Shown: positions 1 to 64,000 of the stretch, piece by piece
How positions within the stretch are numbered: the stretch's first letter is position 1
How the letters are laid out: the number at the start of each line of letters is the position of its first letter
From: Clostridia bacterium
GTDB taxonomy: Bacteria > Bacillota > Peptococcia > DRI-13 > UBA5745
Length of the DNA stretch: 64,000 nt
Assembly (NCBI GenBank): GCA_018436095.1
Contig: JAHDMJ010000013.1
Location: forward strand, 62,001 to 126,000
Direction: 5' to 3'
Notes under the pieces: generated by a model
What the model was told of the DNA's origin: nothing
The model's database searches: none
Seen by the model: the letters and a program-made list of their open reading frames with translations, nothing else
Translations under genes and position numbers: made by a program

Positions 1-19
1 AAAGTGGTTCAACCACTTT
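1..19. promoter_or_regulatory. Perfect 19-bp palindrome, candidate GntR/FadR-type operator
   Basis: AAAGTGGTTCAACCACTTT is a 9+1+9 perfect inverted repeat. It ends 38 bp before the first gene of a catabolic operon. The inner TGGT...ACCA matches the half-site style known for FadR/FCD-type GntR repressors. No regulator gene lies inside the window, so the binding protein is inferred. There is no T-tract after it, so a terminator is unlikely. Confidence 0.55.
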
Positions 20-57
20 GCGATTAAGGACTTTATTGTGAAAGAAAGGGATGCATT

Positions 58-1269
58 GTGAGGCTATTAGAATGTGAGCTATTCGAAATTTCCATTCCAA
101 CGCGCAGGCTGCATACATGGGCTACCAGTACTGCCGACGTTGGATCCGGGTACATCATTGTAAAACTAACGGCTGATAACGGTATTGTTGGCTTTGGTGA
201 GGCCACCGCCATGCCGGAATGGGGCGGCGATTTTGGCAGATATTTTGGGGAATCCGGTAATACCACCCGGGTGGTTATCGAAAAGCATCTTTTTCCCGCT
301 ATTTACGGCATGGATCCCTTTGACATCGAAAATATCCACCGAAAGATGGACCTGGCCATCCGCGGCTACAACTATGCAAAAACAGGCCTGGAAGAAGCTA
401 TTTATGACATTGCTGGCAAGGCGCTGGATCAGCCGGTTTACATGATGCTTGGCGGGAAATGCCGTGACGGGATTCCTGTGGCACACAGTTTGGGGATTAT
501 GGAGATTGACGCTGCGGTAGAAGAAGCGCTGGAGGCTGTTAGCGAGGGGATTAAGGATATTAAGGTAAAGGGAGGCCTTGACTTTAAACGGGATTATGAA
601 CTGGTGAGAAAGCTTCGCAGCGCTTTGGGTCCTGACATTCGGATTTTTTTGGACGCAAACCAAGCCTATCCTACGGCCAAGGAAGCAGTTAAATGGGTGG
701 GGCGTATGGATCGGGAGTTCAATTTGGAATATATCGAGCAGCCGGTGGAGGGACTGGAGCAAATGAGGCTGGTGACAAAGCTGCTTCATCTGCCAATTTG
801 CGCAGACGAATCCTGCTGGACCATCGCCGACGCGCTGGATATTATAAGATTAAGCGCCGCAGATTATCTCTCTATTTATGTCACAAAGGCGGGGGGGATT
901 TACAAAGCCAACACTATTGCAAAAATTGCTCAATATGCTGGAATACGCTGTAATGTCAACGGCTCGGGTGAATTTGGAGTGGGAAATGCTGCTAATCTGC
1001 ATGTAGCTTGCACCGCACGGACTGCCACATTAGCGTCCGTCTTCCCCGTTACTCACATTGACGGCATGGAGCAAACCAAGGTGGCCGGCCACTGGTATAA
1101 AGACGATATTTTAACCAAGCCCTTCCGTTATGAGGATGGTTACCTCATGGTGCCCGACGGCCCCGGCCTCGGCATCGAGGTTGATATGGAAAAAATCAGA
1201 AAATACAGTGTGGGCAAAGGGGGAAACAACAGTATGGTCATAAGAATGAAAGAGGAGGTTTCTATGTGA
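58..1269 (+). CDS. Enolase-superfamily enzyme, muconate-lactonizing-enzyme/dipeptide-epimerase type
   Basis: 403 aa with the enolase-superfamily plan: an N-terminal capping domain (about 1-125) and a TIM barrel. The MLE-subgroup catalytic set is visible: K169-x-K171 (IKVKGG), metal ligands D199 (FLDANQ), E227 (YIEQP) and D250 (CADES), and K277 (VTKAGG) on the opposite face. Known members with this set are cycloisomerases, o-succinylbenzoate synthases, N-succinylamino-acid racemases and dipeptide epimerases. The exact substrate cannot be read from sequence. The GTG start is supported by GAAAGGG 7 bp upstream. It overlaps the racemase gene by 4 bp (GTGA), and the neighbouring lyase and peptide importer suggest an amino-acid-derived substrate. 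Confidence 0.88.
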   Translation: MRLLECELFEISIPTRRLHTWATSTADVGSGYIIVKLTADNGIVGFGEATAMPEWGGDFGRYFGESGNTTRVVIEKHLFPAIYGMDPFDIENIHRKMDLAIRGYNYAKTGLEEAIYDIAGKALDQPVYMMLGGKCRDGIPVAHSLGIMEIDAAVEEALEAVSEGIKDIKVKGGLDFKRDYELVRKLRSALGPDIRIFLDANQAYPTAKEAVKWVGRMDREFNLEYIEQPVEGLEQMRLVTKLLHLPICADESCWTIADALDIIRLSAADYLSIYVTKAGGIYKANTIAKIAQYAGIRCNVNGSGEFGVGNAANLHVACTARTATLASVFPVTHIDGMEQTKVAGHWYKDDILTKPFRYEDGYLMVPDGPGLGIEVDMEKIRKYSVGKGGNNSMVIRMKEEVSM

Positions 1270-1991
1270 AAGTGACTGGCGGAAGAACCAATTACGGAGA
1301 AGATATTGGCATATTAATGCTCGATACCGTATTCCCCAGATTGGTAGGGGATATCGGCAATGCCTTGAGCTACCCGTTTCCTGTGAGGTATAAAATAATC
1401 AAGAATGCCTATCTGAGCAAAGTTATGGGAAAAAAACCGGCAGAAGAGCTTCTGGAACTATTTATTCAAGGTGCAAAAGAACTAGAAAAGGAAGGCGTTA
1501 GGGCGATCACAACCAGCTGTGGATTTTTAGCGCCTTTTCAGCGGGAACTGGCAGATTCAGTAAATATACCTGTTTTCACCTCCTCGCTTATAATGGTTCC
1601 CTGGATTCATTCCATGCTGAACAAGGACAGAGAAATCGCAATTTTCACTGAACGTGCACATAACATGACCGAGGAGCATTTCCGCAAAGTGGGCTGGTCT
1701 TCATCGGATGTACCGGTCATTGTAAAAGGAATGACATTGGATGCTTATTTTCCAAAAATCTATTGTGACGACGGTTTAGTAGCAGATGTAGAGCTTTTAC
1801 GCAAAGATATAGAAATTATGTCAATAGAGCAGATGAGAGACCACCCGGAGACTGGCGCTATAGTTCTTGAATGCACTAATATGGGGCCTTTTGCAGGCTA
1901 TGTTCAGGACATAACCGGAGTACCTGTTTTCGGAATTAACCAATTGATATCTTTCATTTGGTCAGCTTTAAATAATGCAAGATATCATTAA
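1266..1991 (+). CDS. Aspartate/glutamate racemase family protein
   Basis: 241 aa. The protein has the two-domain Asp/Glu/hydantoin racemase plan, with both candidate catalytic cysteines present: C85 in TTSCGF and C203 in LECTNM. These act as the paired acid/base thiols in cofactor-independent racemases of this superfamily. The GTG start overlaps the preceding stop codon and has GAGGAGG at a good distance, so it is translationally coupled to the enolase-superfamily gene. The family also includes hydantoin racemases and maleate isomerases, so the substrate is not settled. Its end overlaps the first codons of the broken amidase that follows. Confidence 0.85.
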   Translation: MKVTGGRTNYGEDIGILMLDTVFPRLVGDIGNALSYPFPVRYKIIKNAYLSKVMGKKPAEELLELFIQGAKELEKEGVRAITTSCGFLAPFQRELADSVNIPVFTSSLIMVPWIHSMLNKDREIAIFTERAHNMTEEHFRKVGWSSSDVPVIVKGMTLDAYFPKIYCDDGLVADVELLRKDIEIMSIEQMRDHPETGAIVLECTNMGPFAGYVQDITGVPVFGINQLISFIWSALNNARYH

Positions 1992-2617
1992 GCTCTGTAG
2001 TATACAAACCAATCCTTTGTTTGGAAAAAAGCAGTTCAATATAGACCGTACTCTTTCTCTAATACAGGCTGCATCTGCCAAGGGCGCCAATTTGCTGGTG
2101 ATGCCTGAGCTGTGCAATACAGGCTATGTAAAAGCTGTATTTTGAACCAGGGGATAAAGGACATCCCGTTTTTCATACACCAATTGGCAGAATTGGTATG
2201 CTGATCTGTTACGATATGTGGTTCCCGGAGAGTTTTCGTTTACTGGCCCTCAAAGGGGCCGACGTAATTTGCTGCTCTTCTGATTGGCTGGATCACTCAC
2301 CTGCAAATCCGAGTACCATGGGCGTAATACAAGCGATGGCAGGAGCCAATTCTAACCATGTATTCGTAGCGGCGGCAAGCAGGACTGGCACTGAGCGCGG
2401 TGTTCAATTTGCCGGGCAAAGCCTGGTATGCAATATAAATGGAAGATTGCTTGCAGGGCCATTGGAGGCACAGAAAGAAGGCATGGTGGCAGCAGAAGTG
2501 CAGTTTGAACATGCACGGCGGCTTAATAAGGGGCCAATGAATACGGCTTTCAGAGACAGGCGCACGGATGTATACGGCTTAATGCTGGGCAGTGAAGAAA
2601 TTCCATTTCCCAGGTAG
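1975..2617 (+). pseudogene. Carbon-nitrogen hydrolase (nitrilase/amidase family), broken by internal deletion and frameshift
   Basis: An ATG at 1975 opens a frame with a typical nitrilase-family N-terminus and the catalytic glutamate (LLVMPELCNTGY, E45). This frame stops at 2143-2145. A second frame overlapping this point carries the rest, FEPGDKGHPVF, then GMLICYDMWFPE with the catalytic cysteine, and runs to 2617. Only about 35 residues separate Glu and Cys, where the family normally has roughly 100. The segment holding the catalytic lysine is therefore missing and the two halves are out of frame. A short reinitiation product from ATG 2198 would begin just before the cysteine and would lack Glu and Lys. 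The gene is almost certainly dead, though a sequencing or assembly gap could mimic this. Confidence 0.82.
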
Positions 2618-2669
2618 CGCCCTGAAAGGGCATATAGGTGAGAGACATCAAATAATAGGAGGAAGCATT

Positions 2670-4175
2670 ATGGTCAACACAAGAGAACGACTAAAAGGCA
2701 AGGAATCGGAAGCAATGCTCAAATATATTTCCAAGCCTGCCCTGACACCGGAAAGCATTCGCCTTATCTTTACCGACATGATTGAAGTGGATATTGCCCA
2801 TGCCATTATGCTGGGGAAAACAGGGATTATCGATGAGGATAAGGCAAAAGCAATTGTAAAAGGGTTGATCAAACTGAAAGAGGCGGGAGCTGATAGCTTT
2901 CATGCCGATACCTCCCGGGGAGATATTCATTACAACATTGAAGTTGTGCTTATTCAAGAACTGGGTATGGATATTGGCGGCAGAATGCATACGGCCAGAA
3001 GCCGCAATGATCTGAAGGGCACCTGCTCAAAAATGCGCATTCGCCGGCTGTGTCTGAACAATATGAAACAATTGTTGGAATTCCGTAAAACCGTCATTGA
3101 GCTGAGCAAAGAGCATGCTGAAACGGTTATGCCGGCCTTTACCCATTCTCAGCCGGCGCAACCCATTACCTTCGGGCACTATATGTCGGCCATGGCTAAA
3201 GCATTGGAACGGGATTTTGAACGCTTACATGCCGCATACAAGCACATCAACACCTGCCCGCTGGGAGCGGGTGCGGCCGCAGGAATTGGCTTTCCCATCG
3301 ACCGGCAATATACCTCCGACCTGCTGGGATTTGATTCGCTGGCTGAGCATTCCATCGACGCTATTGCAGCACGGGACTATCTGGTGGAATATCTGGCTGC
3401 GCTGGCCAACCTGCTGACCCTGGTCAGCCGGATTGCCCAGGACCTCTACACCTGGAACTCCTTTGAATTCGGATTTATCGAAGTGGCCGACGCCCTGGCC
3501 GGAACCAGCAGTATCATGCCGCAAAAGAAAAATCCCCTCACCTTAGAGCATGCCAAATCCCAGGCTGCCAAAGTCTACGGTGAATTGATGGCGGTGCTGG
3601 GCTGCCTGAAAGGCTCCCCCTATACCCATACCAGCGATGTGAGCACTACCGACAAGGGCAGCTTTGCCGATAACGCTGCCAAGGCCGCTGAGGCAACGAT
3701 GGCCCTCTTTGGCGAGACATTGGAAACTCTAATTGTAAACACAGATCGCATGCTAAACGATACCCGCATCAATTATTGTTCTGCCACCGAATTGGCCGAC
3801 GCTCTTACGCTGAATCACAACCTGGCCTTCCGGGAAGCCCATCAAATTGTGGGCAGCCTTATTACCACCGCCATCGAACGCAATATCCTGGCGGATCAGA
3901 TTACGCCCGAGCTGGTGGCGGAGGCCTCGCAACGGATTACCGGCAAAAAGGTTACCATGACCAAGGATGAACTGCTGGAAGCGCTGGACCCTGCTAAATG
4001 TGTTAAAACCAAAACCCAAATTGGCAGCCCGGCCCCCAGCGAAGTACGCAGAATGCTGGAAAGCTGTGAAAAGACCCTGAGCCAGGATCAAGCAATCTGC
4101 GAAGATATCAGCAACAGGTTAGATGCCGCCGCTGCCAGGCTGGCAGCGGAAGCGTCACAGTATATGGTTAAATAA
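2670..4175 (+). CDS. ArgH-like lyase of the fumarase/aspartase superfamily
   Basis: 501 aa from ATG 2670, chosen because TAGGAGGA lies 6 bp upstream; a longer in-frame extension has no such site. Family signatures are clear: SRND in the substrate loop (TARSRND), THSQPAQP with the catalytic histidine region, and GTSSIMPQKKNP, the superfamily signature with the catalytic serine. True ArgH is usually about 460 aa and has SRNDQ followed by VATD; here it is SRNDLKGTCS. No argG or other arginine gene is nearby. Known ArgH-like relatives cleave other N-substituted aspartates to fumarate and an amine (for example EDDS lyase, about 500 aa). I infer a catabolic C-N lyase fed by the adjacent importer. 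Confidence 0.8.
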   Translation: MVNTRERLKGKESEAMLKYISKPALTPESIRLIFTDMIEVDIAHAIMLGKTGIIDEDKAKAIVKGLIKLKEAGADSFHADTSRGDIHYNIEVVLIQELGMDIGGRMHTARSRNDLKGTCSKMRIRRLCLNNMKQLLEFRKTVIELSKEHAETVMPAFTHSQPAQPITFGHYMSAMAKALERDFERLHAAYKHINTCPLGAGAAAGIGFPIDRQYTSDLLGFDSLAEHSIDAIAARDYLVEYLAALANLLTLVSRIAQDLYTWNSFEFGFIEVADALAGTSSIMPQKKNPLTLEHAKSQAAKVYGELMAVLGCLKGSPYTHTSDVSTTDKGSFADNAAKAAEATMALFGETLETLIVNTDRMLNDTRINYCSATELADALTLNHNLAFREAHQIVGSLITTAIERNILADQITPELVAEASQRITGKKVTMTKDELLEALDPAKCVKTKTQIGSPAPSEVRRMLESCEKTLSQDQAICEDISNRLDAAAARLAAEASQYMVK

Positions 4176-4209
4176 CAGCTGAAAAAGGAAGATGAAGGAG
4201 GGCATTGTT

Positions 4210-5742
4210 TTGAACACAAAGCTGAGGTTTATTCTTGTGTCTCTTTTGGTATTGGCATTGGTATTTGCCTCCGGATGCGGAAATTCGTCAGTCTCTGCCG
4301 GCAGCGAGGACAGCAAGGATACCCTGGTGGTAGCGGTAGCCGCCGATTCAGGGGACCTAAATCCTCATGGAAACAACTCTACCAGCCTTTCCCGGGTCAA
4401 AGCCCAGGTATACGAAAGCCTGTTTTTCCTTACTTACGACAATAAGTTGGAGTCCCTGCTGGCTGCCGATTACAGATGGGAAGACGATGTAACATTGATC
4501 ATCGATCTGCGTCAGGGCGTGAAATTCCATTGCGGCGGCGAGATGAAGGCAAGCGACGTGCTTTTTTCCCTTTCGACCGTTCAAAATGGCCCTCAAAGCA
4601 CCGTAGTGGACAAGATCGACTTTGAAAAAAGCAGTGTGATTGATGACTATACCGTTAAACTGGTGACCAAAGAACCTTACAGCCCCCTGGTTACAAACCT
4701 TTCCTACCTTCCTTCCGCTATCTTCAGCGAAGAGGGTTATAAAGCGGCTAACGGCGATTTTACCAAGGGAAGCCTGGGAACCGGCCCTTTTACGTGGGGA
4801 GAGTGGGTTAGCGGCAGCAGCCAGAAGCTGAATGCTCTTGAAGACTACTGGGGTGAAGCGCCCGGCGTAAAACATATTGAATTCAAGGTGATTTCTGAGG
4901 CTACCAACCGGGTTATCGAACTGGAAACCGGCGGCTGTGATATTGCCTATGACATTTCCGCCAACGATATTCCCCGTATTGAAGAAGCAGAAAATATGGT
5001 GATGTCCCGTTGGTTTGCCAACGATACGATTATCTTAGGGTTCAACTGCCAAAAACCTCCCTTTGATAACCCGAAGATTCGCAAAGCCATCAGTATGGCT
5101 TTTGACCGTGAGGATGTATGGTTAATTTCGTACAGTGGTACCGGCGACCTCCCGGTTGGGTTTATTGAAAAAAGCGTTCCCGGTGCGGTGAGCGATATCC
5201 CCCTTTCTCCTTATGATGTGGAAGGAGCAAAAGCGCTTTTGGCCGAGGCAGGTTATCCCGACGGCTTTAGCTGCCACATCACCTGCAATACCTCCACCGA
5301 GCGTATGGCCATATCCGAATACCTGCAAAATGCTTTAAAAGATATAAATGTCAATCTGCAGATCAACGCCTTGGATGTGGCTTCTGTCAGCGAAACGCTG
5401 ACTGTGGCCCGCACCCATGAATTGTATACCTGGAGCATCTGGCCGGCCACCGGCGATATCGATTATGCCCTGCGGGTGTTCCACAGTGACACGCCGCCCA
5501 CCCTGAATATTATGGGATACAGCAATCCCGAATATGATGCCCTGGTGGACGCCGCTTCCGCTGAGCTTGACGAAACCAAACGCTTGGCCCTGCAGCGTCA
5601 GGCCCAGGAAATCCTGTATGAAGAGTACCCCGTTATCCCTCTGGTTGTCCGGGAAAGACTCTATGCCCACGCACCCAACGTCAAGGGCTTTGCAGACGGT
5701 TCTTCTCAGACGCCTATCCTGAAAACCGTATATTTTGAATAG
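4210..5742 (+). CDS. ABC transporter substrate-binding lipoprotein, peptide/nickel family 5
   Basis: About 510 aa from TTG 4210, which is placed 7 bp after AAGGAGGG. An in-frame ATG at 4192 overlaps that ribosome site and is less likely. The N-terminus is a lipoprotein signal: hydrophobic residues, then FASGC with the lipidated cysteine. The body has the family-5 (DppA/OppA) pattern, including LVVAVAADSGDLNPHG at the mature start and an FDNPKIRKAISMAFDRE segment characteristic of the family. It should capture the substrate outside the membrane and hand it to the two permeases downstream. Ligand identity is unknown; the flanking lyase and racemase argue for a modified amino acid or small peptide. 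Confidence 0.9.
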   Translation: MNTKLRFILVSLLVLALVFASGCGNSSVSAGSEDSKDTLVVAVAADSGDLNPHGNNSTSLSRVKAQVYESLFFLTYDNKLESLLAADYRWEDDVTLIIDLRQGVKFHCGGEMKASDVLFSLSTVQNGPQSTVVDKIDFEKSSVIDDYTVKLVTKEPYSPLVTNLSYLPSAIFSEEGYKAANGDFTKGSLGTGPFTWGEWVSGSSQKLNALEDYWGEAPGVKHIEFKVISEATNRVIELETGGCDIAYDISANDIPRIEEAENMVMSRWFANDTIILGFNCQKPPFDNPKIRKAISMAFDREDVWLISYSGTGDLPVGFIEKSVPGAVSDIPLSPYDVEGAKALLAEAGYPDGFSCHITCNTSTERMAISEYLQNALKDINVNLQINALDVASVSETLTVARTHELYTWSIWPATGDIDYALRVFHSDTPPTLNIMGYSNPEYDALVDAASAELDETKRLALQRQAQEILYEEYPVIPLVVRERLYAHAPNVKGFADGSSQTPILKTVYFE

Positions 5743-5825
5743 AAGAGGGGGCGGGTGATTTCGCCCGCCCTTCCTTTCCGGCGGTATACAGTGAGGTAGG
5801 GCCATATCCAAAAGGAGGAATTGGA

Positions 5826-6779
5826 TTGCTCAAATACATTGTTAAGCGGTTATTAATGGTTATACCGGTTTTATTGGGCGTAACCATAATCATTTTTACT
5901 ATTCTATATTTTGCCCCCGGCGACCCGGCTGTTATGGCGCTGGGCGAAGGAACCCCCGAGGCGGCTCTGGAGGCATACCGGGTGGAAATGGGGATTAATG
6001 GGACTTATATAGAACGGTTGGTACGCTATGTGGGAAACGTAGCCAGAGGAGACCTTGGACTTTCTTTTCAGTCCCGCAAGCCTGTGGTCAGTGAATTGAT
6101 GCAGCGTATTCCTCAAACCCTGACCATGGCCACCTGGGGCATTATTCTGGCCACCGTGCTGGGAGTGTTCCTGGGGATTGTATCGGCAACAAGGCAGTAT
6201 TCTTTTTGGGATACAATCGCTACCATTGGGGCGTTGTTTGGCGTTTCCATGCCGATGTTTTGGCAAGGTCTGATGCTGATCCTGATCTTTTCCGTGCACT
6301 TTAATTTCTTTCCCGCCTCAGGTTTTTCCAGTGTGAAGCATATGATCATGCCTATTTCTGCCCTGGGAATTCAAATATCGGCCAACATTATGCGTTCCAC
6401 CAGATCCAGTATGCTGGATGTGCTTCGCCAGGATTATATCCGGACCGCTCGCTCAAAAGGGCAAAAAGAATCCAGGGTCATTATGGGGCATGCGCTGAAA
6501 AACGCTATGATACCAGTGGTTACGGTTATTGGGGTGCAGTTTAGCAAAATGCTGGCAGGTTCTGTCATTATCGAATCAATCTTTTCGATTCCGGGAATTG
6601 GGAAATACATGATTGATGCAATCAATGCTCGAAACTATGCCGCAGTACAGGGATCGGTTCTGCTGATTGCTTTTACCGGATGTATTCTCAACCTGGCGGT
6701 CGACATTATGTATACCTTTATTGATCCGCGGCTGAAAACAATTTTTGAAACTAAACGGCACCGAAAGAAGGTGGCCTAA
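5826..6779 (+). CDS. ABC transporter permease, DppB/OppB type
   Basis: 317 aa, TTG start with AAAGGAGGA 7 bp upstream. The N-terminal helix (LKYIVKRLLMVIPVLLGV) is typical of DppB/OppB proteins, and the coupling segment DYIRTARSKG of the binding-protein-dependent permease family lies near residue 205. Six membrane segments are expected from the hydrophobic stretches. It pairs with the DppC-like permease that starts one base after its stop codon, forming the translocation pore of the importer. Confidence 0.92.
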   Translation: MLKYIVKRLLMVIPVLLGVTIIIFTILYFAPGDPAVMALGEGTPEAALEAYRVEMGINGTYIERLVRYVGNVARGDLGLSFQSRKPVVSELMQRIPQTLTMATWGIILATVLGVFLGIVSATRQYSFWDTIATIGALFGVSMPMFWQGLMLILIFSVHFNFFPASGFSSVKHMIMPISALGIQISANIMRSTRSSMLDVLRQDYIRTARSKGQKESRVIMGHALKNAMIPVVTVIGVQFSKMLAGSVIIESIFSIPGIGKYMIDAINARNYAAVQGSVLLIAFTGCILNLAVDIMYTFIDPRLKTIFETKRHRKKVA

Positions 6780-6780
6780 C

Positions 6781-7671
6781 ATGATACAGAACCCCCAGTT
6801 AAACATAACACAGAACCCCCATTCAAAAAGGAAAAATGGCTGGTTTTCTGATACGTGGCGGAGGCTGCGCAAAAACAGACTGGCCATAGTAGGGCTTATT
6901 ATTCTGATTTTAATGATACTAATCGCCATATTCGCACCCTGGGTTGCTCCTTACGGCTACGACGATCAGAATATCAAGGCAGCAATGATTTTCCCCTGTA
7001 AGGAGTACCCCTTCGGCACTGATAACTTTGGCAGGGATATTCTCAGCCGCGTTATTTACGGCAGCCGGATTTCTATGCAGGTAGGGCTTATTTCGGTTGG
7101 CATTGCCCTGATGGCAGGCGGTATTCTAGGTGCGGTGGCAGCCTATTTTTCCCATATGGATAATATTATCATGCGCACCATTGATGTTTTTATGGCAATA
7201 CCGGACATGCTGCTGGCTATTGCCATCGCCGCCTCACTGGGGGCGGGCATGCGAAACTTGATGATTGCCGTGGGTGTTTCCAATGTGCCTCGGTTTGCCC
7301 GTGTTGTGCGGGCGGCGGTGCTCACTGTCAAGGAGCAGGAATTCGTGGAAGCGGCCCGGTCCATTGGTTCAAGCAACCTGCGCATTATTACAACGGATAT
7401 TCTGCCCAATTGCCTTTCGCAGATTATTGTACAGGCAACCTTGGGAGTCGCCAGCGCCATTATTCTGGGATCCTCCCTGAGCTATCTGGGCTTTGGCATT
7501 CAGGCGCCCCTTCCTGAATGGGGGGCTATGCTGTCGGCCGGCCGCGTCTATATCCGTACTCATTGGTATATGACGGTTATTCCGGGATTGGCCATTATGT
7601 TAGCGGTCTACGCCCTTAATGTGCTCGGCGACGGACTGCGGGATGCACTTGATCCGCGACTCAAGAATTAA
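6781..7671 (+). CDS. ABC transporter permease, DppC/OppC type
   Basis: 296 aa from ATG 6781, preceded by GAAGGTGG and separated from the upstream permease by a single base. The start of the membrane domain (WRRLRKNRLAIVGLIIL) and the motif HPFGTDNFGRD-like segment (here YPFGTDNFGRDILSRV) are diagnostic of DppC/OppC. The coupling loop EFVEAARSIGSS follows near residue 190. It is the second membrane subunit of the importer. Confidence 0.92.
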   Translation: MIQNPQLNITQNPHSKRKNGWFSDTWRRLRKNRLAIVGLIILILMILIAIFAPWVAPYGYDDQNIKAAMIFPCKEYPFGTDNFGRDILSRVIYGSRISMQVGLISVGIALMAGGILGAVAAYFSHMDNIIMRTIDVFMAIPDMLLAIAIAASLGAGMRNLMIAVGVSNVPRFARVVRAAVLTVKEQEFVEAARSIGSSNLRIITTDILPNCLSQIIVQATLGVASAIILGSSLSYLGFGIQAPLPEWGAMLSAGRVYIRTHWYMTVIPGLAIMLAVYALNVLGDGLRDALDPRLKN

Positions 7672-7690
7672 GGCAAGGTGAGGTAGTCTA

Positions 7691-8701
7691 ATGAGTGAAA
7701 AATTGCTGGAAGTAAAGGATCTGTTCATTGAGTATGCAACTGACTTTGAAGTTGTCAGAGCAGTTAACGGTATCAGCTTTTCTTTAAATGCCGGCGAGAC
7801 TATTGGCTTGGTGGGAGAAACCGGGGCGGGAAAAACAACCACTGCTCTGGGGATTTTGGGATTAGTTCCAGAGCCTCCCGGCCGGATCGTCAGCGGTGAA
7901 ATTTTGCTTCGCGGAACAAATCTGCTTGCTAAATCTGCCAAGGATATGCAAAAAATAAGGGGAAAAGAGATCTCTATGATCTTTCAGGATCCCATGACGT
8001 CCCTCAATCCCGTGATTACGGTGGGCGATCAAATTATGGAGGTTCTGCGCCTGCACGAGAAATGCTCCCGGGAGGAGGCCGGCAATAAGGCGAAGGATAT
8101 GCTGGAACTGGTTGGGATATCCGGCGATCGCTTCTCGGATTACCCTCATCAATTTTCCGGTGGAATGAAACAGCGGGTTATGATTGCCATTGCCCTCAGT
8201 TGCAATCCGGGATTGCTGATTGCCGACGAACCCACTACTGCACTGGATGTGACGATTCAGGCCCAGGTTTTGGACCTCCTTAATGGGTTAAAAGAGAAAT
8301 ACAACACTTCGGTAATCATGATCACCCATGATCTGGGAGTTGTGGCGGAAGTCTGCGATCGGGTTATCATCATGTACGCAGGCTATATTATGGAAATAGG
8401 CACCATAAAGGATGTGTATACGAATCCTTTGCACCCCTACACGGTAGGTTTGTTCGGTTCTCTGCCCGATGTGGAGGAAGAAGTGGACCGCCTGAACGCC
8501 ATAAAAGGCTTAATGCCCGATCCTTCAAATCTGCCCTGCGGCTGCAAATTCCATCCCCGCTGCTCCTGCCGCCGCAAAGAATGCGAAAGCGAAGAGCGGC
8601 AACTGATCGAGGTTACCCCCGGCCACTTTGTGCGGTGTGGCCAGTACCTGCACAGAGAGGAGGAAGCATATGACCTACTTGTTAGAGGCAAAAGAGCTTA
8701 A
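7691..8701 (+). CDS. ABC transporter ATP-binding protein, DppD/OppD type
   Basis: 336 aa. Walker A is GETGAGKTT (about 39-47), the signature is QFSGGMKQR, Walker B is [12 protein letters not shown] and the switch histidine is in ITHDLG. The C-terminal oligopeptide-transporter extension with its cysteine motif ([16 protein letters not shown]) is present; this region binds an iron-sulfur cluster in some relatives. It works with the DppF-like ATPase, whose start lies 32 bp inside this gene. Confidence 0.92.
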
Positions 8702-9662
8702 AAAATATTTTGATACCAAACGGGGGTTGCTCCACGCAGTGGACGGCGTTACTTTTGGTATTGAACGGGGCAAAACCCTTGGTGTTGTGGGGGAGTCGGG
8801 CTGTGGTAAATCCACCTTGGGAAGAACCTTGATCCATCTGCTGGAGCCCACAGCCGGACAGATTATTTTTGAAGGACAGGATATCACCTCGGTATCCAAG
8901 CAAAAGATAAAAGAACTCCGCAAAGATATGCAAATGATTTTCCAGGATCCTTTTTCCTCCATTAATCCCCGCAAAAGCGTGAGTACAACCATCGGGGAGC
9001 CTCTTAAGATTTATGAGAAATGCAAAAGTAAAGAGGAGATCAATGAAAAGGTAAAAGCGCTGATGGACACGGTGGGATTGGCCCAGCGGACCACTTATGC
9101 ATATCCCCATGAGCTGGATGGAGGCCGGCGCCAGCGTATTGGCATCGCCCGCGCTTTAGCCCTTGACCCAAAACTGATTGTGTGCGATGAGCCCGTTTCC
9201 GCTCTGGACGTTTCCATTCAGGCTCAGATACTCAACCTAATGAAGGATTTGCAGGATCAGCGGGGGTTAACCTATATTTTTATCACTCATGACCTGAGTG
9301 TGGTAAAGCATATCTCGAATCATATTTTAGTGATGTATCTGGGTATGATGGTGGAGATGACCAGCTCCAAAAATCTGTTCAAAACGCAATTGCACCCTTA
9401 TACCAAAGCCCTGCTTTCTGCAATTCCTCAAGCCAAATATGGTGCAAAACGCCAACGGATTCTTCTCAAAGGAGAAATAGCGTCTCCCATAAACCCGGGC
9501 GAAGGCTGCCGCTTCGCTCCACGCTGCCTGTATTCCGAAGAAAAGTGCTTTCAGTCAACCCCGCAAATGAAAGAGACGCTGCCCGGCCATTACGTTGCCT
9601 GTCATTACGATAGAAAAATCAATCAACTGAGCAAGGAGGAACAGACATATGAAACGGTATGA
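8670..9662 (+). CDS. ABC transporter ATP-binding protein, DppF/OppF type
   Basis: 330 aa from ATG 8670, placed by GAGGAGG 6 bp upstream; it overlaps the preceding ATPase gene by 32 bp. Walker A is GESGCGKST and Walker B is LIVCDEPVSALD. The signature reads ELDGGRRQR rather than the classical LSGGQ. I believe this variant is common among clostridial OppF proteins, so it does not by itself mean loss of function. The C-terminal cysteine region (CRFAPRCLYSEEKC) is present. It completes the importer with the four preceding genes. Confidence 0.91.
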   Translation: MTYLLEAKELKKYFDTKRGLLHAVDGVTFGIERGKTLGVVGESGCGKSTLGRTLIHLLEPTAGQIIFEGQDITSVSKQKIKELRKDMQMIFQDPFSSINPRKSVSTTIGEPLKIYEKCKSKEEINEKVKALMDTVGLAQRTTYAYPHELDGGRRQRIGIARALALDPKLIVCDEPVSALDVSIQAQILNLMKDLQDQRGLTYIFITHDLSVVKHISNHILVMYLGMMVEMTSSKNLFKTQLHPYTKALLSAIPQAKYGAKRQRILLKGEIASPINPGEGCRFAPRCLYSEEKCFQSTPQMKETLPGHYVACHYDRKINQLSKEEQTYETV

Positions 9663-9996
9663 GGGAAACGGGCGAATGAGCAAAGCGGTGGTTCACAACG
9701 GAATACTCTACTTGTGCGGGCAAACCGGTACGCCCGGAAACAGCATGCAGGAACAAACCCAGGAGGTGCTGGAAAAAATCGAAGGGTTACTCAACCAGTA
9801 CGGCTCGGATAAACGGCATATAATATCTGCTGTTATTTATATTGAGCACGCATCCATGTTCGCAGAGATGAACAAGGCATGGGACACTTGGGTAGAGCCT
9901 GGTTACGAGCCTGTTCGCGCCTGTTTGGAAGCTTCGGTAAATGACAAACGAAAGCTGGTAGAAATTGTAGTTACTGCTGCGCTTATTGAAAAATGA
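9649..9996 (+). CDS. RidA/YjgF-family protein
   Basis: 115 aa. Characteristic RidA features are the GILYLCGQTG strand and the PVRACLEA segment carrying the conserved arginine that binds the substrate carboxylate in imine/enamine deaminases. Canonical RidA proteins are about 125-130 aa, so this is slightly short. It starts 14 bp inside the DppF-like gene with AAGGAGGA upstream, and its stop overlaps the MATE gene (ATGA). In this operon it plausibly removes reactive enamines made during breakdown of the imported amino-acid derivative; that role is inferred. Confidence 0.85.
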   Translation: MKRYEGNGRMSKAVVHNGILYLCGQTGTPGNSMQEQTQEVLEKIEGLLNQYGSDKRHIISAVIYIEHASMFAEMNKAWDTWVEPGYEPVRACLEASVNDKRKLVEIVVTAALIEK

Positions 9997-11420
9997 GGTC
10001 AGCGAAAGATGTTGCATATCCTTTATATAACCATTTTTTTGGTGCAGGCAGCCTATCTAAGGGTTTAGAAACCAATGAGCCTTTACCAGACACATGCGTA
10101 ATTTACAAAAATATCCTGAAACGCGCCGGGCCTTCCTCTGTAGAAATGGTGCTTGCGGCGATGATGGCTATCATAGATAGCATCATGGTAGGAACACTTG
10201 GCCCGGCGCATCTTTCGGCCATTGGAATTACCACCCAACCTAAGTTTATCGCATTGGCTCTTATCACATCCCTGAACTATGGCGTTACTGCAGTTGTGGC
10301 CCGCCGTAAGGGTGAAAAAGACCGTTTAAGAGCAAACCTTGCCTTTAAGAATGCCCTTTGGGTATCCTTTGTAATCGCACTGGTAATGAATACGCTTGCG
10401 ATTTTGTTTGCGGAGCCTTTGCTATTTTTTGCAGGAGCTAAAAATGATTACATAAAGTATGCGGTAAGCTACTTTCAGATAACGCTGGCAGGCAATGTCT
10501 TTGCTTCCGTCAGTCTGACCATCAATGCGGCTCAACGGGGTGTCGGCAACAATAAAATCACCATGCGTACCAATCTGGTGGCCAACATTGTAAAGATACT
10601 GTTTAATTATCTGTTGATCTTTGGCGTCTGGGGCTTTCCCCGTTTAGAGATACAGGGCGCAGCAATTGCCACGGCAATCGGCAACATTGTGGCGTTAATT
10701 ATGTCGATGGAATCTGTTTGGAGCAGTGACAGCTTTTTGTATCTTCGATTTGCCTGCTCCTGGAAGCCCCATGGCCCCACACTCAAAAGCATCTTTAAGG
10801 TAAGCTCCAGCGCTGCCGCCGATCAGGTGTTTCAGCGAGTAGGCATGTTTACTTATGTAAAAATCATTGCAGAATTGGGGACCTTTGAAATGGCGGCCCA
10901 TCAAATTTGCATGAATATGCTTAATATGTCTCAGGCGCTGGGCGATGGGTTCGGTGTTGCCGCCTCCTCATTGGTCGGAGAATATATGGGGGCAAAACGA
11001 ATTGATCTTTCTATTATTTACAATCGTGGGACAATGAGGTGCTCCCTGGCAAGTTCTATTCTGTTCGGGGCAGTGATGGCAATTTTCCGCATGCCAATCG
11101 CCGGACTCTTTACACGGGATCCTTATGTTATTCTGATGGCATCCAATGTCATTTTGATGGTAGCCGTTATCTGTCTGGTGCAAACCAGTCGGATTACATT
11201 GGATTATTCCTTAAAAGGAGCCGGAGACACCTTTTATTCCGCCATGTTGACAATGACCAGCCTCATGATTTTGCGTCCCATTGTATCCTGGGTTGCCTGC
11301 TACCCCATGGGCTTCGGTTTACCCGGAGCATGGAGCGGGCTGCTCATTGACCAGTGTTTGCGCTTGTTTCTGCTCCAGCGCCGGTTTCGCAGGGGGCGTT
11401 GGACTGGTATTCAGCTGTAA
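9993..11420 (+). CDS. MATE-family efflux transporter
   Basis: 475 aa with about 12 hydrophobic segments in two homologous halves, as in MATE (NorM/DinF-like) drug:cation antiporters. The opening of the first half (IIDSIMVGTLGPAHLSAIG) matches the family's first membrane helix. The start ATG overlaps the RidA stop by 4 bp and lacks a clear ribosome site, so translation is probably coupled; a start further in cannot be excluded. It may export a toxic intermediate or product of the pathway, or be an unrelated multidrug pump. Confidence 0.85.
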   Translation: MRSAKDVAYPLYNHFFGAGSLSKGLETNEPLPDTCVIYKNILKRAGPSSVEMVLAAMMAIIDSIMVGTLGPAHLSAIGITTQPKFIALALITSLNYGVTAVVARRKGEKDRLRANLAFKNALWVSFVIALVMNTLAILFAEPLLFFAGAKNDYIKYAVSYFQITLAGNVFASVSLTINAAQRGVGNNKITMRTNLVANIVKILFNYLLIFGVWGFPRLEIQGAAIATAIGNIVALIMSMESVWSSDSFLYLRFACSWKPHGPTLKSIFKVSSSAAADQVFQRVGMFTYVKIIAELGTFEMAAHQICMNMLNMSQALGDGFGVAASSLVGEYMGAKRIDLSIIYNRGTMRCSLASSILFGAVMAIFRMPIAGLFTRDPYVILMASNVILMVAVICLVQTSRITLDYSLKGAGDTFYSAMLTMTSLMILRPIVSWVACYPMGFGLPGAWSGLLIDQCLRLFLLQRRFRRGRWTGIQL

Positions 11421-11444
11421 AAATGAATAGGTGGAGGAATTTGT

Positions 11445-12491
11445 ATGACTAGAGAAGCATCTGATTTGCAGCAAGTAACCGACAAGATCGATTACAAAAA
11501 GGGAGAGCGTATCACCAATATTTGTTTGGTTGGCAATATTCTGCTGTGCGCAATCAAATTTTGTGCGGGCATTTTTGGCCGCAGCCAGGCGATGGTGGCG
11601 GATGCCATGCATTCCGCATCGGATGTGATTGCCACGGCAGTTGTGCTGCTGGGTGTGAAGATAGCGCAAAAGCCCCATGACAGAAGCCATCATTTCGGCC
11701 ATGGAAAGATTGAATATATTACATCCGCCTTTGTGGGCTTTACATTGATCTATGCCGCGATCCAGATCGGCTATTCCATTATTGTAAACATTGCCGGCGG
11801 AGATATTTCTACGCCCTCCTTTTTGGCATTTGCCGCTGCCATTTTATCGATTGTTGTGAAGGAAATGATGTACCGGGCTACGATAAAGATTGGGAAACAG
11901 CTCAACAGTGAATCCATTAAGGCCAATGCATGGGATCACCGGTCTGACGCCTACTCTTCCATTGGCACATTGATAGGAATCGGCGGCAGTATGCTGGGGG
12001 CTCATATCGGCGTTGGCTGGCTGCGTTACCTTGATCCGATAGCGGGCGGTGTTGTGGCCCTTCTTATTTTTAAGGTGGCGATAGAGATTCTTTTAAAGGC
12101 CTTCCACGGATTGATGGACGCTTCGCCGGACAGCGAGGTGCTGGAGCAGATCCAGGCGGCCGCAACCTCTTTTCCCGAGACCAGGGAGCTTCCCTATGTA
12201 AAAGCCCGCTATACGGGGCCGAATCTCTGGATTGATATGGCCATTCGCCTGGATGCGGGCCTTACCATACAGGAAGGACACGAAATTGCGGAGGCGGTGC
12301 GGTTTGCTATTTGCGACAAGATACCGAATATAGACCACATCATTATTCACGTTGATCCCTGCACTTGCCAAAGGGGAAAAGAGGAAAAAGAAGAAAAAGA
12401 AGAAAAAGAAGTAAGAGAGGTAAGAGAAGAAAGCCATCTCAACGAGGATTTAGGAATCGACTTACTATGCGCAGAAACAATTGCCAGCTAA
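11445..12491 (+). CDS. Cation diffusion facilitator (CDF) metal exporter
   Basis: 348 aa. The CDF core has two metal-site motifs, DAMHSASD (about residue 49) and HRSD (about residue 165), with six predicted membrane helices between about 25 and 215. A cytoplasmic C-terminal domain with IDHIIIHVDP follows. GTGGAGG is upstream of the ATG. The last 40 residues after a CTCQ motif are an acidic, low-complexity tail (EEK/EVR repeats) not seen in standard CDF proteins and coded by a DNA tandem repeat. The metal (Zn, Mn, Fe or other) cannot be decided from sequence. Confidence 0.87.
   Translation: MTREASDLQQVTDKIDYKKGERITNICLVGNILLCAIKFCAGIFGRSQAMVADAMHSASDVIATAVVLLGVKIAQKPHDRSHHFGHGKIEYITSAFVGFTLIYAAIQIGYSIIVNIAGGDISTPSFLAFAAAILSIVVKEMMYRATIKIGKQLNSESIKANAWDHRSDAYSSIGTLIGIGGSMLGAHIGVGWLRYLDPIAGGVVALLIFKVAIEILLKAFHGLMDASPDSEVLEQIQAAATSFPETRELPYVKARYTGPNLWIDMAIRLDAGLTIQEGHEIAEAVRFAICDKIPNIDHIIIHVDPCTCQRGKEEKEEKEEKEVREVREESHLNEDLGIDLLCAETIAS
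12381..12434 (+). repeat. Six tandem 9-bp units inside the CDF gene
   Basis: Units GAGGAAAAA, GAAGAAAAA (twice), GAAGTAAGA, GAGGTAAGA and GAAGAAAGC follow one another in frame, encoding EEK, EEK, EEK, EVR, EVR and EES. The length is a multiple of three, so copy-number change would alter tail length without a frameshift. Confidence 0.85.
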
Positions 12492-12543
12492 CGGATCGTT
12501 CTGCCAAGAAACCAAGCTCGGAAAGGATGTGGAAGCTCCAACT

Positions 12544-13869
12544 ATGGATAGCGACAGTTGGCTATTATTTTTTGCTTTGATTTTATTGATTTTGGGGGGC
12601 GGATATTTTGCCGCTGCCGAAACAGCCTTTGTGTCTTCCAGTGGAACACGGATTAAAAGCAGGGCGAATGACGGTGATAAACATGCCCAAAATGCGCTTT
12701 ATATCCTGGGGAATTTTGATCAAGCACTATCAACGATCCTTGTTGGCAATAATATTATGCATATTGGCGCAGCGTCGATTTCCACCCTTCTCGTAACGAG
12801 ATTGTGGGGAGCCGGTGTTGTGGCATATACTACAATTGCTGTAACAATTGTAGTATTTCTCGTTTCCGAAATGCTTCCTAAAAGTTTCGCAAGCCATAAA
12901 GCGGAGCAGGTGGCATATGCGCTGGCGGGATCACTGCGCTTTTTGATGAGGGCGCTGGTGCCGGTTTCAGCTTTTTTTGGACTGTTTGGGAAATTGTTTT
13001 CCAAGGCTTTTGGCGAGGTGTCTATTCCGACAGTCACAGAGGATGAGTTATACGATATTATTGAATCTGCGGCAGAAGACGGCATCATGGACAAAAATCG
13101 CAGCAGGTTGTTGTATTCGGCGTTGGAGTTTGACGATACCACAGTGCAGGAGATTCTGACTGCCCGTATTTATGTCGTAGGTATTGACATCGACATGAGC
13201 TGCGAGGAAATCATTGAAATTATCAAAAAAAATAAATACACCCGCTTGCCTGTTTATGAGGGAACGATTGATAATATAATCGGCATTCTCAGTGTCCCCA
13301 GTTTTATTAAGGAATATTTAAAACAGGGGGACCGCCTATTGACCAGGGAACTGATGCACAAGCCGTATTTCGTTCCAAAAAGCAAAGGCATCGACGACCT
13401 GTTTAGGGAAATGAGCGGCAACCGTCTGCATATGGCGGTGGTGACCGACGATTATGGAGGCGCCATGGGCATTGTCACGATGGAGGACATCCTTGAGGAG
13501 CTTGTGGGCGAAATATGGGATGAAAACGACGTTGTGCGGGAAGACTTCAAGGTTCTCGCCGACGGACGTTATGAGGTTTCGGGTGATATGAGCTTTTTGG
13601 ATGCGCTGGATAGAATGGATCTCGGCAACAGTGAATTCTGCGAGGACGCAAAAGCGAAAACAACCGGCGCCTGGGCACAGGAGAACATTAACAGCATACC
13701 CCGCCAGGGCAGTTCCTTCTCGCTTGGCCGGCTGACAGCAACTGTTTTGCAAATTGACAGCCGCCAGCATATTACAAAGATGTTGTTTGTCATCCGCAAA
13801 GAAGAAGCCACCAGCACAGGCCGCTATGCATCAGATCAAAAGACTATGAAGAGCGGGGGATATGATTAG
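12544..13869 (+). CDS. CNNM/CorC-like membrane protein with CBS pair (first copy)
   Basis: 441 aa from ATG 12544; a longer reading from TTG 12481 has no ribosome site. Domain order: CNNM membrane domain (DUF21) with about four helices in residues 1-170, two CBS domains (about 195-320) ending near VTDDYGGAMGIVTMEDILEELVGEIWDE, and a C-terminal CorC/HlyC domain. Members are linked to Mg2+/Co2+ efflux or divalent-metal resistance; older hemolysin labels are misleading. It overlaps the next paralog by 8 bp. Its position after a CDF exporter suggests a metal-homeostasis group. Confidence 0.87.
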   Translation: MDSDSWLLFFALILLILGGGYFAAAETAFVSSSGTRIKSRANDGDKHAQNALYILGNFDQALSTILVGNNIMHIGAASISTLLVTRLWGAGVVAYTTIAVTIVVFLVSEMLPKSFASHKAEQVAYALAGSLRFLMRALVPVSAFFGLFGKLFSKAFGEVSIPTVTEDELYDIIESAAEDGIMDKNRSRLLYSALEFDDTTVQEILTARIYVVGIDIDMSCEEIIEIIKKNKYTRLPVYEGTIDNIIGILSVPSFIKEYLKQGDRLLTRELMHKPYFVPKSKGIDDLFREMSGNRLHMAVVTDDYGGAMGIVTMEDILEELVGEIWDENDVVREDFKVLADGRYEVSGDMSFLDALDRMDLGNSEFCEDAKAKTTGAWAQENINSIPRQGSSFSLGRLTATVLQIDSRQHITKMLFVIRKEEATSTGRYASDQKTMKSGGYD

Positions 13870-15121
13870 AATGGAAGACTATTGGCCATATATCGCTATT
13901 GTATTTTTGATTTTATGTTCGGCTTTCTTTTCCTCCTCCGAAATTGCCTATGCTTCGGCAAATAAGCTTCGCCTAAAAAAGGCAAGCGAGGCCGGCGGCC
14001 TTCGGGAGAGGTGGGCCCAGGCCATCAGCGAGCAATATGAGAGAGCGCTGTGCACAATACTGATGGGCAACAATCTTGTAAATATTGGGGCTTCGTCGGT
14101 GGCAACGCTTATCGCACTGTCCCTTGTGGGTGAAGTCGGAGTCGCATACGCAACAGGAATCATGACCGTACTGATTCTGATATTCGGTGAAATCCTGCCA
14201 AAACAAATTGCTAAAAAGTATGCGGACAGCTTTGTGTTAACGGCGTCGCCCCTTCTGCGGCTTCTTATGATGATAACCGGGCCTTTGGTAGTGGTTGTAA
14301 TGGCAGCTGTTGAAAGAGTTTCGCAAATTTGGGGAGGTAAAAGTGAAAAAACTGCCATGACCGAGGACGAACTCATTACAATCATTGAAACTGTTGAAGA
14401 AGAGGGGATTATCAATGAGGTGCGGAGAGAGCTCTTGCAGTCGGCAATTGAGTTTGCCGAAATTACAGCAGAGGAGATTACGACTCACCGTGTCGACATC
14501 CTTTCCATCGATATCAATGATAGTGTGGATGAAATTCTGCAGATCGCGGAGGAATCACCCTATTCCCGCATACCTGTTTGCGATGGAAGCATGGACAATA
14601 TCATAGGGGTGCTGTTTTTGAATCACCTCTGGAAAGCCCTGCTGGACAGGAAACCCCCTCATATCCGGGAATTGCTTACGGAAGCATGCTATGTCCATAA
14701 ATCCAAAACCCTGCCGGTTATATTGGAAGAGATGCAGGGCCGAAAAACCCACATGGCTGTGGTTATTGACGATTACGGCGGGACACTGGGTATTATAACA
14801 ATGGAGGATATCCTGGAACAGCTTGTAGGGGATATTTGGGACGAAAGCGACGAAATACGCAACGAACTTGTGGAAATCGGCGAAAATCTCTTCGAGGTCG
14901 ATGGCAGCATGAGCATCTATGACCTTTTGGAGAGACTGGATATGGATGACAGTGAGTTCGAGGATCATTTTGTAACCATAGGCGGTTGGGCTATCGAAAT
15001 GTTGAAGGATTTTCCCAAGCTAGGGGAAAGCTTTTTATATAGAACCCTAAGGGTAACGGTTGTCGAAATGGCTGAACTGCGCATCACCAAGCTTGAGGTG
15101 CGGGTAATGCCGGAAAAGTAA
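13862..15121 (+). CDS. CNNM/CorC-like membrane protein with CBS pair (second copy)
   Basis: 419 aa, same architecture as the preceding gene: a membrane domain starting YWPYIAIVFLILCSAFFSSSE, the CBS pair ending VIDDYGGTLGIITMEDILEQLVGDIWDE, and a CorC-type C-terminal domain. The two proteins are clearly paralogous but diverged, consistent with an old tandem duplication. The pair may form a heterodimer; this is inference. The start ATG 13862 overlaps the upstream gene and has GCGGGGG in front. Confidence 0.87.
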   Translation: MIRMEDYWPYIAIVFLILCSAFFSSSEIAYASANKLRLKKASEAGGLRERWAQAISEQYERALCTILMGNNLVNIGASSVATLIALSLVGEVGVAYATGIMTVLILIFGEILPKQIAKKYADSFVLTASPLLRLLMMITGPLVVVVMAAVERVSQIWGGKSEKTAMTEDELITIIETVEEEGIINEVRRELLQSAIEFAEITAEEITTHRVDILSIDINDSVDEILQIAEESPYSRIPVCDGSMDNIIGVLFLNHLWKALLDRKPPHIRELLTEACYVHKSKTLPVILEEMQGRKTHMAVVIDDYGGTLGIITMEDILEQLVGDIWDESDEIRNELVEIGENLFEVDGSMSIYDLLERLDMDDSEFEDHFVTIGGWAIEMLKDFPKLGESFLYRTLRVTVVEMAELRITKLEVRVMPEK

Positions 15122-15122
15122 T

Positions 15123-15150
15123 TTGTGAAATGAAATGGTTATGGTATAAT
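15123..15150 (+). promoter_or_regulatory. Sigma-A-type promoter before yraN
   Basis: TTGTGA (15123-15128), 16-bp spacer, TATAAT (15145-15150). It lies between the second CorC-like gene and yraN, so yraN can be transcribed on its own. Confidence 0.55.
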
Positions 15151-15224
15151 ATGGTATGTAATGAGAGAAAAGGTTAACTGTCATTGGCTGCTGTTGACTG
15201 CGGGCGCCGGCTGGGGGGCTGCTT

Positions 15225-15620
15225 ATGGAGAAAAAGAAGAAGCACTCAGGGGTAAAGCCGGATCAGCGGCTGGCATTGGGCAAAAAAGGTGAGGCTGAAG
15301 CGGCCAATTGGCTTCAGGCCAGAGGGATGCGTATTCTGGAAAGAAACTTCCGCTGCCCTTTAGGTGAAATCGATATCATCGGTGAGATGGGAGAAGTTTT
15401 GGTAATAGTGGAGGTGCGCAGCCGCAGCAGCATAGACTGGGGCACACCGGCCGAGTCGGTGGGCTACCGTAAACAGCAAAAACTAAGGCGGCTAGCAGCC
15501 TATTACCTTCAGCATAAGGGTAAAGTAAATAGTCCTTGCCGTTTTGACGTGTTGGGCCTTTTGGTTAATGAAGGAGGGAAAGGGCCCAACCAAATTCAAT
15601 GGATACCGGATGCTTTTTAG
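15225..15620 (+). CDS. yraN: YraN family (UPF0102) endonuclease-like protein
   Basis: 131 aa, close to the usual 115-130. The family signature is present: LGKKGEAEAANWL, ILERNFRCPLGEIDIIG, then VIVEVRSRSS, matching the E-x18-D-x-E-V-(K/R) nuclease-like core of the restriction-endonuclease fold. The biochemical function is unproven; the gene is often near rnhB in Bacillota, but not here. ATG 15225 has only a weak upstream ribosome site (GGGGGGCTG). Confidence 0.9.
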   Translation: MEKKKKHSGVKPDQRLALGKKGEAEAANWLQARGMRILERNFRCPLGEIDIIGEMGEVLVIVEVRSRSSIDWGTPAESVGYRKQQKLRRLAAYYLQHKGKVNSPCRFDVLGLLVNEGGKGPNQIQWIPDAF

Positions 15621-15702
15621 ACTCCTCCTATATGCGGCTAGAGGTATAAGAGTAATATTCTATATATGTCCTGCTTTCCGGAAAACAGCTTTGGGACAAA
15701 AA

Positions 15703-15729
15703 GGCCTGCGGAATATCGCTCCGCAGGCC
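15703..15729. terminator. Hairpin after yraN
   Basis: Perfect 10-bp stem GGCCTGCGGA / TCCGCAGGCC with a 7-nt loop. The following bases (GGTGTTATTATT) are only moderately T-rich, so it is a probable rather than certain intrinsic terminator. Confidence 0.55.
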
Positions 15730-15916
15730 GGTGTTATTATTAAAGCTGTCACAGGCTAGTCCAATCCGGAAGTCTTTTTTAATTTCCTAACTTTTCATCT
15801 TTGTAAATAAAAAAAGCTGAATTGTAAACAATAAAGGAACTTTTCTTAAGCCGATGGAATCTAAGAAATAAAAGAGTATAATAGTATGTAGAGTTTTTCA
15901 GGGGAGAATTGCGGAG

Positions 15917-16837
15917 ATGAGACATGCGGCAACAAAAAGGACAAAAAAGCGCAATATGCTCACTGCTTTCATCGGTGGCGGCCTATTGCTTTTTCTTTTA
16001 TTTACCGGCGGTGGGGATAGAAGGACCCTTAATCAGGGAGCTGAGGCAGCAGCCGGCGACATGGCCTTGGCCGGCAAAGTGCAGGGAGATACGGTTATCG
16101 TTCATTCTTCAGAGCCGGTGATGACCCCTGATTTATTGGAGCCCTCTTCCCAAGAGGCTGCAGGGGCCATACCTTCCGGCGCAGAGGCGGGAGAGCTGCG
16201 TCAGTCGGCTTCCTATCACGTGCCGGCCACAGACCGGGTGGAGGAGAGATATTTTCGGGACGCCTTATTTATCGGTGATTCCAGGGTCATGGGCTTAATG
16301 CTGTATTCCGGCTTGACTGAAGCCACCTTTTATACGGAAAAGGGCATCAATGTCAAAACGCTGCTGACTAAGCCCATTGTGCCCCGGACCGGCGGCGGCA
16401 AGCTTACTGTGCTCCAGGCCTTGGAGCAGCAGCAGTTTGGCAAAATCTATATTAAAATCGGTCTGAACGAGCTGGGCTGGGCTTATCCCTCGTCTTTTAT
16501 CGAAGCCTATGGCGAAGCTATTGATCAGATCCGGGCTTTGCAGCCGGAAGCGGTGTTTTATGTGCAGTCTATATTGCCCGTATCCGCAGAAAAGGACGCC
16601 GGGGATAACGTATTTACGAACCAGCGCATCGCCGAGTTCAACAATCTGATCCAAGAAATGGCCTGGCAAAAAGGCCTCCAATACCTGGACGCCACAGAAT
16701 GGTTCACAGACGACCAGGGTTGTTTGCCGGAGGAGGCAGGCCATGATGGTGTTCATTTGAATAAAGAATATTGTAAGGTTTGGCTGGATTTCTTAAAGCG
16801 TCATACGCTGCGGGACTATGCAAAAGTCAGGTTATAG
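15917..16837 (+). CDS. Membrane-anchored SGNH-hydrolase-like protein
   Basis: 306 aa. An N-terminal signal anchor (about 14-32) is followed by an unstructured linker and a GDSL/SGNH domain from about residue 110. The blocks visible are FIGDSR (nucleophile serine), GLNELG in place of the block-III GxND, and DGVHLN near the C-terminus with the catalytic Asp/His pair. Such extracytoplasmic enzymes often deacylate or acylate cell-wall polymers. A TATAAT at 15877-15882 is a probable -10 box, with no good -35. The DUF4358 lipoprotein follows 26 bp downstream; this pairing recurs in Clostridia. Confidence 0.75.
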   Translation: MRHAATKRTKKRNMLTAFIGGGLLLFLLFTGGGDRRTLNQGAEAAAGDMALAGKVQGDTVIVHSSEPVMTPDLLEPSSQEAAGAIPSGAEAGELRQSASYHVPATDRVEERYFRDALFIGDSRVMGLMLYSGLTEATFYTEKGINVKTLLTKPIVPRTGGGKLTVLQALEQQQFGKIYIKIGLNELGWAYPSSFIEAYGEAIDQIRALQPEAVFYVQSILPVSAEKDAGDNVFTNQRIAEFNNLIQEMAWQKGLQYLDATEWFTDDQGCLPEEAGHDGVHLNKEYCKVWLDFLKRHTLRDYAKVRL

Positions 16838-16863
16838 GTAATGGCAGAATAGGGAGGCAGATC

Positions 16864-17412
16864 ATGAGAATGAAGACAGCAGTATTGAAGAAAAAAAGCC
16901 GGGGCTTATTGGGCGCCTTGGCATTATTGACGGTATTTACGCTTTTTTTGACGGCATGCGGCTCTTCTGCCCCTGCCGGCAGCGGCGATTCCGCCGGCGG
17001 CAATCCTGCCCAGCCTTTTACTTTGGATGTGGCAGCTTTAGGTGAGCGGCTTCATACGGAACTGGAATACAGGGATCAATTGGAAGAACTGGAGCCTGAG
17101 ATAGTCTACACCATGCTGGGTATCGATGCTGCCGATGTGGCCTCTCAAAAAAACTATGTCAGCAGCGGCGCTACCGCCGAGGAGATCATCATCTTTCAGG
17201 CTGTTGACACAGAGGCTGCTGTGCGCCTGAAGGATGCTTTGGCAGCCCGCTGCCAGGACCAGCAGGATGTGTATGCTTCTTATGCTCCTGAGGAAGTCGG
17301 CTATTTGCAGCAAGCTGTGTTGATGGACAAGGAGACTTACGTTGTATTTTGCGTGCCTGTGGATGGCCAGGCGGCGGAAAAACTTATCAAAGAGGCCCTG
17401 GAGCTTAAATAA
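16864..17412 (+). CDS. DUF4358 family lipoprotein
   Basis: 182 aa from ATG 16864 (AGGGAGG just upstream). There is a lipoprotein signal ending FLTACGSS with the lipidated cysteine, then a DUF4358-like domain including YTMLGID and YVSSGATAEEI. The function is unknown. It is paired with the SGNH protein, so it may be an accessory of a surface-polymer modification step; that is inference. Confidence 0.7.
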   Translation: MRMKTAVLKKKSRGLLGALALLTVFTLFLTACGSSAPAGSGDSAGGNPAQPFTLDVAALGERLHTELEYRDQLEELEPEIVYTMLGIDAADVASQKNYVSSGATAEEIIIFQAVDTEAAVRLKDALAARCQDQQDVYASYAPEEVGYLQQAVLMDKETYVVFCVPVDGQAAEKLIKEALELK

Positions 17413-17501
17413 CAAATCGTTATGACAAGCTGGCTATAGAATGAACGGGCAAACCTAAATTATGGTGCAAACAGACAGGTAAAAGAATGGAGGAGAAGTA
17501 A

Positions 17502-19640
17502 TTGCAGGAAACAAGAATAAAAAAGAAGATTACAGCGGGGCTTTTAGCCCTTTTCCTAGGGCTTGGCCCTATATTGACCGCAGCGCCTAAGCCGGTGGCA
17601 GCCGATGATATACAGCCGGTGCCTTTATTGATTAACGGGCAAAAGCTGCAAACCGATGACCAGGCTCTGCTTACTCAAGGCAGGACTTTGGTGCCCATCC
17701 GGGTGTTGATGGAGTCCCTGGGAGCTCAGGTAGTATGGGAGCCGGAGCAGCGGACCGTGACGGTCACAAAGGATACGGGGACTTCCGTCAAGTTGTGGAT
17801 CGACAACCGTTTAGTGGCTTATGATGGCGGCGCCAGCTATGACGTGTGCGACGTAGCTCCCCGAATTATCAGCGACCGCACCTATGTGCCCTTAAGACTG
17901 GTAGGCAATGCCCTGGGTATTCAGGTAGCCTGGGATAACGATAACCGGCAGGTGCTGGTGGATACAGCCGCCACTGCGGAGAAAAGCCGCTTTTTTGATA
18001 TCACCATCAACGGCGTCACCGCCGGCGGCACCGTCAGCGATGCTGTACCCTTATCCCTCAATTATGGCGGCGGTGTTCCCCAGGGTGCCGCCCAAGTCAG
18101 ATATCTGTTTCTCGATCCTTTGACCGGTGAAGGCAAGATCACCGCCAGGTCTGCCGACGCCGGCGGCAGCGCCCTATGGGTGCCGGATTTAGAAGAGCGG
18201 GGCCCGGGTATTCTGGCAGCGGCAGTAGTAGATAATGCCGGCAATTTCTTGGCCGGTGCAGCGGTAAATGTCAATCTGGCTGTAGAGCCGAGAGTAGTTT
18301 TGCAGGGCTTGACCCAGGGCCAGGTCATGAGCGGCGCCATCACCATGAACACCAGCGTCAATTTTAAGGCCACGGCAGTGGAATATGAGTTCGGCGTATT
18401 GAGCGACGGCACCAGCAGCCGTTCAATGAAACAGGATCCGGTACTCAGCTATACCCATAATCCGCCGGCGGGCCAAACCGGCACCATTACGGTAAAGGCT
18501 ATTGCTCTGGATGCCGCCGGCAACGAATATGCCAGTGCTCCTGTGGAGATTCAGGCCAATGTGCCGCCGGCAGATACGACGCCTAAAGTGACGTTGAAAA
18601 GCTTCAAAGCCGAAAATGTGGGCAAAATTCCTGTGGCATTATCCGTCAGCCGCAATTTTGACGTCACCAATACCCAGTATTGGGCCAGAAATACGGCCAG
18701 CGGCGCAACCGTGCTATTGGCGGAAAAGCCCTATGGCGATCATAGCTGGTTCCCCGGTCCCGATATGGCCGGTACCTGGGATGTGTACGTGGTGGTCACC
18801 GCTACCAACGGCCAAACCTATACCAGCAACAGCCAGACCGTTACTGTGCCTGCCCAGCCCGGTATTATTCTGAAGGGTGTGGGTCCCGGCCAGGTAATCA
18901 CCGGTGAAGTCAAGCTTTCCTCTATGGCCAACGTGCCCTTACAGGAAGTGTCCTATATTGTCAGCAATCCCTTTAACGGCTCCCAAAAAACCCTGGGCAC
19001 GGCAGCTACCGCCGCCGAAGAAGTTGTCTGGACGCCGGAGTCTGTCAATGAAGGGGAAAGAAATCTGCAGGCCATAGGCAAATTAGCCGACGGCTCCACC
19101 GTAGTCTCGGAAATGATCACCGTAAAAATCTATTTGGGGCAGATCTACGGGGCTCAGCCGGTGGTGGCTAAAGATCAGTTCATCAACACCGTTACGCCCA
19201 TGGCCTTGGCTACTCAGAAGCAAAACGGCATGTCCGCCGCTTTACAGGTGGCCCAAGCTATTCTGGAGACCGGCTGGGGTCAAAGCGTGCCGGTAGACAA
19301 ATACACCGGCCTCTTCTCCAACAACCTCTTTGGCATCAAGGGCAGCAGCACCGCCGGCAGCGTGGTGTCAAACACCTGGGAGGAGTATTACGGCACTACT
19401 TACCGCATCGACGCCAATTTCCGGGCCTACCACAATATTCAGGAAAGCTGGGATGACCACAACGACCTGCTCTTAAGGATGGAGCGGTACCAGCCTTACC
19501 GGGACGTGATGCATCACAGCGCCAGCGGCGCTTATGCCCTCAAGCGCTGCGGCTATGCCACGGACAGCGGTTATCCTGAGAAGCTGGTCAACATCATCAA
19601 GCAATACGGCTTGGATAAGCTGGATGTGCAAAAGCTGTAG
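17502..19640 (+). CDS. Secreted glucosaminidase with copper-amine-oxidase-like stalk domain
   Basis: 712 aa, TTG start after GGAGGAG. A signal peptide (about 1-35) leads into a stalk domain (about 38-150) with LLTQGRTLVPIRVLMESLGAQVVW, the copper-amine-oxidase N-domain-like repeat common in clostridial surface proteins. Then come several Ig-like/beta-sandwich repeats (about 160-540) and a C-terminal glucosaminidase domain (about 560-705). AILETGWGQS carries the likely catalytic glutamate and NNLFGIKG is the family core. It should cut peptidoglycan N-acetylglucosaminyl bonds outside the cell, in growth, daughter-cell separation or spore/mother-cell lysis. Confidence 0.88.
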   Translation: MQETRIKKKITAGLLALFLGLGPILTAAPKPVAADDIQPVPLLINGQKLQTDDQALLTQGRTLVPIRVLMESLGAQVVWEPEQRTVTVTKDTGTSVKLWIDNRLVAYDGGASYDVCDVAPRIISDRTYVPLRLVGNALGIQVAWDNDNRQVLVDTAATAEKSRFFDITINGVTAGGTVSDAVPLSLNYGGGVPQGAAQVRYLFLDPLTGEGKITARSADAGGSALWVPDLEERGPGILAAAVVDNAGNFLAGAAVNVNLAVEPRVVLQGLTQGQVMSGAITMNTSVNFKATAVEYEFGVLSDGTSSRSMKQDPVLSYTHNPPAGQTGTITVKAIALDAAGNEYASAPVEIQANVPPADTTPKVTLKSFKAENVGKIPVALSVSRNFDVTNTQYWARNTASGATVLLAEKPYGDHSWFPGPDMAGTWDVYVVVTATNGQTYTSNSQTVTVPAQPGIILKGVGPGQVITGEVKLSSMANVPLQEVSYIVSNPFNGSQKTLGTAATAAEEVVWTPESVNEGERNLQAIGKLADGSTVVSEMITVKIYLGQIYGAQPVVAKDQFINTVTPMALATQKQNGMSAALQVAQAILETGWGQSVPVDKYTGLFSNNLFGIKGSSTAGSVVSNTWEEYYGTTYRIDANFRAYHNIQESWDDHNDLLLRMERYQPYRDVMHHSASGAYALKRCGYATDSGYPEKLVNIIKQYGLDKLDVQKL

Positions 19641-19651
19641 AGAAAAGTTTA

Positions 19652-19692
19652 AGGGACTTGTTCGCTGGCCGCGAATAAGTCCCTGTTTTTTT
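19652..19692 (+). terminator. Intrinsic terminator after the glucosaminidase
   Basis: 14-bp stem (AGGGACTTGTTCGC / GCGAATAAGTCCCT, one G-T pair), loop TGGCC, then GTTTTTTT. It ends the envelope-gene transcript before the convergent marR-type gene. Confidence 0.9.
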
Positions 19693-19747
19693 AGGAAAGT
19701 TTTTTACGCCAAAGTAGCCAGGCTAATATTCAATGCCATATTTTATG

Positions 19748-20278
19748 CTACGCTTCATCCTCATCAGTTTTATTCGCCGCCGCAGTGTTGTTCTCAGCGT
19801 CGCTATATTCCTCAATACAATGCTGCAAATAGCTGTTGTATTCCTTCATAAAAGCAATGATGCGGTTCAGCTTCTTTTCATCGAATTGTTTAAAAAAGCC
19901 AAGCTCCCGCTGCTCCCATTTCCTGTGCCTTAGACGGTGCATTTCATAAAGCTTTATGCCGCTGTCGGTGAGGCGGTAGAAAATCTTTTGCTTATTGTCC
20001 GGGAGCTGATAAGGTATGACATAGCCGTTGCCAATCAGTTTTTTAACGATTTTGCTGATGGCGCCCCGGGTCATAAACAACTCTTCCGCAATAGCGGTGA
20101 CATTTGGATAATCAAGCCTGCCGATGCAGTCGATACAATTAAGACCGGAGTTATCGATATCCGGCAGATCCACGCTGGAGTCCAGCACACTGAGGGTATC
20201 GGAATTGTGGGTATACCAAAGCAATTGCTGCAAAAGCTCGGCGTCTTGATTTGTGTTTTTGTTTAAGTCTTTGCTCAT
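19748..20278 (-). CDS. MarR-family transcriptional regulator
   Basis: 176 aa from the ATG at 20278 (GAGGT upstream); a TTG seven codons earlier is less likely. The winged-helix region (about 60-125) has the MarR layout: VTAIAEELFMTRGAISKIVKKL as recognition helix, then a wing LPDNKQKIFYRLTDSG. It ends in an acidic, asparagine-rich tail. No drug or transport gene is divergent from it. The upstream region is filled by a repeat element, so its target is unknown. Confidence 0.85.
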   Translation of the reverse strand: MSKDLNKNTNQDAELLQQLLWYTHNSDTLSVLDSSVDLPDIDNSGLNCIDCIGRLDYPNVTAIAEELFMTRGAISKIVKKLIGNGYVIPYQLPDNKQKIFYRLTDSGIKLYEMHRLRHRKWEQRELGFFKQFDEKKLNRIIAFMKEYNSYLQHCIEEYSDAENNTAAANKTDEDEA

Positions 20279-20523
20279 ATCATTTCTGACCTCGCACAAG
20301 GATTAAGTTAATGGTTTGCATTGATTGAATACATATTAGCACACCTGCTCCGGCGGCACAATGAGGCGCTAGACAATAAAGATGACTGTCCGATATCCCA
20401 GGATACCCGCCTCTTTTATCCTCTTCCTGTACTGCCGAAGCCATCATTCATTTAATGTGTCGCTATCATGATTGGCGGTATTGGACTCTGTAAATTACAG
20501 CTTTGGGGGTGCATGGCTTGACC

Positions 20524-20855
20524 TGACCCCTTTGTTGGAAAATGTGCAAAATTGCAGGTTTGTCACTCTCTTTGCTCAAAAAGGAGCAAAATTGCAAGTT
20601 TGTTAAGTCAAATCCCCTGCTTTATGGCCGTTTTTAGCCCTAAATAGACTAAAAGCCGGATTTGTACAGATGAAAGCTCTTACAAACCTGCAATTTTGCA
20701 CAAAACCGCCGCCGCCAGAGCACAAACCTGCAATTTTGCACAAAACCGCCGTCGCTAGAGTACAAACCTGCAATTTTGCACAATTGAGGGTCACTGCCGT
20801 GCGGGGTGCCGCCGCCAGGGGTCACTGCCGTGCGGGGTGCCGCCGCCAGGGGTCA
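20524..20855. repeat. Intergenic inverted-repeat element, copy A
   Basis: Outer ends are TGACCCC (20524-20530) and GGGGTCA (20849-20855). Inside, two left arms (GTGCAAAATTGCAGGTTTGT at 20544-20563, GAGCAAAATTGCAAGTTTGT at 20584-20603) are 40 bp apart. Three right arms in inverse orientation (20682-20701, 20722-20741, 20762-20781) are also exactly 40 bp apart. A core of about 78 bp (20604-20681), bounded by CAAATCC and GGATTTG, lies between them. There is no convincing protein. Related copies occur at 32.6, 34.0 and 44.0 kb. The rest of 20279-21127 shows no gene; at 21005-21115 I see only unremarkable sequence leading to the next ribosome site. Confidence 0.8.
20791..20852. repeat. 31-bp tandem repeat, two copies
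   Basis: TCACTGCCGTGCGGGGTGCC followed by GCCGCCAGGGG is repeated exactly at 20791 and 20822, and a third partial copy starts at 20853 (TCACTCC). It forms the right flank of repeat element A. Confidence 0.85.
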
Positions 20856-21127
20856 CTCCAAACCACTCCAGCCGGCCGCTCCAATCTATCGGCAGGTCAA
20901 AGCAGGCGTCTGGTTTTGCAAAACTTGTTGACTGGGAAACAAGATTGTGTTATAACTGTAACATACTCAAACTTGTTTCCGGGGATACGAGATTGTCTGC
21001 CAGGATTTAAATTGTCTTATGAATAGCAGACTGCCTTCCCGAAACACAAACTGTCTCCCCGGATAGTAAACTGGTATCACCGAAGCTGCCTTAATAGTAA
21101 GCTGCATGAAGCAAGGAGGGGCTCACA

Positions 21128-23833
21128 TTGAATACGGTGAATTTTGAATTGAACGGCAAATTGGTTGCTGCCGGGTATGGCCCTGGAACCACCCTTTTAA
21201 AATATCTCCGCAATAAAGAGTGCTTAAAAGGCACGAAGGAGGCCTGCAGTACCGGCCACTGCGGCGCTTGCACGGTATTGATCAATGATGAAGCCAGGCG
21301 TTCCTGCATAACCCTTTTGAAGAATTTAGAGGGAGCAAAGGTACTGACGATTGAGGGGCTTTCTCCCGAGGGTGTGGCCCATCCCATTCAAAAAGCTTTA
21401 TTAGACGTGGGAGCTGTGCAATGCGGCTATTGTACTCCCGGCATGGTGATGGCCATCAAAGCCCTCCTTGACCGGCACAAAAATCCTACCGCTGGTCAAA
21501 TCAATGAGGCTCTGAAGCACAATTATTGCCGCTGCACCGGATATGTCAAAATCATTGAGGCCATACATCTGGCGGCAAAGCGGCTGAACGAAAATCCTGA
21601 TGCGGCGCCGGAATACTTCATGGAAAAGACGGAAATTGTTATGGGCACGACGGGGGCGGATATGGAAGCTCCCGCCGGGAAAGTAATGGGCCAATCACTC
21701 TGGGACATGGAAGGCTTGGCAAAGGCCCAGGGCAGGCTGCAATTTACCGGCGATTATGAATTTGCAGGAATGCTCCAGGGGGCCGTGGTCTGGACGGCTA
21801 TCCCTTGCGGCAAGATATTGGATATTGATACGGGGGAGGCTGCCGGGATGCCCGGGGTAGTGCGTATCTTTACCTGCAAGGATGTGCCCGGTCAAAATGG
21901 TTTTGGCCAGTTGATTCCCGACCAGCCCGTATTCTGCCAGGATAGGGTTGCCTTTATCGGTGATGGAGTGGCCTTGGTGGTGGCTGAGACGGAAGAGCAG
22001 GCCAGGGCGGCGGCGGGCAAAGTTAAAGTGGCCTATGAAAAGCTCCCCGGCATTTATACCATGGAGAAGGCCGTAGAGAATGAGTCCTTGTTTAAAACCA
22101 CTTTTTATGAAACCGGCGATGTGGAGGAAGCCAAAAAAGCGGAAAATCTTGAAATAGTAAAAGTGAATTACGATATTCCCTGGCAGGAGCATGCCTGCAT
22201 GGAGACGGAGGCAGCCATCGCCCTGCCTGAGGGAGAGGGTATTGCCCTTTATTGCTCCACCCAATCGCCTTATGAATTGCAAGAAATGATCGCTAAGGTT
22301 TTAGCAGTGGCGCCGGAGCATGTTCGTGTTATAGCGCCGCCTCTGGGAGGGGGCTTCGGTAAAAAATGCGATCCCTATATGGAGCCCATGGCTGCCGTAG
22401 CCGCCTGGCATTTAAAAAGGCCGGTGCGGCTGGTCTTAAATCGCCGGGAATCCCTGCGCCGTACCACTAAGCGCCACCCTTTTAAAATTGATTATGAAGT
22501 TGGTTTGAGCAAGGATGGCGTTATCCAATACGTGGACGCTTTTTTCCTGATGGATGGCGGCCCTTACATGAATCTGACGCCGGGGGTGCTGGAGCAGAGC
22601 ATGATTTTTTCCTGCGGTCCCTACCGCATACCCAGCGGCCGGGTCCTTGGCAAAGCATTGAAGACCAACAACGTCTTGGGCGGCGCTTTTCGAGGCTTTG
22701 GAATCAACCAGGCAGCAATTGCGGTAGAGGTAGCTCTGGATATCGGGGCTCAGCGCCTTGGGCTGGATCCTTTTGAAGTAAGAATGAAAAACGGCGTTAA
22801 ACCCGGAGATGTGACCTTTACCGGACAGCACGTTGATTATAGCGTGGGAATTTTGGATACGGTGCGTTTGTGCAAAGAAGGGCTGGAGAAAGCACTGAAA
22901 GAATATGAAGGCAAGTATCCCAAGGGCTCCAAGGTTTTAGGCTGGGGCATGGCCAGCGGATATAAGAACGTTGGTGTAGGCAAGGGGGTAACGGATGACG
23001 GCGGCGCCATAATCACTCTTCTCGAAGATGGTTCCTGGGAGCTTAGGGTTTCCGGCGTCGATATGGGCCAGGGTTTCCGTACCGCTATGCTGCAGCTTTG
23101 TGCAGAAGCGTTGGACGCAGAGCCGGACAAAATCACAGTAATTAGCGGGGATACGGCCCGCACCATCAGGCATGGTCAAGCGGTCAGCGAGCGGCAGACG
23201 TTATGCAGCGGCAGAGCGGTAGTGGAGGCTTGCAAAGCAATAAAGCAAAAACTTGCCGAAAAGCCCTGGCAGCCCGGAGAAACTTGCTCCGCAGAATACA
23301 CCTTCACCGCGCCTAAAACCTACGCCTTGCATGATAATGAAGGCAGAAAGGCCGCCGGTGACCGGTACCGCAATTATCCTTCCTATGCCTACACCACCCA
23401 GGGCGTAATCGTTGAAGTTGACAAGGAAACCGGTGAGGTAAAGGTGCTGAAGGTGGTGGCTTGCCACGATGTGGGCCGGGCCATTAATCCCCATATTATT
23501 GAAGGACAAATTCAGGGCAGTTGCTCTATGGGAATCGGCTGGGCCTTGACGGAAAGCTTTTGCTCCGCTGAAGGAATACCCTTGCAGAATCACTATAAGG
23601 ATCTGGGAATGCCCCGCATAGACGAAACGCCTTTGTATGACTTGATTCTTGTTGAAAACCCGGAGCCTTTAGGTCCTTACGGCGCTAAGGGTATATCCGA
23701 AGTGGCCACGGTGCCTATGACTCCTGCCGTTATGAATGCGGTAAGCAAAGCCATTGGAGTCAGAGTCACCGGCATTCCCCTAACGAAGGAAAAAATTCTG
23801 TCTGCCATAAATGATAGAGGCAGTGATAAGTAA
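21128..23833 (+). CDS. Mop-type molybdenum aldehyde oxidoreductase / xanthine-dehydrogenase-family protein
   Basis: 901 aa, TTG start with AAGGAGGGG upstream. It is a single chain holding two [2Fe-2S] domains (C40, C45, C48, C60; then C99, C102, C134, C136) and the large molybdopterin domain, with no FAD domain. This is the layout of Desulfovibrio gigas Mop (907 aa). Key segments: PLGGGFGKK, GAFRGFGINQ and GAKGISE with the predicted catalytic base E858. It would hydroxylate an aldehyde or N-heterocycle using a molybdenum cofactor and pass electrons to ferredoxin or a similar carrier. No cofactor-biosynthesis or maturation gene is in the window, so the substrate stays open. Confidence 0.88.
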   Translation: MNTVNFELNGKLVAAGYGPGTTLLKYLRNKECLKGTKEACSTGHCGACTVLINDEARRSCITLLKNLEGAKVLTIEGLSPEGVAHPIQKALLDVGAVQCGYCTPGMVMAIKALLDRHKNPTAGQINEALKHNYCRCTGYVKIIEAIHLAAKRLNENPDAAPEYFMEKTEIVMGTTGADMEAPAGKVMGQSLWDMEGLAKAQGRLQFTGDYEFAGMLQGAVVWTAIPCGKILDIDTGEAAGMPGVVRIFTCKDVPGQNGFGQLIPDQPVFCQDRVAFIGDGVALVVAETEEQARAAAGKVKVAYEKLPGIYTMEKAVENESLFKTTFYETGDVEEAKKAENLEIVKVNYDIPWQEHACMETEAAIALPEGEGIALYCSTQSPYELQEMIAKVLAVAPEHVRVIAPPLGGGFGKKCDPYMEPMAAVAAWHLKRPVRLVLNRRESLRRTTKRHPFKIDYEVGLSKDGVIQYVDAFFLMDGGPYMNLTPGVLEQSMIFSCGPYRIPSGRVLGKALKTNNVLGGAFRGFGINQAAIAVEVALDIGAQRLGLDPFEVRMKNGVKPGDVTFTGQHVDYSVGILDTVRLCKEGLEKALKEYEGKYPKGSKVLGWGMASGYKNVGVGKGVTDDGGAIITLLEDGSWELRVSGVDMGQGFRTAMLQLCAEALDAEPDKITVISGDTARTIRHGQAVSERQTLCSGRAVVEACKAIKQKLAEKPWQPGETCSAEYTFTAPKTYALHDNEGRKAAGDRYRNYPSYAYTTQGVIVEVDKETGEVKVLKVVACHDVGRAINPHIIEGQIQGSCSMGIGWALTESFCSAEGIPLQNHYKDLGMPRIDETPLYDLILVENPEPLGPYGAKGISEVATVPMTPAVMNAVSKAIGVRVTGIPLTKEKILSAINDRGSDK

Positions 23834-23870
23834 GATCCCCTAATTTCCTCTCAGTTTCTGATAAAAGAGA

Positions 23871-23905
23871 AAAGCCTGTCCCTTTGAGCCGGGGGCAAGC
23901 TTTTT
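23871..23905 (+). terminator. Probable terminator after the molybdenum hydroxylase
   Basis: Stem AAAAGCCTGTCCC with GGGGGCAAGCTTTTT (one mismatch and one G-T pair), loop about 8 nt, followed by T-rich sequence. Confidence 0.6.
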
Positions 23906-23941
23906 CCTGATTTCGCCAAATTATAGTGCCAGTATATCAAA

Positions 23942-23970
23942 TTTCCATTAACCCCATTGGCGTATATAAT
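23942..23970 (+). promoter_or_regulatory. Promoter before the FMN glutamate-synthase-like gene
   Basis: TTTCCA (23942-23947), 17-bp spacer, TATAAT (23965-23970), 40 bp before the ATG. Confidence 0.5.
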
Positions 23971-24009
23971 GGTAGAATTAAAATAGAAGAAAAATAAGGG
24001 GGGCTCATC

Positions 24010-25524
24010 ATGTCTCACCATTCTCATTTATCATCGGCATTTAATAACACCGGCATGCGGGGAAGGCATCTGTCGCCGTCTGGAATGTGCTCATTCTGTA
24101 CGGAGGAATGTTTGGGAACCTGTGAAATCGGCCTGTCTGCTATGCGCGGCGAAATGGCGGTTTATCCTACAAACACCGGCAATAATCAAATCGCCTCCGA
24201 AAAGGAGATGCCGATCGGCTATTCTCATTTCAACATCAATGGGCGGGTTTTTGGAGCTGCGGGCACAGAAGCTGATGAAGATGAAGCGACCATCTTTAAT
24301 GTAAATCTGGAGCAGTCCATAGGCAAAGAAAACCCGGTAAAACTGGCAATGCCGGTTATTCTTCCGGCCTTGATAAAACTGAATTGGCAAGATTACTTTG
24401 CCGGTGCTGCTATGGCGGGTGTTAATTGTGTCATTGGTGAAAGCTCACCGGGTAAAGACCCCAATCTGGCCTGCGATAACGGTAAGATTGTCAGATTCGA
24501 TATGCTCAATGAAATACTGGACACTTTCCGTAAATATGACCGGGGTTATGGGCAGATCATTCTTCAATGCAACACGGAGGATGATGCCCAGGGCCTGCCG
24601 GAGTATGCTATTTCAAAAGCGAAGGCAACTGCCCTTGAGTTCAAATTCGGCCAGTCGGCAAAAGGGACTCAACCGGCTGTGCGGATCAAAACTCTGGATG
24701 AAGCGATAGCAAAGCAAAAAGCCGGCGGGATTGTCCACCCAAATCCCAGTGATCCGAAGATTCAAGAAGCCTATGCCAAAGGCGCCTGTCCAAACTTCTT
24801 CTACTATAGCCGTCTGCCCATGTGGACAGAAGAGTACCTGACAAAGCGTGTGGCTGATTTGCGGGAAATGGGCCTAAAAAATGTATACTTTAAGATGGCC
24901 GGTTTTGATCCGGTTGACATGGAGCGGGTGCTGCGGATTGCGGCTGCCTGCCAAGCGGATATGGTAACATTTGATGGCGCCGGCGGAGGATCCGGCTATA
25001 GCCCCTGTAAGATGATGAATGAGTGGGGCTATCCTGCCGTTTTAATCGAGGCAGCTCTTATTCCAATTTGCAAGCGAATGGAGACGGAAGGACTCATTGT
25101 GCCGGCAATCGCCGTGACGGGCGGTTTTGTCACAGAGGATCAGGTATATAAAGCCCTGGCATTGGGCGGGCCTTATGTGAAAGCGGTGGGGCTGTGCCGC
25201 TCCGCTATGGCGGCGGCCATGAACGGCAAAAAGATAGGGCAACTGCTGGAGGAAGGCGCTGTCCCGGCACATGTAAAACCCTACGGTACCACAAAGGAGG
25301 AAGTCTTCGCCGACTTGCCGGAGCTGCGCTGGCTTTATGGGGAGCGGGCTAACACTTTCCCGACGGGTGCGGTTGGCGTCTATTCTTATCTTAAACGCAT
25401 CGCTTTTGGTTTACAGCATTTCGCAGCCTTAAACCGAAAATTTGATATCAGGTATATAGATGCCTCTGACCTGATTGCCCTGTCGCCCTCGGCAAGAGAT
25501 ATTTTACGAGGCACATGGTTTTAA
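24010..25524 (+). CDS. FMN-binding glutamate synthase family protein
   Basis: 504 aa. The central and C-terminal parts match the FMN/glutamate-synthase domain, a TIM barrel with VTFDGAGGGSGYSP and AVTGGFVTEDQVYKALALGG. The amidotransferase domain and the C-terminal GXGXG domain of true GltB are absent, so it cannot be a complete glutamate synthase on its own. The N-terminus has a cysteine cluster, CSFCTEECLGTC (about 27-38), which could hold an iron-sulfur cluster. Some relatives act in methylamine metabolism, but the function of this subgroup is not established. It is a monocistronic unit between its own promoter and a terminator. Confidence 0.8.
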   Translation: MSHHSHLSSAFNNTGMRGRHLSPSGMCSFCTEECLGTCEIGLSAMRGEMAVYPTNTGNNQIASEKEMPIGYSHFNINGRVFGAAGTEADEDEATIFNVNLEQSIGKENPVKLAMPVILPALIKLNWQDYFAGAAMAGVNCVIGESSPGKDPNLACDNGKIVRFDMLNEILDTFRKYDRGYGQIILQCNTEDDAQGLPEYAISKAKATALEFKFGQSAKGTQPAVRIKTLDEAIAKQKAGGIVHPNPSDPKIQEAYAKGACPNFFYYSRLPMWTEEYLTKRVADLREMGLKNVYFKMAGFDPVDMERVLRIAAACQADMVTFDGAGGGSGYSPCKMMNEWGYPAVLIEAALIPICKRMETEGLIVPAIAVTGGFVTEDQVYKALALGGPYVKAVGLCRSAMAAAMNGKKIGQLLEEGAVPAHVKPYGTTKEEVFADLPELRWLYGERANTFPTGAVGVYSYLKRIAFGLQHFAALNRKFDIRYIDASDLIALSPSARDILRGTWF

Positions 25525-25553
25525 TCATATATTCCTAAAGCAGGACATTCAAG

Positions 25554-25578
25554 GCGCTCCAAAGGGGGCGCTTTTTTT
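25554..25578 (+). terminator. Intrinsic terminator
   Basis: GCGCTCC pairs with GGGGCGC across a short A-rich loop, directly followed by seven T. It separates the glutamate-synthase-like gene from the germination operon. Confidence 0.85.
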
Positions 25579-25643
25579 CGGCGTATACAACCGGAAAAAT
25601 AAGCCCATAATACCAATGTTTAGCATATGCGTAGGGAGGGCTT

Positions 25644-27188
25644 ATGGACTTTAAATTTTTTGCCCGCAAGAGAAGACTGGAAGAGAAAATAAAAGAACTG
25701 AACCAGAACCTGGACAGCATAGAGCTTTCCGGCGATTTGGCGGAAGAAATGGCTATCCTGGAGGGTCTGTTTGAAAAAGTGGACCCTATGGTGCTGCGCC
25801 GCATAAGAAACCAGCACAATGAGAAGCTGGAATTCGGCCTGGTTTATTGCGCCGGCATGATTGACAACGAGTATGTTGGAGAAGCCATTATTAAGCCTTT
25901 GACCAGCTCCCAGGGCATTAATTATGATAAGAATCTTACCGATACCATTCTCACCCAGATTGTCTGCAATCACAACGGCATGAAAGCTCAGAAGTATTCT
26001 GAGATTGTGGAGGCCGCTACTTACGGCGACGTAGTCGTGTTGATCCCCGGCAGCAAGGACGCCCTGATCTACAGCACCCAAGGCTTTCCTTTAAGGGGAA
26101 CCGACGAGCCGGAAAATGAGAAAACCCTGGTGGGGCCCAAGGAAGGCTTTGGCGAATCCCTCATCAATAACCTGGCTTTTTTGCACCGCCGCCTGCGGAC
26201 CAATGATTTAAAAATGCAATTCCGTACTTTAGGCAAGCGAACCAGAACCAGCATTTGCCTGTGTTATCTGGACAGCCTGGTAAAACCCGATATCCTCAAA
26301 GAGTTGGAGGAACGTCTGGCTATTATCGACATTGACGGCATTCTGGATTCCAACTACATTCAGGAGTTTATCCGGGATGAGGGCTATTCTCCTTTTCGCA
26401 CCATCGGCACCACGGAAAGGCCTGATGTGGTAACGGGAAAGCTGCTGGAGGGCAGGATCGCTATTTTTGTAGACGGCGCTCCCACGGTGCTGACGCTGCC
26501 TTACTTATTTATGGAGAACTTTGTCAACAGCGAAGACTATTACCTGCCTTTTTATTATGCCACCTTTTCCCGGGTTCTGCGGATATGTGGTTTTATCCTG
26601 GCGGTAACGGTGCCCGCCTTTTATTTGGCAGTGTCGGCTTTTAATCACGAGATGCTGCCTACGCCTTTATTGATCAGCATTGCCCGGGAGCGGCAAAACA
26701 TCCCCTTTCCCATGGCTTTGGAGATTTTCTCCATGCTGCTGGTTTTTGATTTGTTGCGGGAAGCGGGAATCAGGATGCCCACAGTTATCGGCTCGGCCAT
26801 GAGTATCGTGGGCGGCTTGGTTTTGGGGCAGGCTGCAGTGCAGGCCCGGCTGGTCTCTTCGGTACTGATCATTATGGTGGCTCTCACCGGCATCACCGGG
26901 TTATTGGTGCCAAAAATGAATACGTCAATTTTGGTGGTTCGTTACTCCTTGCTGGTGGCCGCCTCTATTATGGGCTTGCCCGGTCTTACTCTGGGCATAG
27001 CTTTTTGGTGGGTTCATCTCCTCAATCTCAGATCTTTTGGCGTAACCCAGATTGAGATAAATATCAACATGAATTACCAGGACCAGAAAGACCTGCTGCT
27101 GAGGGCTCCTTTATGGCGGATGGCCCGGCGGCCCAGAAATATCGCCAAAGACAGCGTCCGTAAAGGCGAGACAAGGAGGCAGTGGTGA
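25644..27188 (+). CDS. Spore germination protein, GerA A-subunit family
   Basis: 514 aa. It is a GerAA/GerBA/GerKA-family protein: a large hydrophilic N-terminal region (about 1-300) with LGKRTRTSICLCYL and FRTIGTTERPDVV segments, then about five membrane helices (about 305-455) including HEMLPTPLLISIARERQNIPFPM, a family hallmark. It sits in the spore inner membrane as part of a germinant receptor. The GerC-type gene starts one base after its stop. Its presence is the main evidence that the organism forms endospores. Confidence 0.92.
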   Translation: MDFKFFARKRRLEEKIKELNQNLDSIELSGDLAEEMAILEGLFEKVDPMVLRRIRNQHNEKLEFGLVYCAGMIDNEYVGEAIIKPLTSSQGINYDKNLTDTILTQIVCNHNGMKAQKYSEIVEAATYGDVVVLIPGSKDALIYSTQGFPLRGTDEPENEKTLVGPKEGFGESLINNLAFLHRRLRTNDLKMQFRTLGKRTRTSICLCYLDSLVKPDILKELEERLAIIDIDGILDSNYIQEFIRDEGYSPFRTIGTTERPDVVTGKLLEGRIAIFVDGAPTVLTLPYLFMENFVNSEDYYLPFYYATFSRVLRICGFILAVTVPAFYLAVSAFNHEMLPTPLLISIARERQNIPFPMALEIFSMLLVFDLLREAGIRMPTVIGSAMSIVGGLVLGQAAVQARLVSSVLIIMVALTGITGLLVPKMNTSILVVRYSLLVAASIMGLPGLTLGIAFWWVHLLNLRSFGVTQIEININMNYQDQKDLLLRAPLWRMARRPRNIAKDSVRKGETRRQW

Positions 27189-27189
27189 G

Positions 27190-28401
27190 ATGAAAGCAGC
27201 GGGGCGACTGATCTTATTTGCTGTTTTAGCTTTATTGCTTTCCGGCTGCACCAACTACCTGGATCTCAACAGATTGGAGATCGTAGCCGGTATTGCTATA
27301 GATAGGAATGAAGAAGGCTATAATGTAGCGTTAGAACTGCTGAACCTGACGGAAACAGACCCGGAAGGAGCTTTAGCCTTTCAGGTGGCGGAGTTTAGCG
27401 GGCAAACCATACCTGCCGCCATGGAAAATGCTAAGGGGAGGCTGACCAAAGAGTTGTATTTCGGTAACCTGCAAACCATCGTTATCAGCCGGCAAATTGC
27501 CGAAGAAGAGGGTGTCGCCAGTATATTGGATTGGTTTATGCGGGACAGCGGGCTGCGGGAAACCAGTATGGTAGTGCTGTCTACTGCCGAAACAGCCAAG
27601 GAGGTTTTGGAGGCTAAAGGGGAGGATATGGCCATAGCCGCCTTTGCTATTGAGGCTATTGTCAATCCGCCGGAAAAAGAGGTGTTTCAGGTTCGGGACA
27701 CAATGCTTTACCGTGTTTATAATGCTATCCATATAGAAGGAAAAAATATAGTGTTAATGGCTTTCGGTGTCAATGGTTCCGGTGAAAAGGCTAAAGATGC
27801 GCAGGATCAGGGGAGCGGTGAGGAAAAGGCCGGGGCAGAAACCGAAGGGGATTCTGCCGGCCAAGAAGAGCCGGTTTTAGGGGTTTCCGGAATAGGACTT
27901 TTTAACGGAGACCGGCTGGTGGGTTTTTTGCCTCAGGAGAACTTAAATGCTTTATTGGTCTTGAGGGAAAAAGGGATGCAGCAGACCTTTGCTTTTCCCG
28001 TATCTCAAGGAGGCGGCTACGCTACCTTTCGGGTCAGCAGAATCAAAAGTGAACGCCATATGAAAGAGACAGGAGGCGGGCTGACGCTTTGTTTTGACGT
28101 TAAAGCCACGGGCCTGCTGATTCAGGCTCCGCCCGGGCTGGACATGTCCCAAAGGGATGCTATAGAAAGCTTGCAGCAGGACGCTACGGCTTTCATGAAG
28201 GAATACCTGCTGACTACGGCGGAATACATTTGCCGGGAGCTGAAAGTAGACGCTATCGATGCCGGCTATGAGGTTTACAAAATGGATGGCCGTCTCTGGC
28301 AGGAAATAAAAGGGGATTGGGACCGGCTGTTGCCTCAGTTGCCTATCGAGATCAATATGGAGCTTCATATTGCGGGAACCGGCGCCTACAAAGCCTCATA
28401 A
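27190..28401 (+). CDS. Spore germination lipoprotein, Ger(x)C family
   Basis: 403 aa. A lipoprotein signal (LALLLSGCTNYLDLNRLEIV) carries the usual conserved start of GerC proteins with the lipidated cysteine. Domain 1 covers about 25-190 and the C-terminal domain about 235-395. Between them lies a charged, glycine-rich insert (about 200-235) rich in E, G and K that looks like a flexible linker. It anchors on the outer face of the spore inner membrane with the A and B subunits. Confidence 0.9.
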   Translation: MKAAGRLILFAVLALLLSGCTNYLDLNRLEIVAGIAIDRNEEGYNVALELLNLTETDPEGALAFQVAEFSGQTIPAAMENAKGRLTKELYFGNLQTIVISRQIAEEEGVASILDWFMRDSGLRETSMVVLSTAETAKEVLEAKGEDMAIAAFAIEAIVNPPEKEVFQVRDTMLYRVYNAIHIEGKNIVLMAFGVNGSGEKAKDAQDQGSGEEKAGAETEGDSAGQEEPVLGVSGIGLFNGDRLVGFLPQENLNALLVLREKGMQQTFAFPVSQGGGYATFRVSRIKSERHMKETGGGLTLCFDVKATGLLIQAPPGLDMSQRDAIESLQQDATAFMKEYLLTTAEYICRELKVDAIDAGYEVYKMDGRLWQEIKGDWDRLLPQLPIEINMELHIAGTGAYKAS

Positions 28402-28414
28402 TAAGGAGACGATT

Positions 28415-28624
28415 ATGGAATACGTCGTATTGATTGTCTTTTATCTGGTAATCCTGATTTTTGACTTTATGCCGGAAAGAAAGAGCCGGGGCAGAACAAA
28501 CGATATCCTTTACTTGACGGTAGCTTTATGCAGCCTGCTGCTGATCATTCTCTTTCTGGCCTTGCCGGAAAGCTTCCGCTTGTCTACCGCATTGCGCATG
28601 TTTTTGCCCTATATCCAATCCTAA
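28415..28624 (+). CDS. Small two-helix membrane protein in the germination operon
   Basis: 69 aa from ATG 28415 (ATAAGGAG upstream). Two hydrophobic segments (about 3-17 and 30-50) are separated by a basic loop (PERKSRGRTND). It lies between the C- and B-subunit genes with short gaps. Small two-helix proteins of this kind (GerD-subunit type) accompany some GerA-family operons and modulate receptor activity; the equivalence is inferred from size and location only. Confidence 0.65.
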   Translation: MEYVVLIVFYLVILIFDFMPERKSRGRTNDILYLTVALCSLLLIILFLALPESFRLSTALRMFLPYIQS

Positions 28625-28643
28625 GGGATGTTGAAAGGAAGGT

Positions 28644-29750
28644 ATGGCAGTTTTGGCTACTAAGCAGATCACCAGACATCAGGCTATTTCCCTGATTGCG
28701 TTATTTATATTTGGCAATAACGTAATGATTGGCGTTAATTCTATTACCGGCAAGGATAGCTGGCTGGCTGTAATAGGGGCTGCAATTCTATGTATTCCCA
28801 TATTGATGATGTACGGCCGCATTCTCTCTTTAAATCCGGAGCAGGGTTTTTTTGATATTATTTTTAAATTATGGGGAAAAGCTTTTGGCACGGTGGCTAC
28901 TCTGCTGATGGTCTGGTTTTCCCTGCATTCCGGCGCCTTGACCTTCCGCTCCTTATACGAATTCATTATTGGCAATACCTTGACGGATCCGCCTTATCTC
29001 CTCTTTCCTATGATTTTGCTGTTGATCGGACTGTATTTGATCCGGGGAGGCTTGAGTGTACTGGGCAAATGGTCGGTCAGCCTTGTGGTCTACATTTTCC
29101 TATTAGCTTTGTTGACGGCCATACTTTCTTTAAAAATGATCGATCCGGAATATTTGCAGCCGGTTTTGCGCCATTCCGTCAAAGACATGGCCATAGGCAC
29201 GACGCAGATTATGTCCTTTCCCTTTTTAGAAACGGTGATTCTCTTGCCCATTGTCTCTACCGTAAAATGCGATGGCCGCTATATCTCCGTTTTGCTGAAG
29301 GGATTGCTTTTAGCCATGCCCATCATGATTTATGTCACCTTGCGCAATACCCTGATTTTAGGGGAGCCCCTGATGGATATTGTTTATTATCCCACCTTTA
29401 CGGCGGTGCAAACGCTGCACATCGGCGGATTTCTTACCAGAATTGAGGAAAGCATATCCACTTACATGATCCTGACCTGCCTGACGAAAATCGCTGTTTG
29501 CCTGGGCATGGCAGCCAATGGAGTAGCCAGGATATCCAGTTTGCCGGAACCGGAAAAAATAGCCGCTCCCATGGGCTTGCTGCTGTTTGCCATCAGCCTT
29601 TTAGCAGTCAGGAATATGGGGGAATTGATAATGTTTATAAAATATTATCCCATGTATACGGTGACTTTTCAGTTGCTTATTCCCCTTGCGCTTTGGCTTA
29701 CGGCGGAGTGGAAAAACCGCCGCCAGAAAAAAGCCGGACTGCCCTCTTGA
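28644..29750 (+). CDS. Spore germination permease, GerA B-subunit family
   Basis: 368 aa with about ten hydrophobic helices. The N-terminal ITRHQAISLIALFIFGNNVM and the helix-2 region match GerAB-type members of the amino-acid/polyamine transporter superfamily. In characterised receptors the B subunit binds the germinant, often an amino acid. The gene order here is A, C, small protein, B. A weak AAGGAAGG precedes the ATG. Confidence 0.9.
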   Translation: MAVLATKQITRHQAISLIALFIFGNNVMIGVNSITGKDSWLAVIGAAILCIPILMMYGRILSLNPEQGFFDIIFKLWGKAFGTVATLLMVWFSLHSGALTFRSLYEFIIGNTLTDPPYLLFPMILLLIGLYLIRGGLSVLGKWSVSLVVYIFLLALLTAILSLKMIDPEYLQPVLRHSVKDMAIGTTQIMSFPFLETVILLPIVSTVKCDGRYISVLLKGLLLAMPIMIYVTLRNTLILGEPLMDIVYYPTFTAVQTLHIGGFLTRIEESISTYMILTCLTKIAVCLGMAANGVARISSLPEPEKIAAPMGLLLFAISLLAVRNMGELIMFIKYYPMYTVTFQLLIPLALWLTAEWKNRRQKKAGLPS

Positions 29751-29842
29751 GCTTTATTCCGCCAAATAATCCAGAAGATTTTCCCCGTTTTTTGTGTTAT
29801 GATTAATTATTGAAGAATAATAAGGCGAAGAAGGGGAGAAAA

Positions 29843-31009
29843 TTGATCAACATAAAAAAAGAAAAATTAACGGCCCTCTTGGGCTATTTTGCTATGGTTC
29901 TCTTTTCGGTTTTGTTTATTGTCATCGGCAATAAGGTGGCTGTAGGCGAGCAGAAGTTTTTTGCCCGGGACGATGGTGCGGAGATCCTGGCGGCAAAAGT
30001 AGATAAGGTTATTAGCCGTGAGGAAGACCGGCAGGACATGGGCAGTGTGGAGCGGGTTACAGTGACTATCGATTTTGAGGCCACCGTAATCCGGGGTGAA
30101 CATAAGGGTATGCAGCTTCAGGCCCAGCAGATCAACGACAGTTTTATGGCAGTGGGCTATAAAGAGGTGGAAGCGGGAGATAAGCTCCTTCTCTACGGCT
30201 ATGACGACGGCCAGGAAACCCATTGGCTGATGCATGAGTATCTCCGTTCCGATGCGTTGATTGTTCTGGCCGCTGTCTTTATTGTGCTGCTTTTGCTTTA
30301 CGGCCGCAAAAAAGGCTTTCATTCCGTTTTGGCCTTAGGCTTCACCTGCTTGAGTATTTTTCTCGTATTTATTCCGGCAATTCTTTCAGGCAAGAATATT
30401 TATGCCGCCTCTTTCATTCTGATGGCCTTTATTACGGTAATGACCTTGACCCTGGTCAACGGCTTCAATCGCAAAAGCCTGTCGGCAGGCATCGGCTTAT
30501 TTGGCGGCTTGGCTGCCGCCGCCCTTGTGTTTGGGCTGGCGGATATTTTCTTAAAGCTGTCGGGCTACGTCAGTGAAGAGTCCATATACCTGGCCTATGT
30601 CAATCCGGCTAATCCCATAGATCTAAAAGCTATTTTATTTGCCGGCATTCTGCTTGGCGCTTTGGGTGCCGTCATGGACGTTGCGGTATCCATCGCCGCT
30701 TCCTTACAGGAAGTCCATGATTCAGCGGAGAATCCCACTTTTGCTTCTCTGATGCAATCCGGGCTGAATATCGGCCAGGATATGCTGGGCACCATGATGA
30801 ATACGCTGGTGCTGGCCTATATCGGCAGCTCCCTTTCCTTGGTGCTGATTCTCATTGTTTATAGCAATTCCCTGCTGGAGTTGTTCAATAAAGAAATGAT
30901 TGTAGTGGAAGTGCTGCAATCCCTGGCCGGCAGCGTGGGACTTTTGGCGGCTATACCGCTGACGACCTTAGTTTCTTCTTATATATATATTCACAAACGA
31001 AAATCCTAG
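29843..31009 (+). CDS. YibE/F-like multipass membrane protein
   Basis: 388 aa from TTG 29843, chosen because AAGGGGAG lies 7 bp upstream; an in-frame TTG at 29810 has no such site. It has one N-terminal helix, an extracytoplasmic beta-rich segment (about 40-140), then seven or so helices with the YibE/F hallmark GAVMDVAVSIAASLQEV (about residue 280). The function of the family is not known with certainty. It lies 26 bp before the AmmeMemoRadiSam fusion gene and probably shares its transcript. Confidence 0.83.
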   Translation: MINIKKEKLTALLGYFAMVLFSVLFIVIGNKVAVGEQKFFARDDGAEILAAKVDKVISREEDRQDMGSVERVTVTIDFEATVIRGEHKGMQLQAQQINDSFMAVGYKEVEAGDKLLLYGYDDGQETHWLMHEYLRSDALIVLAAVFIVLLLLYGRKKGFHSVLALGFTCLSIFLVFIPAILSGKNIYAASFILMAFITVMTLTLVNGFNRKSLSAGIGLFGGLAAAALVFGLADIFLKLSGYVSEESIYLAYVNPANPIDLKAILFAGILLGALGAVMDVAVSIAASLQEVHDSAENPTFASLMQSGLNIGQDMLGTMMNTLVLAYIGSSLSLVLILIVYSNSLLELFNKEMIVVEVLQSLAGSVGLLAAIPLTTLVSSYIYIHKRKS

Positions 31010-31035
31010 ATGATGCTGAAGAAAGGGGGAGGACC

Positions 31036-32505
31036 ATGACTGTTGTATCCGCATATGCCGTACCCCATCCGCCTCTGATTTTGCCGGAGGTGGGCAAAGG
31101 CCAGGAGAAGCTGATCAAGGACACGGTAGCTGCCTATGAGGAAGCCGCCCGGCATATGGCCCTTATGCAGCCGGAAACCGTGGTGCTGCTGTCTCCCCAT
31201 GCCACTATGTATGCCGACTATTTTCATATCTCACCCGGGGCCGGCGCCAAAGGCGATATGAGAGCTTTCGGAGCCAAGGGGCCCGAAACAAAGGTGATTT
31301 ACGATCAGGAGTTTGTAGGTGCTCTGGAAGCTCTGGCATCAAGAGCGGGTTTGCCCGCCGGCACCCTGGGAGAAAGGGAGAGAAGCCTGGACCACGGCAG
31401 CGTTGTACCTTTGCGGTTTTTTCAGCAGGCTTATGCGGATTTTCAGGTGGTGCGCATTGGGGTATCCGGCTTATCGGCCCCAGAGCATTACCGGCTGGGC
31501 CAGTATATCGCTGCAGTTGCCGGGGAGCTGAACCGCTCGGCAGCCATCATTGCCAGCGGTGATTTATCCCATCGTTTAAAAAGTGACGGACCCTACGGTT
31601 TTGCTCCGGAAGGTGCGGAGTTTGACCGCCGTCTCATGACAGCTCTGGAAAGGGCGGATTTTTTGGAGCTGCTGCGTTTTGACCCCGACTTTTGTGAGGC
31701 CGCCGGGGAATGCGGTCTGCGCAGCTTCGTAATTATGGCGGGAGCCTTTGACGGCCGCCGGGTGAAGGCCCGCCGTCTTTCCTATGAAGGCCCCTTCGGC
31801 GTAGGCTATGGCCTTTGCCTTTTTGAAGGGGACCCGTCCGATTCAAGCCCTTCTGCTGCAAGCCCTTCTGCTGCAAGTCCTTCTGATCCAAGCCGGCTTG
31901 ACCCCAGCAGGCAATTTCTCTCTATTTATGAGGAAGAAGAGCAAGGGGCACTGGCAGCAATCCGGGAGCAAGAGGACGTCTATGTCCGTACCGCCAGATA
32001 TGCTATAGAGCAGTATGTGGGACAGCGAAAGCGGCTGCGGGGCAGGGGCGACTTGCCGCCGGCCTTGGCGGCTGCTTTGACTGCGGAGATGGAAGGGAGC
32101 CGGGCCGGTACTTTTGTTTCCCTGAAGAAAAACGGTCGGCTCCGGGGCTGCATCGGTACTATCGGGCCCACCCGGCCTACGCTCCTTGAGGAAATTCTGC
32201 ATAATGCGGTCAGCGCCTGTGCTGAAGATCCCCGCTTTGATCCCGTAGAAGAACAGGAGCTGTCTCAGCTAGTTATCAATGTGGATGTTTTAGGCGAGCC
32301 TGAGCCAATTGAGACCATGGCCCAGCTGGATGTGCGCCGCTATGGCGTTATCGTCAGCCAGGGTTTGCGGCGGGGGCTGCTTTTGCCGGACTTACCCGGT
32401 GTAGATACTCCGGCCAGGCAAGTGGAGATCGCCCTGCAAAAAGCAGGCATCAAGGAGGGTCAACCTTACAAGATGGAACGCTTTGAGGTGATCCGGCATA
32501 AGTAA
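31036..32505 (+). CDS. AmmeMemoRadiSam system protein B fused to protein A (MEMO1-like + AMMECR1)
   Basis: 489 aa in one chain. Domain 1 (about 1-265) is the MEMO/LigB-like fold with VPHPPLI (H11), LSPHA, a DHG segment and ASGDLSHRL, the histidines used for metal binding in extradiol-dioxygenase relatives. A low-complexity linker (about 272-295) is coded by 15-bp tandem repeats (SPSAA twice, then SPSDP). Domain 2 (about 300-489) is AMMECR1, with the invariant LRGCIGTI near residue 370. The biochemical role of this trio is still unknown. The partner radical SAM enzyme follows 509 bp downstream, beyond a repeat element. Confidence 0.9.
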   Translation: MTVVSAYAVPHPPLILPEVGKGQEKLIKDTVAAYEEAARHMALMQPETVVLLSPHATMYADYFHISPGAGAKGDMRAFGAKGPETKVIYDQEFVGALEALASRAGLPAGTLGERERSLDHGSVVPLRFFQQAYADFQVVRIGVSGLSAPEHYRLGQYIAAVAGELNRSAAIIASGDLSHRLKSDGPYGFAPEGAEFDRRLMTALERADFLELLRFDPDFCEAAGECGLRSFVIMAGAFDGRRVKARRLSYEGPFGVGYGLCLFEGDPSDSSPSAASPSAASPSDPSRLDPSRQFLSIYEEEEQGALAAIREQEDVYVRTARYAIEQYVGQRKRLRGRGDLPPALAAALTAEMEGSRAGTFVSLKKNGRLRGCIGTIGPTRPTLLEEILHNAVSACAEDPRFDPVEEQELSQLVINVDVLGEPEPIETMAQLDVRRYGVIVSQGLRRGLLLPDLPGVDTPARQVEIALQKAGIKEGQPYKMERFEVIRHK

Positions 32506-32549
32506 TGCAGCCGCCGATTGGCCCGGCCGCATCGCCATGTTGCAGGCAG

Positions 32550-32890
32550 TGACCCCAGGGGGTAGAGCCCCCATGGCGGAGTAGTGCCCAATGGCGAGGT
32601 AGAGCCGGCCTTCTGTGCAAATCCGGGCGATTCCGCGCTGGGGGCAGTGAATGTGCAAATTTTTCGTTTGTATGCGGTTTTGGGCAGCCGCTTGTGCAAT
32701 TTTTTCGTTTGTGAGTGATTTGCAACCCCTCTCGGAAGGAATTTAAGCCCATTTTAGGTCAAATTTGTTCAATTCTTTCGTTTATGTATGGATTCCCTCT
32801 CTGCATTTCACACACAAACGCAATTTTTGCTCACCCGGCCCCGCCGATTTTCACACAAACGCAATTTTTGCACAGGCGGGAGATCACTGC
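32550..32890. repeat. Intergenic inverted-repeat element, copy B
   Basis: The left end is TGACCCC (32550-32556). Left arms GTGCAAATTTTTCGTTTGT (32653-32671) and a near-identical copy (32694-32712) are 41 bp apart; right arms ACAAACGCAATTTTTGCTC (32814-32832) and ...GCAC (32855-32873) are also 41 bp apart and inverted. A degenerate extra arm lies at 32767-32785. The core at 32743-32769 resembles that of copy D. The right end is less clear (ATCACTGCC, 32883-32891). The 509-bp gap between the AmmeMemoRadiSam genes holds this element and no convincing gene. Confidence 0.75.
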
Positions 32891-33014
32891 CGCCGTCAGC
32901 ACTGTTGCTGCCCGGCGGACGGCTCATGGCGCACCGCCTTTTTTACCTGATAGTATACAGGCAAATCTTGTTTGCAAAGATGTTTTTTGATGCTTTCACC
33001 GTAAGGAGGGGGCC

Positions 33015-33926
33015 ATGGTTGATCAAAATAGCCAAGGGATAGCCGGGAATGCCGCAGTTTGCCGGATTTGTCCCCACCATTGCCGGCTGCAGCCGGGGGA
33101 TACGGGTAAATGCGGGGCCAGAAGCAACCGCCAAGGCCGAGTGGCCAGCGACAGCTATGGGGTGATCACGGCTTTAGCCTTGGATCCCATAGAAAAAAAG
33201 CCGCTGTATCATTTTTATCCCGGCAGCCGTATTTTGTCTGCCGGCAGTTTTGGCTGCAATCTTCGCTGTCCCTTTTGCCAAAACAGCCATATTGCCATGG
33301 CCGGTGCCGGCGCCTTTAACGGTACCGGAGCCGGTGACATGCAACCCGGCAAGCCGGGGCAGAGAGCGGCGGCGGACCGGATAAAGCCGGAGGAGCTGGT
33401 GGCGGCGGCCCTGGCCGAAAAGAACCGGGGCAATATAGGCCTGGCCTACACCTACAACGAGCCTTTGGTGGGCTATGAGTTTGTCCTGGACTGCGCCAAG
33501 CTGGCGACGGCGGCAGGGTTAAAAAACGTGCTGGTCAGCAACGGCTATGTTTGCCGGCAGCCCCTGGAAGAACTGCTGCCCTATATACAGGCCATGAATA
33601 TCGATTTGAAGGGTTTCACACCGGAGTATTACGCCAAGCTGGGAGGCGATCTGGAGGCGGTAAAGGCAACCATCAAGAGGGCTGCCACCACTTGTCATGT
33701 GGAGGTTACCACCCTGATTGTGCCGGGGGAAAACGACAGTGAGGCGGAAATGATGGCAATGGCGGCCTGGTTGGCGTCTATTGATAAAGCAATCCCCTAT
33801 CACGTCAGCCGGTTTTTTCCCCATTGGCAAATGAAAGACCGGGGGCCCACGCCGGTGGAAAAGGTCTATGCTTTAGCGGCAACGGCCCGGCGTTATTTGA
33901 CTTACGTATATGAAGGCAACTGCTGA
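33015..33926 (+). CDS. AmmeMemoRadiSam system radical SAM enzyme
   Basis: 303 aa. The radical SAM cluster motif is C81-x3-C85-x2-C88 (CNLRCPFC). An N-terminal cysteine set C16, C19, C23, C33 (CRICPHHC...GKCG) is typical of this family and of pyruvate-formate-lyase-activase relatives. Family landmarks include PIEKKPLYHFYPGS, TYNEPLV and NIDLKGF. A loop at about 97-118 (GAGAFNGTGAGDMQPGK) is a low-complexity insertion. AAGGAGGGGG precedes ATG 33015. It probably acts with the upstream B-A fusion. Confidence 0.9.
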   Translation: MVDQNSQGIAGNAAVCRICPHHCRLQPGDTGKCGARSNRQGRVASDSYGVITALALDPIEKKPLYHFYPGSRILSAGSFGCNLRCPFCQNSHIAMAGAGAFNGTGAGDMQPGKPGQRAAADRIKPEELVAAALAEKNRGNIGLAYTYNEPLVGYEFVLDCAKLATAAGLKNVLVSNGYVCRQPLEELLPYIQAMNIDLKGFTPEYYAKLGGDLEAVKATIKRAATTCHVEVTTLIVPGENDSEAEMMAMAAWLASIDKAIPYHVSRFFPHWQMKDRGPTPVEKVYALAATARRYLTYVYEGNC

Positions 33927-33951
33927 CTGAGGCTGTGGCCAAAGTTGTGGT

Positions 33952-34140
33952 TGAATGTACGAAAACGGGGGCTGCGGTTGCTCTGGAGCAGGGAGTACAA
34001 AACTTCGAATGTACAAAAACCGAGGTATTATGTTCTTATTAGGAACCGCGCCTGCCCAAAAGAGCGTTTATAAGCCAAAACTGTATAAAAATCGAAGTTG
34101 TGGGCAAAAAAGCCATAATAGTTCAATTTTTGTACATTGG
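33952..34140. repeat. Degenerate intergenic repeat element, copy C
   Basis: Three direct copies of TGTAYRAAAAYCGRRG are seen at about 33956, 34010 and 34083, with an inverted unit CAATTTTTGTACAT at 34125-34138. AATGTACAAAAA (34009-34020) pairs exactly with TTTTTGTACATT. The inverted unit differs by one base from CAATTTTTGCACA in copy B. Spacing is less regular than in A, B and D, so membership in the same family is tentative. Beyond it, 34141-34263 shows nothing clear. Confidence 0.5.
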
Positions 34141-34263
34141 CGCCTCTGTCACGGGTCATAGGTCACTTTCTGAGAGGCACTTTCCTGCCAAAGAGCATTT
34201 TCCTGCTAATGGAGGCTAAGCGGGCAAAAGACTTGCTTGACCTTCTACCCATAACTTTGGCTG

Positions 34264-34292
34264 TGGACAGCTATTCCTAAAAATGATATGAT
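34264..34292 (+). promoter_or_regulatory. Promoter of the iorAB operon
   Basis: TGGACA (34264-34269), 17-bp spacer, TATGAT (34287-34292), each one base from consensus, 57 bp before the iorA ATG. Confidence 0.65.
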
Positions 34293-34348
34293 TCTTAACA
34301 AATAGTTTTAACCCAGTTTTGACGGGGCAGGGAGGTTTATTAAACAGC

Positions 34349-36151
34349 ATGACAAAGTATGAATTGCTTTCCGGCAATGAGGCCATTGCCCGGGGGGCTT
34401 ATGAGGCGGGGGTAAAAGTTGCCGCGGCTTACCCCGGCACTCCCAGTACGGAAATTTTAGAAAATATTAGCCAATATGAGCGGATACACGCCCAGTGGTC
34501 GCCCAACGAAAAAGTGGCCATGGAAGTGGCTGTAGGCGCTTCCATAGCCGGAGCCAGATCGCTGGCTTCCATGAAGCATGTAGGCGTCAATGTGGCGGCG
34601 GACCCGTTGCTGACCTTTAGCTATACCGGCGTAGGCGGCGGCATGGTACTGGTTTCTGCCGACGACCCGGCCATGCACAGTTCCCAGAATGAACAGGACA
34701 ACCGGTATTACGGCCTTCTGGCCAAAATCCCTGTATTGGAGCCCGGCGACAGCGCCGAAGCTAAGGCCTTTACCAAGAAGGCTTATGAAATCAGCGAGAC
34801 CTTTGACACGCCGGTTATCCTGCGGACTACGACGAGGGTTAATCATTCCAAGGGCCTGGTGGCTCTGGAAGAACCGGCGGATATAGTCGTAAAGGATTAT
34901 GAGAAAAACCCTCCCAAATACGTGATGACGCCGGCCAATGCTGTGGGCCGCCATAAGGTAGTGGAGGAGCGGCGGCTGGCCCTGACGGAGTTTGCCGGCG
35001 CCACAGAGCTCAACCGCATAGAAAAAGGCAGTGGCGACGCCGGCCGCATTGGTTTCATTACCGCCGGCATCAGCTACCAGTATTTGAAGGAAATATTGCC
35101 GGAGGCTTCTTTTCTTAAACTGGGGCTGCTTTGGCCCCTGAATGAAAAATTGATCAAGGATTTTGCGGCCTCGGTGGACCAGGTCATCGTAGTGGAAGAG
35201 CTGGAACCGGTGCTGGAAACCCAGATTAAAGCCATGGGTGTTTGCTGCCGGGGCAAAGACATCACCCCCCGCCAAGGGGAACTCAGCGAAGAGGTGCTGC
35301 GGACCGTGCTGGCTGAAGCCGGCCTGCCGGTGCCGGTAGCTGCCGCCGTCCAATCTGAATATGCTTCCGGTCAAAAGCTGCCCATGCGGCCGCCGATTTT
35401 GTGTCCCGGTTGCTCCCACAGAGGGATGTTCTACACATTAAAAGCCATGAATCTTCATGTGTCCGGGGATATCGGCTGCTACGCTTTAGGCTCGGCGCCG
35501 CCTTTTGGCTGCCTGGATACCACCGTCTGCATGGGGGCATCCATTACCGGGGCTTTCGGCATGGAGCTGGCCCGGGGAGATGAATTTGCCGAAAAATGCG
35601 TAGCCGTTATCGGCGACTCTACCTTTTTCCATTCCGGCATCACCGGTCTTATTGATATCGTTTACAATCAGGGCCGTTCCACCATCATCGTCCTGGATAA
35701 CAGCATCACCGCCATGACCGGCCATCAGGACAATCCCGGCTCCGGCAAAGACATCAGGGGTATGGCATCGCCGGCCATCGATATTGCCAAGCTGGCGGAA
35801 AGCATCGGCATCCGCCGCATCCGGGTAGTGGATCCCTTCGACTTGAAGACCTGCCGGGAAGTATTAAAGGAAGAACTGGCGGCGCCGGAGGTGTCCGTGA
35901 TTATTGCCCGCCGGCCCTGCGCTTTGCATATCCGGCTAAAAAATCCGCCTTTTTATGTGGATCAGGAAAAATGCATCGGCTGCAAAGCCTGCCTGAAGCT
36001 GGGTTGTCCCGCCATATCGGTAACGGAGGGCAAAGCCAAAATCGATCCTTTGGTTTGTGTGGGCTGCGGTCTTTGTCCCCGGGTTTGTCCCACAAAGGCC
36101 ATTAAGGCCGCCAGCCAAAAAGCCGCTGAGGAGGCAAAAACCAATGAGTAA
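34349..36151 (+). CDS. iorA: Indolepyruvate:ferredoxin oxidoreductase, alpha subunit
   Basis: 600 aa from ATG 34349 (GGAGG about 12 bp upstream; a TTG at 34319 is the alternative). Domain order: pyrimidine-binding N-terminal domain with the AAYPGTPSTEILE segment, transketolase-like middle, TPP-binding region (about 350-520) with DIGCYALG and GDSTFFHSGITGL, and a C-terminal 2[4Fe-4S] ferredoxin domain (CIGCKACLKLGC and CVGCGLCPRVC). It decarboxylates aryl pyruvates from aromatic amino acids to aryl-acetyl-CoA while reducing ferredoxin. It overlaps iorB by 8 bp. Confidence 0.93.
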   Translation: MTKYELLSGNEAIARGAYEAGVKVAAAYPGTPSTEILENISQYERIHAQWSPNEKVAMEVAVGASIAGARSLASMKHVGVNVAADPLLTFSYTGVGGGMVLVSADDPAMHSSQNEQDNRYYGLLAKIPVLEPGDSAEAKAFTKKAYEISETFDTPVILRTTTRVNHSKGLVALEEPADIVVKDYEKNPPKYVMTPANAVGRHKVVEERRLALTEFAGATELNRIEKGSGDAGRIGFITAGISYQYLKEILPEASFLKLGLLWPLNEKLIKDFAASVDQVIVVEELEPVLETQIKAMGVCCRGKDITPRQGELSEEVLRTVLAEAGLPVPVAAAVQSEYASGQKLPMRPPILCPGCSHRGMFYTLKAMNLHVSGDIGCYALGSAPPFGCLDTTVCMGASITGAFGMELARGDEFAEKCVAVIGDSTFFHSGITGLIDIVYNQGRSTIIVLDNSITAMTGHQDNPGSGKDIRGMASPAIDIAKLAESIGIRRIRVVDPFDLKTCREVLKEELAAPEVSVIIARRPCALHIRLKNPPFYVDQEKCIGCKACLKLGCPAISVTEGKAKIDPLVCVGCGLCPRVCPTKAIKAASQKAAEEAKTNE

Positions 36152-36719
36152 AAATGCAAGCATATTGATTGCCGGCGTCGGCGGCCAGGGTACGGTGCTG
36201 GCCAGCAAGATCCTGGGCCTGGTGGCCACGAAGGCCGGTTTGGACGTCAAACAATCGGAAATCCACGGCATGTCTCAGCGAGGCGGCAGTGTAGTTACCC
36301 ATGTGCGCTTTGGCGAGAAGGTCTATTCGCCCCTGGTGGCCAAAGGCACCGCCGACATTATTATGGCTTTTGAAGAACTGGAAGCCCTCCGCTATCTGCC
36401 TTATTTGAAGAAGGACGGGCTGATGATCGTCAACCAACAGCAGATGCTGCCCATGCCGGTAATCACCGGCGCTGCTCAGTATCCTGAAGGGCCTGTGGAA
36501 GAGATGACCGGCAGAGGCATACGGGTTAAAGCTATTAATGCTTCTGCCATAGGCAGGGAAAAGGGCGACGCCCGGGCAGCCAACGTGGTGCTTTTAGGCA
36601 TATTGGCCAATGAGCTGTCGTTCCCGAAAGAGTATTGGACCGAGGCTTTGGAAGAGAGCCTGAAACCGAAGCTTTTAGCCATGAATCTGGCCGCTTTTAA
36701 AGCAGGACAGGAAATTTAA
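36144..36719 (+). CDS. iorB: Indolepyruvate:ferredoxin oxidoreductase, beta subunit
   Basis: 191 aa from ATG 36144, with GAGGAGG about 9 bp upstream. The gamma-type domain of 2-oxoacid oxidoreductases is evident: ILIAGVGGQGTVLASKILG at the start, then KQSEIHGMSQRGGSVVTHVRFG. It forms the IOR complex with IorA, consistent with the overlapping reading frames. Confidence 0.92.
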   Translation: MSKNASILIAGVGGQGTVLASKILGLVATKAGLDVKQSEIHGMSQRGGSVVTHVRFGEKVYSPLVAKGTADIIMAFEELEALRYLPYLKKDGLMIVNQQQMLPMPVITGAAQYPEGPVEEMTGRGIRVKAINASAIGREKGDARAANVVLLGILANELSFPKEYWTEALEESLKPKLLAMNLAAFKAGQEI

Positions 36720-36858
36720 TACAGCTTATGAAAAAAATCACAAAGTAGATAAATGTTGCCTGAAAATTCTTTTATCTCTTTTTTATCCGCGTAAGGCATG
36801 GCTTAAAAAAGGCAGGTAATATATACGTTTTTCCCTTGTGTATTTTTTCGCCAATTGC

Positions 36859-36888
36859 TTGCATATTGCTTTGGGGCCATGATATAAT
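36859..36888 (+). promoter_or_regulatory. Promoter of the por operon
   Basis: A perfect TATAAT (36883-36888) has a weak TTGCAT (36859-36864) 18 bp upstream; the porC-type ATG is 60 bp further on. The -35 assignment is uncertain. Confidence 0.45.
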
Positions 36889-36948
36889 CTAGACTGTAAT
36901 GAATGCTTGTTATTAGGTATTAATTTTAATAAGAGAGGGGTTATATGC

Positions 36949-37539
36949 ATGAAAAAACTGACTGAAATACGTTGGCACGGCAGAGGCGGCCAAGGGGCTA
37001 AGACTGCTTCTTTATTGCTGGCCGACGTAGCCTTCAGCACCGGCATGTATATTCAGGGCTTTCCTGAGTACGGTCCGGAGAGAATGGGGGCGCCGATCAC
37101 CGCTTACAACCGTTTAAGCAACGAGCCGCTTCGGGTTCATTCCAACATTTATGAGCCTGACTTTGTGGCGGTGGTGGACGAGACCTTACTGGACTCCGTC
37201 AATGTCACTGCCGGCTTGAAACCGGAAGGGGCCATCGTTATCAATACAGCCAAAAGTCCCGAGGAGATTCTGCCTAAGCTCAATGGATATAAGGGCAAGG
37301 TCTACACCCTGGACGCCAAGAAGGTTTCTTTAGCTACCATCGGCAAAAATATCCCCAACACCCCTATGCTGGCAGCGGTAGTACGGGCCAGCGGCGTTAT
37401 GGACGAGCAGCTTTTCCTGGATAATATGCAAGCTTCCTTCAAGCATAAGTTTGCAACGAAGCCGGAAGTTGTGGAAGGCAATATGAAGGCCTTGAGCATG
37501 GCCCTGGAGGAGGTAAAGGTTTATGACGGATCAAAATAA
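36949..37539 (+). CDS. porC: Pyruvate (2-oxoacid):ferredoxin oxidoreductase, gamma subunit
   Basis: 196 aa from ATG 36949 (AGAGAGGGG upstream). The signature WHGRGGQGAKTASLLLADVAF and GFPEYGPERMGAPITAYNR are those of POR/VOR gamma subunits. First gene of a compact gamma-delta-alpha-beta operon; it overlaps the delta gene by 17 bp. Pyruvate is the likely main substrate by subunit pattern, but 2-ketoisovalerate oxidoreductases share this layout. Confidence 0.9.
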   Translation: MKKLTEIRWHGRGGQGAKTASLLLADVAFSTGMYIQGFPEYGPERMGAPITAYNRLSNEPLRVHSNIYEPDFVAVVDETLLDSVNVTAGLKPEGAIVINTAKSPEEILPKLNGYKGKVYTLDAKKVSLATIGKNIPNTPMLAAVVRASGVMDEQLFLDNMQASFKHKFATKPEVVEGNMKALSMALEEVKVYDGSK

Positions 37540-37834
37540 GATGAAAAATATCACCATTGAAAATAAATGGCAGGATCTGACCCCCGGCGGTATGATCTTT
37601 GCTTCCGGCAATTCCGTCGAATTCAAAACCGGAGACTGGAGAACCATCACCCCTAAAATGGTTTGGGACAAATGCAAGCAGTGCCTGCTGTGCGCTCCTA
37701 TGTGTCCCGACAGCTCCATCCCGGTGAAAGATGGTAAGCGCCTGGAATTTGACTACGATCACTGCAAAGGCTGCGGCATTTGTGCAAAGGTTTGCCCCTT
37801 TGACGCTATAGTCTTTGGCGGCGAAGAAGAATAG
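37523..37834 (+). CDS. porD: Pyruvate (2-oxoacid):ferredoxin oxidoreductase, delta subunit (ferredoxin)
   Basis: 103 aa. Two [4Fe-4S] motifs, CKQCLLCAPMCP (about 51-62) and CKGCGICAKVCP (about 81-92), follow a short N-terminal segment (WRTITPKMVWDKC) typical of PorD. It carries electrons from the TPP site to external ferredoxin. GGAGGAGG lies about 12 bp before ATG 37523. Confidence 0.92.
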   Translation: MTDQNKMKNITIENKWQDLTPGGMIFASGNSVEFKTGDWRTITPKMVWDKCKQCLLCAPMCPDSSIPVKDGKRLEFDYDHCKGCGICAKVCPFDAIVFGGEEE

Positions 37835-37844
37835 GAGGGTTCAC

Positions 37845-39026
37845 ATGGCTATCCAAGACAGATTGTCAGGCAATGAAGCAGTATCCATTGCTATTAAACA
37901 AATTAATCCCGATGTGATGCCGGCTTTTCCCATCACACCGTCCACAGAGATTCCCCAGTTCATCTCCCAGTTTATTGCCAATGGCGAGATGGATACCGTA
38001 TTTGTACCGGTGGAATCCGAGCACAGCGCTATGTCCGCCTGCATCGGTTCCCAGTCTGCCGGCGGCAGAACCGTTACGGCTACTTCCTCCTGCGGCCTGG
38101 CTCTCATGTTCGAGATGCTTTACGTGGCTGCTTCCAATCGTCTGCCCATCACCATGGCAGTGGTCAACCGGGCTCTTTCCGGCCCCATCAACATCAACAA
38201 CGACCATTCCGATTCCATGGGCGCCCGGGACAGCGGCTGGCTGCAGATTTACGCCGAGAATGCCCAGGAAGCTTACGACAACTTCTTCCAGTGCATGAAG
38301 ATCGGCGAGCATCCCTCGGTGCAGTTGCCGGTAATGTGCTGCCAGGACGGTTTCATTACCTCCCACGCCGTAGAGCGGATGGAGCTCATCGAGACCGAAA
38401 AGGTTAAAGCCTTCATGGGTGAGTACAAACCGGAGCATTACCTGCTGAATCCTGATCAGACTCTGGCTGTGGGCCCCTACGATATTCCCCAGTACTATAT
38501 GGAGCATAAAAAGGCCCAGGCCGTAGCTATGGAAAATGCCCGGGCAGCCATTCTGGAAGTGGCCAAGGAATTTGAGGCCATGACCGGCCGCAAATACGGC
38601 ATGATCGAAGAATACTGCATGGAAGATGCAGAACTGGCCATGATCATCATCGGCTCCTCTGCCGGTACGGCTAAAGAAGCCTGCGACGAGCTGAGAGCTG
38701 CCGGAGTTAAAGCCGGCGTCATCAAGGTCCGGGTATTCCGTCCCTTCCCCGCCGAGGAAATTGTTGCCGCCCTCAAAGGGGTAAAGGCTGTGGCTATCAT
38801 GGACAAAACCGAGAGCTTCAGCGCCAACGGCGGCCCCATGGGCGCCGAGGTGAAAGCCGCTATGTTCGGCAAGCTAGGCGATGTTCTGGTGACCAATTAC
38901 ATTTACGGTATCGGCGGCCGGGACGTCAAAGTAGACGATCTGAAGAGCGTCTATGATAAACTGGCAGAGATGGTAAAGACCGGCAAGTCTCCGGAACATT
39001 ACCAGTATCTGGCCCTCAGAGATTAG
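37845..39026 (+). CDS. porA: Pyruvate (2-oxoacid):ferredoxin oxidoreductase, alpha subunit
   Basis: 393 aa from ATG 37845, directly after TAGGAGGG. Recognisable segments are LSGNEAVSIAIKQINPDVMPAFPITPSTE at the N-terminus, VESEHSAMSACIGSQSAGGRTVTATSSCGLALM, and the FRPFPAEEI motif of domain II. It binds the pyruvate carboxylate and part of the TPP site with PorB. It is separated from porD by 10 bp. Confidence 0.93.
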   Translation: MAIQDRLSGNEAVSIAIKQINPDVMPAFPITPSTEIPQFISQFIANGEMDTVFVPVESEHSAMSACIGSQSAGGRTVTATSSCGLALMFEMLYVAASNRLPITMAVVNRALSGPININNDHSDSMGARDSGWLQIYAENAQEAYDNFFQCMKIGEHPSVQLPVMCCQDGFITSHAVERMELIETEKVKAFMGEYKPEHYLLNPDQTLAVGPYDIPQYYMEHKKAQAVAMENARAAILEVAKEFEAMTGRKYGMIEEYCMEDAELAMIIIGSSAGTAKEACDELRAAGVKAGVIKVRVFRPFPAEEIVAALKGVKAVAIMDKTESFSANGGPMGAEVKAAMFGKLGDVLVTNYIYGIGGRDVKVDDLKSVYDKLAEMVKTGKSPEHYQYLALRD

Positions 39027-39039
39027 GAGGTGGATGAAC

Positions 39040-39969
39040 ATGGCATATAATTTTAAAGAAGTTATGGAACGGCCGGACCGTTTAGCATCCGGTCACCGGA
39101 TGTGCGCCGGCTGTGGTGCTCCTATCGCCGTAAGAGGCGTGCTGCGGGCAATCAAACCTGAAGATAAAGCTGTTATTTGCAGCGCTACCTGCTGTCTGGA
39201 AGTTTCCACCTGTATGTATCCTTATACATCCTGGAAGGATTCCTTCATTCACAATGCTTTCGAAAATGCTGCCGCCACCATCAGCGGTGTTGAGGCAGCC
39301 CACAAATCCTTGGCTGCCAAGGGCAAAGTACCGGAAAACTACAAGTTCATCGCCTTCGGCGGCGACGGCGGTACTTACGACATCGGCTTCCAGTCCCTGT
39401 CCGGCGCCATGGAAAGAAACCATGACATGGTTTATGTCTGCTACGACAATGAGGCTTACATGAATACCGGTATTCAGCGGTCTTCTGCTACTCCTCTTTA
39501 TGCCGACACCACCACCAGCGCCACCGGTAAAGCCAGCAGCGGCAAAACCCAGAACCGTAAGGATCTGGCTGAGGTTATCGCTGCCCATCATGTGCCTTAT
39601 GTGGCTCAGACCACCTTTATCGGCAACCTGAAGGACCTCCATGAGAAGGCCGAAAAAGCCCTCTACACCCCCGGCGCCGCTTTCCTCAATGTCTTGGCTC
39701 CCTGCCCCAGAGGCTGGCGCTATGAGGCCGAGGATATTGCCGAGATCTGCAAAATGGCAGTAGAGACTTGCTTCTGGCCCCTGTTTGAAGTAGAAAACGA
39801 CGTTTGGAAGATCAACTACCAGCCGAAAAACAAGCGGCCCATCGAAGATTTCCTGAAGACCCAAGGCCGGTTTAAACATTTGTTCAAGAAAGGCAACGAA
39901 CACTTAATCGCCGACATTCAGAAGGAAGTTGACCACCGCTGGGAGCTGCTGTTAAAACGGGCTCAATAA
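39040..39969 (+). CDS. porB: Pyruvate (2-oxoacid):ferredoxin oxidoreductase, beta subunit
   Basis: 309 aa from ATG 39040 (AGGAGGTGG upstream; an ATG two codons earlier sits too close to it). The TPP-binding motif is GGDGGTYDIGFQSLSGAMERN followed by YDNEAYMNTGIQRSS. Conserved cysteines CAGCGA (about 23-26), C-terminal APCPRGW and ICSATCC hold the internal [4Fe-4S] cluster in POR beta subunits. It completes the POR complex; a strong terminator follows. Confidence 0.93.
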   Translation: MAYNFKEVMERPDRLASGHRMCAGCGAPIAVRGVLRAIKPEDKAVICSATCCLEVSTCMYPYTSWKDSFIHNAFENAAATISGVEAAHKSLAAKGKVPENYKFIAFGGDGGTYDIGFQSLSGAMERNHDMVYVCYDNEAYMNTGIQRSSATPLYADTTTSATGKASSGKTQNRKDLAEVIAAHHVPYVAQTTFIGNLKDLHEKAEKALYTPGAAFLNVLAPCPRGWRYEAEDIAEICKMAVETCFWPLFEVENDVWKINYQPKNKRPIEDFLKTQGRFKHLFKKGNEHLIADIQKEVDHRWELLLKRAQ

Positions 39970-40005
39970 GCTAAAATAATCAATAGACCAAGACTTGTTT
40001 TGTGG

Positions 40006-40054
40006 GAAAGACCACCTTTGTTATTTATTTAAATAACGGGTGGTCTTTCATTTT
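40006..40054 (+). terminator. Strong terminator after the por operon
   Basis: GAAAGACCACC pairs with GGTGGTCTTTC, and inside it GTTATTT pairs with AAATAAC, giving a long near-continuous stem followed by ATTTTG. Confidence 0.85.
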
Positions 40055-40074
40055 GTATCTGTTATACTACATGC

Positions 40075-40103
40075 TTGCCAATTGTAATGATATGAGATTT
40101 AAT
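40075..40103 (+). promoter_or_regulatory. Promoter of the pucR-type gene
   Basis: TTGCCA (40075-40080), 17-bp spacer, TTTAAT (40098-40103), each one base from consensus; the ATG is 46 bp downstream. Confidence 0.55.
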
Positions 40104-40149
40104 AGAGGTGAAATGCCCGACAGTTGTTTCCTAAGAAAGGAGTTTTTTC

Positions 40150-41334
40150 ATGGCCTGTGTAAGAGATTTGATGAGCCTGGAATCCTTTCAGGATATCACT
40201 TTAGTTGCCGGATATAAAGGGCTTTACCGCAGAGTTTCTTGGCCCAATATCGCCCAGACCCCCGACATCCGGGAATGGTTGGTAGGGGGTGATGTTATCC
40301 TGATGACAGGCATTGGCTTAGACTGCACCTATACATTTCTCAACAGCATCCTGAATCAGGCAGCGGAAGGCAATGCCGGTTGCCTGGTGATTCTTCTTTC
40401 CCCTGAACGTATTCCCAGGGTTTTTCCGGAAACATTAGCCTATGCAGAAAAGTTAAACTTCCCGGTATTTACGGCTCACTGGGAGATTCGGATCGCCAAT
40501 ATCATCCGGGATATTTCCAGCTTCCTGCTCATGGAGAGGCATCAGGAGGAGGCGGTGAACTCTCTTTTGGAAGAACTGTTGTTTCTGGACGGAAATATGC
40601 CGTCAGATGCGTTGCAAGCCTTTATTAAGAAGCACCGGCTGGCAGGCAATCATGCAGTAGTATTGGCGGAATATGCAGAAATCTGCCCTGAAGCCCTTTC
40701 TTCCCTGGGTGGAGCCGTTTCCCGGCAGCAGAGTGCCGACATGTTGGTGCAGGAGCTAAAGGCTAAATTCCCCAAGACGATGTATCTAAACCGCTACAAA
40801 AGCACCTTCTTTTTGATTCCAATAGAGCCGGAGCAGGCTGGTTCCCTCGTTCAACTGGCCTCCCGCCTGTGTTGCGACATTGACAGTTGGTATCCGGGGT
40901 TGGAGGTTCATTTTGCTATTGGGCGGATTTACAGTGAGCCCCTGCAATTTTATCGAAGTTTGCAAGAAGCTAAAAAAGCCTCCGCTATGTGCCGGGAATC
41001 CCGTAAGGTGATTTGTTTTTCCGAGCTGGGCATCTATCAGCTTTTGATGGATGTACCGAATCAGGAGCAAATTATTCGGTTTACGGAGTATCGGCTTCGC
41101 CCCCTTTTAGAGTATGAGCAAAAAAACAACAAAAACCTCCTGCCTACATTAGAGATGTATCTGCAGACGAATTGCAATGCCGTACAGACTGCTCAAAAGC
41201 TGCAGATCCATCGAAACAGCCTGGCTTATCGCCTTACTAGAATTCAGGAGCTTTTGGGTACTAGCCTGGAGGACGCAGAAGACCGCAACGAGCTTTATAA
41301 TTGCTTGAAAATATACCGCTACTGCCAAAAATAA
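40150..41334 (+). CDS. PucR-family transcriptional regulator
   Basis: 394 aa. An N-terminal PucR sensor domain (about 5-125) with VSWPNIAQTPDIREWLVGGDVILMTG is followed by a GGDEF-like middle region and a C-terminal PucR helix-turn-helix (about 325-390) with LEMYLQTNCNAVQTAQKLQIHRNSLAYRL. Relatives control purine or amino-acid catabolism genes. AAAGGAG precedes the ATG. It lies immediately upstream of the hydrolase-YczE pair, separated by about 180 bp, so it most likely regulates them. Confidence 0.88.
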   Translation: MACVRDLMSLESFQDITLVAGYKGLYRRVSWPNIAQTPDIREWLVGGDVILMTGIGLDCTYTFLNSILNQAAEGNAGCLVILLSPERIPRVFPETLAYAEKLNFPVFTAHWEIRIANIIRDISSFLLMERHQEEAVNSLLEELLFLDGNMPSDALQAFIKKHRLAGNHAVVLAEYAEICPEALSSLGGAVSRQQSADMLVQELKAKFPKTMYLNRYKSTFFLIPIEPEQAGSLVQLASRLCCDIDSWYPGLEVHFAIGRIYSEPLQFYRSLQEAKKASAMCRESRKVICFSELGIYQLLMDVPNQEQIIRFTEYRLRPLLEYEQKNNKNLLPTLEMYLQTNCNAVQTAQKLQIHRNSLAYRLTRIQELLGTSLEDAEDRNELYNCLKIYRYCQK

Positions 41335-41459
41335 TCTGCAAAAAAATCTCAAGGGTGTGCTCCAGCAGATTGAAGCCACATAAATAGGCGATACAGCAAG
41401 CTTGCACAAAAAATAATAATTTTTTTTGTTCATTATTTACGATTACAAGCAATATTCCC

Positions 41460-41473
41460 CTATGATATCATAG
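41460..41473. promoter_or_regulatory. 14-bp palindrome before the hydrolase gene, candidate operator
   Basis: CTATGATATCATAG is a perfect palindrome 44 bp before the ATG. It contains TATGAT, a possible -10 box, so a bound regulator would interfere with or contact polymerase. The adjacent PucR-type protein is the natural candidate; this is inference. Confidence 0.45.
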
Positions 41474-41517
41474 CCTGGGTTAACAAAATATGCCAGATAA
41501 GAAGAAGGGGGAATAAA

Positions 41518-42195
41518 ATGATGAAAGCATATTTTAACAACGTGCAAAAAGAAGTCCCGCAGGAACTGAAGAGGGTATTTCTAGACCGTCGTGACACCGC
41601 TGTTATCACTATAGACATGCATGAAGGACACCTGTCTTTGGATCCTGAGTGTCCTTGCCCCTCTCCCCGTGGCCGTGAGATAGTCGAACCGCTGAACCGG
41701 TTCATGAGTGAAGCCCGGGCTCTGAACCTGCCTATAATTCATATTTGTTCCGTTCTGCGTAAGGGTGGAGCAGACGAAAAGCTGTATCCTTCCGCTTGGC
41801 GTATGGTTTTCCCTGTGACTGTGGGCGAAATCCCCAATATTGCCGAGCACGCCATTGAGGGCAGCCGTTGGAATAAGATGTCTATCGATGTTCAAGATGG
41901 GGATTACATGGTTACCACCAAAAAACGCTTATCCGGATTCTATCCTACCGACTTGGAGCTGCTCCTGCGTAATCTGGGCATTCGCCGGGTCATTTTGACA
42001 GGCTGCATGACTGACTGCTGCGTAGTCAATACTGCCTTTGACGCTGCTAACCGGGATTTCCGCGTAGTTGTGCCCCAGGACCTGACCCGCGGCTCCGAAC
42101 ATCTGGAGTTGCCTACGCTGCAAATGATCTCCCTGCATCTGGGCCTGGTAGTGGATTCCGCTGCTTTGCTTAACGAGTGGAAGAGCCAAAAGTAA
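41518..42195 (+). CDS. Isochorismatase-fold cysteine hydrolase
   Basis: 225 aa. The catalytic triad of the isochorismatase/nicotinamidase-like hydrolases is present: Asp in VITIDMHEGHL (D33), Lys in VTTKKRLSGF and Cys in LTGCMTDCCV. Family members hydrolyse amides such as N-carbamoylsarcosine, biuret, ureidoacrylate or nicotinamide. The substrate is not identifiable here, but a PucR regulator nearby would fit purine- or pyrimidine-derived nitrogen. AAGGGGGA is upstream; two consecutive ATGs leave the exact start uncertain by one codon. Confidence 0.83.
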   Translation: MMKAYFNNVQKEVPQELKRVFLDRRDTAVITIDMHEGHLSLDPECPCPSPRGREIVEPLNRFMSEARALNLPIIHICSVLRKGGADEKLYPSAWRMVFPVTVGEIPNIAEHAIEGSRWNKMSIDVQDGDYMVTTKKRLSGFYPTDLELLLRNLGIRRVILTGCMTDCCVVNTAFDAANRDFRVVVPQDLTRGSEHLELPTLQMISLHLGLVVDSAALLNEWKSQK

Positions 42196-42221
42196 AAGAA
42201 CTCAGCCTGGAATGTGATCAA

Positions 42222-42254
42222 TTGCCGGGTGCATATTTTTTCTGCTCCCGGCAA
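42222..42254 (+). other. Intercistronic stem-loop
   Basis: TTGCCGGG pairs perfectly with CCCGGCAA around a T-rich loop of 17 nt, between the hydrolase and the membrane-protein gene and 8 bp before AAAGGAGGGG. There is no T-tract after it, so it may be an mRNA processing or stability element. Confidence 0.45.
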
Positions 42255-42275
42255 ACGTAAAGGAGGGGAAAATAC

Positions 42276-42938
42276 ATGTCCCATCGTGTATGGACTGCCC
42301 GGAATATCATTGTCCGTTGTTTGGTGATTTTGAGCGGCACGGTAGTGGCCGGTTTCGGTTGCGCCGCCTATATCTGTGCGGTGTTGGGCAGCGACCCTGT
42401 CAGTGTGCTGGTTCAAGGCCTCCAGGGTAAGCTGGGTCTTGGTTCTTTTGGTATGGCAATGAATATCTATAATATCGCATTCTTTGTTTTTTTATTGTTT
42501 TTTGGCCGGAAAATGATTCATTTGGGAACGATTATTTACACCTTTCTGCTAGGTACTTTTAATAACCTGTTTATTGCCCTGATTAACAGTATTATGGGCA
42601 ATGACCCTAGCGTAGCAATACGATCCCTTTTCTTAGTGCTGGGTGTTTTGGCGCTGGGACTAGGCCTGGGCATTTACCAATCTGCCCGCTTGGGCTGCGG
42701 TCCTACCGACGGCTTTAACCAAATCGTATCCGAGAGGCTAAAGATTCCCCTGAAGTGGGAGCGTGTCGGTTGCGACGTCATCATGACAGTGCTGGGCTGG
42801 TTTATGGGCGGAGTCATTGGCGCCGGAACTATTCTGGGCATGATCGCTACGGGCCCTGTTATGGCTCCTACTATTACTAAGTTAGCTCCGCTAGTAGATC
42901 GCTGGGCTGGAACAGCAGAAAATGAAGTAGATGCTTAA
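42276..42938 (+). CDS. YczE/YitT-like integral membrane protein
   Basis: 220 aa with five or six hydrophobic helices. The pattern GLGIYQSARLGCGPTDGFNQIVSERLKIPLKWER is typical of the YczE group (also annotated BCR/YitT). No biochemical function is firmly known. It follows the isochorismatase-fold hydrolase in the same direction, so it may transport the substrate or product of that enzyme; this is inference from the pairing. Confidence 0.78.
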   Translation: MSHRVWTARNIIVRCLVILSGTVVAGFGCAAYICAVLGSDPVSVLVQGLQGKLGLGSFGMAMNIYNIAFFVFLLFFGRKMIHLGTIIYTFLLGTFNNLFIALINSIMGNDPSVAIRSLFLVLGVLALGLGLGIYQSARLGCGPTDGFNQIVSERLKIPLKWERVGCDVIMTVLGWFMGGVIGAGTILGMIATGPVMAPTITKLAPLVDRWAGTAENEVDA

Positions 42939-43135
42939 AGGTAAATAAGCTGGTAAAAGTAGGACAGTTAACTCAAAATAGATAATTTTATGTTTCTGCC
43001 TTAAAGAGGCTTGTCTACCTGGAAGGGAGCATATCATTTGGCGGCAGTTCCTTTTGTCCTCCACAAAGGTTGCACATTTTTGAACCGAGCCCACTGCCCT
43101 GTGCTATTGCTGCCAAAAAATATGTCATGGCCGCG

Positions 43136-43171
43136 GAAAATATTGACCAATATTTTCGGCTGTGCTAACAT
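43136..43171 (+). promoter_or_regulatory. nagB promoter with palindrome over the -35 box
   Basis: TTGACC (43143-43148), 17-bp spacer, TAACAT (43166-43171). GAAAATATT-GACC-AATATTTTC (43136-43157) is a perfect 9-bp inverted repeat centred on the -35 element, as expected for a repressor site. The 200 bp upstream (42939-43135) carries several short stems but no recognised RNA family or gene. Confidence 0.6.
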
Positions 43172-43209
43172 ATTTTCTATTAAAGGCTATAGAGAAGGGC
43201 GATGGAAAT

Positions 43210-43935
43210 GTGGATAGAATTATTTGCAAAAATTACGACGAAGTATCTCTTTTAGGGGCAGCCATGGTAGCTAAGGTTGTCAAGTCAAACCCCCGGGCTG
43301 TTTTGGGCCTGGCCACCGGCTCCACACCTGTGGGCATGTACAAGAGGCTGGTGGAGATGCATAAAAGGGACGGCCTGGACTTTTCAATGATCCGTACATT
43401 CAATCTGGACGAATACTATCCTATAAAAAAGGCCAACGATCAAAGCTATGATTACTTTATGCGGGATAATCTTTTCTCGCACATCAATATTAAGCAGGAA
43501 AACATTCATCTGCCCAATGGCGAGTGTGCAGATCCGGCGGCAGAATGCGCTGCCTATGAGGCAATGCTGAATCAAGCCGGCGGCGTAGATATCCAGGTAC
43601 TGGGCATTGGCGTCAACGGCCATATCGGCTTTAATGAACCGGCAGAGGAATTGCAATTGCCAACCCATCTCACAGGGCTGACTGCCAGTACCATAGAAGC
43701 CAACGCCCGTTTTTTTGAAAGCATCGAACAGGTACCCACCCAGGCCCTGACCATGGGAATGGGGACTATCATGAAAGCCAGGTCAATCCTGCTGTTGATT
43801 ACCGGCGAAAACAAAGCCCCTGTAGTTAAGAAGCTTTTCGACCGTGTGGTCACCACGGAAGTGCCGGCCAGCTTCTTAACCCTTCATCCCGACGTCACCG
43901 TTTTGCTGGATGAGGCAGCCGCCAGCCTGCTGTAA
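43210..43935 (+). CDS. nagB: Glucosamine-6-phosphate deaminase
   Basis: 241 aa from GTG 43210, matching the usual 242-aa length and the N-terminal beta strand of NagB (IICKNYDEVS). Conserved elements: LGLATGSTPVGMYKRL phosphate loop, FNLDEYYPI with the catalytic Asp, and LGIGVNGHIGFNEP with the catalytic His. The asparagine before GHIGF, where E. coli has Asp, is also found in Bacillus NagB. It converts glucosamine-6-P to fructose-6-P and ammonia. No nagA is adjacent. Confidence 0.93.
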   Translation: MDRIICKNYDEVSLLGAAMVAKVVKSNPRAVLGLATGSTPVGMYKRLVEMHKRDGLDFSMIRTFNLDEYYPIKKANDQSYDYFMRDNLFSHINIKQENIHLPNGECADPAAECAAYEAMLNQAGGVDIQVLGIGVNGHIGFNEPAEELQLPTHLTGLTASTIEANARFFESIEQVPTQALTMGMGTIMKARSILLLITGENKAPVVKKLFDRVVTTEVPASFLTLHPDVTVLLDEAAASLL

Positions 43936-44004
43936 CGAGACGGCAGGGAAGAAGAAGGCTGCTGCCACCAACGGGAACGTTGTCACCGGTGAGACAATGA
44001 TTTT

Positions 44005-44144
44005 GAACAAAATTGCAAGTTTGTTTACATAATTATAGCGTTTTGAGCAAAATTGCAAGTTTGTAGTATGTGATTTGGCCTGAGAATAGGGTTTTTACCC
44101 CATTTTCGGGCCAAATTTGTTTCGAGGCCGAGATTTAGGGGTCA
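44005..44144. repeat. Intergenic repeat element, copy D (half element)
   Basis: Two left-type arms, GAACAAAATTGCAAGTTTGT (44005-44024) and GAGCAAAATTGCAAGTTTGT (44045-44064), are 40 bp apart; the second is identical over all 20 bases to an arm of copy A 23 kb away. A core (44071-44120) with an ATTTGGCC/GGCCAAAT stem follows, sharing TTTA-CCCATTTT and CAAATTTGTT with copy B. GGGGTCA (44138-44144) marks the right end. No inverted right arms are present. Confidence 0.75.
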
Positions 44145-44170
44145 ACCCGTGACAACTTCTTTCCTAAATC

Positions 44171-44254
44171 TTACTGCCACCACCTGGCTGCTTACTGCCA
44201 TCACCTGGCTGCTTACTTCCACCACCTTGCTGCTTACTGCCATCACCTGGCTGC
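44171..44254. repeat. Four tandem 21-bp units
   Basis: TTACTGCCAYCACCTGGCTGC-type units run at 44171, 44192, 44213 and 44234; units 2 and 4 are identical and unit 3 differs by a few bases. It lies between copy D and the substrate-binding protein gene. Both strands are open through it, but the peptides (GSKQPGDGSK on the minus strand) look like by-products of the repeat. The rest of 43936-44441 shows no gene. Confidence 0.85.
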
Positions 44255-44441
44255 CTTTTCCCGGCTCCGCCAGCTCCTTCCCCGCCGCCGCCTGGCTCCG
44301 CTTCGCTCCTCCACGGCCACCGCCCGCCGGGACAACAACCTTCGCTAATATTTTCCTGGTGCAGGCACAGTTTTTCCCCGCCGGAATAAACTGGCCAATG
44401 TAAGATTGAAAACCCAAGTAAGGCGAAGGGGGAATGTTTAA

Positions 44442-45533
44442 ATGAAAACAAAGTATCTTAGTATTTTTTTTGTTGTATTAATGGGGCTGGCCATTTTGGG
44501 CGGCTGCGGCAATACCGCCGGCGGTCCCAAACCCACAGAACCGGCAGCCACCGAAGGGCCCGCTGCCACAGAAGCGGCCGTCACGGAACCGGCGGCTCCG
44601 GCGGAACCGGTGAAAATCCGTCTCAACGAAGTAACCCATTCGATTTTTTATGCGCCCATGTATGCCGCCATCAATAAAGGCTTTTTCGCCGAGGACAACA
44701 TTACCGTCGAGTTGACCAACGGCGCCGGAGCCGACAAAGTCATGACGGCCCTGGTGGCCGGAGAGGCGGATATCGGACTCATGGGTCCCGAAGCTACTAT
44801 TTACGTTTACAATGAAGGCCGGGAAAATTACATCGTCAATTTTGCCCAGCTAACCAATAGCGACGGCTCCTTTTTGGTGGGCCGCCAGCCTGAGCCTGAT
44901 TTCAAATGGGAAAACCTGAAAGGTAAAACGGTAATCGGCGGCAGAATCGGCGGTATGCCGGAGATGGTGCTGGAATACACCATGAAGAAAAATGGTATCG
45001 TGCCGCAGCAGGATGTGGAAGTGCTGACCAATATTCAGTTTGCTCTGATGGGCGGCGCTTTCACCGGCGGCACCGGCGACTATGTCAATCTCTTTGAGCC
45101 GGTGGCTTCCCAATTGGAGCAAACGGGTCAAGGCTACATCGTTTGTTCACTGGGCAAGGAATCCGGCGCCCTGCCCTATACGGGCTTCAGCGCCACTAAG
45201 GAATATATAGCCGAAAACGAAGAGATCATCCAAAGGTTTACCTCATCCCTGGCCAAGGCCCAGGCCTGGATCCAAACGGCCCCGGCAGAAGAGATTGCAG
45301 AAGCAATCAAAGCCTCTTTCCCCGATACGGATAACGCTTTATTGATATCCTCCATCAACCGCTACCGGGATCAGGGCTCCTGGGCCGCCACGCCGGTATT
45401 CACGGAGGAAGCCTTTGAGCTTCTCCAGGATATCATGGCGGAGGCCGGCCAACTAGACAAAAGAGCACCCTATGACGCATTAGTGACCAATCAATATGCG
45501 GATAAGGCCGTTGCAGAGCTGGGAGGAAAGTAG
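44442..45533 (+). CDS. ABC transporter substrate-binding lipoprotein, NMT1/SsuA/TauA-like
   Basis: 363 aa. A lipoprotein signal ends at LAILGGCGN, followed by a Pro/Ala/Glu/Thr-rich spacer (about 27-50) and a periplasmic-binding-protein domain of the NMT1/SsuA type. It begins VKIRLNEVTHSIFYAPMYAAINKGFF and includes GADKVMTALVAGEADIGLMGPE. Members bind thiamine precursors, nitrate, taurine or other sulfonates, or other small organics; the ligand here is unknown. The ATPase and permease genes follow at once. Confidence 0.87.
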   Translation: MKTKYLSIFFVVLMGLAILGGCGNTAGGPKPTEPAATEGPAATEAAVTEPAAPAEPVKIRLNEVTHSIFYAPMYAAINKGFFAEDNITVELTNGAGADKVMTALVAGEADIGLMGPEATIYVYNEGRENYIVNFAQLTNSDGSFLVGRQPEPDFKWENLKGKTVIGGRIGGMPEMVLEYTMKKNGIVPQQDVEVLTNIQFALMGGAFTGGTGDYVNLFEPVASQLEQTGQGYIVCSLGKESGALPYTGFSATKEYIAENEEIIQRFTSSLAKAQAWIQTAPAEEIAEAIKASFPDTDNALLISSINRYRDQGSWAATPVFTEEAFELLQDIMAEAGQLDKRAPYDALVTNQYADKAVAELGGK

Positions 45534-45535
45534 CC

Positions 45536-46291
45536 ATGTTAAAGCTGGAGGGGGTAGGCTTTAATTATCATACTCCGGAAGGCGAGATTCAGGCCATTCA
45601 GGAAGTCAGCCTGGATATCAAGGACGGAGAGTTCCTCAGCATCATCGGGCCCTCAGGCTGTGGAAAATCTACATTATTATCCCTGATCGGCGGAATGCTG
45701 CGGCCTTCCGCCGGTCGGGTTACCATTGATGATCAGGAAATCACGGAGCCGGATCCCCGTATTGCCTGGATGCCTCAGCGGGATCAGCTCTTTCCCTGGC
45801 GCACCATATTGGGCAACGTGCTGATCGGTATTGAAGTGAAGCGGCAGCCCACTTTGGAAGACCGCCGCAAGGCCGTAGCTTTGCTTGAAAAATACGGGCT
45901 GGGGGATTTTATCGACCGCTATCCCAATCAATTATCCGGCGGTATGCGTCAAAGGGCGGCCCTGATCAGGACTTTGGCGGTGGAGCCGCAAATTCTTCTG
46001 CTGGATGAACCTTTTTCCGCTTTGGATTATCAGACCCGCCTTACGGTAGCCGATGAGGTGCGCATGATTATCCAAAGAGAACAAAAAACCTCGATATTGG
46101 TGACCCATGATATCGGCGAAGGCATTTCCATGTCCGACAGAGTGGTTGTACTGTCAAAGCGGCCCGCTGTTATTAAAAACTGTCATGACGTGGTGCTTTC
46201 AACGGACAGCGTTTCCCCCATGGCCCGCCGGGATGCGCCGGAATTCGGTCACTATTTCAATCGCATATGGAAGGAGTTGGATGTCCAGTGA
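45536..46291 (+). CDS. ABC transporter ATP-binding protein, SsuB/TauB-like
   Basis: 251 aa. Walker A GPSGCGKST (about 39-47), signature LSGGMRQR, Walker B ILLLDEPFSALD and switch histidine in VTHDIG. Placement between the NMT1-like binding protein and a SsuC/TauC-like permease fixes its role as the importer ATPase. It starts 2 bp after the upstream stop and overlaps the permease start by 4 bp. Confidence 0.92.
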   Translation: MLKLEGVGFNYHTPEGEIQAIQEVSLDIKDGEFLSIIGPSGCGKSTLLSLIGGMLRPSAGRVTIDDQEITEPDPRIAWMPQRDQLFPWRTILGNVLIGIEVKRQPTLEDRRKAVALLEKYGLGDFIDRYPNQLSGGMRQRAALIRTLAVEPQILLLDEPFSALDYQTRLTVADEVRMIIQREQKTSILVTHDIGEGISMSDRVVVLSKRPAVIKNCHDVVLSTDSVSPMARRDAPEFGHYFNRIWKELDVQ

Positions 46292-47100
46292 GTGAGCAAA
46301 AAAAAATATCGCCGGGACACCAGCGCTATCTGGATAGCATTAAAAAAACCGAAAAAAAGAAAAGGCTCTGGCAGATATCGTTGCTGCTGGCCTTTCTGAT
46401 CCTGTGGGAGCTGGCGGGACAAATGAAGTGGATTGATCCCTTTATTATGAGTCAGCCCAGCCGGGTATGGAACTCCTTGGAAAACCTGGTTCGGGAAGGT
46501 TCCCTTGGCTTGCACATTGCAGTAACCACGTCGGAAACCTTAATCGGCTTTGCTTTAGCCACCATTATTGGCTTAGGGGCGGCTATCGCTCTTTGGTGGT
46601 TCCCTTTAGCCGCTAAAATTCTCGATCCCTATCTGGTAGTGCTCAATGCCTTGCCGAAAATTGCTTTAGGCCCCATCCTGATTGTCTGGGCCGGGGCAGG
46701 ACCAAAAGCTATCATTGCTGTTACGGTATTGGTGACCGTAGTGGTGACCATTATCAATTTATATAATGGATTCATCCAAACGGATCAGGGTAAGATCCAT
46801 TTGCTGCGCTCCTTCGGCGCCAGCCGGCGGCAAATTTTTTTGAAGGTGGTTTTTCCTTCTAACGTGCCTAATTTGATATCCGCTTTGAAAATTAATATCG
46901 GCCTGGCTTGGGTAGGCGTAATCGTCGGGGAGTTCTTGGTTTCCCGGGCCGGTTTAGGCTATTTAATTGTTTATGGCGGCCAGGTATTTAAATTGGATCT
47001 GGTGATGGCCAGCATCTTTATCCTCTGCATTTTGACGGCTTTAATGTACTATGCGGTGGTTTATCTGGAAGAAATTACGATGAAAATATGGCATTCTTAA
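46288..47100 (+). CDS. ABC transporter permease, SsuC/TauC-like
   Basis: 270 aa from GTG 46288 (GTGA overlap with the ATPase stop; AAGGAG 11 bp upstream). After a basic N-terminus come six hydrophobic segments, with LRSFGASRRQIFLKVVFPSNVPNLISALKI as the EAA coupling loop of this permease family. It provides the membrane channel for the importer. Confidence 0.92.
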   Translation: MSEQKKISPGHQRYLDSIKKTEKKKRLWQISLLLAFLILWELAGQMKWIDPFIMSQPSRVWNSLENLVREGSLGLHIAVTTSETLIGFALATIIGLGAAIALWWFPLAAKILDPYLVVLNALPKIALGPILIVWAGAGPKAIIAVTVLVTVVVTIINLYNGFIQTDQGKIHLLRSFGASRRQIFLKVVFPSNVPNLISALKINIGLAWVGVIVGEFLVSRAGLGYLIVYGGQVFKLDLVMASIFILCILTALMYYAVVYLEEITMKIWHS

Positions 47101-47161
47101 GGTAGGTTTGGCAAGCTTTGTCAAGGATAAAAAACACCCTTAAGGTTACAATATGCAATGG

Positions 47162-47226
47162 GCCGGCAGTGAAAGGGGACTGGCAAGGTTAATTATCTGA
47201 CCGATAGTTAGTCCCACGCTGCCGGC
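47162..47226. terminator. Structured terminator between convergent genes
   Basis: Outer stem GCCGGCAG / CTGCCGGC, inner stem GGGACT / AGTCCC, long loop, followed by TTGTTAGATTTT. It lies between the permease (plus) and the secreted protein gene (minus). Confidence 0.6.
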
Positions 47227-47237
47227 TTGTTAGATTT

Positions 47238-47828
47238 TCATTCGTTATAGCCGGCTAGCTTCCAAAGATAAAGCTGGCCCTCAGATAATAGTTCGTCGCT
47301 GAAGTCCCAATAGGCAATGGTTTGATTATCCAGCCACCAGGCTCTGACAATACTGTTGCCGCCCCAGGAAGCTTGCTCATGGCCTTCCAGGTCCAGCACC
47401 CATAAACGGAAATAGTCGGCATACTGATCGGGGTAGCCTTCCATGGTAGTGAAAAGCAGATAGTTGCCGTCGGGACTGAAGGTAAGCTGCCAAGGCAGCA
47501 CCACCCAGGGAAAAATATCCCGGCCGGGACTGCCGGTTTCAGGATAAGGCAAAATACGGTTTTCGCCGGTAGCTTCTACAGTCAGGCGGATGCCGTCTTC
47601 TTCCGCTTCCGCTCTCAGCCAGCCTAATTCTTCGTGCTTGGCTCCGTCGCTGGTTTCCGGCTCTGCCGCCAGCATAGGTTCTGCCAGTTGAAAATCCTGC
47701 AAAAGATAAGGATTGGCCGGCTGGGACATGGCGGCCAGGGCTTTGCTTTGCGTATGGGTAGCCAGGCTTGTCCCCGCTGCCAGCAGAAAAAAAACGAAGG
47801 CGTAAGCCACTTTTTTATTAGTCATCAT
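47238..47828 (-). CDS. Secreted protein of unknown function with a WD40/PD40-like blade
   Basis: 196 aa. Two ATGs in tandem follow GAAAGGAG. The N-terminus is a signal peptide (about 1-33, KKVAYAFVFFLLAAGTSLA). The mature part has a LTFSPDGNYLLFTT strand typical of one TolB/WD40-type beta-propeller blade, followed by tryptophan-rich strands. At this length it can hold only two or three blades, so it is not a full propeller. I do not recognise a family. Confidence 0.6.
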   Translation of the reverse strand: MMTNKKVAYAFVFFLLAAGTSLATHTQSKALAAMSQPANPYLLQDFQLAEPMLAAEPETSDGAKHEELGWLRAEAEEDGIRLTVEATGENRILPYPETGSPGRDIFPWVVLPWQLTFSPDGNYLLFTTMEGYPDQYADYFRLWVLDLEGHEQASWGGNSIVRAWWLDNQTIAYWDFSDELLSEGQLYLWKLAGYNE

Positions 47829-47940
47829 GGCGGATCTCCTTTCATTTCATACCTGGAATAATTTGACAAAACAGCGGGAAATCCTTTATAAAATTATCGA
47901 CAAATCATTGCCTGCAATACCATAAAACACTAATTTAAAA

Positions 47941-47975
47941 GACAAAAATATAACGCATCCGATTGGATGCGTTAT
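47941..47975 (-). terminator. Terminator of the tRNA-like gene
   Basis: On the minus strand ATAACGCATCC-AATC-GGATGCGTTAT forms a perfect 11-bp stem followed by ATTTTTGTC, starting 5 nt after the tRNA-like 3' end. Confidence 0.85.
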
Positions 47976-47980
47976 GCTTT

Positions 47981-48053
47981 TGGAGACGGCAGGATTCGAA
48001 CCTGCGTAATCAGGCGCCACTTACCTGAGTGCTACCTCTACACCACGATCTCC
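47981..48053 (-). tRNA. tRNA-like gene with abnormal anticodon loop
   Basis: The 73-nt minus-strand sequence begins GGAGATCGTGGTGTAGAGGT and ends CCTGCCGTCTCCA. The T arm is perfect (GCAGG-TTCGAAT-CCTGC). The D arm fits GGTG/CACT with a short loop containing GG. Acceptor pairs 1-5 are good, pair 6 is T-G, and pair 7 is a C-C mismatch. The anticodon arm is odd: pairing CAGGT/GCCTG gives the 7-nt loop AAGTGGC, where position 33 is A instead of the near-universal T; pairing TCAGG/CCTGA gives a 9-nt loop. No amino acid can be assigned safely. CCA is not separately encoded. It is either a decayed tRNA or a specialised tRNA-like RNA. Confidence 0.6.
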
Positions 48054-48067
48054 TGTATTTCGGTTTT

Positions 48068-48096
48068 ATTATACCAACTTATAGATTATTTTGCAA
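48068..48096 (-). promoter_or_regulatory. Promoter of the tRNA-like gene
   Basis: On the minus strand TTGCAA (48096-48091), 17-bp spacer, TATAAT (48073-48068). The expected start point lies about 8 nt before the tRNA-like 5' end. Confidence 0.75.
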
Positions 48097-48155
48097 ATGG
48101 TTACTTTTGCAAACTGTGGATTTTATATGGGCTTTATATGAGTTTAAAGCGGGTG

Positions 48156-48184
48156 TTGACAATCATAGTGCGGCCTGTTATTTA
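48156..48184 (+). promoter_or_regulatory. Promoter of the flavin split-barrel gene
   Basis: A perfect TTGACA (48156-48161), 17-bp spacer and a weaker TATTTA (48179-48184). It lies about 100 bp before the ATG, leaving a leader that contains the next hairpin. Confidence 0.5.
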
Positions 48185-48212
48185 TATTAGAAGAAGGTCT
48201 GTCAGCCTAATG

Positions 48213-48250
48213 AAAAAGCTTGGCTCCCTTTAAGGGTACCCAAGCTTTTT
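48213..48250 (+). terminator. Terminator-like hairpin inside the leader (possible attenuator)
   Basis: AAAAAGCTTGG pairs perfectly with CCAAGCTTTTT over 11 bp and ends in a T run, then ATCTTG. It sits between the promoter at 48156 and the gene at 48282, so it would stop most transcripts before the gene unless bypassed. Confidence 0.65.
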
Positions 48251-48281
48251 ATCTTGAAGAGAATAGTAGGAGGAATTAAAT

Positions 48282-48770
48282 ATGTTTCGGGAAATGAGAA
48301 GAATTAAACAATTATTATCGCCCCAGGCTACGGCGGAGGTAATGGCAAGATGTACAAACGGCATTTTAGCCTGTTTGGGTGATGAGGATTATCCTTATGC
48401 CGTTCCTTTGAGCTTCGTCTGCTTCGATGGCAAAATTTATTTTCATTCGGCAAAGGAAGGGCATAAAATAGACGCCATCGCCAGGCATGATAAGGTGTCT
48501 TTTGCGGTGGTGGATGAAGACACGATTGTTGCCGAAGAGTATACCAGCTACTTCCGCAGCGTAGTGGTTTTCGGCAAAGCCAGAATTGCCGAAGGGGATG
48601 AGAGGCTGGCTGCTTTTAAAGCATTGGCTGAAAAATATTCGGGCAGTCTGCCTAAAGAGGTTGTTCATAAAAAGGTGGAAGGCTGCAGCCGCGCCGCCAT
48701 TATTGCCATAGATGTGGAGCAGATAACCGGCAAGGAAGCAATCGAGTATGTCCGGGACAAGCAAAAGTGA
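48282..48770 (+). CDS. Pyridoxamine-5'-phosphate-oxidase-like flavin split-barrel protein
   Basis: 162 aa, ATG after TAGGAGGA. The protein resembles the NimA-like branch of the FMN-binding split barrel: MRRIKQLLSPQATAEVMARCTNGILACLGDEDYPYAVPLSFV, then KIYFHSAKEGHKIDAI and a FRSVVVFGKARI strand. Relatives bind FMN or heme and some reduce nitroimidazoles; the physiological substrate is unknown. Confidence 0.85.
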   Translation: MFREMRRIKQLLSPQATAEVMARCTNGILACLGDEDYPYAVPLSFVCFDGKIYFHSAKEGHKIDAIARHDKVSFAVVDEDTIVAEEYTSYFRSVVVFGKARIAEGDERLAAFKALAEKYSGSLPKEVVHKKVEGCSRAAIIAIDVEQITGKEAIEYVRDKQK

Positions 48771-48873
48771 ACTAATCAACCTTGCCCAACTCTTCAGGTT
48801 GCCGGTTTGGCTCATTGATGGTAAAATCAGAACGTGCAATCCTGAAGAACGGGAAGCCAAAGAGGTAATTTAA
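48748..48873 (+). CDS. Possible 41-aa small protein
   Basis: ATG 48748 opens a 41-codon frame overlapping the end of the split-barrel gene by 23 bp, with AAGGAAG 9 bp upstream and stop TAA at 48871. The product contains LAQLFRLPVWLIDGKIRTC and an acidic-basic tail (NPEEREAKEVI). No family is recognised. It could equally be the leftover 3' end of a lost gene. Confidence 0.3.
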   Translation: MSGTSKSELINLAQLFRLPVWLIDGKIRTCNPEEREAKEVI

Positions 48874-48904
48874 AGAGATAAACCAAGAGATAAGGAGTGT
48901 GCCG

Positions 48905-49843
48905 ATGCTGTCGGTAATTGTTCCGGCCCACAACGAAGAAAAAAATATTCCCCTGGTGGCGGCGGCGGTCAAAGAGATCCTCAGCCAAGCCGCTGTCAAT
49001 TATGAGATTCTGCTGGTAGACGACGGCTCCAGTGACGGTACCTTTGCCGCCATCGAAAGGGCGGCGGCTGCCGACGAGAGGATCAGAGGCCTGAAGCTTT
49101 CCCGGAATTTCGGCAAAGAGGCGGCTATTTTGGCGGGCCTGGAAGCCAGCAGAGGCCGTTGCTGCGCCGTAATGGACGCCGATTTACAGCATCCGCCGGC
49201 ACTGTTGCCGGAGATGTACAGGCTATGGCAAGGGGGAGCGATGATTGTACAGGCCGTCAAAGAAACCAGAGGGCAAGAGGGCTGGTTCAACCGGGTCTGC
49301 GCCGGGCTTTTTTATCGTATCATCGGCCGTTTTACAAAAATCGATTTCCGCCGGGCTTCCGATTATAAGCTGTTGGACCGCAAAATCGTAGATATTCTGG
49401 TGAAGCTGCCGGAGAAAACCCGTTTTTTCCGGGGTCTGTCGGTATACTACGGTTTTCCCCAGACCCAGATCGAGTTTGCCGTAGCGCCCCGGGCTTCCGG
49501 CAAAACGAATTGGAGCCTGACCAAGCTTTTTCGCTATGCCCTGGACAGTATCAGCTCTTTTACTGCCTTTCCTCTGCAATTCACCACGTTTCTGGGCATT
49601 ATTATGCTGTTGCTGTTTTTGCTGCTGGGCCTGCAAACCCTATATAATTTCGCTACCGGTCAAGCGGTGGCGGGCTTTACCACCGTAATTCTGCTGCTGC
49701 TTTTTATCGCCAGCGCCTTGTCCATCAGCTTGGGGATTATCGGCCACTATATCGGCAAGATCTATGACGAGGTCAAAGCCCGGCCTTCTTATATCATTGA
49801 AAAAACCGCAGGAAAAGGAGAGGATCATGATCTTCGACCGTAA
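48905..49843 (+). CDS. gtrB: Family 2 glycosyltransferase, GtrB/DPM1-like
   Basis: 312 aa from ATG 48905 (AAGGAG 7 bp upstream). The GT-A catalytic domain starts LSVIVPAHNEEKNI and holds the metal-binding DADLQH motif near residue 90; two C-terminal membrane helices (about 220-245 and 255-285) follow. Such enzymes charge undecaprenyl phosphate with a hexose on the inner face of the membrane. It overlaps the GtrA flippase gene by 17 bp. Confidence 0.88.
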   Translation: MLSVIVPAHNEEKNIPLVAAAVKEILSQAAVNYEILLVDDGSSDGTFAAIERAAAADERIRGLKLSRNFGKEAAILAGLEASRGRCCAVMDADLQHPPALLPEMYRLWQGGAMIVQAVKETRGQEGWFNRVCAGLFYRIIGRFTKIDFRRASDYKLLDRKIVDILVKLPEKTRFFRGLSVYYGFPQTQIEFAVAPRASGKTNWSLTKLFRYALDSISSFTAFPLQFTTFLGIIMLLLFLLLGLQTLYNFATGQAVAGFTTVILLLLFIASALSISLGIIGHYIGKIYDEVKARPSYIIEKTAGKGEDHDLRP

Positions 49844-50267
49844 GCTGGGCCGGTTTTTGTTGGTGGGGCTGTTCAATACCGGGCTGGGCATGGTCACCAT
49901 GTTCGGCTTTTATCAATTTTTGGGCCTGGGCTACTGGGGCTCCAGCGCTCTGTCCTATTTTCTTTGCAGTATCGTGTCTTATTTTTTGAACAGGCACTTT
50001 ACTTTCGGCAGTCAGGCCGGCTATGTCCGTTCCGGTTTGCGTTTTGCCGCCAATATTGCAGTATGCTACGGCCTGGCTTATTTAATAGCCAAGCCTTTGT
50101 GCCGGCTGGCTTTGGCCGCCTTGGGTCTGGGCCTTTCTGCCCGGCTGCTGGATCAATTGGCCATGCTGACGGGCATGGCAATGTTTACCGGCCTCAATTA
50201 TCTGGGCCAGCGATTTTTTGTATTTCCGGAAGAAGCGGGAGAGGAAGGAGGGACCAATGCCGGATAA
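49827..50267 (+). CDS. gtrA: GtrA-family flippase-like protein
   Basis: 146 aa from ATG 49827 (AAAGGAGAGG upstream). Four predicted helices and the GtrA start (GRFLLVGLFNTGLGMVTMF), with SYFLNRHFTFGS between helices 2 and 3. It is expected to flip the undecaprenyl-phosphate-hexose made by the upstream enzyme. It overlaps the next gene by 11 bp. Confidence 0.87.
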   Translation: MIFDRKLGRFLLVGLFNTGLGMVTMFGFYQFLGLGYWGSSALSYFLCSIVSYFLNRHFTFGSQAGYVRSGLRFAANIAVCYGLAYLIAKPLCRLALAALGLGLSARLLDQLAMLTGMAMFTGLNYLGQRFFVFPEEAGEEGGTNAG

Positions 50268-51957
50268 AACAGAAAAACATAGCCCGGCGGTTCAGGCTTC
50301 CAAGCTTCCGCTGCCGGAAGAGGCCGTAAAAAAAATCTATGGCCGTATACCGCCTTATTGCCGCTGGGCTGCCGTCTCTGCCTTCATCATTGGCCTGATC
50401 ACCCATATGTTTTTTCTGGTCAATAAACTGCCCAACGGCGACGACCTTTCGGAGCTCTATCACTACAACAGCATGATTTCCAGCGGCCGCTGGCTGGACA
50501 TTCTCTCAAAGGGCCTTACTTCTTATTACAGCATTCCTTGGGCCGGCGGCTTAGTTTGCCTGATTTTTCTGGCTATCTCCTGCGCCCTGATCTGCAGCCT
50601 GCTGGGTATCCGGCAGAAATCCGGCGTGCTGGCCGCCGCCGCCATATTGGTGGCTTTTCCTACCATGGCCTCTTATTTTTCTTACCTATATTATATGGAC
50701 CTCTATATGCTGACCCTGCTTTTCAGCGTCTGGGCGGTGTGGCTTTGCCGCCGCAGCAATTGGGGCCTTTTACCCGGCGCTTTTCTGCTGGCCTTGGCTT
50801 TAGGCAATTATCAGGCTTACTTGGGCGTAACGGCGGTGCTGTGCCTGCTGACGCTGGTCAGCGATTGCTTAAAGGGTGAGAAAAACCTGAAAGGAATCCT
50901 GGCCCTGACCTTGCGCTATCTGGCAATGGGCGGGCTGGGCTATCTGCTGTATTCCCTGATTCTGCAATGGGCTTTGCGGTTTTTGGCGGCGGAGCTCTCC
51001 AGTTATCAGGGAATAGCGGGTATGGGCCTTGCCCCCCTAGGGGCTGCCGCTTTACTGGACTTTGCTGAAAAAGCCTATACAAATTTCTTTCGTTACTTTT
51101 ATGGGGATCAGTTTTTTACCAGCCCTTTCGTGATCAAAATTGTCTATACCCTGCTGCTGGCCTTGAGCCTGATTTGGCTGGCCCTGGCGGCTGGCCGCTC
51201 CTTCCGCAAAAGCGGGAAAGCTGTTGCCAAAGACCGGCGGTCAGGCAGCCCGGCAGCAGAACTAAGCCGGCTGGTGCTCTGTCTGCTTTTTTTGAGCGCC
51301 CTGCCCTTAGCCTATAACTTGATTTACTTTATGGCCCCCGACGCCTTTTTGCACAGCCTGATGCAGCCCCAGTATGCTTTGTTTTGGCTGATGCCCCTGA
51401 TGTTTTATGAGTTGGCTTATCCGGGAGCCAGGGGGACCGGAAAAGCCGAAGCAGCCGGTCTGCCTTCAAAAGGCCATGCCATCACCTTTTTTCAAAGTCT
51501 TTCCCGCTGGCTGCTGTTGGGATCGGCGGCGGCTATGTTCTATTTTTTCTTTCTGACGGTTAATATCAGCTATCTCCATCTTCATCTCAAATACGAAATC
51601 ACCTACGCTACGGAGCTGCGGATATTGGACCGGATCGAAGGGCTGCCGGATTACCGGACGGATACTCCTGTCTGCGTCATCGGGGCCTTTCCCAATGAAA
51701 ATATGTCCTTATATCCCTACCATACCCAAGACATTGTCAAAGGCCTGGTGGGCATCAACGGCAATCTGGTGCATCATTACTATAATTATAACGGTTTTTA
51801 TAAAAATTACTTAGGCCGCCAATTGAATTTGATCAGGGACAATGACGAACAAAAAAAAGAAATCATGGCCTGGCCCCAGGTAAAGTCCATGCCTGTCTGG
51901 CCTAAAGAAGGAGCCGTGGCCATGGTGGAAGGCATTGTAATCGTGAAAATCAATTAA
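50257..51957 (+). CDS. Polytopic glucosyltransferase, GtrII-like
   Basis: 566 aa from ATG 50257 (AGGAAGGAGGG upstream). About ten to eleven hydrophobic helices make up residues 35-440, with a C-terminal extracytoplasmic domain. The early NGDDLSELYHYNSMISSGRW segment, with an Asp pair after the first helix, is typical of GT-C glycosyltransferases of the GtrII type. As the third gene of the overlapping set it should transfer the lipid-linked hexose to a surface polymer outside the membrane. The acceptor is unknown. Confidence 0.78.
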   Translation: MPDKTEKHSPAVQASKLPLPEEAVKKIYGRIPPYCRWAAVSAFIIGLITHMFFLVNKLPNGDDLSELYHYNSMISSGRWLDILSKGLTSYYSIPWAGGLVCLIFLAISCALICSLLGIRQKSGVLAAAAILVAFPTMASYFSYLYYMDLYMLTLLFSVWAVWLCRRSNWGLLPGAFLLALALGNYQAYLGVTAVLCLLTLVSDCLKGEKNLKGILALTLRYLAMGGLGYLLYSLILQWALRFLAAELSSYQGIAGMGLAPLGAAALLDFAEKAYTNFFRYFYGDQFFTSPFVIKIVYTLLLALSLIWLALAAGRSFRKSGKAVAKDRRSGSPAAELSRLVLCLLFLSALPLAYNLIYFMAPDAFLHSLMQPQYALFWLMPLMFYELAYPGARGTGKAEAAGLPSKGHAITFFQSLSRWLLLGSAAAMFYFFFLTVNISYLHLHLKYEITYATELRILDRIEGLPDYRTDTPVCVIGAFPNENMSLYPYHTQDIVKGLVGINGNLVHHYYNYNGFYKNYLGRQLNLIRDNDEQKKEIMAWPQVKSMPVWPKEGAVAMVEGIVIVKIN

Positions 51958-51992
51958 GAGCATTTTTTTAAGCATATTTGGGCGCAAATTTT

Positions 51993-52025
51993 AGGACGTC
52001 ACCGGCTGTTGAGCGGCGGCGTCCT
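51993..52025. terminator. Hairpin between the convergent gtr set and sigma-factor gene
   Basis: AGGACG pairs with CGTCCT, and an inner CCG/CGG adds to the stem. Flanking bases are moderately T-rich on both strands, so it may act in both directions. Confidence 0.5.
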
Positions 52026-52044
52026 CTTTCGTAAGCAAAAAAGT

Positions 52045-52578
52045 TTAGCGGTTATTGGAACGGTTGGGACCGGGGGCCCGGCCCTCTTCTTCGGCTTTTA
52101 TTGATTCATAGAGGAGATGCTTACAGCGGTGCAGCCTGATCTTTACTGTTCCGATAGGCTTTTCCATGACTTCGGCAATTTCTGCATCGGACATTGAATA
52201 GTAATATTTCAAGAGTAAAATTTCTTGATCTTCCCAAGGTAAAGTTAGAATCCAGCGTCTTATATTATTTGCGCCCATGATTTCCTCGGCGTCATCGGTA
52301 TAAAAAGCTTCCCAAGCCATTTCTGAGCCTTCAAATTTTGGCAATTCATTGTAGCGCTCCCGCTCGTTAACAATAGCGGTTCTGCCAAGGTTCATGGCAA
52401 TGGTGCTTACCCAGGGAAGAAACTTCGTCGGGTCTCTCAATTGAGAGAACTTGACATAAGCTTGCACGAAAGCGTCCTGGGTGATATCCAATGCAAAATC
52501 CGGCCTGCGAAAATGAGCTAAGCAGAGCTTGTACACGGTATTAAAATCTCTTTTGTACAAATCGGCATAATCCAACAC
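52045..52578 (-). CDS. ECF-type RNA polymerase sigma factor
   Basis: About 177 aa. Region 2 is at about 5-80 (CLAHFRRPDFALDITQDAFVQAYVKF, then FLPWVSTIAMN) and region 4 at about 108-165 (LPWEDQEILLLKYYYSMSDAEIAEVMEKPIGTVKIRLHRCKHLL), the layout of extracytoplasmic-function sigma factors. The start is uncertain: no ATG fits, and GTG 52578 follows GGCAGG; TTG 52605 and TTG 52575 are alternatives. No anti-sigma gene is adjacent. It ends in a short asparagine-rich tail. Confidence 0.85.
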   Translation of the reverse strand: MLDYADLYKRDFNTVYKLCLAHFRRPDFALDITQDAFVQAYVKFSQLRDPTKFLPWVSTIAMNLGRTAIVNERERYNELPKFEGSEMAWEAFYTDDAEEIMGANNIRRWILTLPWEDQEILLLKYYYSMSDAEIAEVMEKPIGTVKIRLHRCKHLLYESIKAEEEGRAPGPNRSNNR

Positions 52579-52732
52579 GACCACCTGCCTTTTATTGAAA
52601 AACAATCAACAAAATATGAATGTCGAACATTGTCGAACAAATTAACTATAGCATCGGCTAAAATGAAAAACAATAGCCAATTATCAAATATTTGAGGAAA
52701 CCTTGCACCAATCGTAAATTTGTGGAAAAGTA

Positions 52733-52762
52733 TTTTACCCCGGTAAAAATTTATAGTATAAT
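52733..52762 (+). promoter_or_regulatory. Promoter of rsmD with overlapping palindrome
   Basis: TTTACC (52734-52739), 17-bp spacer, TATAAT (52757-52762). TTTTACC-CC-GGTAAAA (52733-52748) is a perfect inverted repeat across the -35 box. Confidence 0.5.
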
Positions 52763-52801
52763 AATCGTTAATGACAGAAAAAAAGCACAGGTGATAGCGA
52801 T

Positions 52802-53383
52802 ATGAGAGTAATAGCCGGCAGTGCCCGGGGCCGCCGGCTCCAGTGTTTGAAGGACAGGCGGATTCGGCCTACTCAGGACCGGGTTAAGGAAGCCATATTC
52901 AGCAGTTTGATGCTCCGCTTGCCGGATAGCAGGGTTTTGGATTTGTTTGCCGGCAGCGGCGCCCTGGGGATAGAAGCTTTAAGCAGGGGAGCCGGTGCCG
53001 TTACCTTCGTGGAAAAAGACGGCCGGGCCGCAAGCTTGATTAAAGAGAACCTGGCTGCCTGCGGCTGGCAGCTTTCGCAGTCGATTCGGCTGCAGCAGCA
53101 GGACGCCATAAGCTGGCTGCAGGCCGGCAGCAGGAGGGATATGCAGGGAGCGGAAGAATATGATATTATTTTAGCCGATCCCCCTTATCAAAAAGGCTAT
53201 GAAGAAGAGATTCTCGCCTTATTATCCCGGGAAGAGCTGCTTTGTCCCCGGGGTATCCTGGTTTTGGAAAGTGCAGCCCGCCAGGAGCTGCCGGAAAGAC
53301 AAGGCAAGTTGTATTTGAACAAAAGCAAAGTTTATGGTGATACGAAAATCAGCTATTATGTTATTAGTGAACCGACAGAGTAG
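52802..53383 (+). CDS. rsmD: 16S rRNA (guanine966-N2)-methyltransferase
   Basis: 193 aa. Family hallmarks: start MRVIAGSARGRRL, PTQDRVKEAIFS, the SAM-binding VLDLFAGSGALGIEALSRGA, and the catalytic ADPPY motif at about 125-129. It methylates G966 of 16S rRNA. In many Clostridia coaD follows rsmD; here a coiled-coil protein gene takes that place. Confidence 0.94.
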   Translation: MRVIAGSARGRRLQCLKDRRIRPTQDRVKEAIFSSLMLRLPDSRVLDLFAGSGALGIEALSRGAGAVTFVEKDGRAASLIKENLAACGWQLSQSIRLQQQDAISWLQAGSRRDMQGAEEYDIILADPPYQKGYEEEILALLSREELLCPRGILVLESAARQELPERQGKLYLNKSKVYGDTKISYYVISEPTE

Positions 53384-53405
53384 TTGGAAAGGAAAGGTGC
53401 GCAGC

Positions 53406-53903
53406 ATGGATATTCTGGATCTTCTGGAGGAGTTTGAAGCAATTATTGAGGGGAGCGGCCGTATTCCCATGACGGGTAAAGTTGTCATCCATGAGGAGGT
53501 TCTCTACAATTATTTAGATAAGTTTCGCGCCTATTTGCCTCAGTCCATCCGGGATGCCGAATATATTATCCGGGAAAAAGAGCGAATCGTTGCCGACGCG
53601 GCCCGGGAAGGCGAGGGCCTCATTGAAGGCGCCAAGGTAAAATGCCAGCGTATTGTTGGTGAAAGCGAGATCGTGAAGCAGGCTATCGCCCAGGGCGAGC
53701 AAATTATCAACAACGCCAAACAAGAGGCCAAGGGCTTAATCACCGGCGCTTATAGCTATTCCGAAGAGGTGATGGCCATGCTCCAAAAAGAGCTGGAATC
53801 CTCCCTCAAGACCATCCGCAGCGGCCGGGAAGCCATCAGGTCAAAGCTGCCGCCGGTGAGCGTCAATGAGCTGCAGCGCGGTTCCGGGTTGGACGAAGAG
53901 TAG
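53406..53903 (+). CDS. Coiled-coil protein of unknown function after rsmD
   Basis: 165 aa from ATG 53406 (GAAAGG upstream). It starts with a short helix (MDILDLLEEFEAIIEGSGRI), then a long amphipathic coiled coil (about 45-145) rich in Ala, Glu, Lys and Gln, with repeated AREGEGLIEGAKVK-like and GEQIINNAKQEAK segments. These recall DivIVA or ATP-synthase b-type helices. It has no membrane segment. Proteins like this are often found next to rsmD/coaD in Clostridia and loosely annotated as ATPase or division proteins. I cannot assign a role. Confidence 0.7.
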   Translation: MDILDLLEEFEAIIEGSGRIPMTGKVVIHEEVLYNYLDKFRAYLPQSIRDAEYIIREKERIVADAAREGEGLIEGAKVKCQRIVGESEIVKQAIAQGEQIINNAKQEAKGLITGAYSYSEEVMAMLQKELESSLKTIRSGREAIRSKLPPVSVNELQRGSGLDEE

Positions 53904-54000
53904 CAGTTAGCCCCGGAGTGGCGGCCAGCCCAGCAATATAATGACGGAGCGGTTCTGCAGTATTAATTAAGATAACAAGAAAAAACAGAGTCTTTTTGGG

Positions 54001-54056
54001 AAGCTTCTTTTTGCAGATAGTGTGAAAACACTGCTGCGAAAAGAAGCTTTTCTATT
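54001..54056 (+). terminator. Long terminator hairpin after the rsmD operon
   Basis: AAGCTTCTTTT pairs with AAAAGAAGCTT, continued by TGCAG/CTGCG-type pairs and an inner AGTGT-GAAA-ACACT tip, followed by TTCTATTTTGT. Confidence 0.8.
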
Positions 54057-54165
54057 TTGTACACCCGGCCGGATGGGAAGCGGCTTTCCAGTGCCCTCCG
54101 TATGGTTTAATTTTGTGCCGCTGCTCAAAAGCAAATGTATACTCGCCGGCTTAACCTGAAACGCC

Positions 54166-54195
54166 TTGACAGAAAGACCTAAAAAACCGTATACT
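54166..54195 (+). promoter_or_regulatory. Promoter of the gltBD operon
   Basis: TTGACA (54166-54171), 18-bp spacer, TATACT (54190-54195). The predicted start point is near 54202, about 129 nt before the gltB ATG. Confidence 0.75.
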
Positions 54196-54200
54196 TCTGG

Positions 54201-54275
54201 TACAAAGGTAAATAGGGTTGTTCAAAGGCGAACAAGGGTGTTCCTGCCAAGAGGCAGGCGCATGCTTGTTTTTTT
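54201..54275 (+). promoter_or_regulatory. gltB leader: hexaloop hairpin competing with an intrinsic terminator (ANTAR-like)
   Basis: Hairpin 1: TTGTTC-AAAGGC-GAACAA (54218-54235), a 6-nt loop with A at position 1 and G at position 4. Terminator: AACAAG (54231-54236) pairs with CTTGTT (54265-54270), with an upper stem CCTGCC-AAGA-GGCAGG (54243-54258), then a run of T. The bases GAACAA are used by both, so the structures exclude each other. Loops with A1 and G4 in antiterminator hairpins are the known target of ANTAR RNA-binding regulators. The start of the leader (GGTACAAAGG) can also pair with CCTTGTACC just before the ATG. Confidence 0.65.
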
Positions 54276-54330
54276 ATTGCTTATTTTTATTGTTATGGGG
54301 CGGACGCCCATAAGAAAGGGGCCTTGTACC

Positions 54331-57300
54331 ATGGTAGAAAAGAAGGAAAGAGAAAGAATACGGCAGCAAAGCTTATATGACGCCGCATTTGAGCACGATG
54401 CCTGCGGCATTGGCGCTGTGGTAAACATCAAAGGCATTAAAACCTATCAGACCCTTGACGATGCTTTGAAGATTGTGGAAAAACTGGAGCATCGGGCAGG
54501 GTTGGATGCGGAGGGCAAGACGGGAGACGGCGTCGGCATATTGCTGCAGATATCTCATAAGTTCTTTAAAAAGGCCACGGAGAAATGTGATTTTTCTATT
54601 GGCGGAGAGCGGGATTACGGCATAGGTATGTTCTTTTTCCCTCAAGATACCCTTAAGCGCAATCAGGCCAAAAAAATGCTGGAGCTAATTGTGGAAAGGG
54701 AAGGAATGGAATTTTTGGGCTGGCGCCGGGTGCCTGTAGAGCCGGGCATACTTGGTCAAAAAGCCTTGGACAAAATGCCCTGTATTGAGCAGGCCTTTGT
54801 AAAGCGCCCGGCTAATGCAGAGAAAGGCTTGGCTTTCGACAGAAAGCTTTATGTGGTGCGCCGGATATTCGAACAATCCAACGATAATACCTATGTGCCC
54901 TCTTTTTCCAGCAGGACTATTGTATATAAGGGCATGTTCATGGTAGGGCAGCTTCGCCGTTTTTACCGGGACCTGCAGGATGAAGATTATGAGACGGCCA
55001 TTGCTACGGTGCATTCCCGTTTTTCAACAAACACTACTCCTTCCTGGCAGAGAGCCCATCCCAACCGCATTATCTGCCATAACGGTGAAATCAACACCAT
55101 CAGAGGCAATGCCGACCGGATGCTGGCCCGTGAGGAAACCATGTCCTGCCAGGTTGTGCAAAAGGAGCTGGACAAGGTATTCCCCGTTATTAATATTGAG
55201 GGTTCAGACTCTGCTATGCTTGACAACACTTTGGAGTTTCTGATGATGAGCGGCATGGAGCTTCCCCTGGCCGTGATGATCACTATTCCGGAGCCTTGGA
55301 CCCATGACGAAAATATCAGCAAAATCAAGCGGGATCTCTATCAATATTACGCAATACTTATGGAGCCCTGGGACGGCCCCGCTTCCATTCTATTCTCTGA
55401 CGGGGACAGTGTGGGGGCCGTATTGGACCGCAATGGTCTGCGGCCCTCCCGCTATTATGTAACGGACAAAGACCAGCTCATCCTTGCCTCAGAGGTGGGA
55501 GTGCTGGATATCGATCCGGCCCATATTGTGAAAAAGTCCAGGCTGCAGCCCGGAAAAATGCTGCTGGTGGATACCGTAAAGGGCCGTATTGTAGACGACA
55601 AGGAGCTTAAGGAGACTTACGCCTCGGCAAAGCCTTACGGAGAATGGCTGGATCGTTATATGGTAAGGCTCAGGGATCTGGTGATTCCCAACCGCAAGGT
55701 GGAAGTAAGCCCAAAGGAGCAGCGGATTAAGCTGCAAAAGGCCTTCGGCTACACCTATGAAGAGGTGCACCGGAGAATTTTGCCCTTGGCTAAAAACGGC
55801 TCCGAGCCTACGGCAGCCATGGGTATTGATATACCTCTTGCCGTGCTTTCCGGCCATGAGCAGCCTTTGTTTAACTACTTTAAGCAGCTTTTTGCCCAGG
55901 TAACCAATCCGCCCCTTGACGCCATCAGGGAGGAAATCGTTACCGATACCACCGTATATATCGGGGACGACGGCAACCTGCTGGAGGAAAAGCCGGAAAA
56001 CTGCCGGGTAGTCCAGATCAGAAACCCGATTTTGACCTCTGTGGACCTGATGAAAATAAAGGATATGAAGAAGCCGGGCTTCCATGTGGAAACCATATCC
56101 ATGATTTATTACAAAAACACACCCTTAAAGAGAGCCCTTGACCATTTATTTATGGCGGCAGACAGGGCTTACCGGGGCGGGGCCAATATTATAATCATGT
56201 CGGACAGGGGCGTTGACGAAAACCATCTGGCCATTCCTTCCCTGCTGGCCGTATCCGCTATGGAGCAGTACCTTGTCCGCACGAAGAAGCGTACGGCTAT
56301 ATCGATTATTCTGGAAAGCGCCGAGCCTCGGGACGTCCATCATTTTGCCACTCTTTTGGGCTACGGCGCCCGGGCCATCAACCCTTATCTTGCCCAGGAG
56401 ACCATTGGGGAGCTGATTGAGGAAGAGCTGCTGGACAAGGATTTTCATACGGCTGTAGACGACTATAACAATGCTATCCTCCATGGAATAGTCAAAATCG
56501 CTTCCAAGATGGGCGTATCCACTATCCAGTCTTACCAGTCGGCTCAGATTTTTGAGGCTATTGGTATAGATAAAGGTGTTGTGGACGAATATTTCACCAA
56601 TACCATATCCCGGGTAGGCGGTATTGGCTTAAAAGAGATCGAAACCCTGGTGGATAACAACCACACAAAAGCTTTTGATCCCCTGGGCCTGGGCGTTGAC
56701 GATACCCTGGACAGCAGGGGCCTGCACAAATCCCGGGCCGGCCAGGAAGACCACATGTACAACCCCCGGACCATCCATCTGCTTCAGGAGGCCGCCAAGC
56801 GGGGGGATTATGGGTTGTTTAAGCAATACAGCAAGCTGGTGGATGACGAGACTCTGCCCCATACCCTCCGGGGCTTGCTGGCAATGAAATATCTGGATGA
56901 GCCCATCCCTCTTGCGGAGGTGGAAAGCGTTGACTCCATTGTCAAGCGGTTTAAGACAGGAGCCATGAGCTATGGCTCCATATCCCAGGAGGCCCATGAG
57001 TGTTTGGCTGTGGCCATGAACAGCCTTGGGGCAAAGTCCAACAGCGGCGAAGGCGGAGAAATGCCGGAAAGGCTCCATTCCGATAAGTGCTCATCTATTA
57101 AGCAGGTGGCCTCGGGCCGCTTTGGAGTAACCAGCGAATATTTAGTCAGCGCCCGGGAAATTCAAATCAAAATGGCCCAGGGGGCCAAGCCCGGCGAAGG
57201 AGGCCATCTGCCCGGCAAGAAGGTCTATCCCTGGATTGCCAAAACCCGCTATTCTACTCCCGGGGTTACCTTGATATCGCCGCCGCCCCACCATGATATC

Positions 57301-58881
57301 TATTCCATTGAAGACTTGGCCCAGTTGATCTACGACCTTAAAAATGCCAACAGGTTTGCCAGAATATCCGTCAAGCTGGTTTCCGAGGCAGGGGTAGGCA
57401 CCATTGCCTCCGGCGTGGCTAAAGCCGGCGCCCAGGTGGTGCTGATCTCCGGCTATGACGGCGGTACGGGAGCGGCGCCCCAAAGCTCCATCCACCATGC
57501 GGGTCTGCCCTGGGAGCTGGGCCTGGCCGAAACTCACCAGACCCTTATCCAGAACGGCCTGCGCTCAAGGGTGGTCATCGAGACCGACGGCAAGCTGATG
57601 AGCGGCCGGGATGTAGCTATTGCCTGTATGCTGGGGGCGGAGGAATTCGGTTTTGCCACGGCTCCCCTGGTGACTATGGGCTGCGTGATGATGCGGGTAT
57701 GTGATTTGGATACCTGCCCCGTGGGGGTTGCTACCCAAAACCCGGAACTGCGCCGGCGCTTTAAGGGTAAGCCGGAATATGTGGTAAATTTTATGCGCTT
57801 TATCGCGGAAGAATTGCGGGAACATATGGCAAAGCTTGGCGTAAGGACTGTTGAGGAGCTGGTGGGCCGCAGCGATCTCCTGAAGGTACGGGAAAAGGCC
57901 GTAAATGAAAGGGCCGCTACGGTGGATATGCCCGCTATTTTACACAATCCTTACCAGGAGGCTAAGGTTAAGACCCATTTTGATAGCGCCGATATTTATG
58001 ATTTTAAACTGGAAGAGACCATGGATATGAAAGCGCTTTTAAAAGAGTTGGGAGCCGCCCTGGAAAAGGGCAAAAAAAAATCGGTGGCGGTGAAAGTGTC
58101 CAGTACGGACCGTACCCTGGGGACTATTCTGGGGTCTGATATTACCCGTTATCACGGCCAGGCATTGCCCGAGGATACCTTTACCATAAATTGCCAGGGC
58201 GGCGGCGGCCAATCCTTTGGGGCCTTTATTCCCAAAGGGCTGACCATAACGCTGGAAGGGGACAGCAACGATTATTTCGGCAAAGGCCTCTCCGGAGGAA
58301 AGCTCGCCGTATTTTCGCCAAAAACCGCAAAATATAAGGCTCATGAAAATATTATCATAGGCAATGTGGCCCTGTATGGCGCTACCTCCGGCAAGGCGTT
58401 TATAAGCGGCGTGGCCGGAGAACGGTTTGCCGTCAGAAACTCCGGCGCTTATGCCGTTGTGGAAGGCGTAGGCGACCACGGCTGCGAATACATGACCGGC
58501 GGCCGTGTGGTGGTCCTTGGCGGCACCGGCAAAAACTTTGCTGCCGGCATGTCCGGAGGAATCGCCTATGTTTGGGATGAGGACAGTACGCTGTATATGC
58601 GGGTTAATAAAGAAATGGTAAGCCTTGAACCGGTAAGGGACAAGAAGGATGTTGAAGAGATAAGGGCCATGATTGAAGAGCACGCAGCCATGACCGGATC
58701 GGTAAAGGGCAAGGAAATTCTGGCGAATTTAGATGCGAAAGCCCATTGCTTTAAGAAAATACTGCCCCACGATTACGATAAAATGCTGCGTTCCATAGCC
58801 CTTTTTGAGGAGAAGGGCCTGGATCCGGAGCAGGCGAAAATTGAAGCGTTTTATGCGAATACAAGGGGAGGGAGAGAGTAG
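54331..58881 (+). CDS. gltB: Glutamate synthase, large subunit
   Basis: 1516 aa from ATG 54331 (AGAAAGGGG upstream); a longer frame from 54166 is rejected because it starts inside the promoter. The class II glutaminase domain has the nucleophile C25 in EHDACGIG, implying removal of a 24-residue propeptide. Then come the central domain, the FMN/synthase barrel (about 860-1220) with SGYDGGTGAAPQSSIHHAGLPWE, and the [3Fe-4S] cysteines in CVMMRVCDLDTCPVG. The C-terminal GXGXG beta-helix (about 1270-1450) has GDHGCEYMTGG. It makes glutamate from glutamine and 2-oxoglutarate with GltD. Confidence 0.95.
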   Translation: MVEKKERERIRQQSLYDAAFEHDACGIGAVVNIKGIKTYQTLDDALKIVEKLEHRAGLDAEGKTGDGVGILLQISHKFFKKATEKCDFSIGGERDYGIGMFFFPQDTLKRNQAKKMLELIVEREGMEFLGWRRVPVEPGILGQKALDKMPCIEQAFVKRPANAEKGLAFDRKLYVVRRIFEQSNDNTYVPSFSSRTIVYKGMFMVGQLRRFYRDLQDEDYETAIATVHSRFSTNTTPSWQRAHPNRIICHNGEINTIRGNADRMLAREETMSCQVVQKELDKVFPVINIEGSDSAMLDNTLEFLMMSGMELPLAVMITIPEPWTHDENISKIKRDLYQYYAILMEPWDGPASILFSDGDSVGAVLDRNGLRPSRYYVTDKDQLILASEVGVLDIDPAHIVKKSRLQPGKMLLVDTVKGRIVDDKELKETYASAKPYGEWLDRYMVRLRDLVIPNRKVEVSPKEQRIKLQKAFGYTYEEVHRRILPLAKNGSEPTAAMGIDIPLAVLSGHEQPLFNYFKQLFAQVTNPPLDAIREEIVTDTTVYIGDDGNLLEEKPENCRVVQIRNPILTSVDLMKIKDMKKPGFHVETISMIYYKNTPLKRALDHLFMAADRAYRGGANIIIMSDRGVDENHLAIPSLLAVSAMEQYLVRTKKRTAISIILESAEPRDVHHFATLLGYGARAINPYLAQETIGELIEEELLDKDFHTAVDDYNNAILHGIVKIASKMGVSTIQSYQSAQIFEAIGIDKGVVDEYFTNTISRVGGIGLKEIETLVDNNHTKAFDPLGLGVDDTLDSRGLHKSRAGQEDHMYNPRTIHLLQEAAKRGDYGLFKQYSKLVDDETLPHTLRGLLAMKYLDEPIPLAEVESVDSIVKRFKTGAMSYGSISQEAHECLAVAMNSLGAKSNSGEGGEMPERLHSDKCSSIKQVASGRFGVTSEYLVSAREIQIKMAQGAKPGEGGHLPGKKVYPWIAKTRYSTPGVTLISPPPHHDIYSIEDLAQLIYDLKNANRFARISVKLVSEAGVGTIASGVAKAGAQVVLISGYDGGTGAAPQSSIHHAGLPWELGLAETHQTLIQNGLRSRVVIETDGKLMSGRDVAIACMLGAEEFGFATAPLVTMGCVMMRVCDLDTCPVGVATQNPELRRRFKGKPEYVVNFMRFIAEELREHMAKLGVRTVEELVGRSDLLKVREKAVNERAATVDMPAILHNPYQEAKVKTHFDSADIYDFKLEETMDMKALLKELGAALEKGKKKSVAVKVSSTDRTLGTILGSDITRYHGQALPEDTFTINCQGGGGQSFGAFIPKGLTITLEGDSNDYFGKGLSGGKLAVFSPKTAKYKAHENIIIGNVALYGATSGKAFISGVAGERFAVRNSGAYAVVEGVGDHGCEYMTGGRVVVLGGTGKNFAAGMSGGIAYVWDEDSTLYMRVNKEMVSLEPVRDKKDVEEIRAMIEEHAAMTGSVKGKEILANLDAKAHCFKKILPHDYDKMLRSIALFEEKGLDPEQAKIEAFYANTRGGRE

Positions 58882-58883
58882 CT

Positions 58884-60365
58884 ATGGGAAAGCCCACTGG
58901 ATTTTTGGAATATGAGCGCTGCGGTAATCCCGCCGAGGAGCCGCTGGCAAGAATCAAGCACTGGAGGGAATTTCATCCTATGCTCCCCAAGGAGCAGCGG
59001 CAAAAACAGGGAGCCCGCTGTATGGAATGCGGCGTGCCTTACTGTCAGTTTGGCATGATGCTGCTTGGGGGGGCCGTGTCCGGCTGCCCCCTGCATAATT
59101 TGATTCCCGAGTGGAATGACCTGGTGTATAACGGCAGCTTCAAACAAGCTCTAAAAAGGCTGCATAAGACCAATAATTTCCCGGAGTTCACCGGGCGGGT
59201 ATGTCCCGCTTTGTGTGAGGCGGCATGTACCTGTGGATTAAACGGCAATCCGGTAACCATCAAGGAAAATGAGCTGGGCATAGTTGAGGATGGTTTCTCA
59301 GGCGGTGCTGTAACTCCCCGGATACCGAAAGTGCGTACCGGCAAAAAGGTGGCTGTTGTGGGATCGGGGCCGGCGGGTCTGGCGGCGGCGGACCAGCTTA
59401 ACCTGAGGGGCCACAGCGTCACCGTATTTGAGCGGGAGGACCGTATAGGCGGGCTGCTGATGTATGGCATCCCCAATATGAAGCTGGAAAAAGAGATCGT
59501 AGAGCGCCGGGTCAGGCTGATGACGGCTGAAGGCGTTGAATTCCGCACCGGCGTTGACGTTGGCAAGGATATAGAGGCTAAGGAATTGCTGAAAGCCTAT
59601 GATGGGGTAATCCTGTGCTGCGGAGCCAAAAAGCCCCGGGATCTGGCCGCCAAAAACCGGGAAGTAAACGGCGTCTATTTTGCCGTGGATTTTCTGGGAG
59701 CCACTACAAAGAGCCTTTTAAACTCAGGCCTCAAGGACGGCAAGTATATAAGCGCCAAGGGCAAGCAGGTGGTGATTATTGGCGGCGGCGACACGGGCAA
59801 CGATTGCGTTGGCACTTCCATTCGCCAGGGCTGCAAGTCCGTTGTGCAAATTGAGATGATGCCGAAGCTGCCCGGCCAGCGGGGGGAAAATAATCCCTGG
59901 CCTCAGTGGCCTTTCGTCTGCAAGACTGATTATGGCCAGGAGGAAGCCATTGCGGTGTTTGGCGCAGATCCCCGTATTTACCAAACCACGGTTAAGGAAC
60001 TCATGACCGACGATGGGGGCAATGTAAAATCTATACTTACGGTATCGCTTAAACCTGAAAACAAGGACGGGAAAATGGTGATGACGGAAATCCCCGGCTC
60101 GGAAAAAACGGTTCCCTGTAATTTGCTGCTGATTGCGGCGGGCTTTCTCGGCCCCGAGGATTATGTTCCTGAATCTTTCGGCCTTTTGCGGGATGGGCGC
60201 AGCAATGTGCAAACCGCCCAAGGCAAATACAGCACGGGGGTGGATAAGGTTTTTGCTGCCGGGGATATGCGCCGGGGCCAGTCTTTGGTGGTTTGGGCTA
60301 TTGCGGAAGGCCGGCTGGCGGCCAAGGAGGTTGACGAATATCTTATGGGCTATACCAACCTGTAA
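58884..60365 (+). CDS. gltD: Glutamate synthase, small subunit
   Basis: 493 aa. N-terminal iron-sulfur domain with [12 protein letters not shown], then CPL and [15 protein letters not shown] site [19 protein letters not shown] (about 155); NAD(P)H site [15 protein letters not shown] (about 295); and a C-terminal FAD contact [19 protein letters not shown]. It supplies electrons from NADPH to GltB. It starts 2 bp after the gltB stop and ends 4 bp before the convergent LarA-family gene. Confidence 0.95.
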
Positions 60366-60369
60366 ATTG

Positions 60370-61647
60370 CTATAACTGCTTTACGATGACGGCAATGCCG
60401 TTGGGGATCACCGTTACTTTCGCCTTTGGGTTCTGCAGAAGATTTTCCGCTTTGGCCATGGCCTCCTCAAGGGAGCGGGCCGGAATCATCCCAAACACCC
60501 TAACCATTGTGTCCGGCAGCCGGGATACGTAGATCACCGGCGTCCGGGCCAGTATGCGGGCAAGGATTTGCGCTTCCCACTGGTCTATTTTAGTCTGTTC
60601 CGGCGGTGTGGCTAAGATTGCATCCAGCAGGCGGGCGGGGTTATTTTCTTCAAGAAACATATTGTAAAAAGCCTGGCTGCCGTGGCCGCAGCGGGACTGG
60701 GCCAGCATAATAATGACGCCGCCGGGTTTGACGGTTGCCTCAGCCGCCGTCATCCCTTTGACCGCCTGATATAGATCCTGATCCAGCGGGTAGCCGCCGT
60801 TTGTGGTGACCACGATTTCTGCGGGCACTGCATCCACGATGCAGTGCTCCTGTAAAAAATCACAACCGGCAGCATGGGCCTCTTCAAAACCGCCTGCTAC
60901 GGCGCAGACGATTTCTTTGTTTTCGTTGAGTACCACATTGCAGATAAAGGCCAATTTGGCAGCCTTTGCCGCCCAAAGGGAATCCTCGTGAACAGGATTG
61001 TGTTTCAGTATTCCTGTCCGTGCGCAAGGGCTTGATAGAATTGATCCGCTATGGAAGGACATCACTGATTTGTAGCTGGCAATACCCGGCAGCACGCTTT
61101 TCCTGCCGCCGGAAAAACCTGCCGAAAGATGGGGTTCAATAAAGCCTTCCGCTACCAGCAGATCGCAGCGCCCTACAATGCCGTTGACTAATAGGGAGCC
61201 GCCGGAAGGCAGTTTCCCCAGATGCACAAGATCATCGGTTTTGCAGTCATGAATGAGAAAGGTTTCCCGTTCTGCTATCTCGCTGCCGTATTTCTCCTGA
61301 ATTTCCTGCTCCGTGGTCCGACGATGGCAGCCTGTTGCAATCACTATGGTGATTTCTGCTGCCGGGTTGCCTCTGCGGATTTCCTTGAGGAGCTGGGGCA
61401 TAATGATGCGGCTTGGTACCGGCCGGGTGTGATCGCTGGAAATAATGGCGATCTGCTTCTTGCCTTTTGCAAGCTCACTGAGCCGGGAGGCGCCGAGGGG
61501 ATGCTCCAGTGCATAACGGACCATCTCCCGTTCATCCCCCTTAGGCTTAAGGTCATGTATTTGCGAAACCAACAGGCCTGCAATCCGCTGATCCTCAAGG
61601 GTGAATTCTATTTTGCCGTCTCCGTAAGGCAGATGAAAGACCGCCAT
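60370..61647 (-). CDS. LarA-family (nickel-pincer racemase-like) protein
   Basis: 425 aa, full length for the family. The active-site elements of lactate racemase LarA are recognisable: SSDHTRP (about 70), ATGCHR with the first catalytic His, EPHLSAGFSGGRKSVLPG with the second His and the lysine that carries the nickel-pincer nucleotide. GGAGG lies upstream of the ATG. The larBCE cofactor genes are not in the window. Many LarA homologues act on other 2-hydroxy acids; clustering with an M20 amidohydrolase and a TRAP transporter suggests such a substrate, taken up by TRAP. Confidence 0.85.
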   Translation of the reverse strand: MAVFHLPYGDGKIEFTLEDQRIAGLLVSQIHDLKPKGDEREMVRYALEHPLGASRLSELAKGKKQIAIISSDHTRPVPSRIIMPQLLKEIRRGNPAAEITIVIATGCHRRTTEQEIQEKYGSEIAERETFLIHDCKTDDLVHLGKLPSGGSLLVNGIVGRCDLLVAEGFIEPHLSAGFSGGRKSVLPGIASYKSVMSFHSGSILSSPCARTGILKHNPVHEDSLWAAKAAKLAFICNVVLNENKEIVCAVAGGFEEAHAAGCDFLQEHCIVDAVPAEIVVTTNGGYPLDQDLYQAVKGMTAAEATVKPGGVIIMLAQSRCGHGSQAFYNMFLEENNPARLLDAILATPPEQTKIDQWEAQILARILARTPVIYVSRLPDTMVRVFGMIPARSLEEAMAKAENLLQNPKAKVTVIPNGIAVIVKQL

Positions 61648-61667
61648 AAACGGGCCTCCTTATCATC

Positions 61668-63074
61668 TTATTGGGGAAAATATTTCTGCATGATAGCCTT
61701 GTTCATGCCCAGGGGGGGCTTCACCGCATCAGGCAGCAGACCCTGATAGGTGCGTCCGTTCAGGCGCTCTTTAAGCTCGTCTTTGGCCTTGGCAATAAGG
61801 TCTGGTTCCGACAAAATATCCGCTACAGAGGCGGCCATGACAAGACTTGCTTTGTCCATGGTCTTTTTGCCGATGGAGTTGCCCGCACAGGCTGTGACCA
61901 TCCAGTTATGCCAGCCGCCGGCCGGCGCCATGGTCATCCAAAAGGTAGTGTAGGGCGCATTCCAGGAAAACTCGGAGGTATCGCAGATGCAGGTGCCGGA
62001 GGGGCCGAATTCCTTAAGGGCGGTATCCAAGCCTGCCGGTTCAAGACCGGCATTTTTTTGCATGCCCTTGACAAAGTCCTGCTCCTCGGTGGTGAAATCC
62101 GGCGGGCCATAGGCTGTGAAATTGCGGTGAACCACCTGGGACAGAGTCTTATTGGGAAGCTTATTGTGGGTAAAAGTGAGTATCTCACGTTCCACCATAG
62201 TCTCGGTGGCCATAGCCGCCCCTTCCGCACAGAGGGTAATGCGCCGCAGGGCGTCCTCGGCTTGTGCAATTTCGTTGAAACGCCCGTATAGCCAAATACT
62301 TGCCCGATCCGGCACGATATTGGGAAATTCGGGGCCGGTATCGCTGAAATTGTAGTTGACCGTATTGGCGGAATCCGCAGGCGCAGAAATCAAATGTTCC
62401 CGCAGGATTTCTACTGCGTGGCCGAATAGCATGCCCGCATCCATTGCGCTTCTGCCCTCCCAGGGTGCGGCGCCGTGGGCGGTCTTGCCCCGCCAGTGAT
62501 ACTTGACGCTGAAAACACTGTTGCAGGTGTCGTAGTCGGCCCGGTTATAATTCCATGGATGCCAGTCGATAAAGAAGTCGATGTCCCGGTAAAGGCCGGC
62601 CCGCCCCATGTGGGGCTTGCCTACGCTGAATTCTTCGGCAGGGGAACCGAAAAGCTTGAGGGTTGCATTGATGCCGAATTGTTCAAAGGCATAACGCAAG
62701 GCGACCCCTGCAAAAACCGCTGTCGAACCGAGAATGTTGTGGCCGCAGCCCTGTCCCGGGGCGCCGGGAATAACCGGGTCGGGATGGTCGCTATCCGCTT
62801 TCTGGGACAGGCCGGGCAGGCAGTCATACTCTACGTTAATGCCCACCTTTGGACCGGAGCTGCCGTAGGATGCAATCATAGAGGTTGGCATGCCGGCAAG
62901 GCCGGTTGCCACGGTAAAGCCATGTTTCTCCAAAAGCTTTTTGATTGCAGTGCAGGCCTTAAACTCCTCCAGTCCCAGTTCCGGGTTATCCCATATGTAG
63001 TCCGCAAGCTGATAGAACTCCTGCCGGTTATTCCGAAGCCATTGTTGAAGGTATGCTTTAATTTCCGTGTTCAT
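61668..63074 (-). CDS. M20-family amidohydrolase, AbgB-like
   Basis: 468 aa; AAAGGAG precedes the ATG. M20 peptidase/amidohydrolase architecture: metal-binding GQGCGHNILGSTAVFAG (about 107-123), SPAEEF with the general-base Glu, DWHPWN, and an inserted dimerisation domain (about 190-320). The length and the DTCNSVFSVKYHWRGKTAHGA segment resemble the AbgB subunit, which cleaves p-aminobenzoyl-glutamate. No AbgA partner is present. It is likely a cytoplasmic amide or N-acyl amino-acid hydrolase. Confidence 0.85.
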   Translation of the reverse strand: MNTEIKAYLQQWLRNNRQEFYQLADYIWDNPELGLEEFKACTAIKKLLEKHGFTVATGLAGMPTSMIASYGSSGPKVGINVEYDCLPGLSQKADSDHPDPVIPGAPGQGCGHNILGSTAVFAGVALRYAFEQFGINATLKLFGSPAEEFSVGKPHMGRAGLYRDIDFFIDWHPWNYNRADYDTCNSVFSVKYHWRGKTAHGAAPWEGRSAMDAGMLFGHAVEILREHLISAPADSANTVNYNFSDTGPEFPNIVPDRASIWLYGRFNEIAQAEDALRRITLCAEGAAMATETMVEREILTFTHNKLPNKTLSQVVHRNFTAYGPPDFTTEEQDFVKGMQKNAGLEPAGLDTALKEFGPSGTCICDTSEFSWNAPYTTFWMTMAPAGGWHNWMVTACAGNSIGKKTMDKASLVMAASVADILSEPDLIAKAKDELKERLNGRTYQGLLPDAVKPPLGMNKAIMQKYFPQ

Positions 63075-63085
63075 TTGCGTCTCCT

Positions 63086-64000
63086 TTACTTGCCGAAGAG
63101 CAGATTAGGTAAAAACAGGCTGATCTGCGGGAAATAGGTGATAAGCAGAAGGCACACAAGCAGGGCTATTAAAAACGGCACAGCGCTGGGCACAATCTGC
63201 TCAAGCTTGAGGCGTGATACCGCCGAAGCAATAAATAGATTAGCGCCGTAAGGCGGCGTCACAAAACCGATGGCCAGGGCCACTGTCATGAAAATACCGA
63301 AATGTACGGGATGTACGCCGAACTGGGTGATGATGGGCATAAACACCGGCGTCAGAATAATCATGGAGGAAATGTTGTCCACGAAGCAGCCTACGATCAG
63401 AAGGAAGATGTTGATGAGCAGCAAGATGAAAAACTTGCTGTCGGTCAATGACGTGATAAAGTTTGCAATGCGGACGGGAATCTGCTCCATGGTCAGATAG
63501 CTGGCAAAGGACATGGAAAGGCCGATGGTAAACAAGGTAATACCGGTCATAACGGCGGTTTCCCTGACTGAATCGATAAAGATTTTTATAGTCATTTCCT
63601 TGAAGAAGAATTTGCCCACGAACAGGGAATAGACAATAGCGATGACGGCGGATTCAGTGGGTGTAAAAATACCGCCGTAAATACCGCCCAGGACGATGAC
63701 CGGAGTCAAAAGGGCCCAAAAAGAGTTTAAAAATGTTGAGAGCATATAGCCGCAGCCCCGGTTTTGGCCTTCAGGCAGGCTGGAACCTTTGTAACCCTGT
63801 TTTTTTGAGAGAAGCAGGTTAACAAAAATGAGGGCAAAGCCGATCATAATTCCGGGAATAATGCCGGCAAGAAAAAGCTCCCCTATGGATTGCCCCGTTA
63901 CGACGCCATAGATCACGAAGGGGATAGAAGGCGGAATGATGACGCCGATGGTGCCGGCCACGGCAGTCAGGCCTGTGGCATAGCTGCGGCTGTAGCCGCT
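63086..64000 (-). CDS. TRAP transporter large permease, DctM-like (partial, 5' end beyond window)
   Basis: 305 codons (304 aa) of the C-terminal part are seen; the frame runs open through the window end, so the first 100 or more residues are missing. Family hallmarks: SYATGLTAVAGTIGVIIPPSIPFVIYG, TPTESAVIAIVYSLFVGKFF, and a closing block FGIFMTVALAIGFVTPPYGANLF. About ten helices remain. With its small permease and binding protein (presumably further right) it imports a carboxylate using a sodium gradient. Confidence 0.92.
   Translation of the reverse strand, partial: SGYSRSYATGLTAVAGTIGVIIPPSIPFVIYGVVTGQSIGELFLAGIIPGIMIGFALIFVNLLLSKKQGYKGSSLPEGQNRGCGYMLSTFLNSFWALLTPVIVLGGIYGGIFTPTESAVIAIVYSLFVGKFFFKEMTIKIFIDSVRETAVMTGITLFTIGLSMSFASYLTMEQIPVRIANFITSLTDSKFFILLLINIFLLIVGCFVDNISSMIILTPVFMPIITQFGVHPVHFGIFMTVALAIGFVTPPYGANLFIASAVSRLKLEQIVPSAVPFLIALLVCLLLITYFPQISLFLPNLLFGK

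What the first reader, a model, noticed from the sequence alone, without database searches (positions are those of the whole stretch)
20524..20855. Intergenic element A: 20-bp arms on a 40-bp period, arranged as an inverted repeat around a core
Two left arms (starts 20544, 20584) and three right arms (starts 20682, 20722, 20762) are each spaced exactly 40 bp. Left arm 1 and the right arms are perfect reverse complements over 20 bp. Because spacing is equal on both sides, a transcript could pair both arm sets at once, as alternating 20-bp duplexes and 20-nt internal loops. TGACCCC and GGGGTCA at the outer ends look like short terminal inverted repeats. No transposase, tRNA or CRISPR explanation fits. 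I do not recognise it as a named family.
Basis: partly seen in the sequence, partly recalled or inferred. Interest (0 to 1): 0.75.

Follow-up and report, generated by a model that had tools for sequence, protein, structure and literature searches.

The report
Helix-phased inverted repeat arrays between genes
The repeat is real and belongs to a large family of short DNA elements scattered between the genes of this clostridial genome, in which 21-letter sites sit at whole-turn spacings along the DNA helix, so they probably hold docking sites for an unknown protein that pairs the two sides, most likely to move the element.

Summary
The arm occurs 445 times in the genome (0 in the reversed control) and 150 times in one congener. 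In other relatives it is at chance level, and a GTDB scan found only one MAG.

The arms (TGWGCAAAATTGCARGTTTGT) are sharply conserved, while spacers and cores drift. Arms repeat every 40-41 bp. Distances across the centre cluster one helical turn apart (87, 97, 107, 117 ... 170; best period 10.48 bp). Of 69 own elements, none falls between 0.4 and 0.9 turn. A second arm family, with another sequence and a 61.5-bp period, shows the same phase.

Left and right arms do not covary, differ between the two ends, and the core has no conserved RNA fold. This speaks against the RNA-duplex reading and for sites bound on double-stranded DNA by a protein assembly that bridges the two arrays.

Elements come and go between two species at orthologous sites, so I favour a MITE-like mobile element with multi-site ends, moved in trans. 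Weak points: no transposase and no target-site duplication found. A chromosome-looping or regulatory array is the main rival.

The parts
20543..20563 (+). outer left arm, TGTGCAAAATTGCAGGTTTGT
20583..20603 (+). inner left arm (GCAAAATTGCAAGTTTGT at 20586)
20604..20681 (.). core, 78 bp; arm-to-arm distance 96 bp (the commonest class, 95-98)
20682..20702 (-). inner right arm
20722..20742 (-). middle right arm
20762..20782 (-). outer right arm
44004..44064 (+). second array of the same arm family: two left arms 40 bp apart and a related core, no right arms
32652..32712 (+). related element with another arm sequence: two left arms (TGTGCAAWTTTTTCGTTTGT) 41 bp apart
32812..32874 (-). right arms of that element (ACACAAACGCAATTTTTGCWCA) 41 bp apart; not complementary to its left arms

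Best explanation
The thing is one member of a family of about 200-400 bp non-coding elements dispersed between genes. Each has, as a rule, one to four copies of a 21-bp site on either side of a core, pointing inwards. SHOWN: the sites are conserved while spacers and cores vary; neighbours lie 40-41 bp apart; the distance across the core changes in helical turns; the two ends carry slightly different sites; elements are present in one species and absent at the orthologous place in the other. INFERRED: each site binds a subunit of a sequence-specific double-strand DNA-binding protein. All sites face roughly the same side of the helix, so left and right arrays can be bridged across the short, stiff core into one paired-end complex. 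The protein is most likely a transposase or recombinase acting in trans on a non-autonomous (MITE-like) element whose ends hold several sites, as the ends of IS21, Tn7 and Mu do.
For: 445 arms in the own genome at up to 2 mismatches, 0 in the reversed control. Arm profile sharp, spacers near flat over 314 arms. Arm mismatch rate 0.24-0.60 of the non-arm rate in every divergence bin, 403 of 405 pairs binned. 158 of 175 same-strand neighbour distances are 40 or 41 bp. Centre distances: best period 10.48 bp, R 0.82, n=92, 0 of 2000 uniform draws as good; one value per length class per core cluster, n=19, R 0.82, 0 of 2000; cluster medians n=10, R 0.88, 1 of 2000. Second family with 61-62 bp lags is in the same phase. 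End-specific arm bases in two core clusters. Empty orthologous sites in G004. IS21 ends carry two direct repeats each, bound by an IstA tetramer (PMC10122671, passages).
Against: No partner found: one rve hit (an IS3-like gene) without arms nearby; three IstB-model hits (two over the cut-off), none with arms in its locus; no Y1 transposase in the own genome; other transposase families were not searched. No target-site duplication at the arm edges in 56 own or 25 G004 elements. Arms are conserved in place more than a dead insertion should be. In 2 of 5 assessable orthologous places G004 holds an element of another type in the same gap, which could mean old shared sites rather than fresh insertion.
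Confidence: 0.5

Rival explanations
1. Architectural or regulatory arrays: the sites bind a lineage-specific nucleoid or regulatory protein that loops or wraps the DNA in place, as BIMEs are said to bind host proteins; spread is secondary.
For: In-place constraint on arms, helical phase, intergenic position with 18 convergent, 33 co-directional and 5 divergent of 56 doubly flanked arrays, shared gaps with G004 in 2 of 5 assessable places. Each arm is a near-palindrome (CAAAnTTGCAAnTTTG, by reading), as expected of a dimer site.
Against: High turnover between species about 86-88% alike in the compared stretches; arm sequence, number and type differ in the same gap; family found in two species only. 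The binder is unknown.
Confidence: 0.33
2. RNA element: transcripts pair the left and right arm sets into a long interrupted hairpin (terminator, stabiliser or RNase III substrate).
For: The window copy folds better than shuffles (z -5.3); bias to gene 3' ends.
Against: No left-right covariation in 64 elements; no conserved core fold; related element with non-complementary arms; helical-turn steps in the core have no reason in RNA; this copy lies between divergent genes.
Confidence: 0.08
3. Single-stranded hairpin mobile element of the REP/REPIN or IS200/IS605 kind, moved by a Y1 transposase.
For: Short, dispersed, intergenic, palindromic; G004 has one Y1 gene.
Against: No Y1 gene in the own genome, no left-right pairing constraint, double-strand phase.
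Confidence: 0.05
4. Chance, low complexity or assembly artefact.
For: Several contigs end inside or near arrays.
Against: 445 against 0 control; seen independently in a second assembly.
Confidence: 0.01

Closest known systems
IS21-family transposon ends (L1/L2, R1/R2 multiple repeats bound by IstA)
   Same: Several ~20-bp direct repeats at each end, inverted between the ends, starting TG; the paper states repeats separated by 23 bp and wrapping of the ends on a tetramer (PMC10122671, passages read); here the gaps are about 20 bp.
   Different: No IstA/IstB with these ends found; no short target duplication; up to four sites per side; core under about 170 bp and helically phased.
REP/BIME and REPIN
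   Same: Hundreds of copies, intergenic, arrays in alternating orientation, biased to gene 3' ends.
   Different: Arms are not hairpin REPs with a GTAG/CGTC tag; no RAYT (Y1) gene in the genome; arm sets of the two sides show no pairing constraint. REP definitions seen only in abstracts.
Bacterial MITEs (definition recalled)
   Same: Short, non-coding, inverted ends, dispersed, empty sites in a relative.
   Different: No target-site duplication at arm edges; ends are variable-number arrays rather than one fixed TIR.
Phage attachment sites with arm-type sites, such as lambda attP (recalled)
   Same: Inverted arm sites around a core.
   Different: About a hundred copies between genes; no integrase gene looked for or seen alongside.

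Membership tests
MITE | terminal inverted repeats | tested here: met
MITE | target-site duplication | tested here: not met
   56 own and 25 G004 elements, no excess at the arm edges
MITE | presence/absence at orthologous sites | tested here: met
   L143 gap B, L145-2, L169-1 absent in G004
MITE | full-length partner with the same ends | tested here: inconclusive
   no IstB or rve partner with arms; other transposase families not searched; assembly broken at arrays
IS21 | IstA/IstB genes with matching ends | tested here: not met
IS21 | multiple direct repeats at both ends | tested here: met
   definition from PMC10122671
REP/REPIN | RAYT (Y1 transposase) in the genome | tested here: not met
   no hit in G000; one hit in G004, none in G001-G003
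REP/REPIN | single-strand hairpin with GTAG or CGTC tag | tested here: not met
   arm consensus TGWGCAAAATTGCARGTTTGT has no such tag, by reading
Rfam RNA family | covariance-model match | tested here: not met
   only a tRNA in the window
CRISPR array | head-to-tail repeats with unique spacers and cas genes | tested here: not met
   arrays are inverted about a core and many spacers are alike between copies; cas genes not searched

The most novel reading that the evidence does not exclude
A genus-specific DNA-looping system: several arm families, each with its own sequence and period (40.5 and 61.5 bp) but the same helical phase, are scattered over the chromosome and bound by matching double-strand DNA-binding proteins (domesticated transposases or nucleoid proteins) that pair the two arrays of each element; the sites are kept by selection while the elements around them turn over.
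Probability: 0.27. Interest if true: 0.85.

Novelty: new variant of a known kind. Interest (0 to 1): 0.62.

Why it matters
Dispersed bacterial repeats are usually read as hairpins. Here the spacing itself, in whole helical turns over nearly a hundred elements and two arm families, points to protein complexes on double-stranded DNA. That gives a testable handle on what binds such repeats, and on whether they are mobile parasites, chromosome-folding sites, or both.

Tried and rejected
Rejected: RNA duplex; TGACCCC terminal repeats; IS21 partner; RAYT partner; viral, plasmid or phage carriers (0 matches). TSD search negative. Literature: searches gave no paper on this family among the listings seen; that is all the basis for saying I found none in print. 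Of papers I read only passages of PMC10122671; the others were seen as listings with the start of the abstract.

Weak points of counts: fetched own loci are a sample (about 70 arrays; listings were cut), so the number of arms is known but not the number of elements. One search pairs include contig ends (L044, L059, L072, L084), some of which may be assembly overlaps. In one search about five of 29 cores (L002-L005 and the window) look mis-oriented when aligned, which should weaken rather than make the end difference. G004 loci L099-L123 were chosen by a gap of 69-99, so their distances are limited to about 87-117 by choice. The second-family list of 12 holds one place twice (L101 and L171 are the same place): 11 distinct. 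Some centre distances (129, 136-138, 159-160) may be a shorter class plus one decayed arm. I allowed up to 4 mismatches when finding arms and a score cut-off, so badly decayed arms are missed.

Full report
CHECK. Chance is excluded: 8 hits in the window against 0.26 expected. In the whole genome there are 212 + 233 hits at up to 2 mismatches and 0 + 0 for the pattern read backwards.

DISTRIBUTION. Among 60 relatives only G004, of the same genus, stands out (74 + 76 hits); the others have 7 hits or fewer in all. IMG/VR: 0 for two patterns; plasmids and phages: no match.

ANATOMY. I fetched about 70 arrays of the own genome and read their arms. Arms point inwards on both sides, one to four per side as a rule. 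Over 314 arms the 21-bp motif TGWGCAAAATTGCARGTTTGT is sharp and the spacers are nearly flat. 158 of 175 same-strand neighbour distances are 40 or 41 bp. Centre distances of 69 own elements: 63 (1), 87 (3), 95-98 (27), 106-108 (5), 116-119 (8), 125 (1), 129 (2), 136-138 (6), 159-160 (2), 169-171 (14). Read as phase on a 10.5-bp helix, all lie within 0.1 turn before to 0.4 turn after a whole number of turns, and none between 0.4 and 0.9. A period scan with own and G004 elements (n = 92) peaks at 10.48 bp with R 0.82; 0 of 2000 uniform draws reach it. Because copies are related I also used one value per length class in each core cluster (19 values, R 0.82, 0 of 2000) and cluster medians (10 values, R 0.88, 1 of 2000).

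INDEPENDENT REPLICATE. Another arm family (CACAAAAATCGARGTTGTG) in the same genome repeats mostly every 61-62 bp and has centre distances 65-66, 75-77, 126 and 138. Its 11 distinct centres (12 rows, one place twice) all lie at 0 to 0.4 turn. 40.5 and 61.5 bp are both a whole number of turns less 0.14. A third form lies in this window at 32652-32874, with left arms TGTGCAAWTTTTTCGTTTGT and right arms that are not their complement.

RNA OR DNA. If the arms paired as RNA or single-stranded DNA, left and right arms of one element should match at the variable positions. Over 64 elements they match no more often than after permuting elements, and at position 11 less often (0.361 against 0.500, sd 0.042). 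At least one perfectly complementary pair occurs in 17 of 64 elements, against 21.9 expected by permutation. The window copy, with perfect arms, is thus not typical. A 19-sequence core alignment gives a consensus fold of 4 pairs. The good fold of this copy (z -5.3) follows from its inverted arms. When cores are oriented, arms at the two ends differ: position 11 is G in 54 of 72 on one side and in 27 of 72 on the other (p 1e-5), and in a second core cluster position 6 is A in 23 of 27 on one side and T in 17 of 17 on the other (p 9e-9); in the third cluster tested (10 elements) no position differs at p below 0.05. Arms are not independent, so these p-values are too strong.

CONSTRAINT AND MOVEMENT. 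Arm positions change less than the rest in every divergence bin of 403 pairs, ratio 0.24 to 0.60. Four own stretches (eight elements) and the window element were compared with G004 (read). Of nine places, three are empty in G004 (L143 gap B: 281 bp against 13 bp between aligned blocks; L145-2: 853 against 80; L169-1: 669 against 117), two hold an element of the other arm type in the same gap (L143 gap A, L144-2), and four cannot be judged (window, L144-1, L145-1: flanks not colinear; L169-2: G004 contigs end). A second, biased set of locus pairs shows the same mixture, with differences in both directions. No target-site duplication was found.

CONTEXT. 68 of 71 arrays do not overlap a gene predicted by my simple codon score. 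Of 56 with both neighbours called, 18 lie between convergent, 33 between co-directional and 5 between divergent genes. This copy lies between a MarR-type regulator gene and a molybdenum hydroxylase gene, one of the divergent cases.

PARTNER. IstB, rve and Y1 models give no gene with arms beside it in the own genome. Other transposase families were not searched, and the assembly breaks in arrays, so a partner may be missing.

JUDGEMENT. What is well supported is a dispersed family of site arrays in helical register on double-stranded DNA. What is inferred is that a protein binds them, that it bridges the two arrays, and that it is a transposase acting on a non-autonomous element; the in-place constraint and the missing duplication leave a looping or regulatory role as a serious rival. 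It works like the multi-site ends of IS21, Tn7 or Mu; it is not shown to belong to any of them.

Noticed in passing
window 32652-32874: A second array element with a different arm sequence, 41-bp period and non-complementary left and right arms.
   Followed up: partly
L004:1825-2042, L069:2163-2379, L075:460-677, also L080, L083, L096: Another arm family (CACAAAAATCGARGTTGTG), 61-62 bp period, two arms each side, same helical phase; some copies lie next to the first family's arrays.
   Followed up: partly
L055 about 5870-6150: A small element with ACTGAAAAAGTCGC ends sits inside an arm of the first family, with what looks like a 9-bp repeat (CTACAAACC) on both sides; similar junctions (ACAAACC then GAGGGCACTGAAAAAG) at L011 and, less exactly, L004 and L044.
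   Followed up: partly
L077:1625 and 2227, L062:1648 and 2223, L007:1326 and 1884: An outer inverted repeat CCTGAGTTCCCGCAAAATTAMACCATA encloses some arrays, among them those with a centre distance of 170; no clear target duplication by eye.
   Followed up: partly
contig ends of G000, among them C1, C5, C10, C12, C13, C14, C20, C21, C24: Many contigs of the assembly end within or close to arrays.
   Followed up: no
window 20788-20849 and 44160-44260: Short tandem repeats with CACTGCC or TTACTGCC beside arrays; similar ones flank other copies.
   Followed up: no
window 20921-20996: Two 28-bp direct repeats 48 bp apart, partly inverted, upstream of the molybdenum hydroxylase gene.
   Followed up: no
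L178 (G004:C33:5200-5900): In G004 an element of the single-pair type carries about five left arms 41 bp apart, so arrays also grow there.
   Followed up: no

Follow-up and report, generated by a model that had tools for sequence, protein, structure and literature searches.

A likely single-hexaloop transcription attenuator, very probably ANTAR-controlled, in the gltB leader of a Clostridia bacterium

The window, the whole 64,000-nucleotide stretch of contig JAHDMJ010000013.1 analysed here, carries gltB (54331–58881, plus strand), encoding the large subunit of glutamate synthase, and gltD for the small subunit (58884–60365, plus strand), which is presumably in the gltB operon. At 53998–54052 an extended inverted repeat (AAGCTTCTTTTTGCAG / CTGCGAAAAGAAGCTT) runs into a T-rich stretch. 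It probably terminates the operon upstream, and gltBD thus appears to be a separate transcription unit. The first-pass annotation had placed a strong promoter before the gltB leader and the promoter scan agrees: a sigma-70 promoter on the plus strand, TTGACA (54166–54171), an 18-nt spacer and TATACT (54190–54195), matches the consensus at 11 of 12 positions and is the only promoter-like site between 53900 and 54340. Transcription would start near 54200–54203. Both the promoter and the probable gltB ribosome-binding site, AAGAAAGGG(G) at 54313–54321 (plus strand), are kept in the sister species (same-genus genome G004). Between the terminator described below and the ribosome-binding site sits a hairpin with GGA in its loop (54293–54313), which could affect translation; it is kept in G004 with one apparently compensating change and its z-scores are weak.

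The leader forms a hairpin at 54218–54235 (plus strand), UUGUUC-AAAGGC-GAACAA, with a stem of 6 bp. Its hexaloop AAAGGC spans 54224–54229, so that A1 is 54224 and G4 is 54227. Folding, conservation and covariation mark this hairpin as a candidate antiterminator and we propose it as the ANTAR binding site. Within its 24-nt segment no other fold has a lower energy (−4.9 kcal/mol, z −2.4). Folding also located an intrinsic terminator at 54230–54275 (plus strand), with its stem at 54230–54271 and a T run at 54269–54275; its energy is −25.4 kcal/mol (z −5.7) and none of 200 shuffles was equally good. GAACAA is both the 3′ strand of the hairpin and the beginning of the terminator 5′ strand, and the two structures are therefore mutually exclusive. 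Energies, z-scores and exclusivity thus bear out the strand sharing that had been proposed on first reading. The best energy of the leader is −22.2 kcal/mol with the hairpin forced, against −25.9 kcal/mol for the terminator fold. When the growing transcript was folded, most intermediates contained the hairpin; once the terminator's 3′ side had emerged, the terminator won. In the sister species the stretch 54218–54275 is nearly identical, and promoter, hairpin and terminator are retained almost letter for letter. The window sequence does allow a pairing of the leader ends (GGTACAAAGG with CCTTGTACC), also suggested earlier, but the sister species has not conserved it.

The idea of ANTAR control requires an ANTAR protein in the genome, and a search of the host genome gave exactly one match. 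Its gene lies directly 3′ of glnA in the operon purA-glnA-ANTAR. The family profile matches the structures of Rv1626, EutV, AmiR and NasR, and the solved structures closest to the host protein are those of the antiterminators Rv1626 and AmiR. The protein consists of a degenerate receiver-like domain followed by the ANTAR domain. In the alignment, the phospho-acceptor aspartate of the receiver is replaced by C and the acidic pair DD by SG; the Response_reg score is 16 bits, under the cut-off of 30. Phosphorylation is therefore unlikely to be the signal. Nor is the canonical acidic pair present in the aligned ANTAR proteins of relatives, most of which are without the aspartate too; one, that of L126, has a normal receiver. 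The prediction of a NasR- or EutV-like regulator thus holds for the ANTAR protein itself and fails in its details, as the NIT domain is absent and the receiver has neither the aspartate nor the acidic pair of a phosphorylatable, EutV-type regulator. The placement of the gene in the glnA operon is most like that of NitR of Clostridium saccharobutylicum. From gene order only, we would guess that the signal is sensed via glutamine synthetase or a PII protein. Tandem repeats, GCGGATGT..CCGCTATCCG..AAG, occupy the interval from glnA to the ANTAR gene in both species (L002:3590–3750 and L151:5150–5340).

Four leaders of the host genome have the same hairpin–terminator layout, those of gltB, purA-glnA-ANTAR, the GSIII gene glnN and asnB. 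The comparison of the gltB and glnA leaders recommended in the first-pass annotation thus reveals one element before both. In the purA-glnA-ANTAR leader (L002, about 330–450) the hairpin is CAGAC-AAAGGC-GUCUG, inside a −41 kcal/mol terminator. The glnN leader (L253:2710, minus strand) is divergent from purA-glnA-ANTAR, and the next gene 3′ of glnN looks like guaA. The asnB leader (L252:1330, plus strand) has GUAAGC-AAAGGC-GCUUGC. All four leaders recur in G004, where the purA-glnA-ANTAR, glnN and asnB set is found at L254:3830, L254:3660 and L255:1873. In two species, accordingly, the element stands before GS as well as GOGAT genes (leaders of gltB, purA-glnA and glnN). Searching the host genome alone with the pattern CAAAGGNG plus a T-run brought up the glnN and asnB leaders; the pattern is restricted to loops starting AAAGG and the regulon list is therefore incomplete. 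Over five genomes, the matches to this pattern plus T-run were for the most part due to chance. The purA-glnA-ANTAR operon of G004 also contains a split archaeal-type glutamate synthase of three genes (L254:3908–4987, L151:17–3804), and an apparently broken remnant of a split glutamate synthase lies between leader and purA in the host genome (L002:450–830).

Scanning gltB-bearing genome contigs gave 80 loci, whose upstream regions were searched. In the gltB leaders of these 80 relatives 39 A1/G4 hexaloops overlap the terminator 5′ arm; all are closed by C-G and have A at loop position 2. Two more matches with G-C closing were excluded as chance. The leaders with the element belong to Lachnospiraceae, Ruminococcaceae-type and Treponema genomes, and the A1/G4 loop, whose loss in related gltB leaders would have spoken against the first-pass reading, is thus conserved. 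Because these 39 had been chosen for pairing, we also took all CAANGRNG sites in the 330 nt upstream of gltB, unselected for pairing (n = 54). Stem pairs 2 to 5 form in 87, 89, 72 and 59% of them, compared with 30–41% for CAANGRNG flanks in coding-sequence controls on either strand. Covariation was assessed with 51 distinct hairpins from gltB, glnA, glnN, asnB and pyrG leaders, preselected for at least 3 pairs and A1/G4; paired cells make up 89%, double changes number 90, and the covariation score of 0.80 compares with 0.22 for shuffled data, none of 500 shuffles reaching it. Their consensus has the loop AANGRN and a C-G closing pair. The hairpin precedes glnN in two same-family genomes (G007 and G008), and the leader is also found on glnA-ANTAR operons of Lachnospiraceae and on glnA-ANTAR and pyrG-glnA-ANTAR operons of Treponema. 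Some of the glnA-ANTAR operons examined have no such leader.

An ANTAR gene is present in 30 of the 33 genomes with the leader, one of the matches being cut by a contig end. The three in which none was detectable are two MAGs and the complete chromosome of Treponema ruminis (L112, CP031518.1), which has two hexaloop–terminator units before gltB. In the phylum sample, the six gltB genomes without ANTAR have no hexaloop leader. Pooling gives ANTAR in 34 of 37 genomes with the leader and 33 of 42 without (Fisher p = 0.12), in the expected direction; the association is weak because most gltB genomes checked have ANTAR anyway. Co-occurrence was therefore dropped as a proof of ANTAR control.

How many hexaloops the leader uses is a separate matter. 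The first-pass annotation saw no clear first hairpin (P1), and the hexaloop scan and folding confirm that the window leader has neither a separate P1 nor any stable upstream hexaloop. Its tentative candidate at the extreme 5′ end, UACAAAGGUA, is at best a tetraloop on 3 bp and is altered in the sister species. The assignment of the hairpin as P2 of a EutV-type dual arrangement does not stand, P1 being absent from the window and from the 39 relatives: none of the 39 gltB leaders has an A1/G4 hexaloop within 30 nt upstream of the hairpin (1.8 expected by chance), and downstream there are 2, compared with 1.9 expected. In the relatives the hairpin typically begins 6–14 nt (about 9) past the −10 box, at what would be the first few transcribed bases, which leaves no room for P1. 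In the window it starts about 22 nt past the box, farther than in most relatives. The same kind of scan detected true dual leaders in G158, G252 and G229 of the phylum sample, with a further single-hexaloop leader in G206; the missing P1 is therefore not a blind spot of the method.

These features can be set against the published definitions. An ANTAR target has an A1/G4 hexaloop on a stem of 3 bp or more, and here AAAGGC sits on 6 bp. Of the dual-hexaloop definition (Ramesh 2012), the terminator overlap and the genome-encoded ANTAR protein are present and the upstream P1 is absent. The EutV structure defined a minimal ANTAR site of one hexaloop, bound by an ANTAR dimer (Walshe 2022, PMC8934654); the AAAGGC hairpin has the sequence of such a site and is a candidate binding site. 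That work held that antitermination still uses two hexaloops in succession, left single-loop function open and urged bioinformatic and experimental work.

A classical dual-hexaloop target, in which a degenerate or overlapping P1 works with the hairpin, would agree with published ANTAR antitermination, which is dual. EutV antitermination requires two hexaloops (PMC3369931, PMC8934654), and the affinity of NasR for P2 by itself (about 12 μM) is some 12 times weaker than for the pair (about 1 μM; PMC7496416); both observations count against a single loop. One form of this explanation has two hairpins coexisting, linked by the AAAGGC stretch: GGUAA-AUAGGG-UUGUU at 54207–54222 and GAAC-AAGGGU-GUUC at 54230–54243, within the terminator 5′ arm (both plus strand). 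The sister species lends it some weight, as GAAC-AUAGGU-GUUC-AAAGGC-GAAC-AAGGGU-GUUC contains three A1/G4 six-base loops in a row that share arms, the first and third of which could coexist. In the window, however, 54207–54222 is at 0 kcal/mol and has no stable fold, its counterpart in the sister species being stronger, and 54230–54243 folds better as a tetraloop; a role for either is doubtful. The arms in the sister species instead give a longer stem around AAAGGC (−11.7 kcal/mol at 48 nt). None of the three other host leaders has a separate upstream partner loop and the 39 relatives have none beyond chance, while the extra loop of the glnA leader is overlapping, U-G closed and downstream. 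We thus regard a dual target as unlikely. A designed array of three overlapping hexaloops was considered and rejected as well: the triplet is real in the sister species, but its outer two loops become tetraloops or part of the longer stem; in gltB leaders of more distant relatives, comparable loops are no more frequent than chance predicts.

It is also rather improbable that the leader is read by a factor other than an ANTAR protein, be it a different RNA-binding protein or an aptamer for a small molecule reporting glutamine or ammonium status. Such a factor would account for the complete T. ruminis chromosome, with two leaders and no detectable ANTAR protein, and would fit the lack of a significant leader–ANTAR association. 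Against it, A1, G4, the short stem and the terminator overlap match the rules mapped for EutV and NasR (PMC3369931, PMC7496416). The ANTAR gene itself belongs to the glnA operon, whose leader carries the element, and Rfam searches of the gltB leader at gathering and relaxed thresholds matched no relevant family. To our knowledge, no known aptamer class would fit in a 16-nt hairpin. A chance hairpin beside an ordinary or constitutive terminator, with no regulation at all, is scarcely credible. A1/G4 hexaloop hairpins are common in any genome, and a loose pattern gave about 100 mostly irrelevant matches in the host genome, but chance is already contradicted by the conservation, the covariation and the recurrence before gltB, glnA, glnN and asnB.

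Taken with the ANTAR gene in the genome and the loop conserved in many gltB leaders, these results support the ANTAR-controlled attenuation put forward in the first-pass annotation, and the attenuator is very probably under such control. On sequence grounds we consider it likely that the gltB leader is a single-hexaloop transcription attenuator within an ammonium-assimilation regulon under a NitR-like ANTAR protein. From this arrangement we infer the binding of the ANTAR protein, the direction of control and the signal as follows. By default the nascent gltB leader would fold as the intrinsic terminator and RNA polymerase would stop ahead of gltB. The ANTAR protein of the glnA operon would become active, probably on nitrogen limitation, and bind the AAAGGC hexaloop as it emerges. 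The hairpin so stabilised would withhold the 5′ strand from the terminator, allowing gltBD to be transcribed. The same switch may act before purA-glnA-ANTAR, glnN and asnB; as it precedes purA-glnA-ANTAR, the regulator would act on the operon that encodes it.

The nearest known system is NitR of C. saccharobutylicum, an ANTAR protein for which induction of GS/GOGAT by antitermination on nitrogen limitation is reported (review PMC6316151; Stutz 2007 via that review). As in a NitR regulon, the ANTAR gene here lies in the glutamine synthetase operon, the targets include GS/GOGAT and antitermination is the proposed mechanism; unlike there, the proposed RNA site is a single hexaloop and the leaders extend to GSIII and asnB. 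We take the gene order in C. saccharobutylicum to be glnA-nitR-gltAB. The eut leaders of Enterococcus faecalis, read by EutV/EutW (Ramesh 2012, Walshe 2022), share the short stem, the A1/G4 hexaloop, the 3′ strand common to an intrinsic terminator and the receiver–ANTAR order of the regulator. They need two hexaloops with a short linker (5–12 nt apart; PMC3369931), whereas here one loop lies near the RNA 5′ end, and EutV is phosphorylated whereas the host protein lacks the aspartate. NasR and the nasF leader of Klebsiella oxytoca likewise combine an A1/G4 hexaloop antiterminator with nitrogen assimilation, but nitrate is sensed through a NIT domain and two hairpins are used. AmiR of Pseudomonas aeruginosa has a detectable sequence match to the host protein and a receiver-like domain that is not used for phosphorylation, as is probable for the host protein too; AmiR/AmiC differs in controlling amidase via AmiC and in a target described as a dual hairpin. 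In Desulfotomaculum reducens, glutamate synthase genes have predicted ANTAR targets (Ramesh 2012, Fig. 9), which agree in target gene and mechanism class; those targets came from a dual-hairpin covariance model that requires two loops. The actinobacterial ANTAR survey also relies on dual models (PMC8164766).

On balance we favour the view that two hexaloops are not needed, and that the gltB leader belongs to a widespread class in Clostridia and Treponema with one hexaloop close to the very 5′ end of the transcript and a dead-receiver ANTAR protein encoded with glutamine synthetase. Our search of the literature on ANTAR with gltB or glnA, mainly outside subscription papers, found no description of a single-loop leader, and novelty is thus unproven. 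A natural, recurrent single-loop class before core ammonium-assimilation genes would be test material for the two-hexaloop model, and covariance models demanding two hairpins are expected to miss it. The findings also suggest that gut Lachnospiraceae, Ruminococcaceae-type bacteria and Treponema commonly place GS/GOGAT under ANTAR control, probably in response to a signal other than phosphorylation.

Several variant leaders were observed. Upstream of gltB in L101, L111, L112 and L100, complete hexaloop–terminator units occur as tandem pairs about 45–85 nt apart, each with its own terminator. Ruminococcus-type leaders (L064:−64, L091:−68, L093:−88 and L095:−68, relative to the gltB start) have a second hairpin-like CAANGRNG site 60–80 nt past the first and 3′ of the terminator. 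A Lachnospiraceae variant, GTCGC-AANGGR-GCG, lies upstream of gltB in L053, L057, L062, L067 and L070; here the terminator takes the hairpin 5′ strand and loop, instead of loop and 3′ strand. In Clostridium paridis (L113) UAUC-AAAGGC-GAUA sits about 50 nt upstream of the gltB start, near the ribosome-binding site, in a leader without a detected terminator, which suggests translational control. A dispersed repeat, GCGGAAATAACCAAAATTGCAAGTTTAAAGTGTCCGGA, occurs at several sites of the host genome (G000 contigs C17, C28, C30 and C31).
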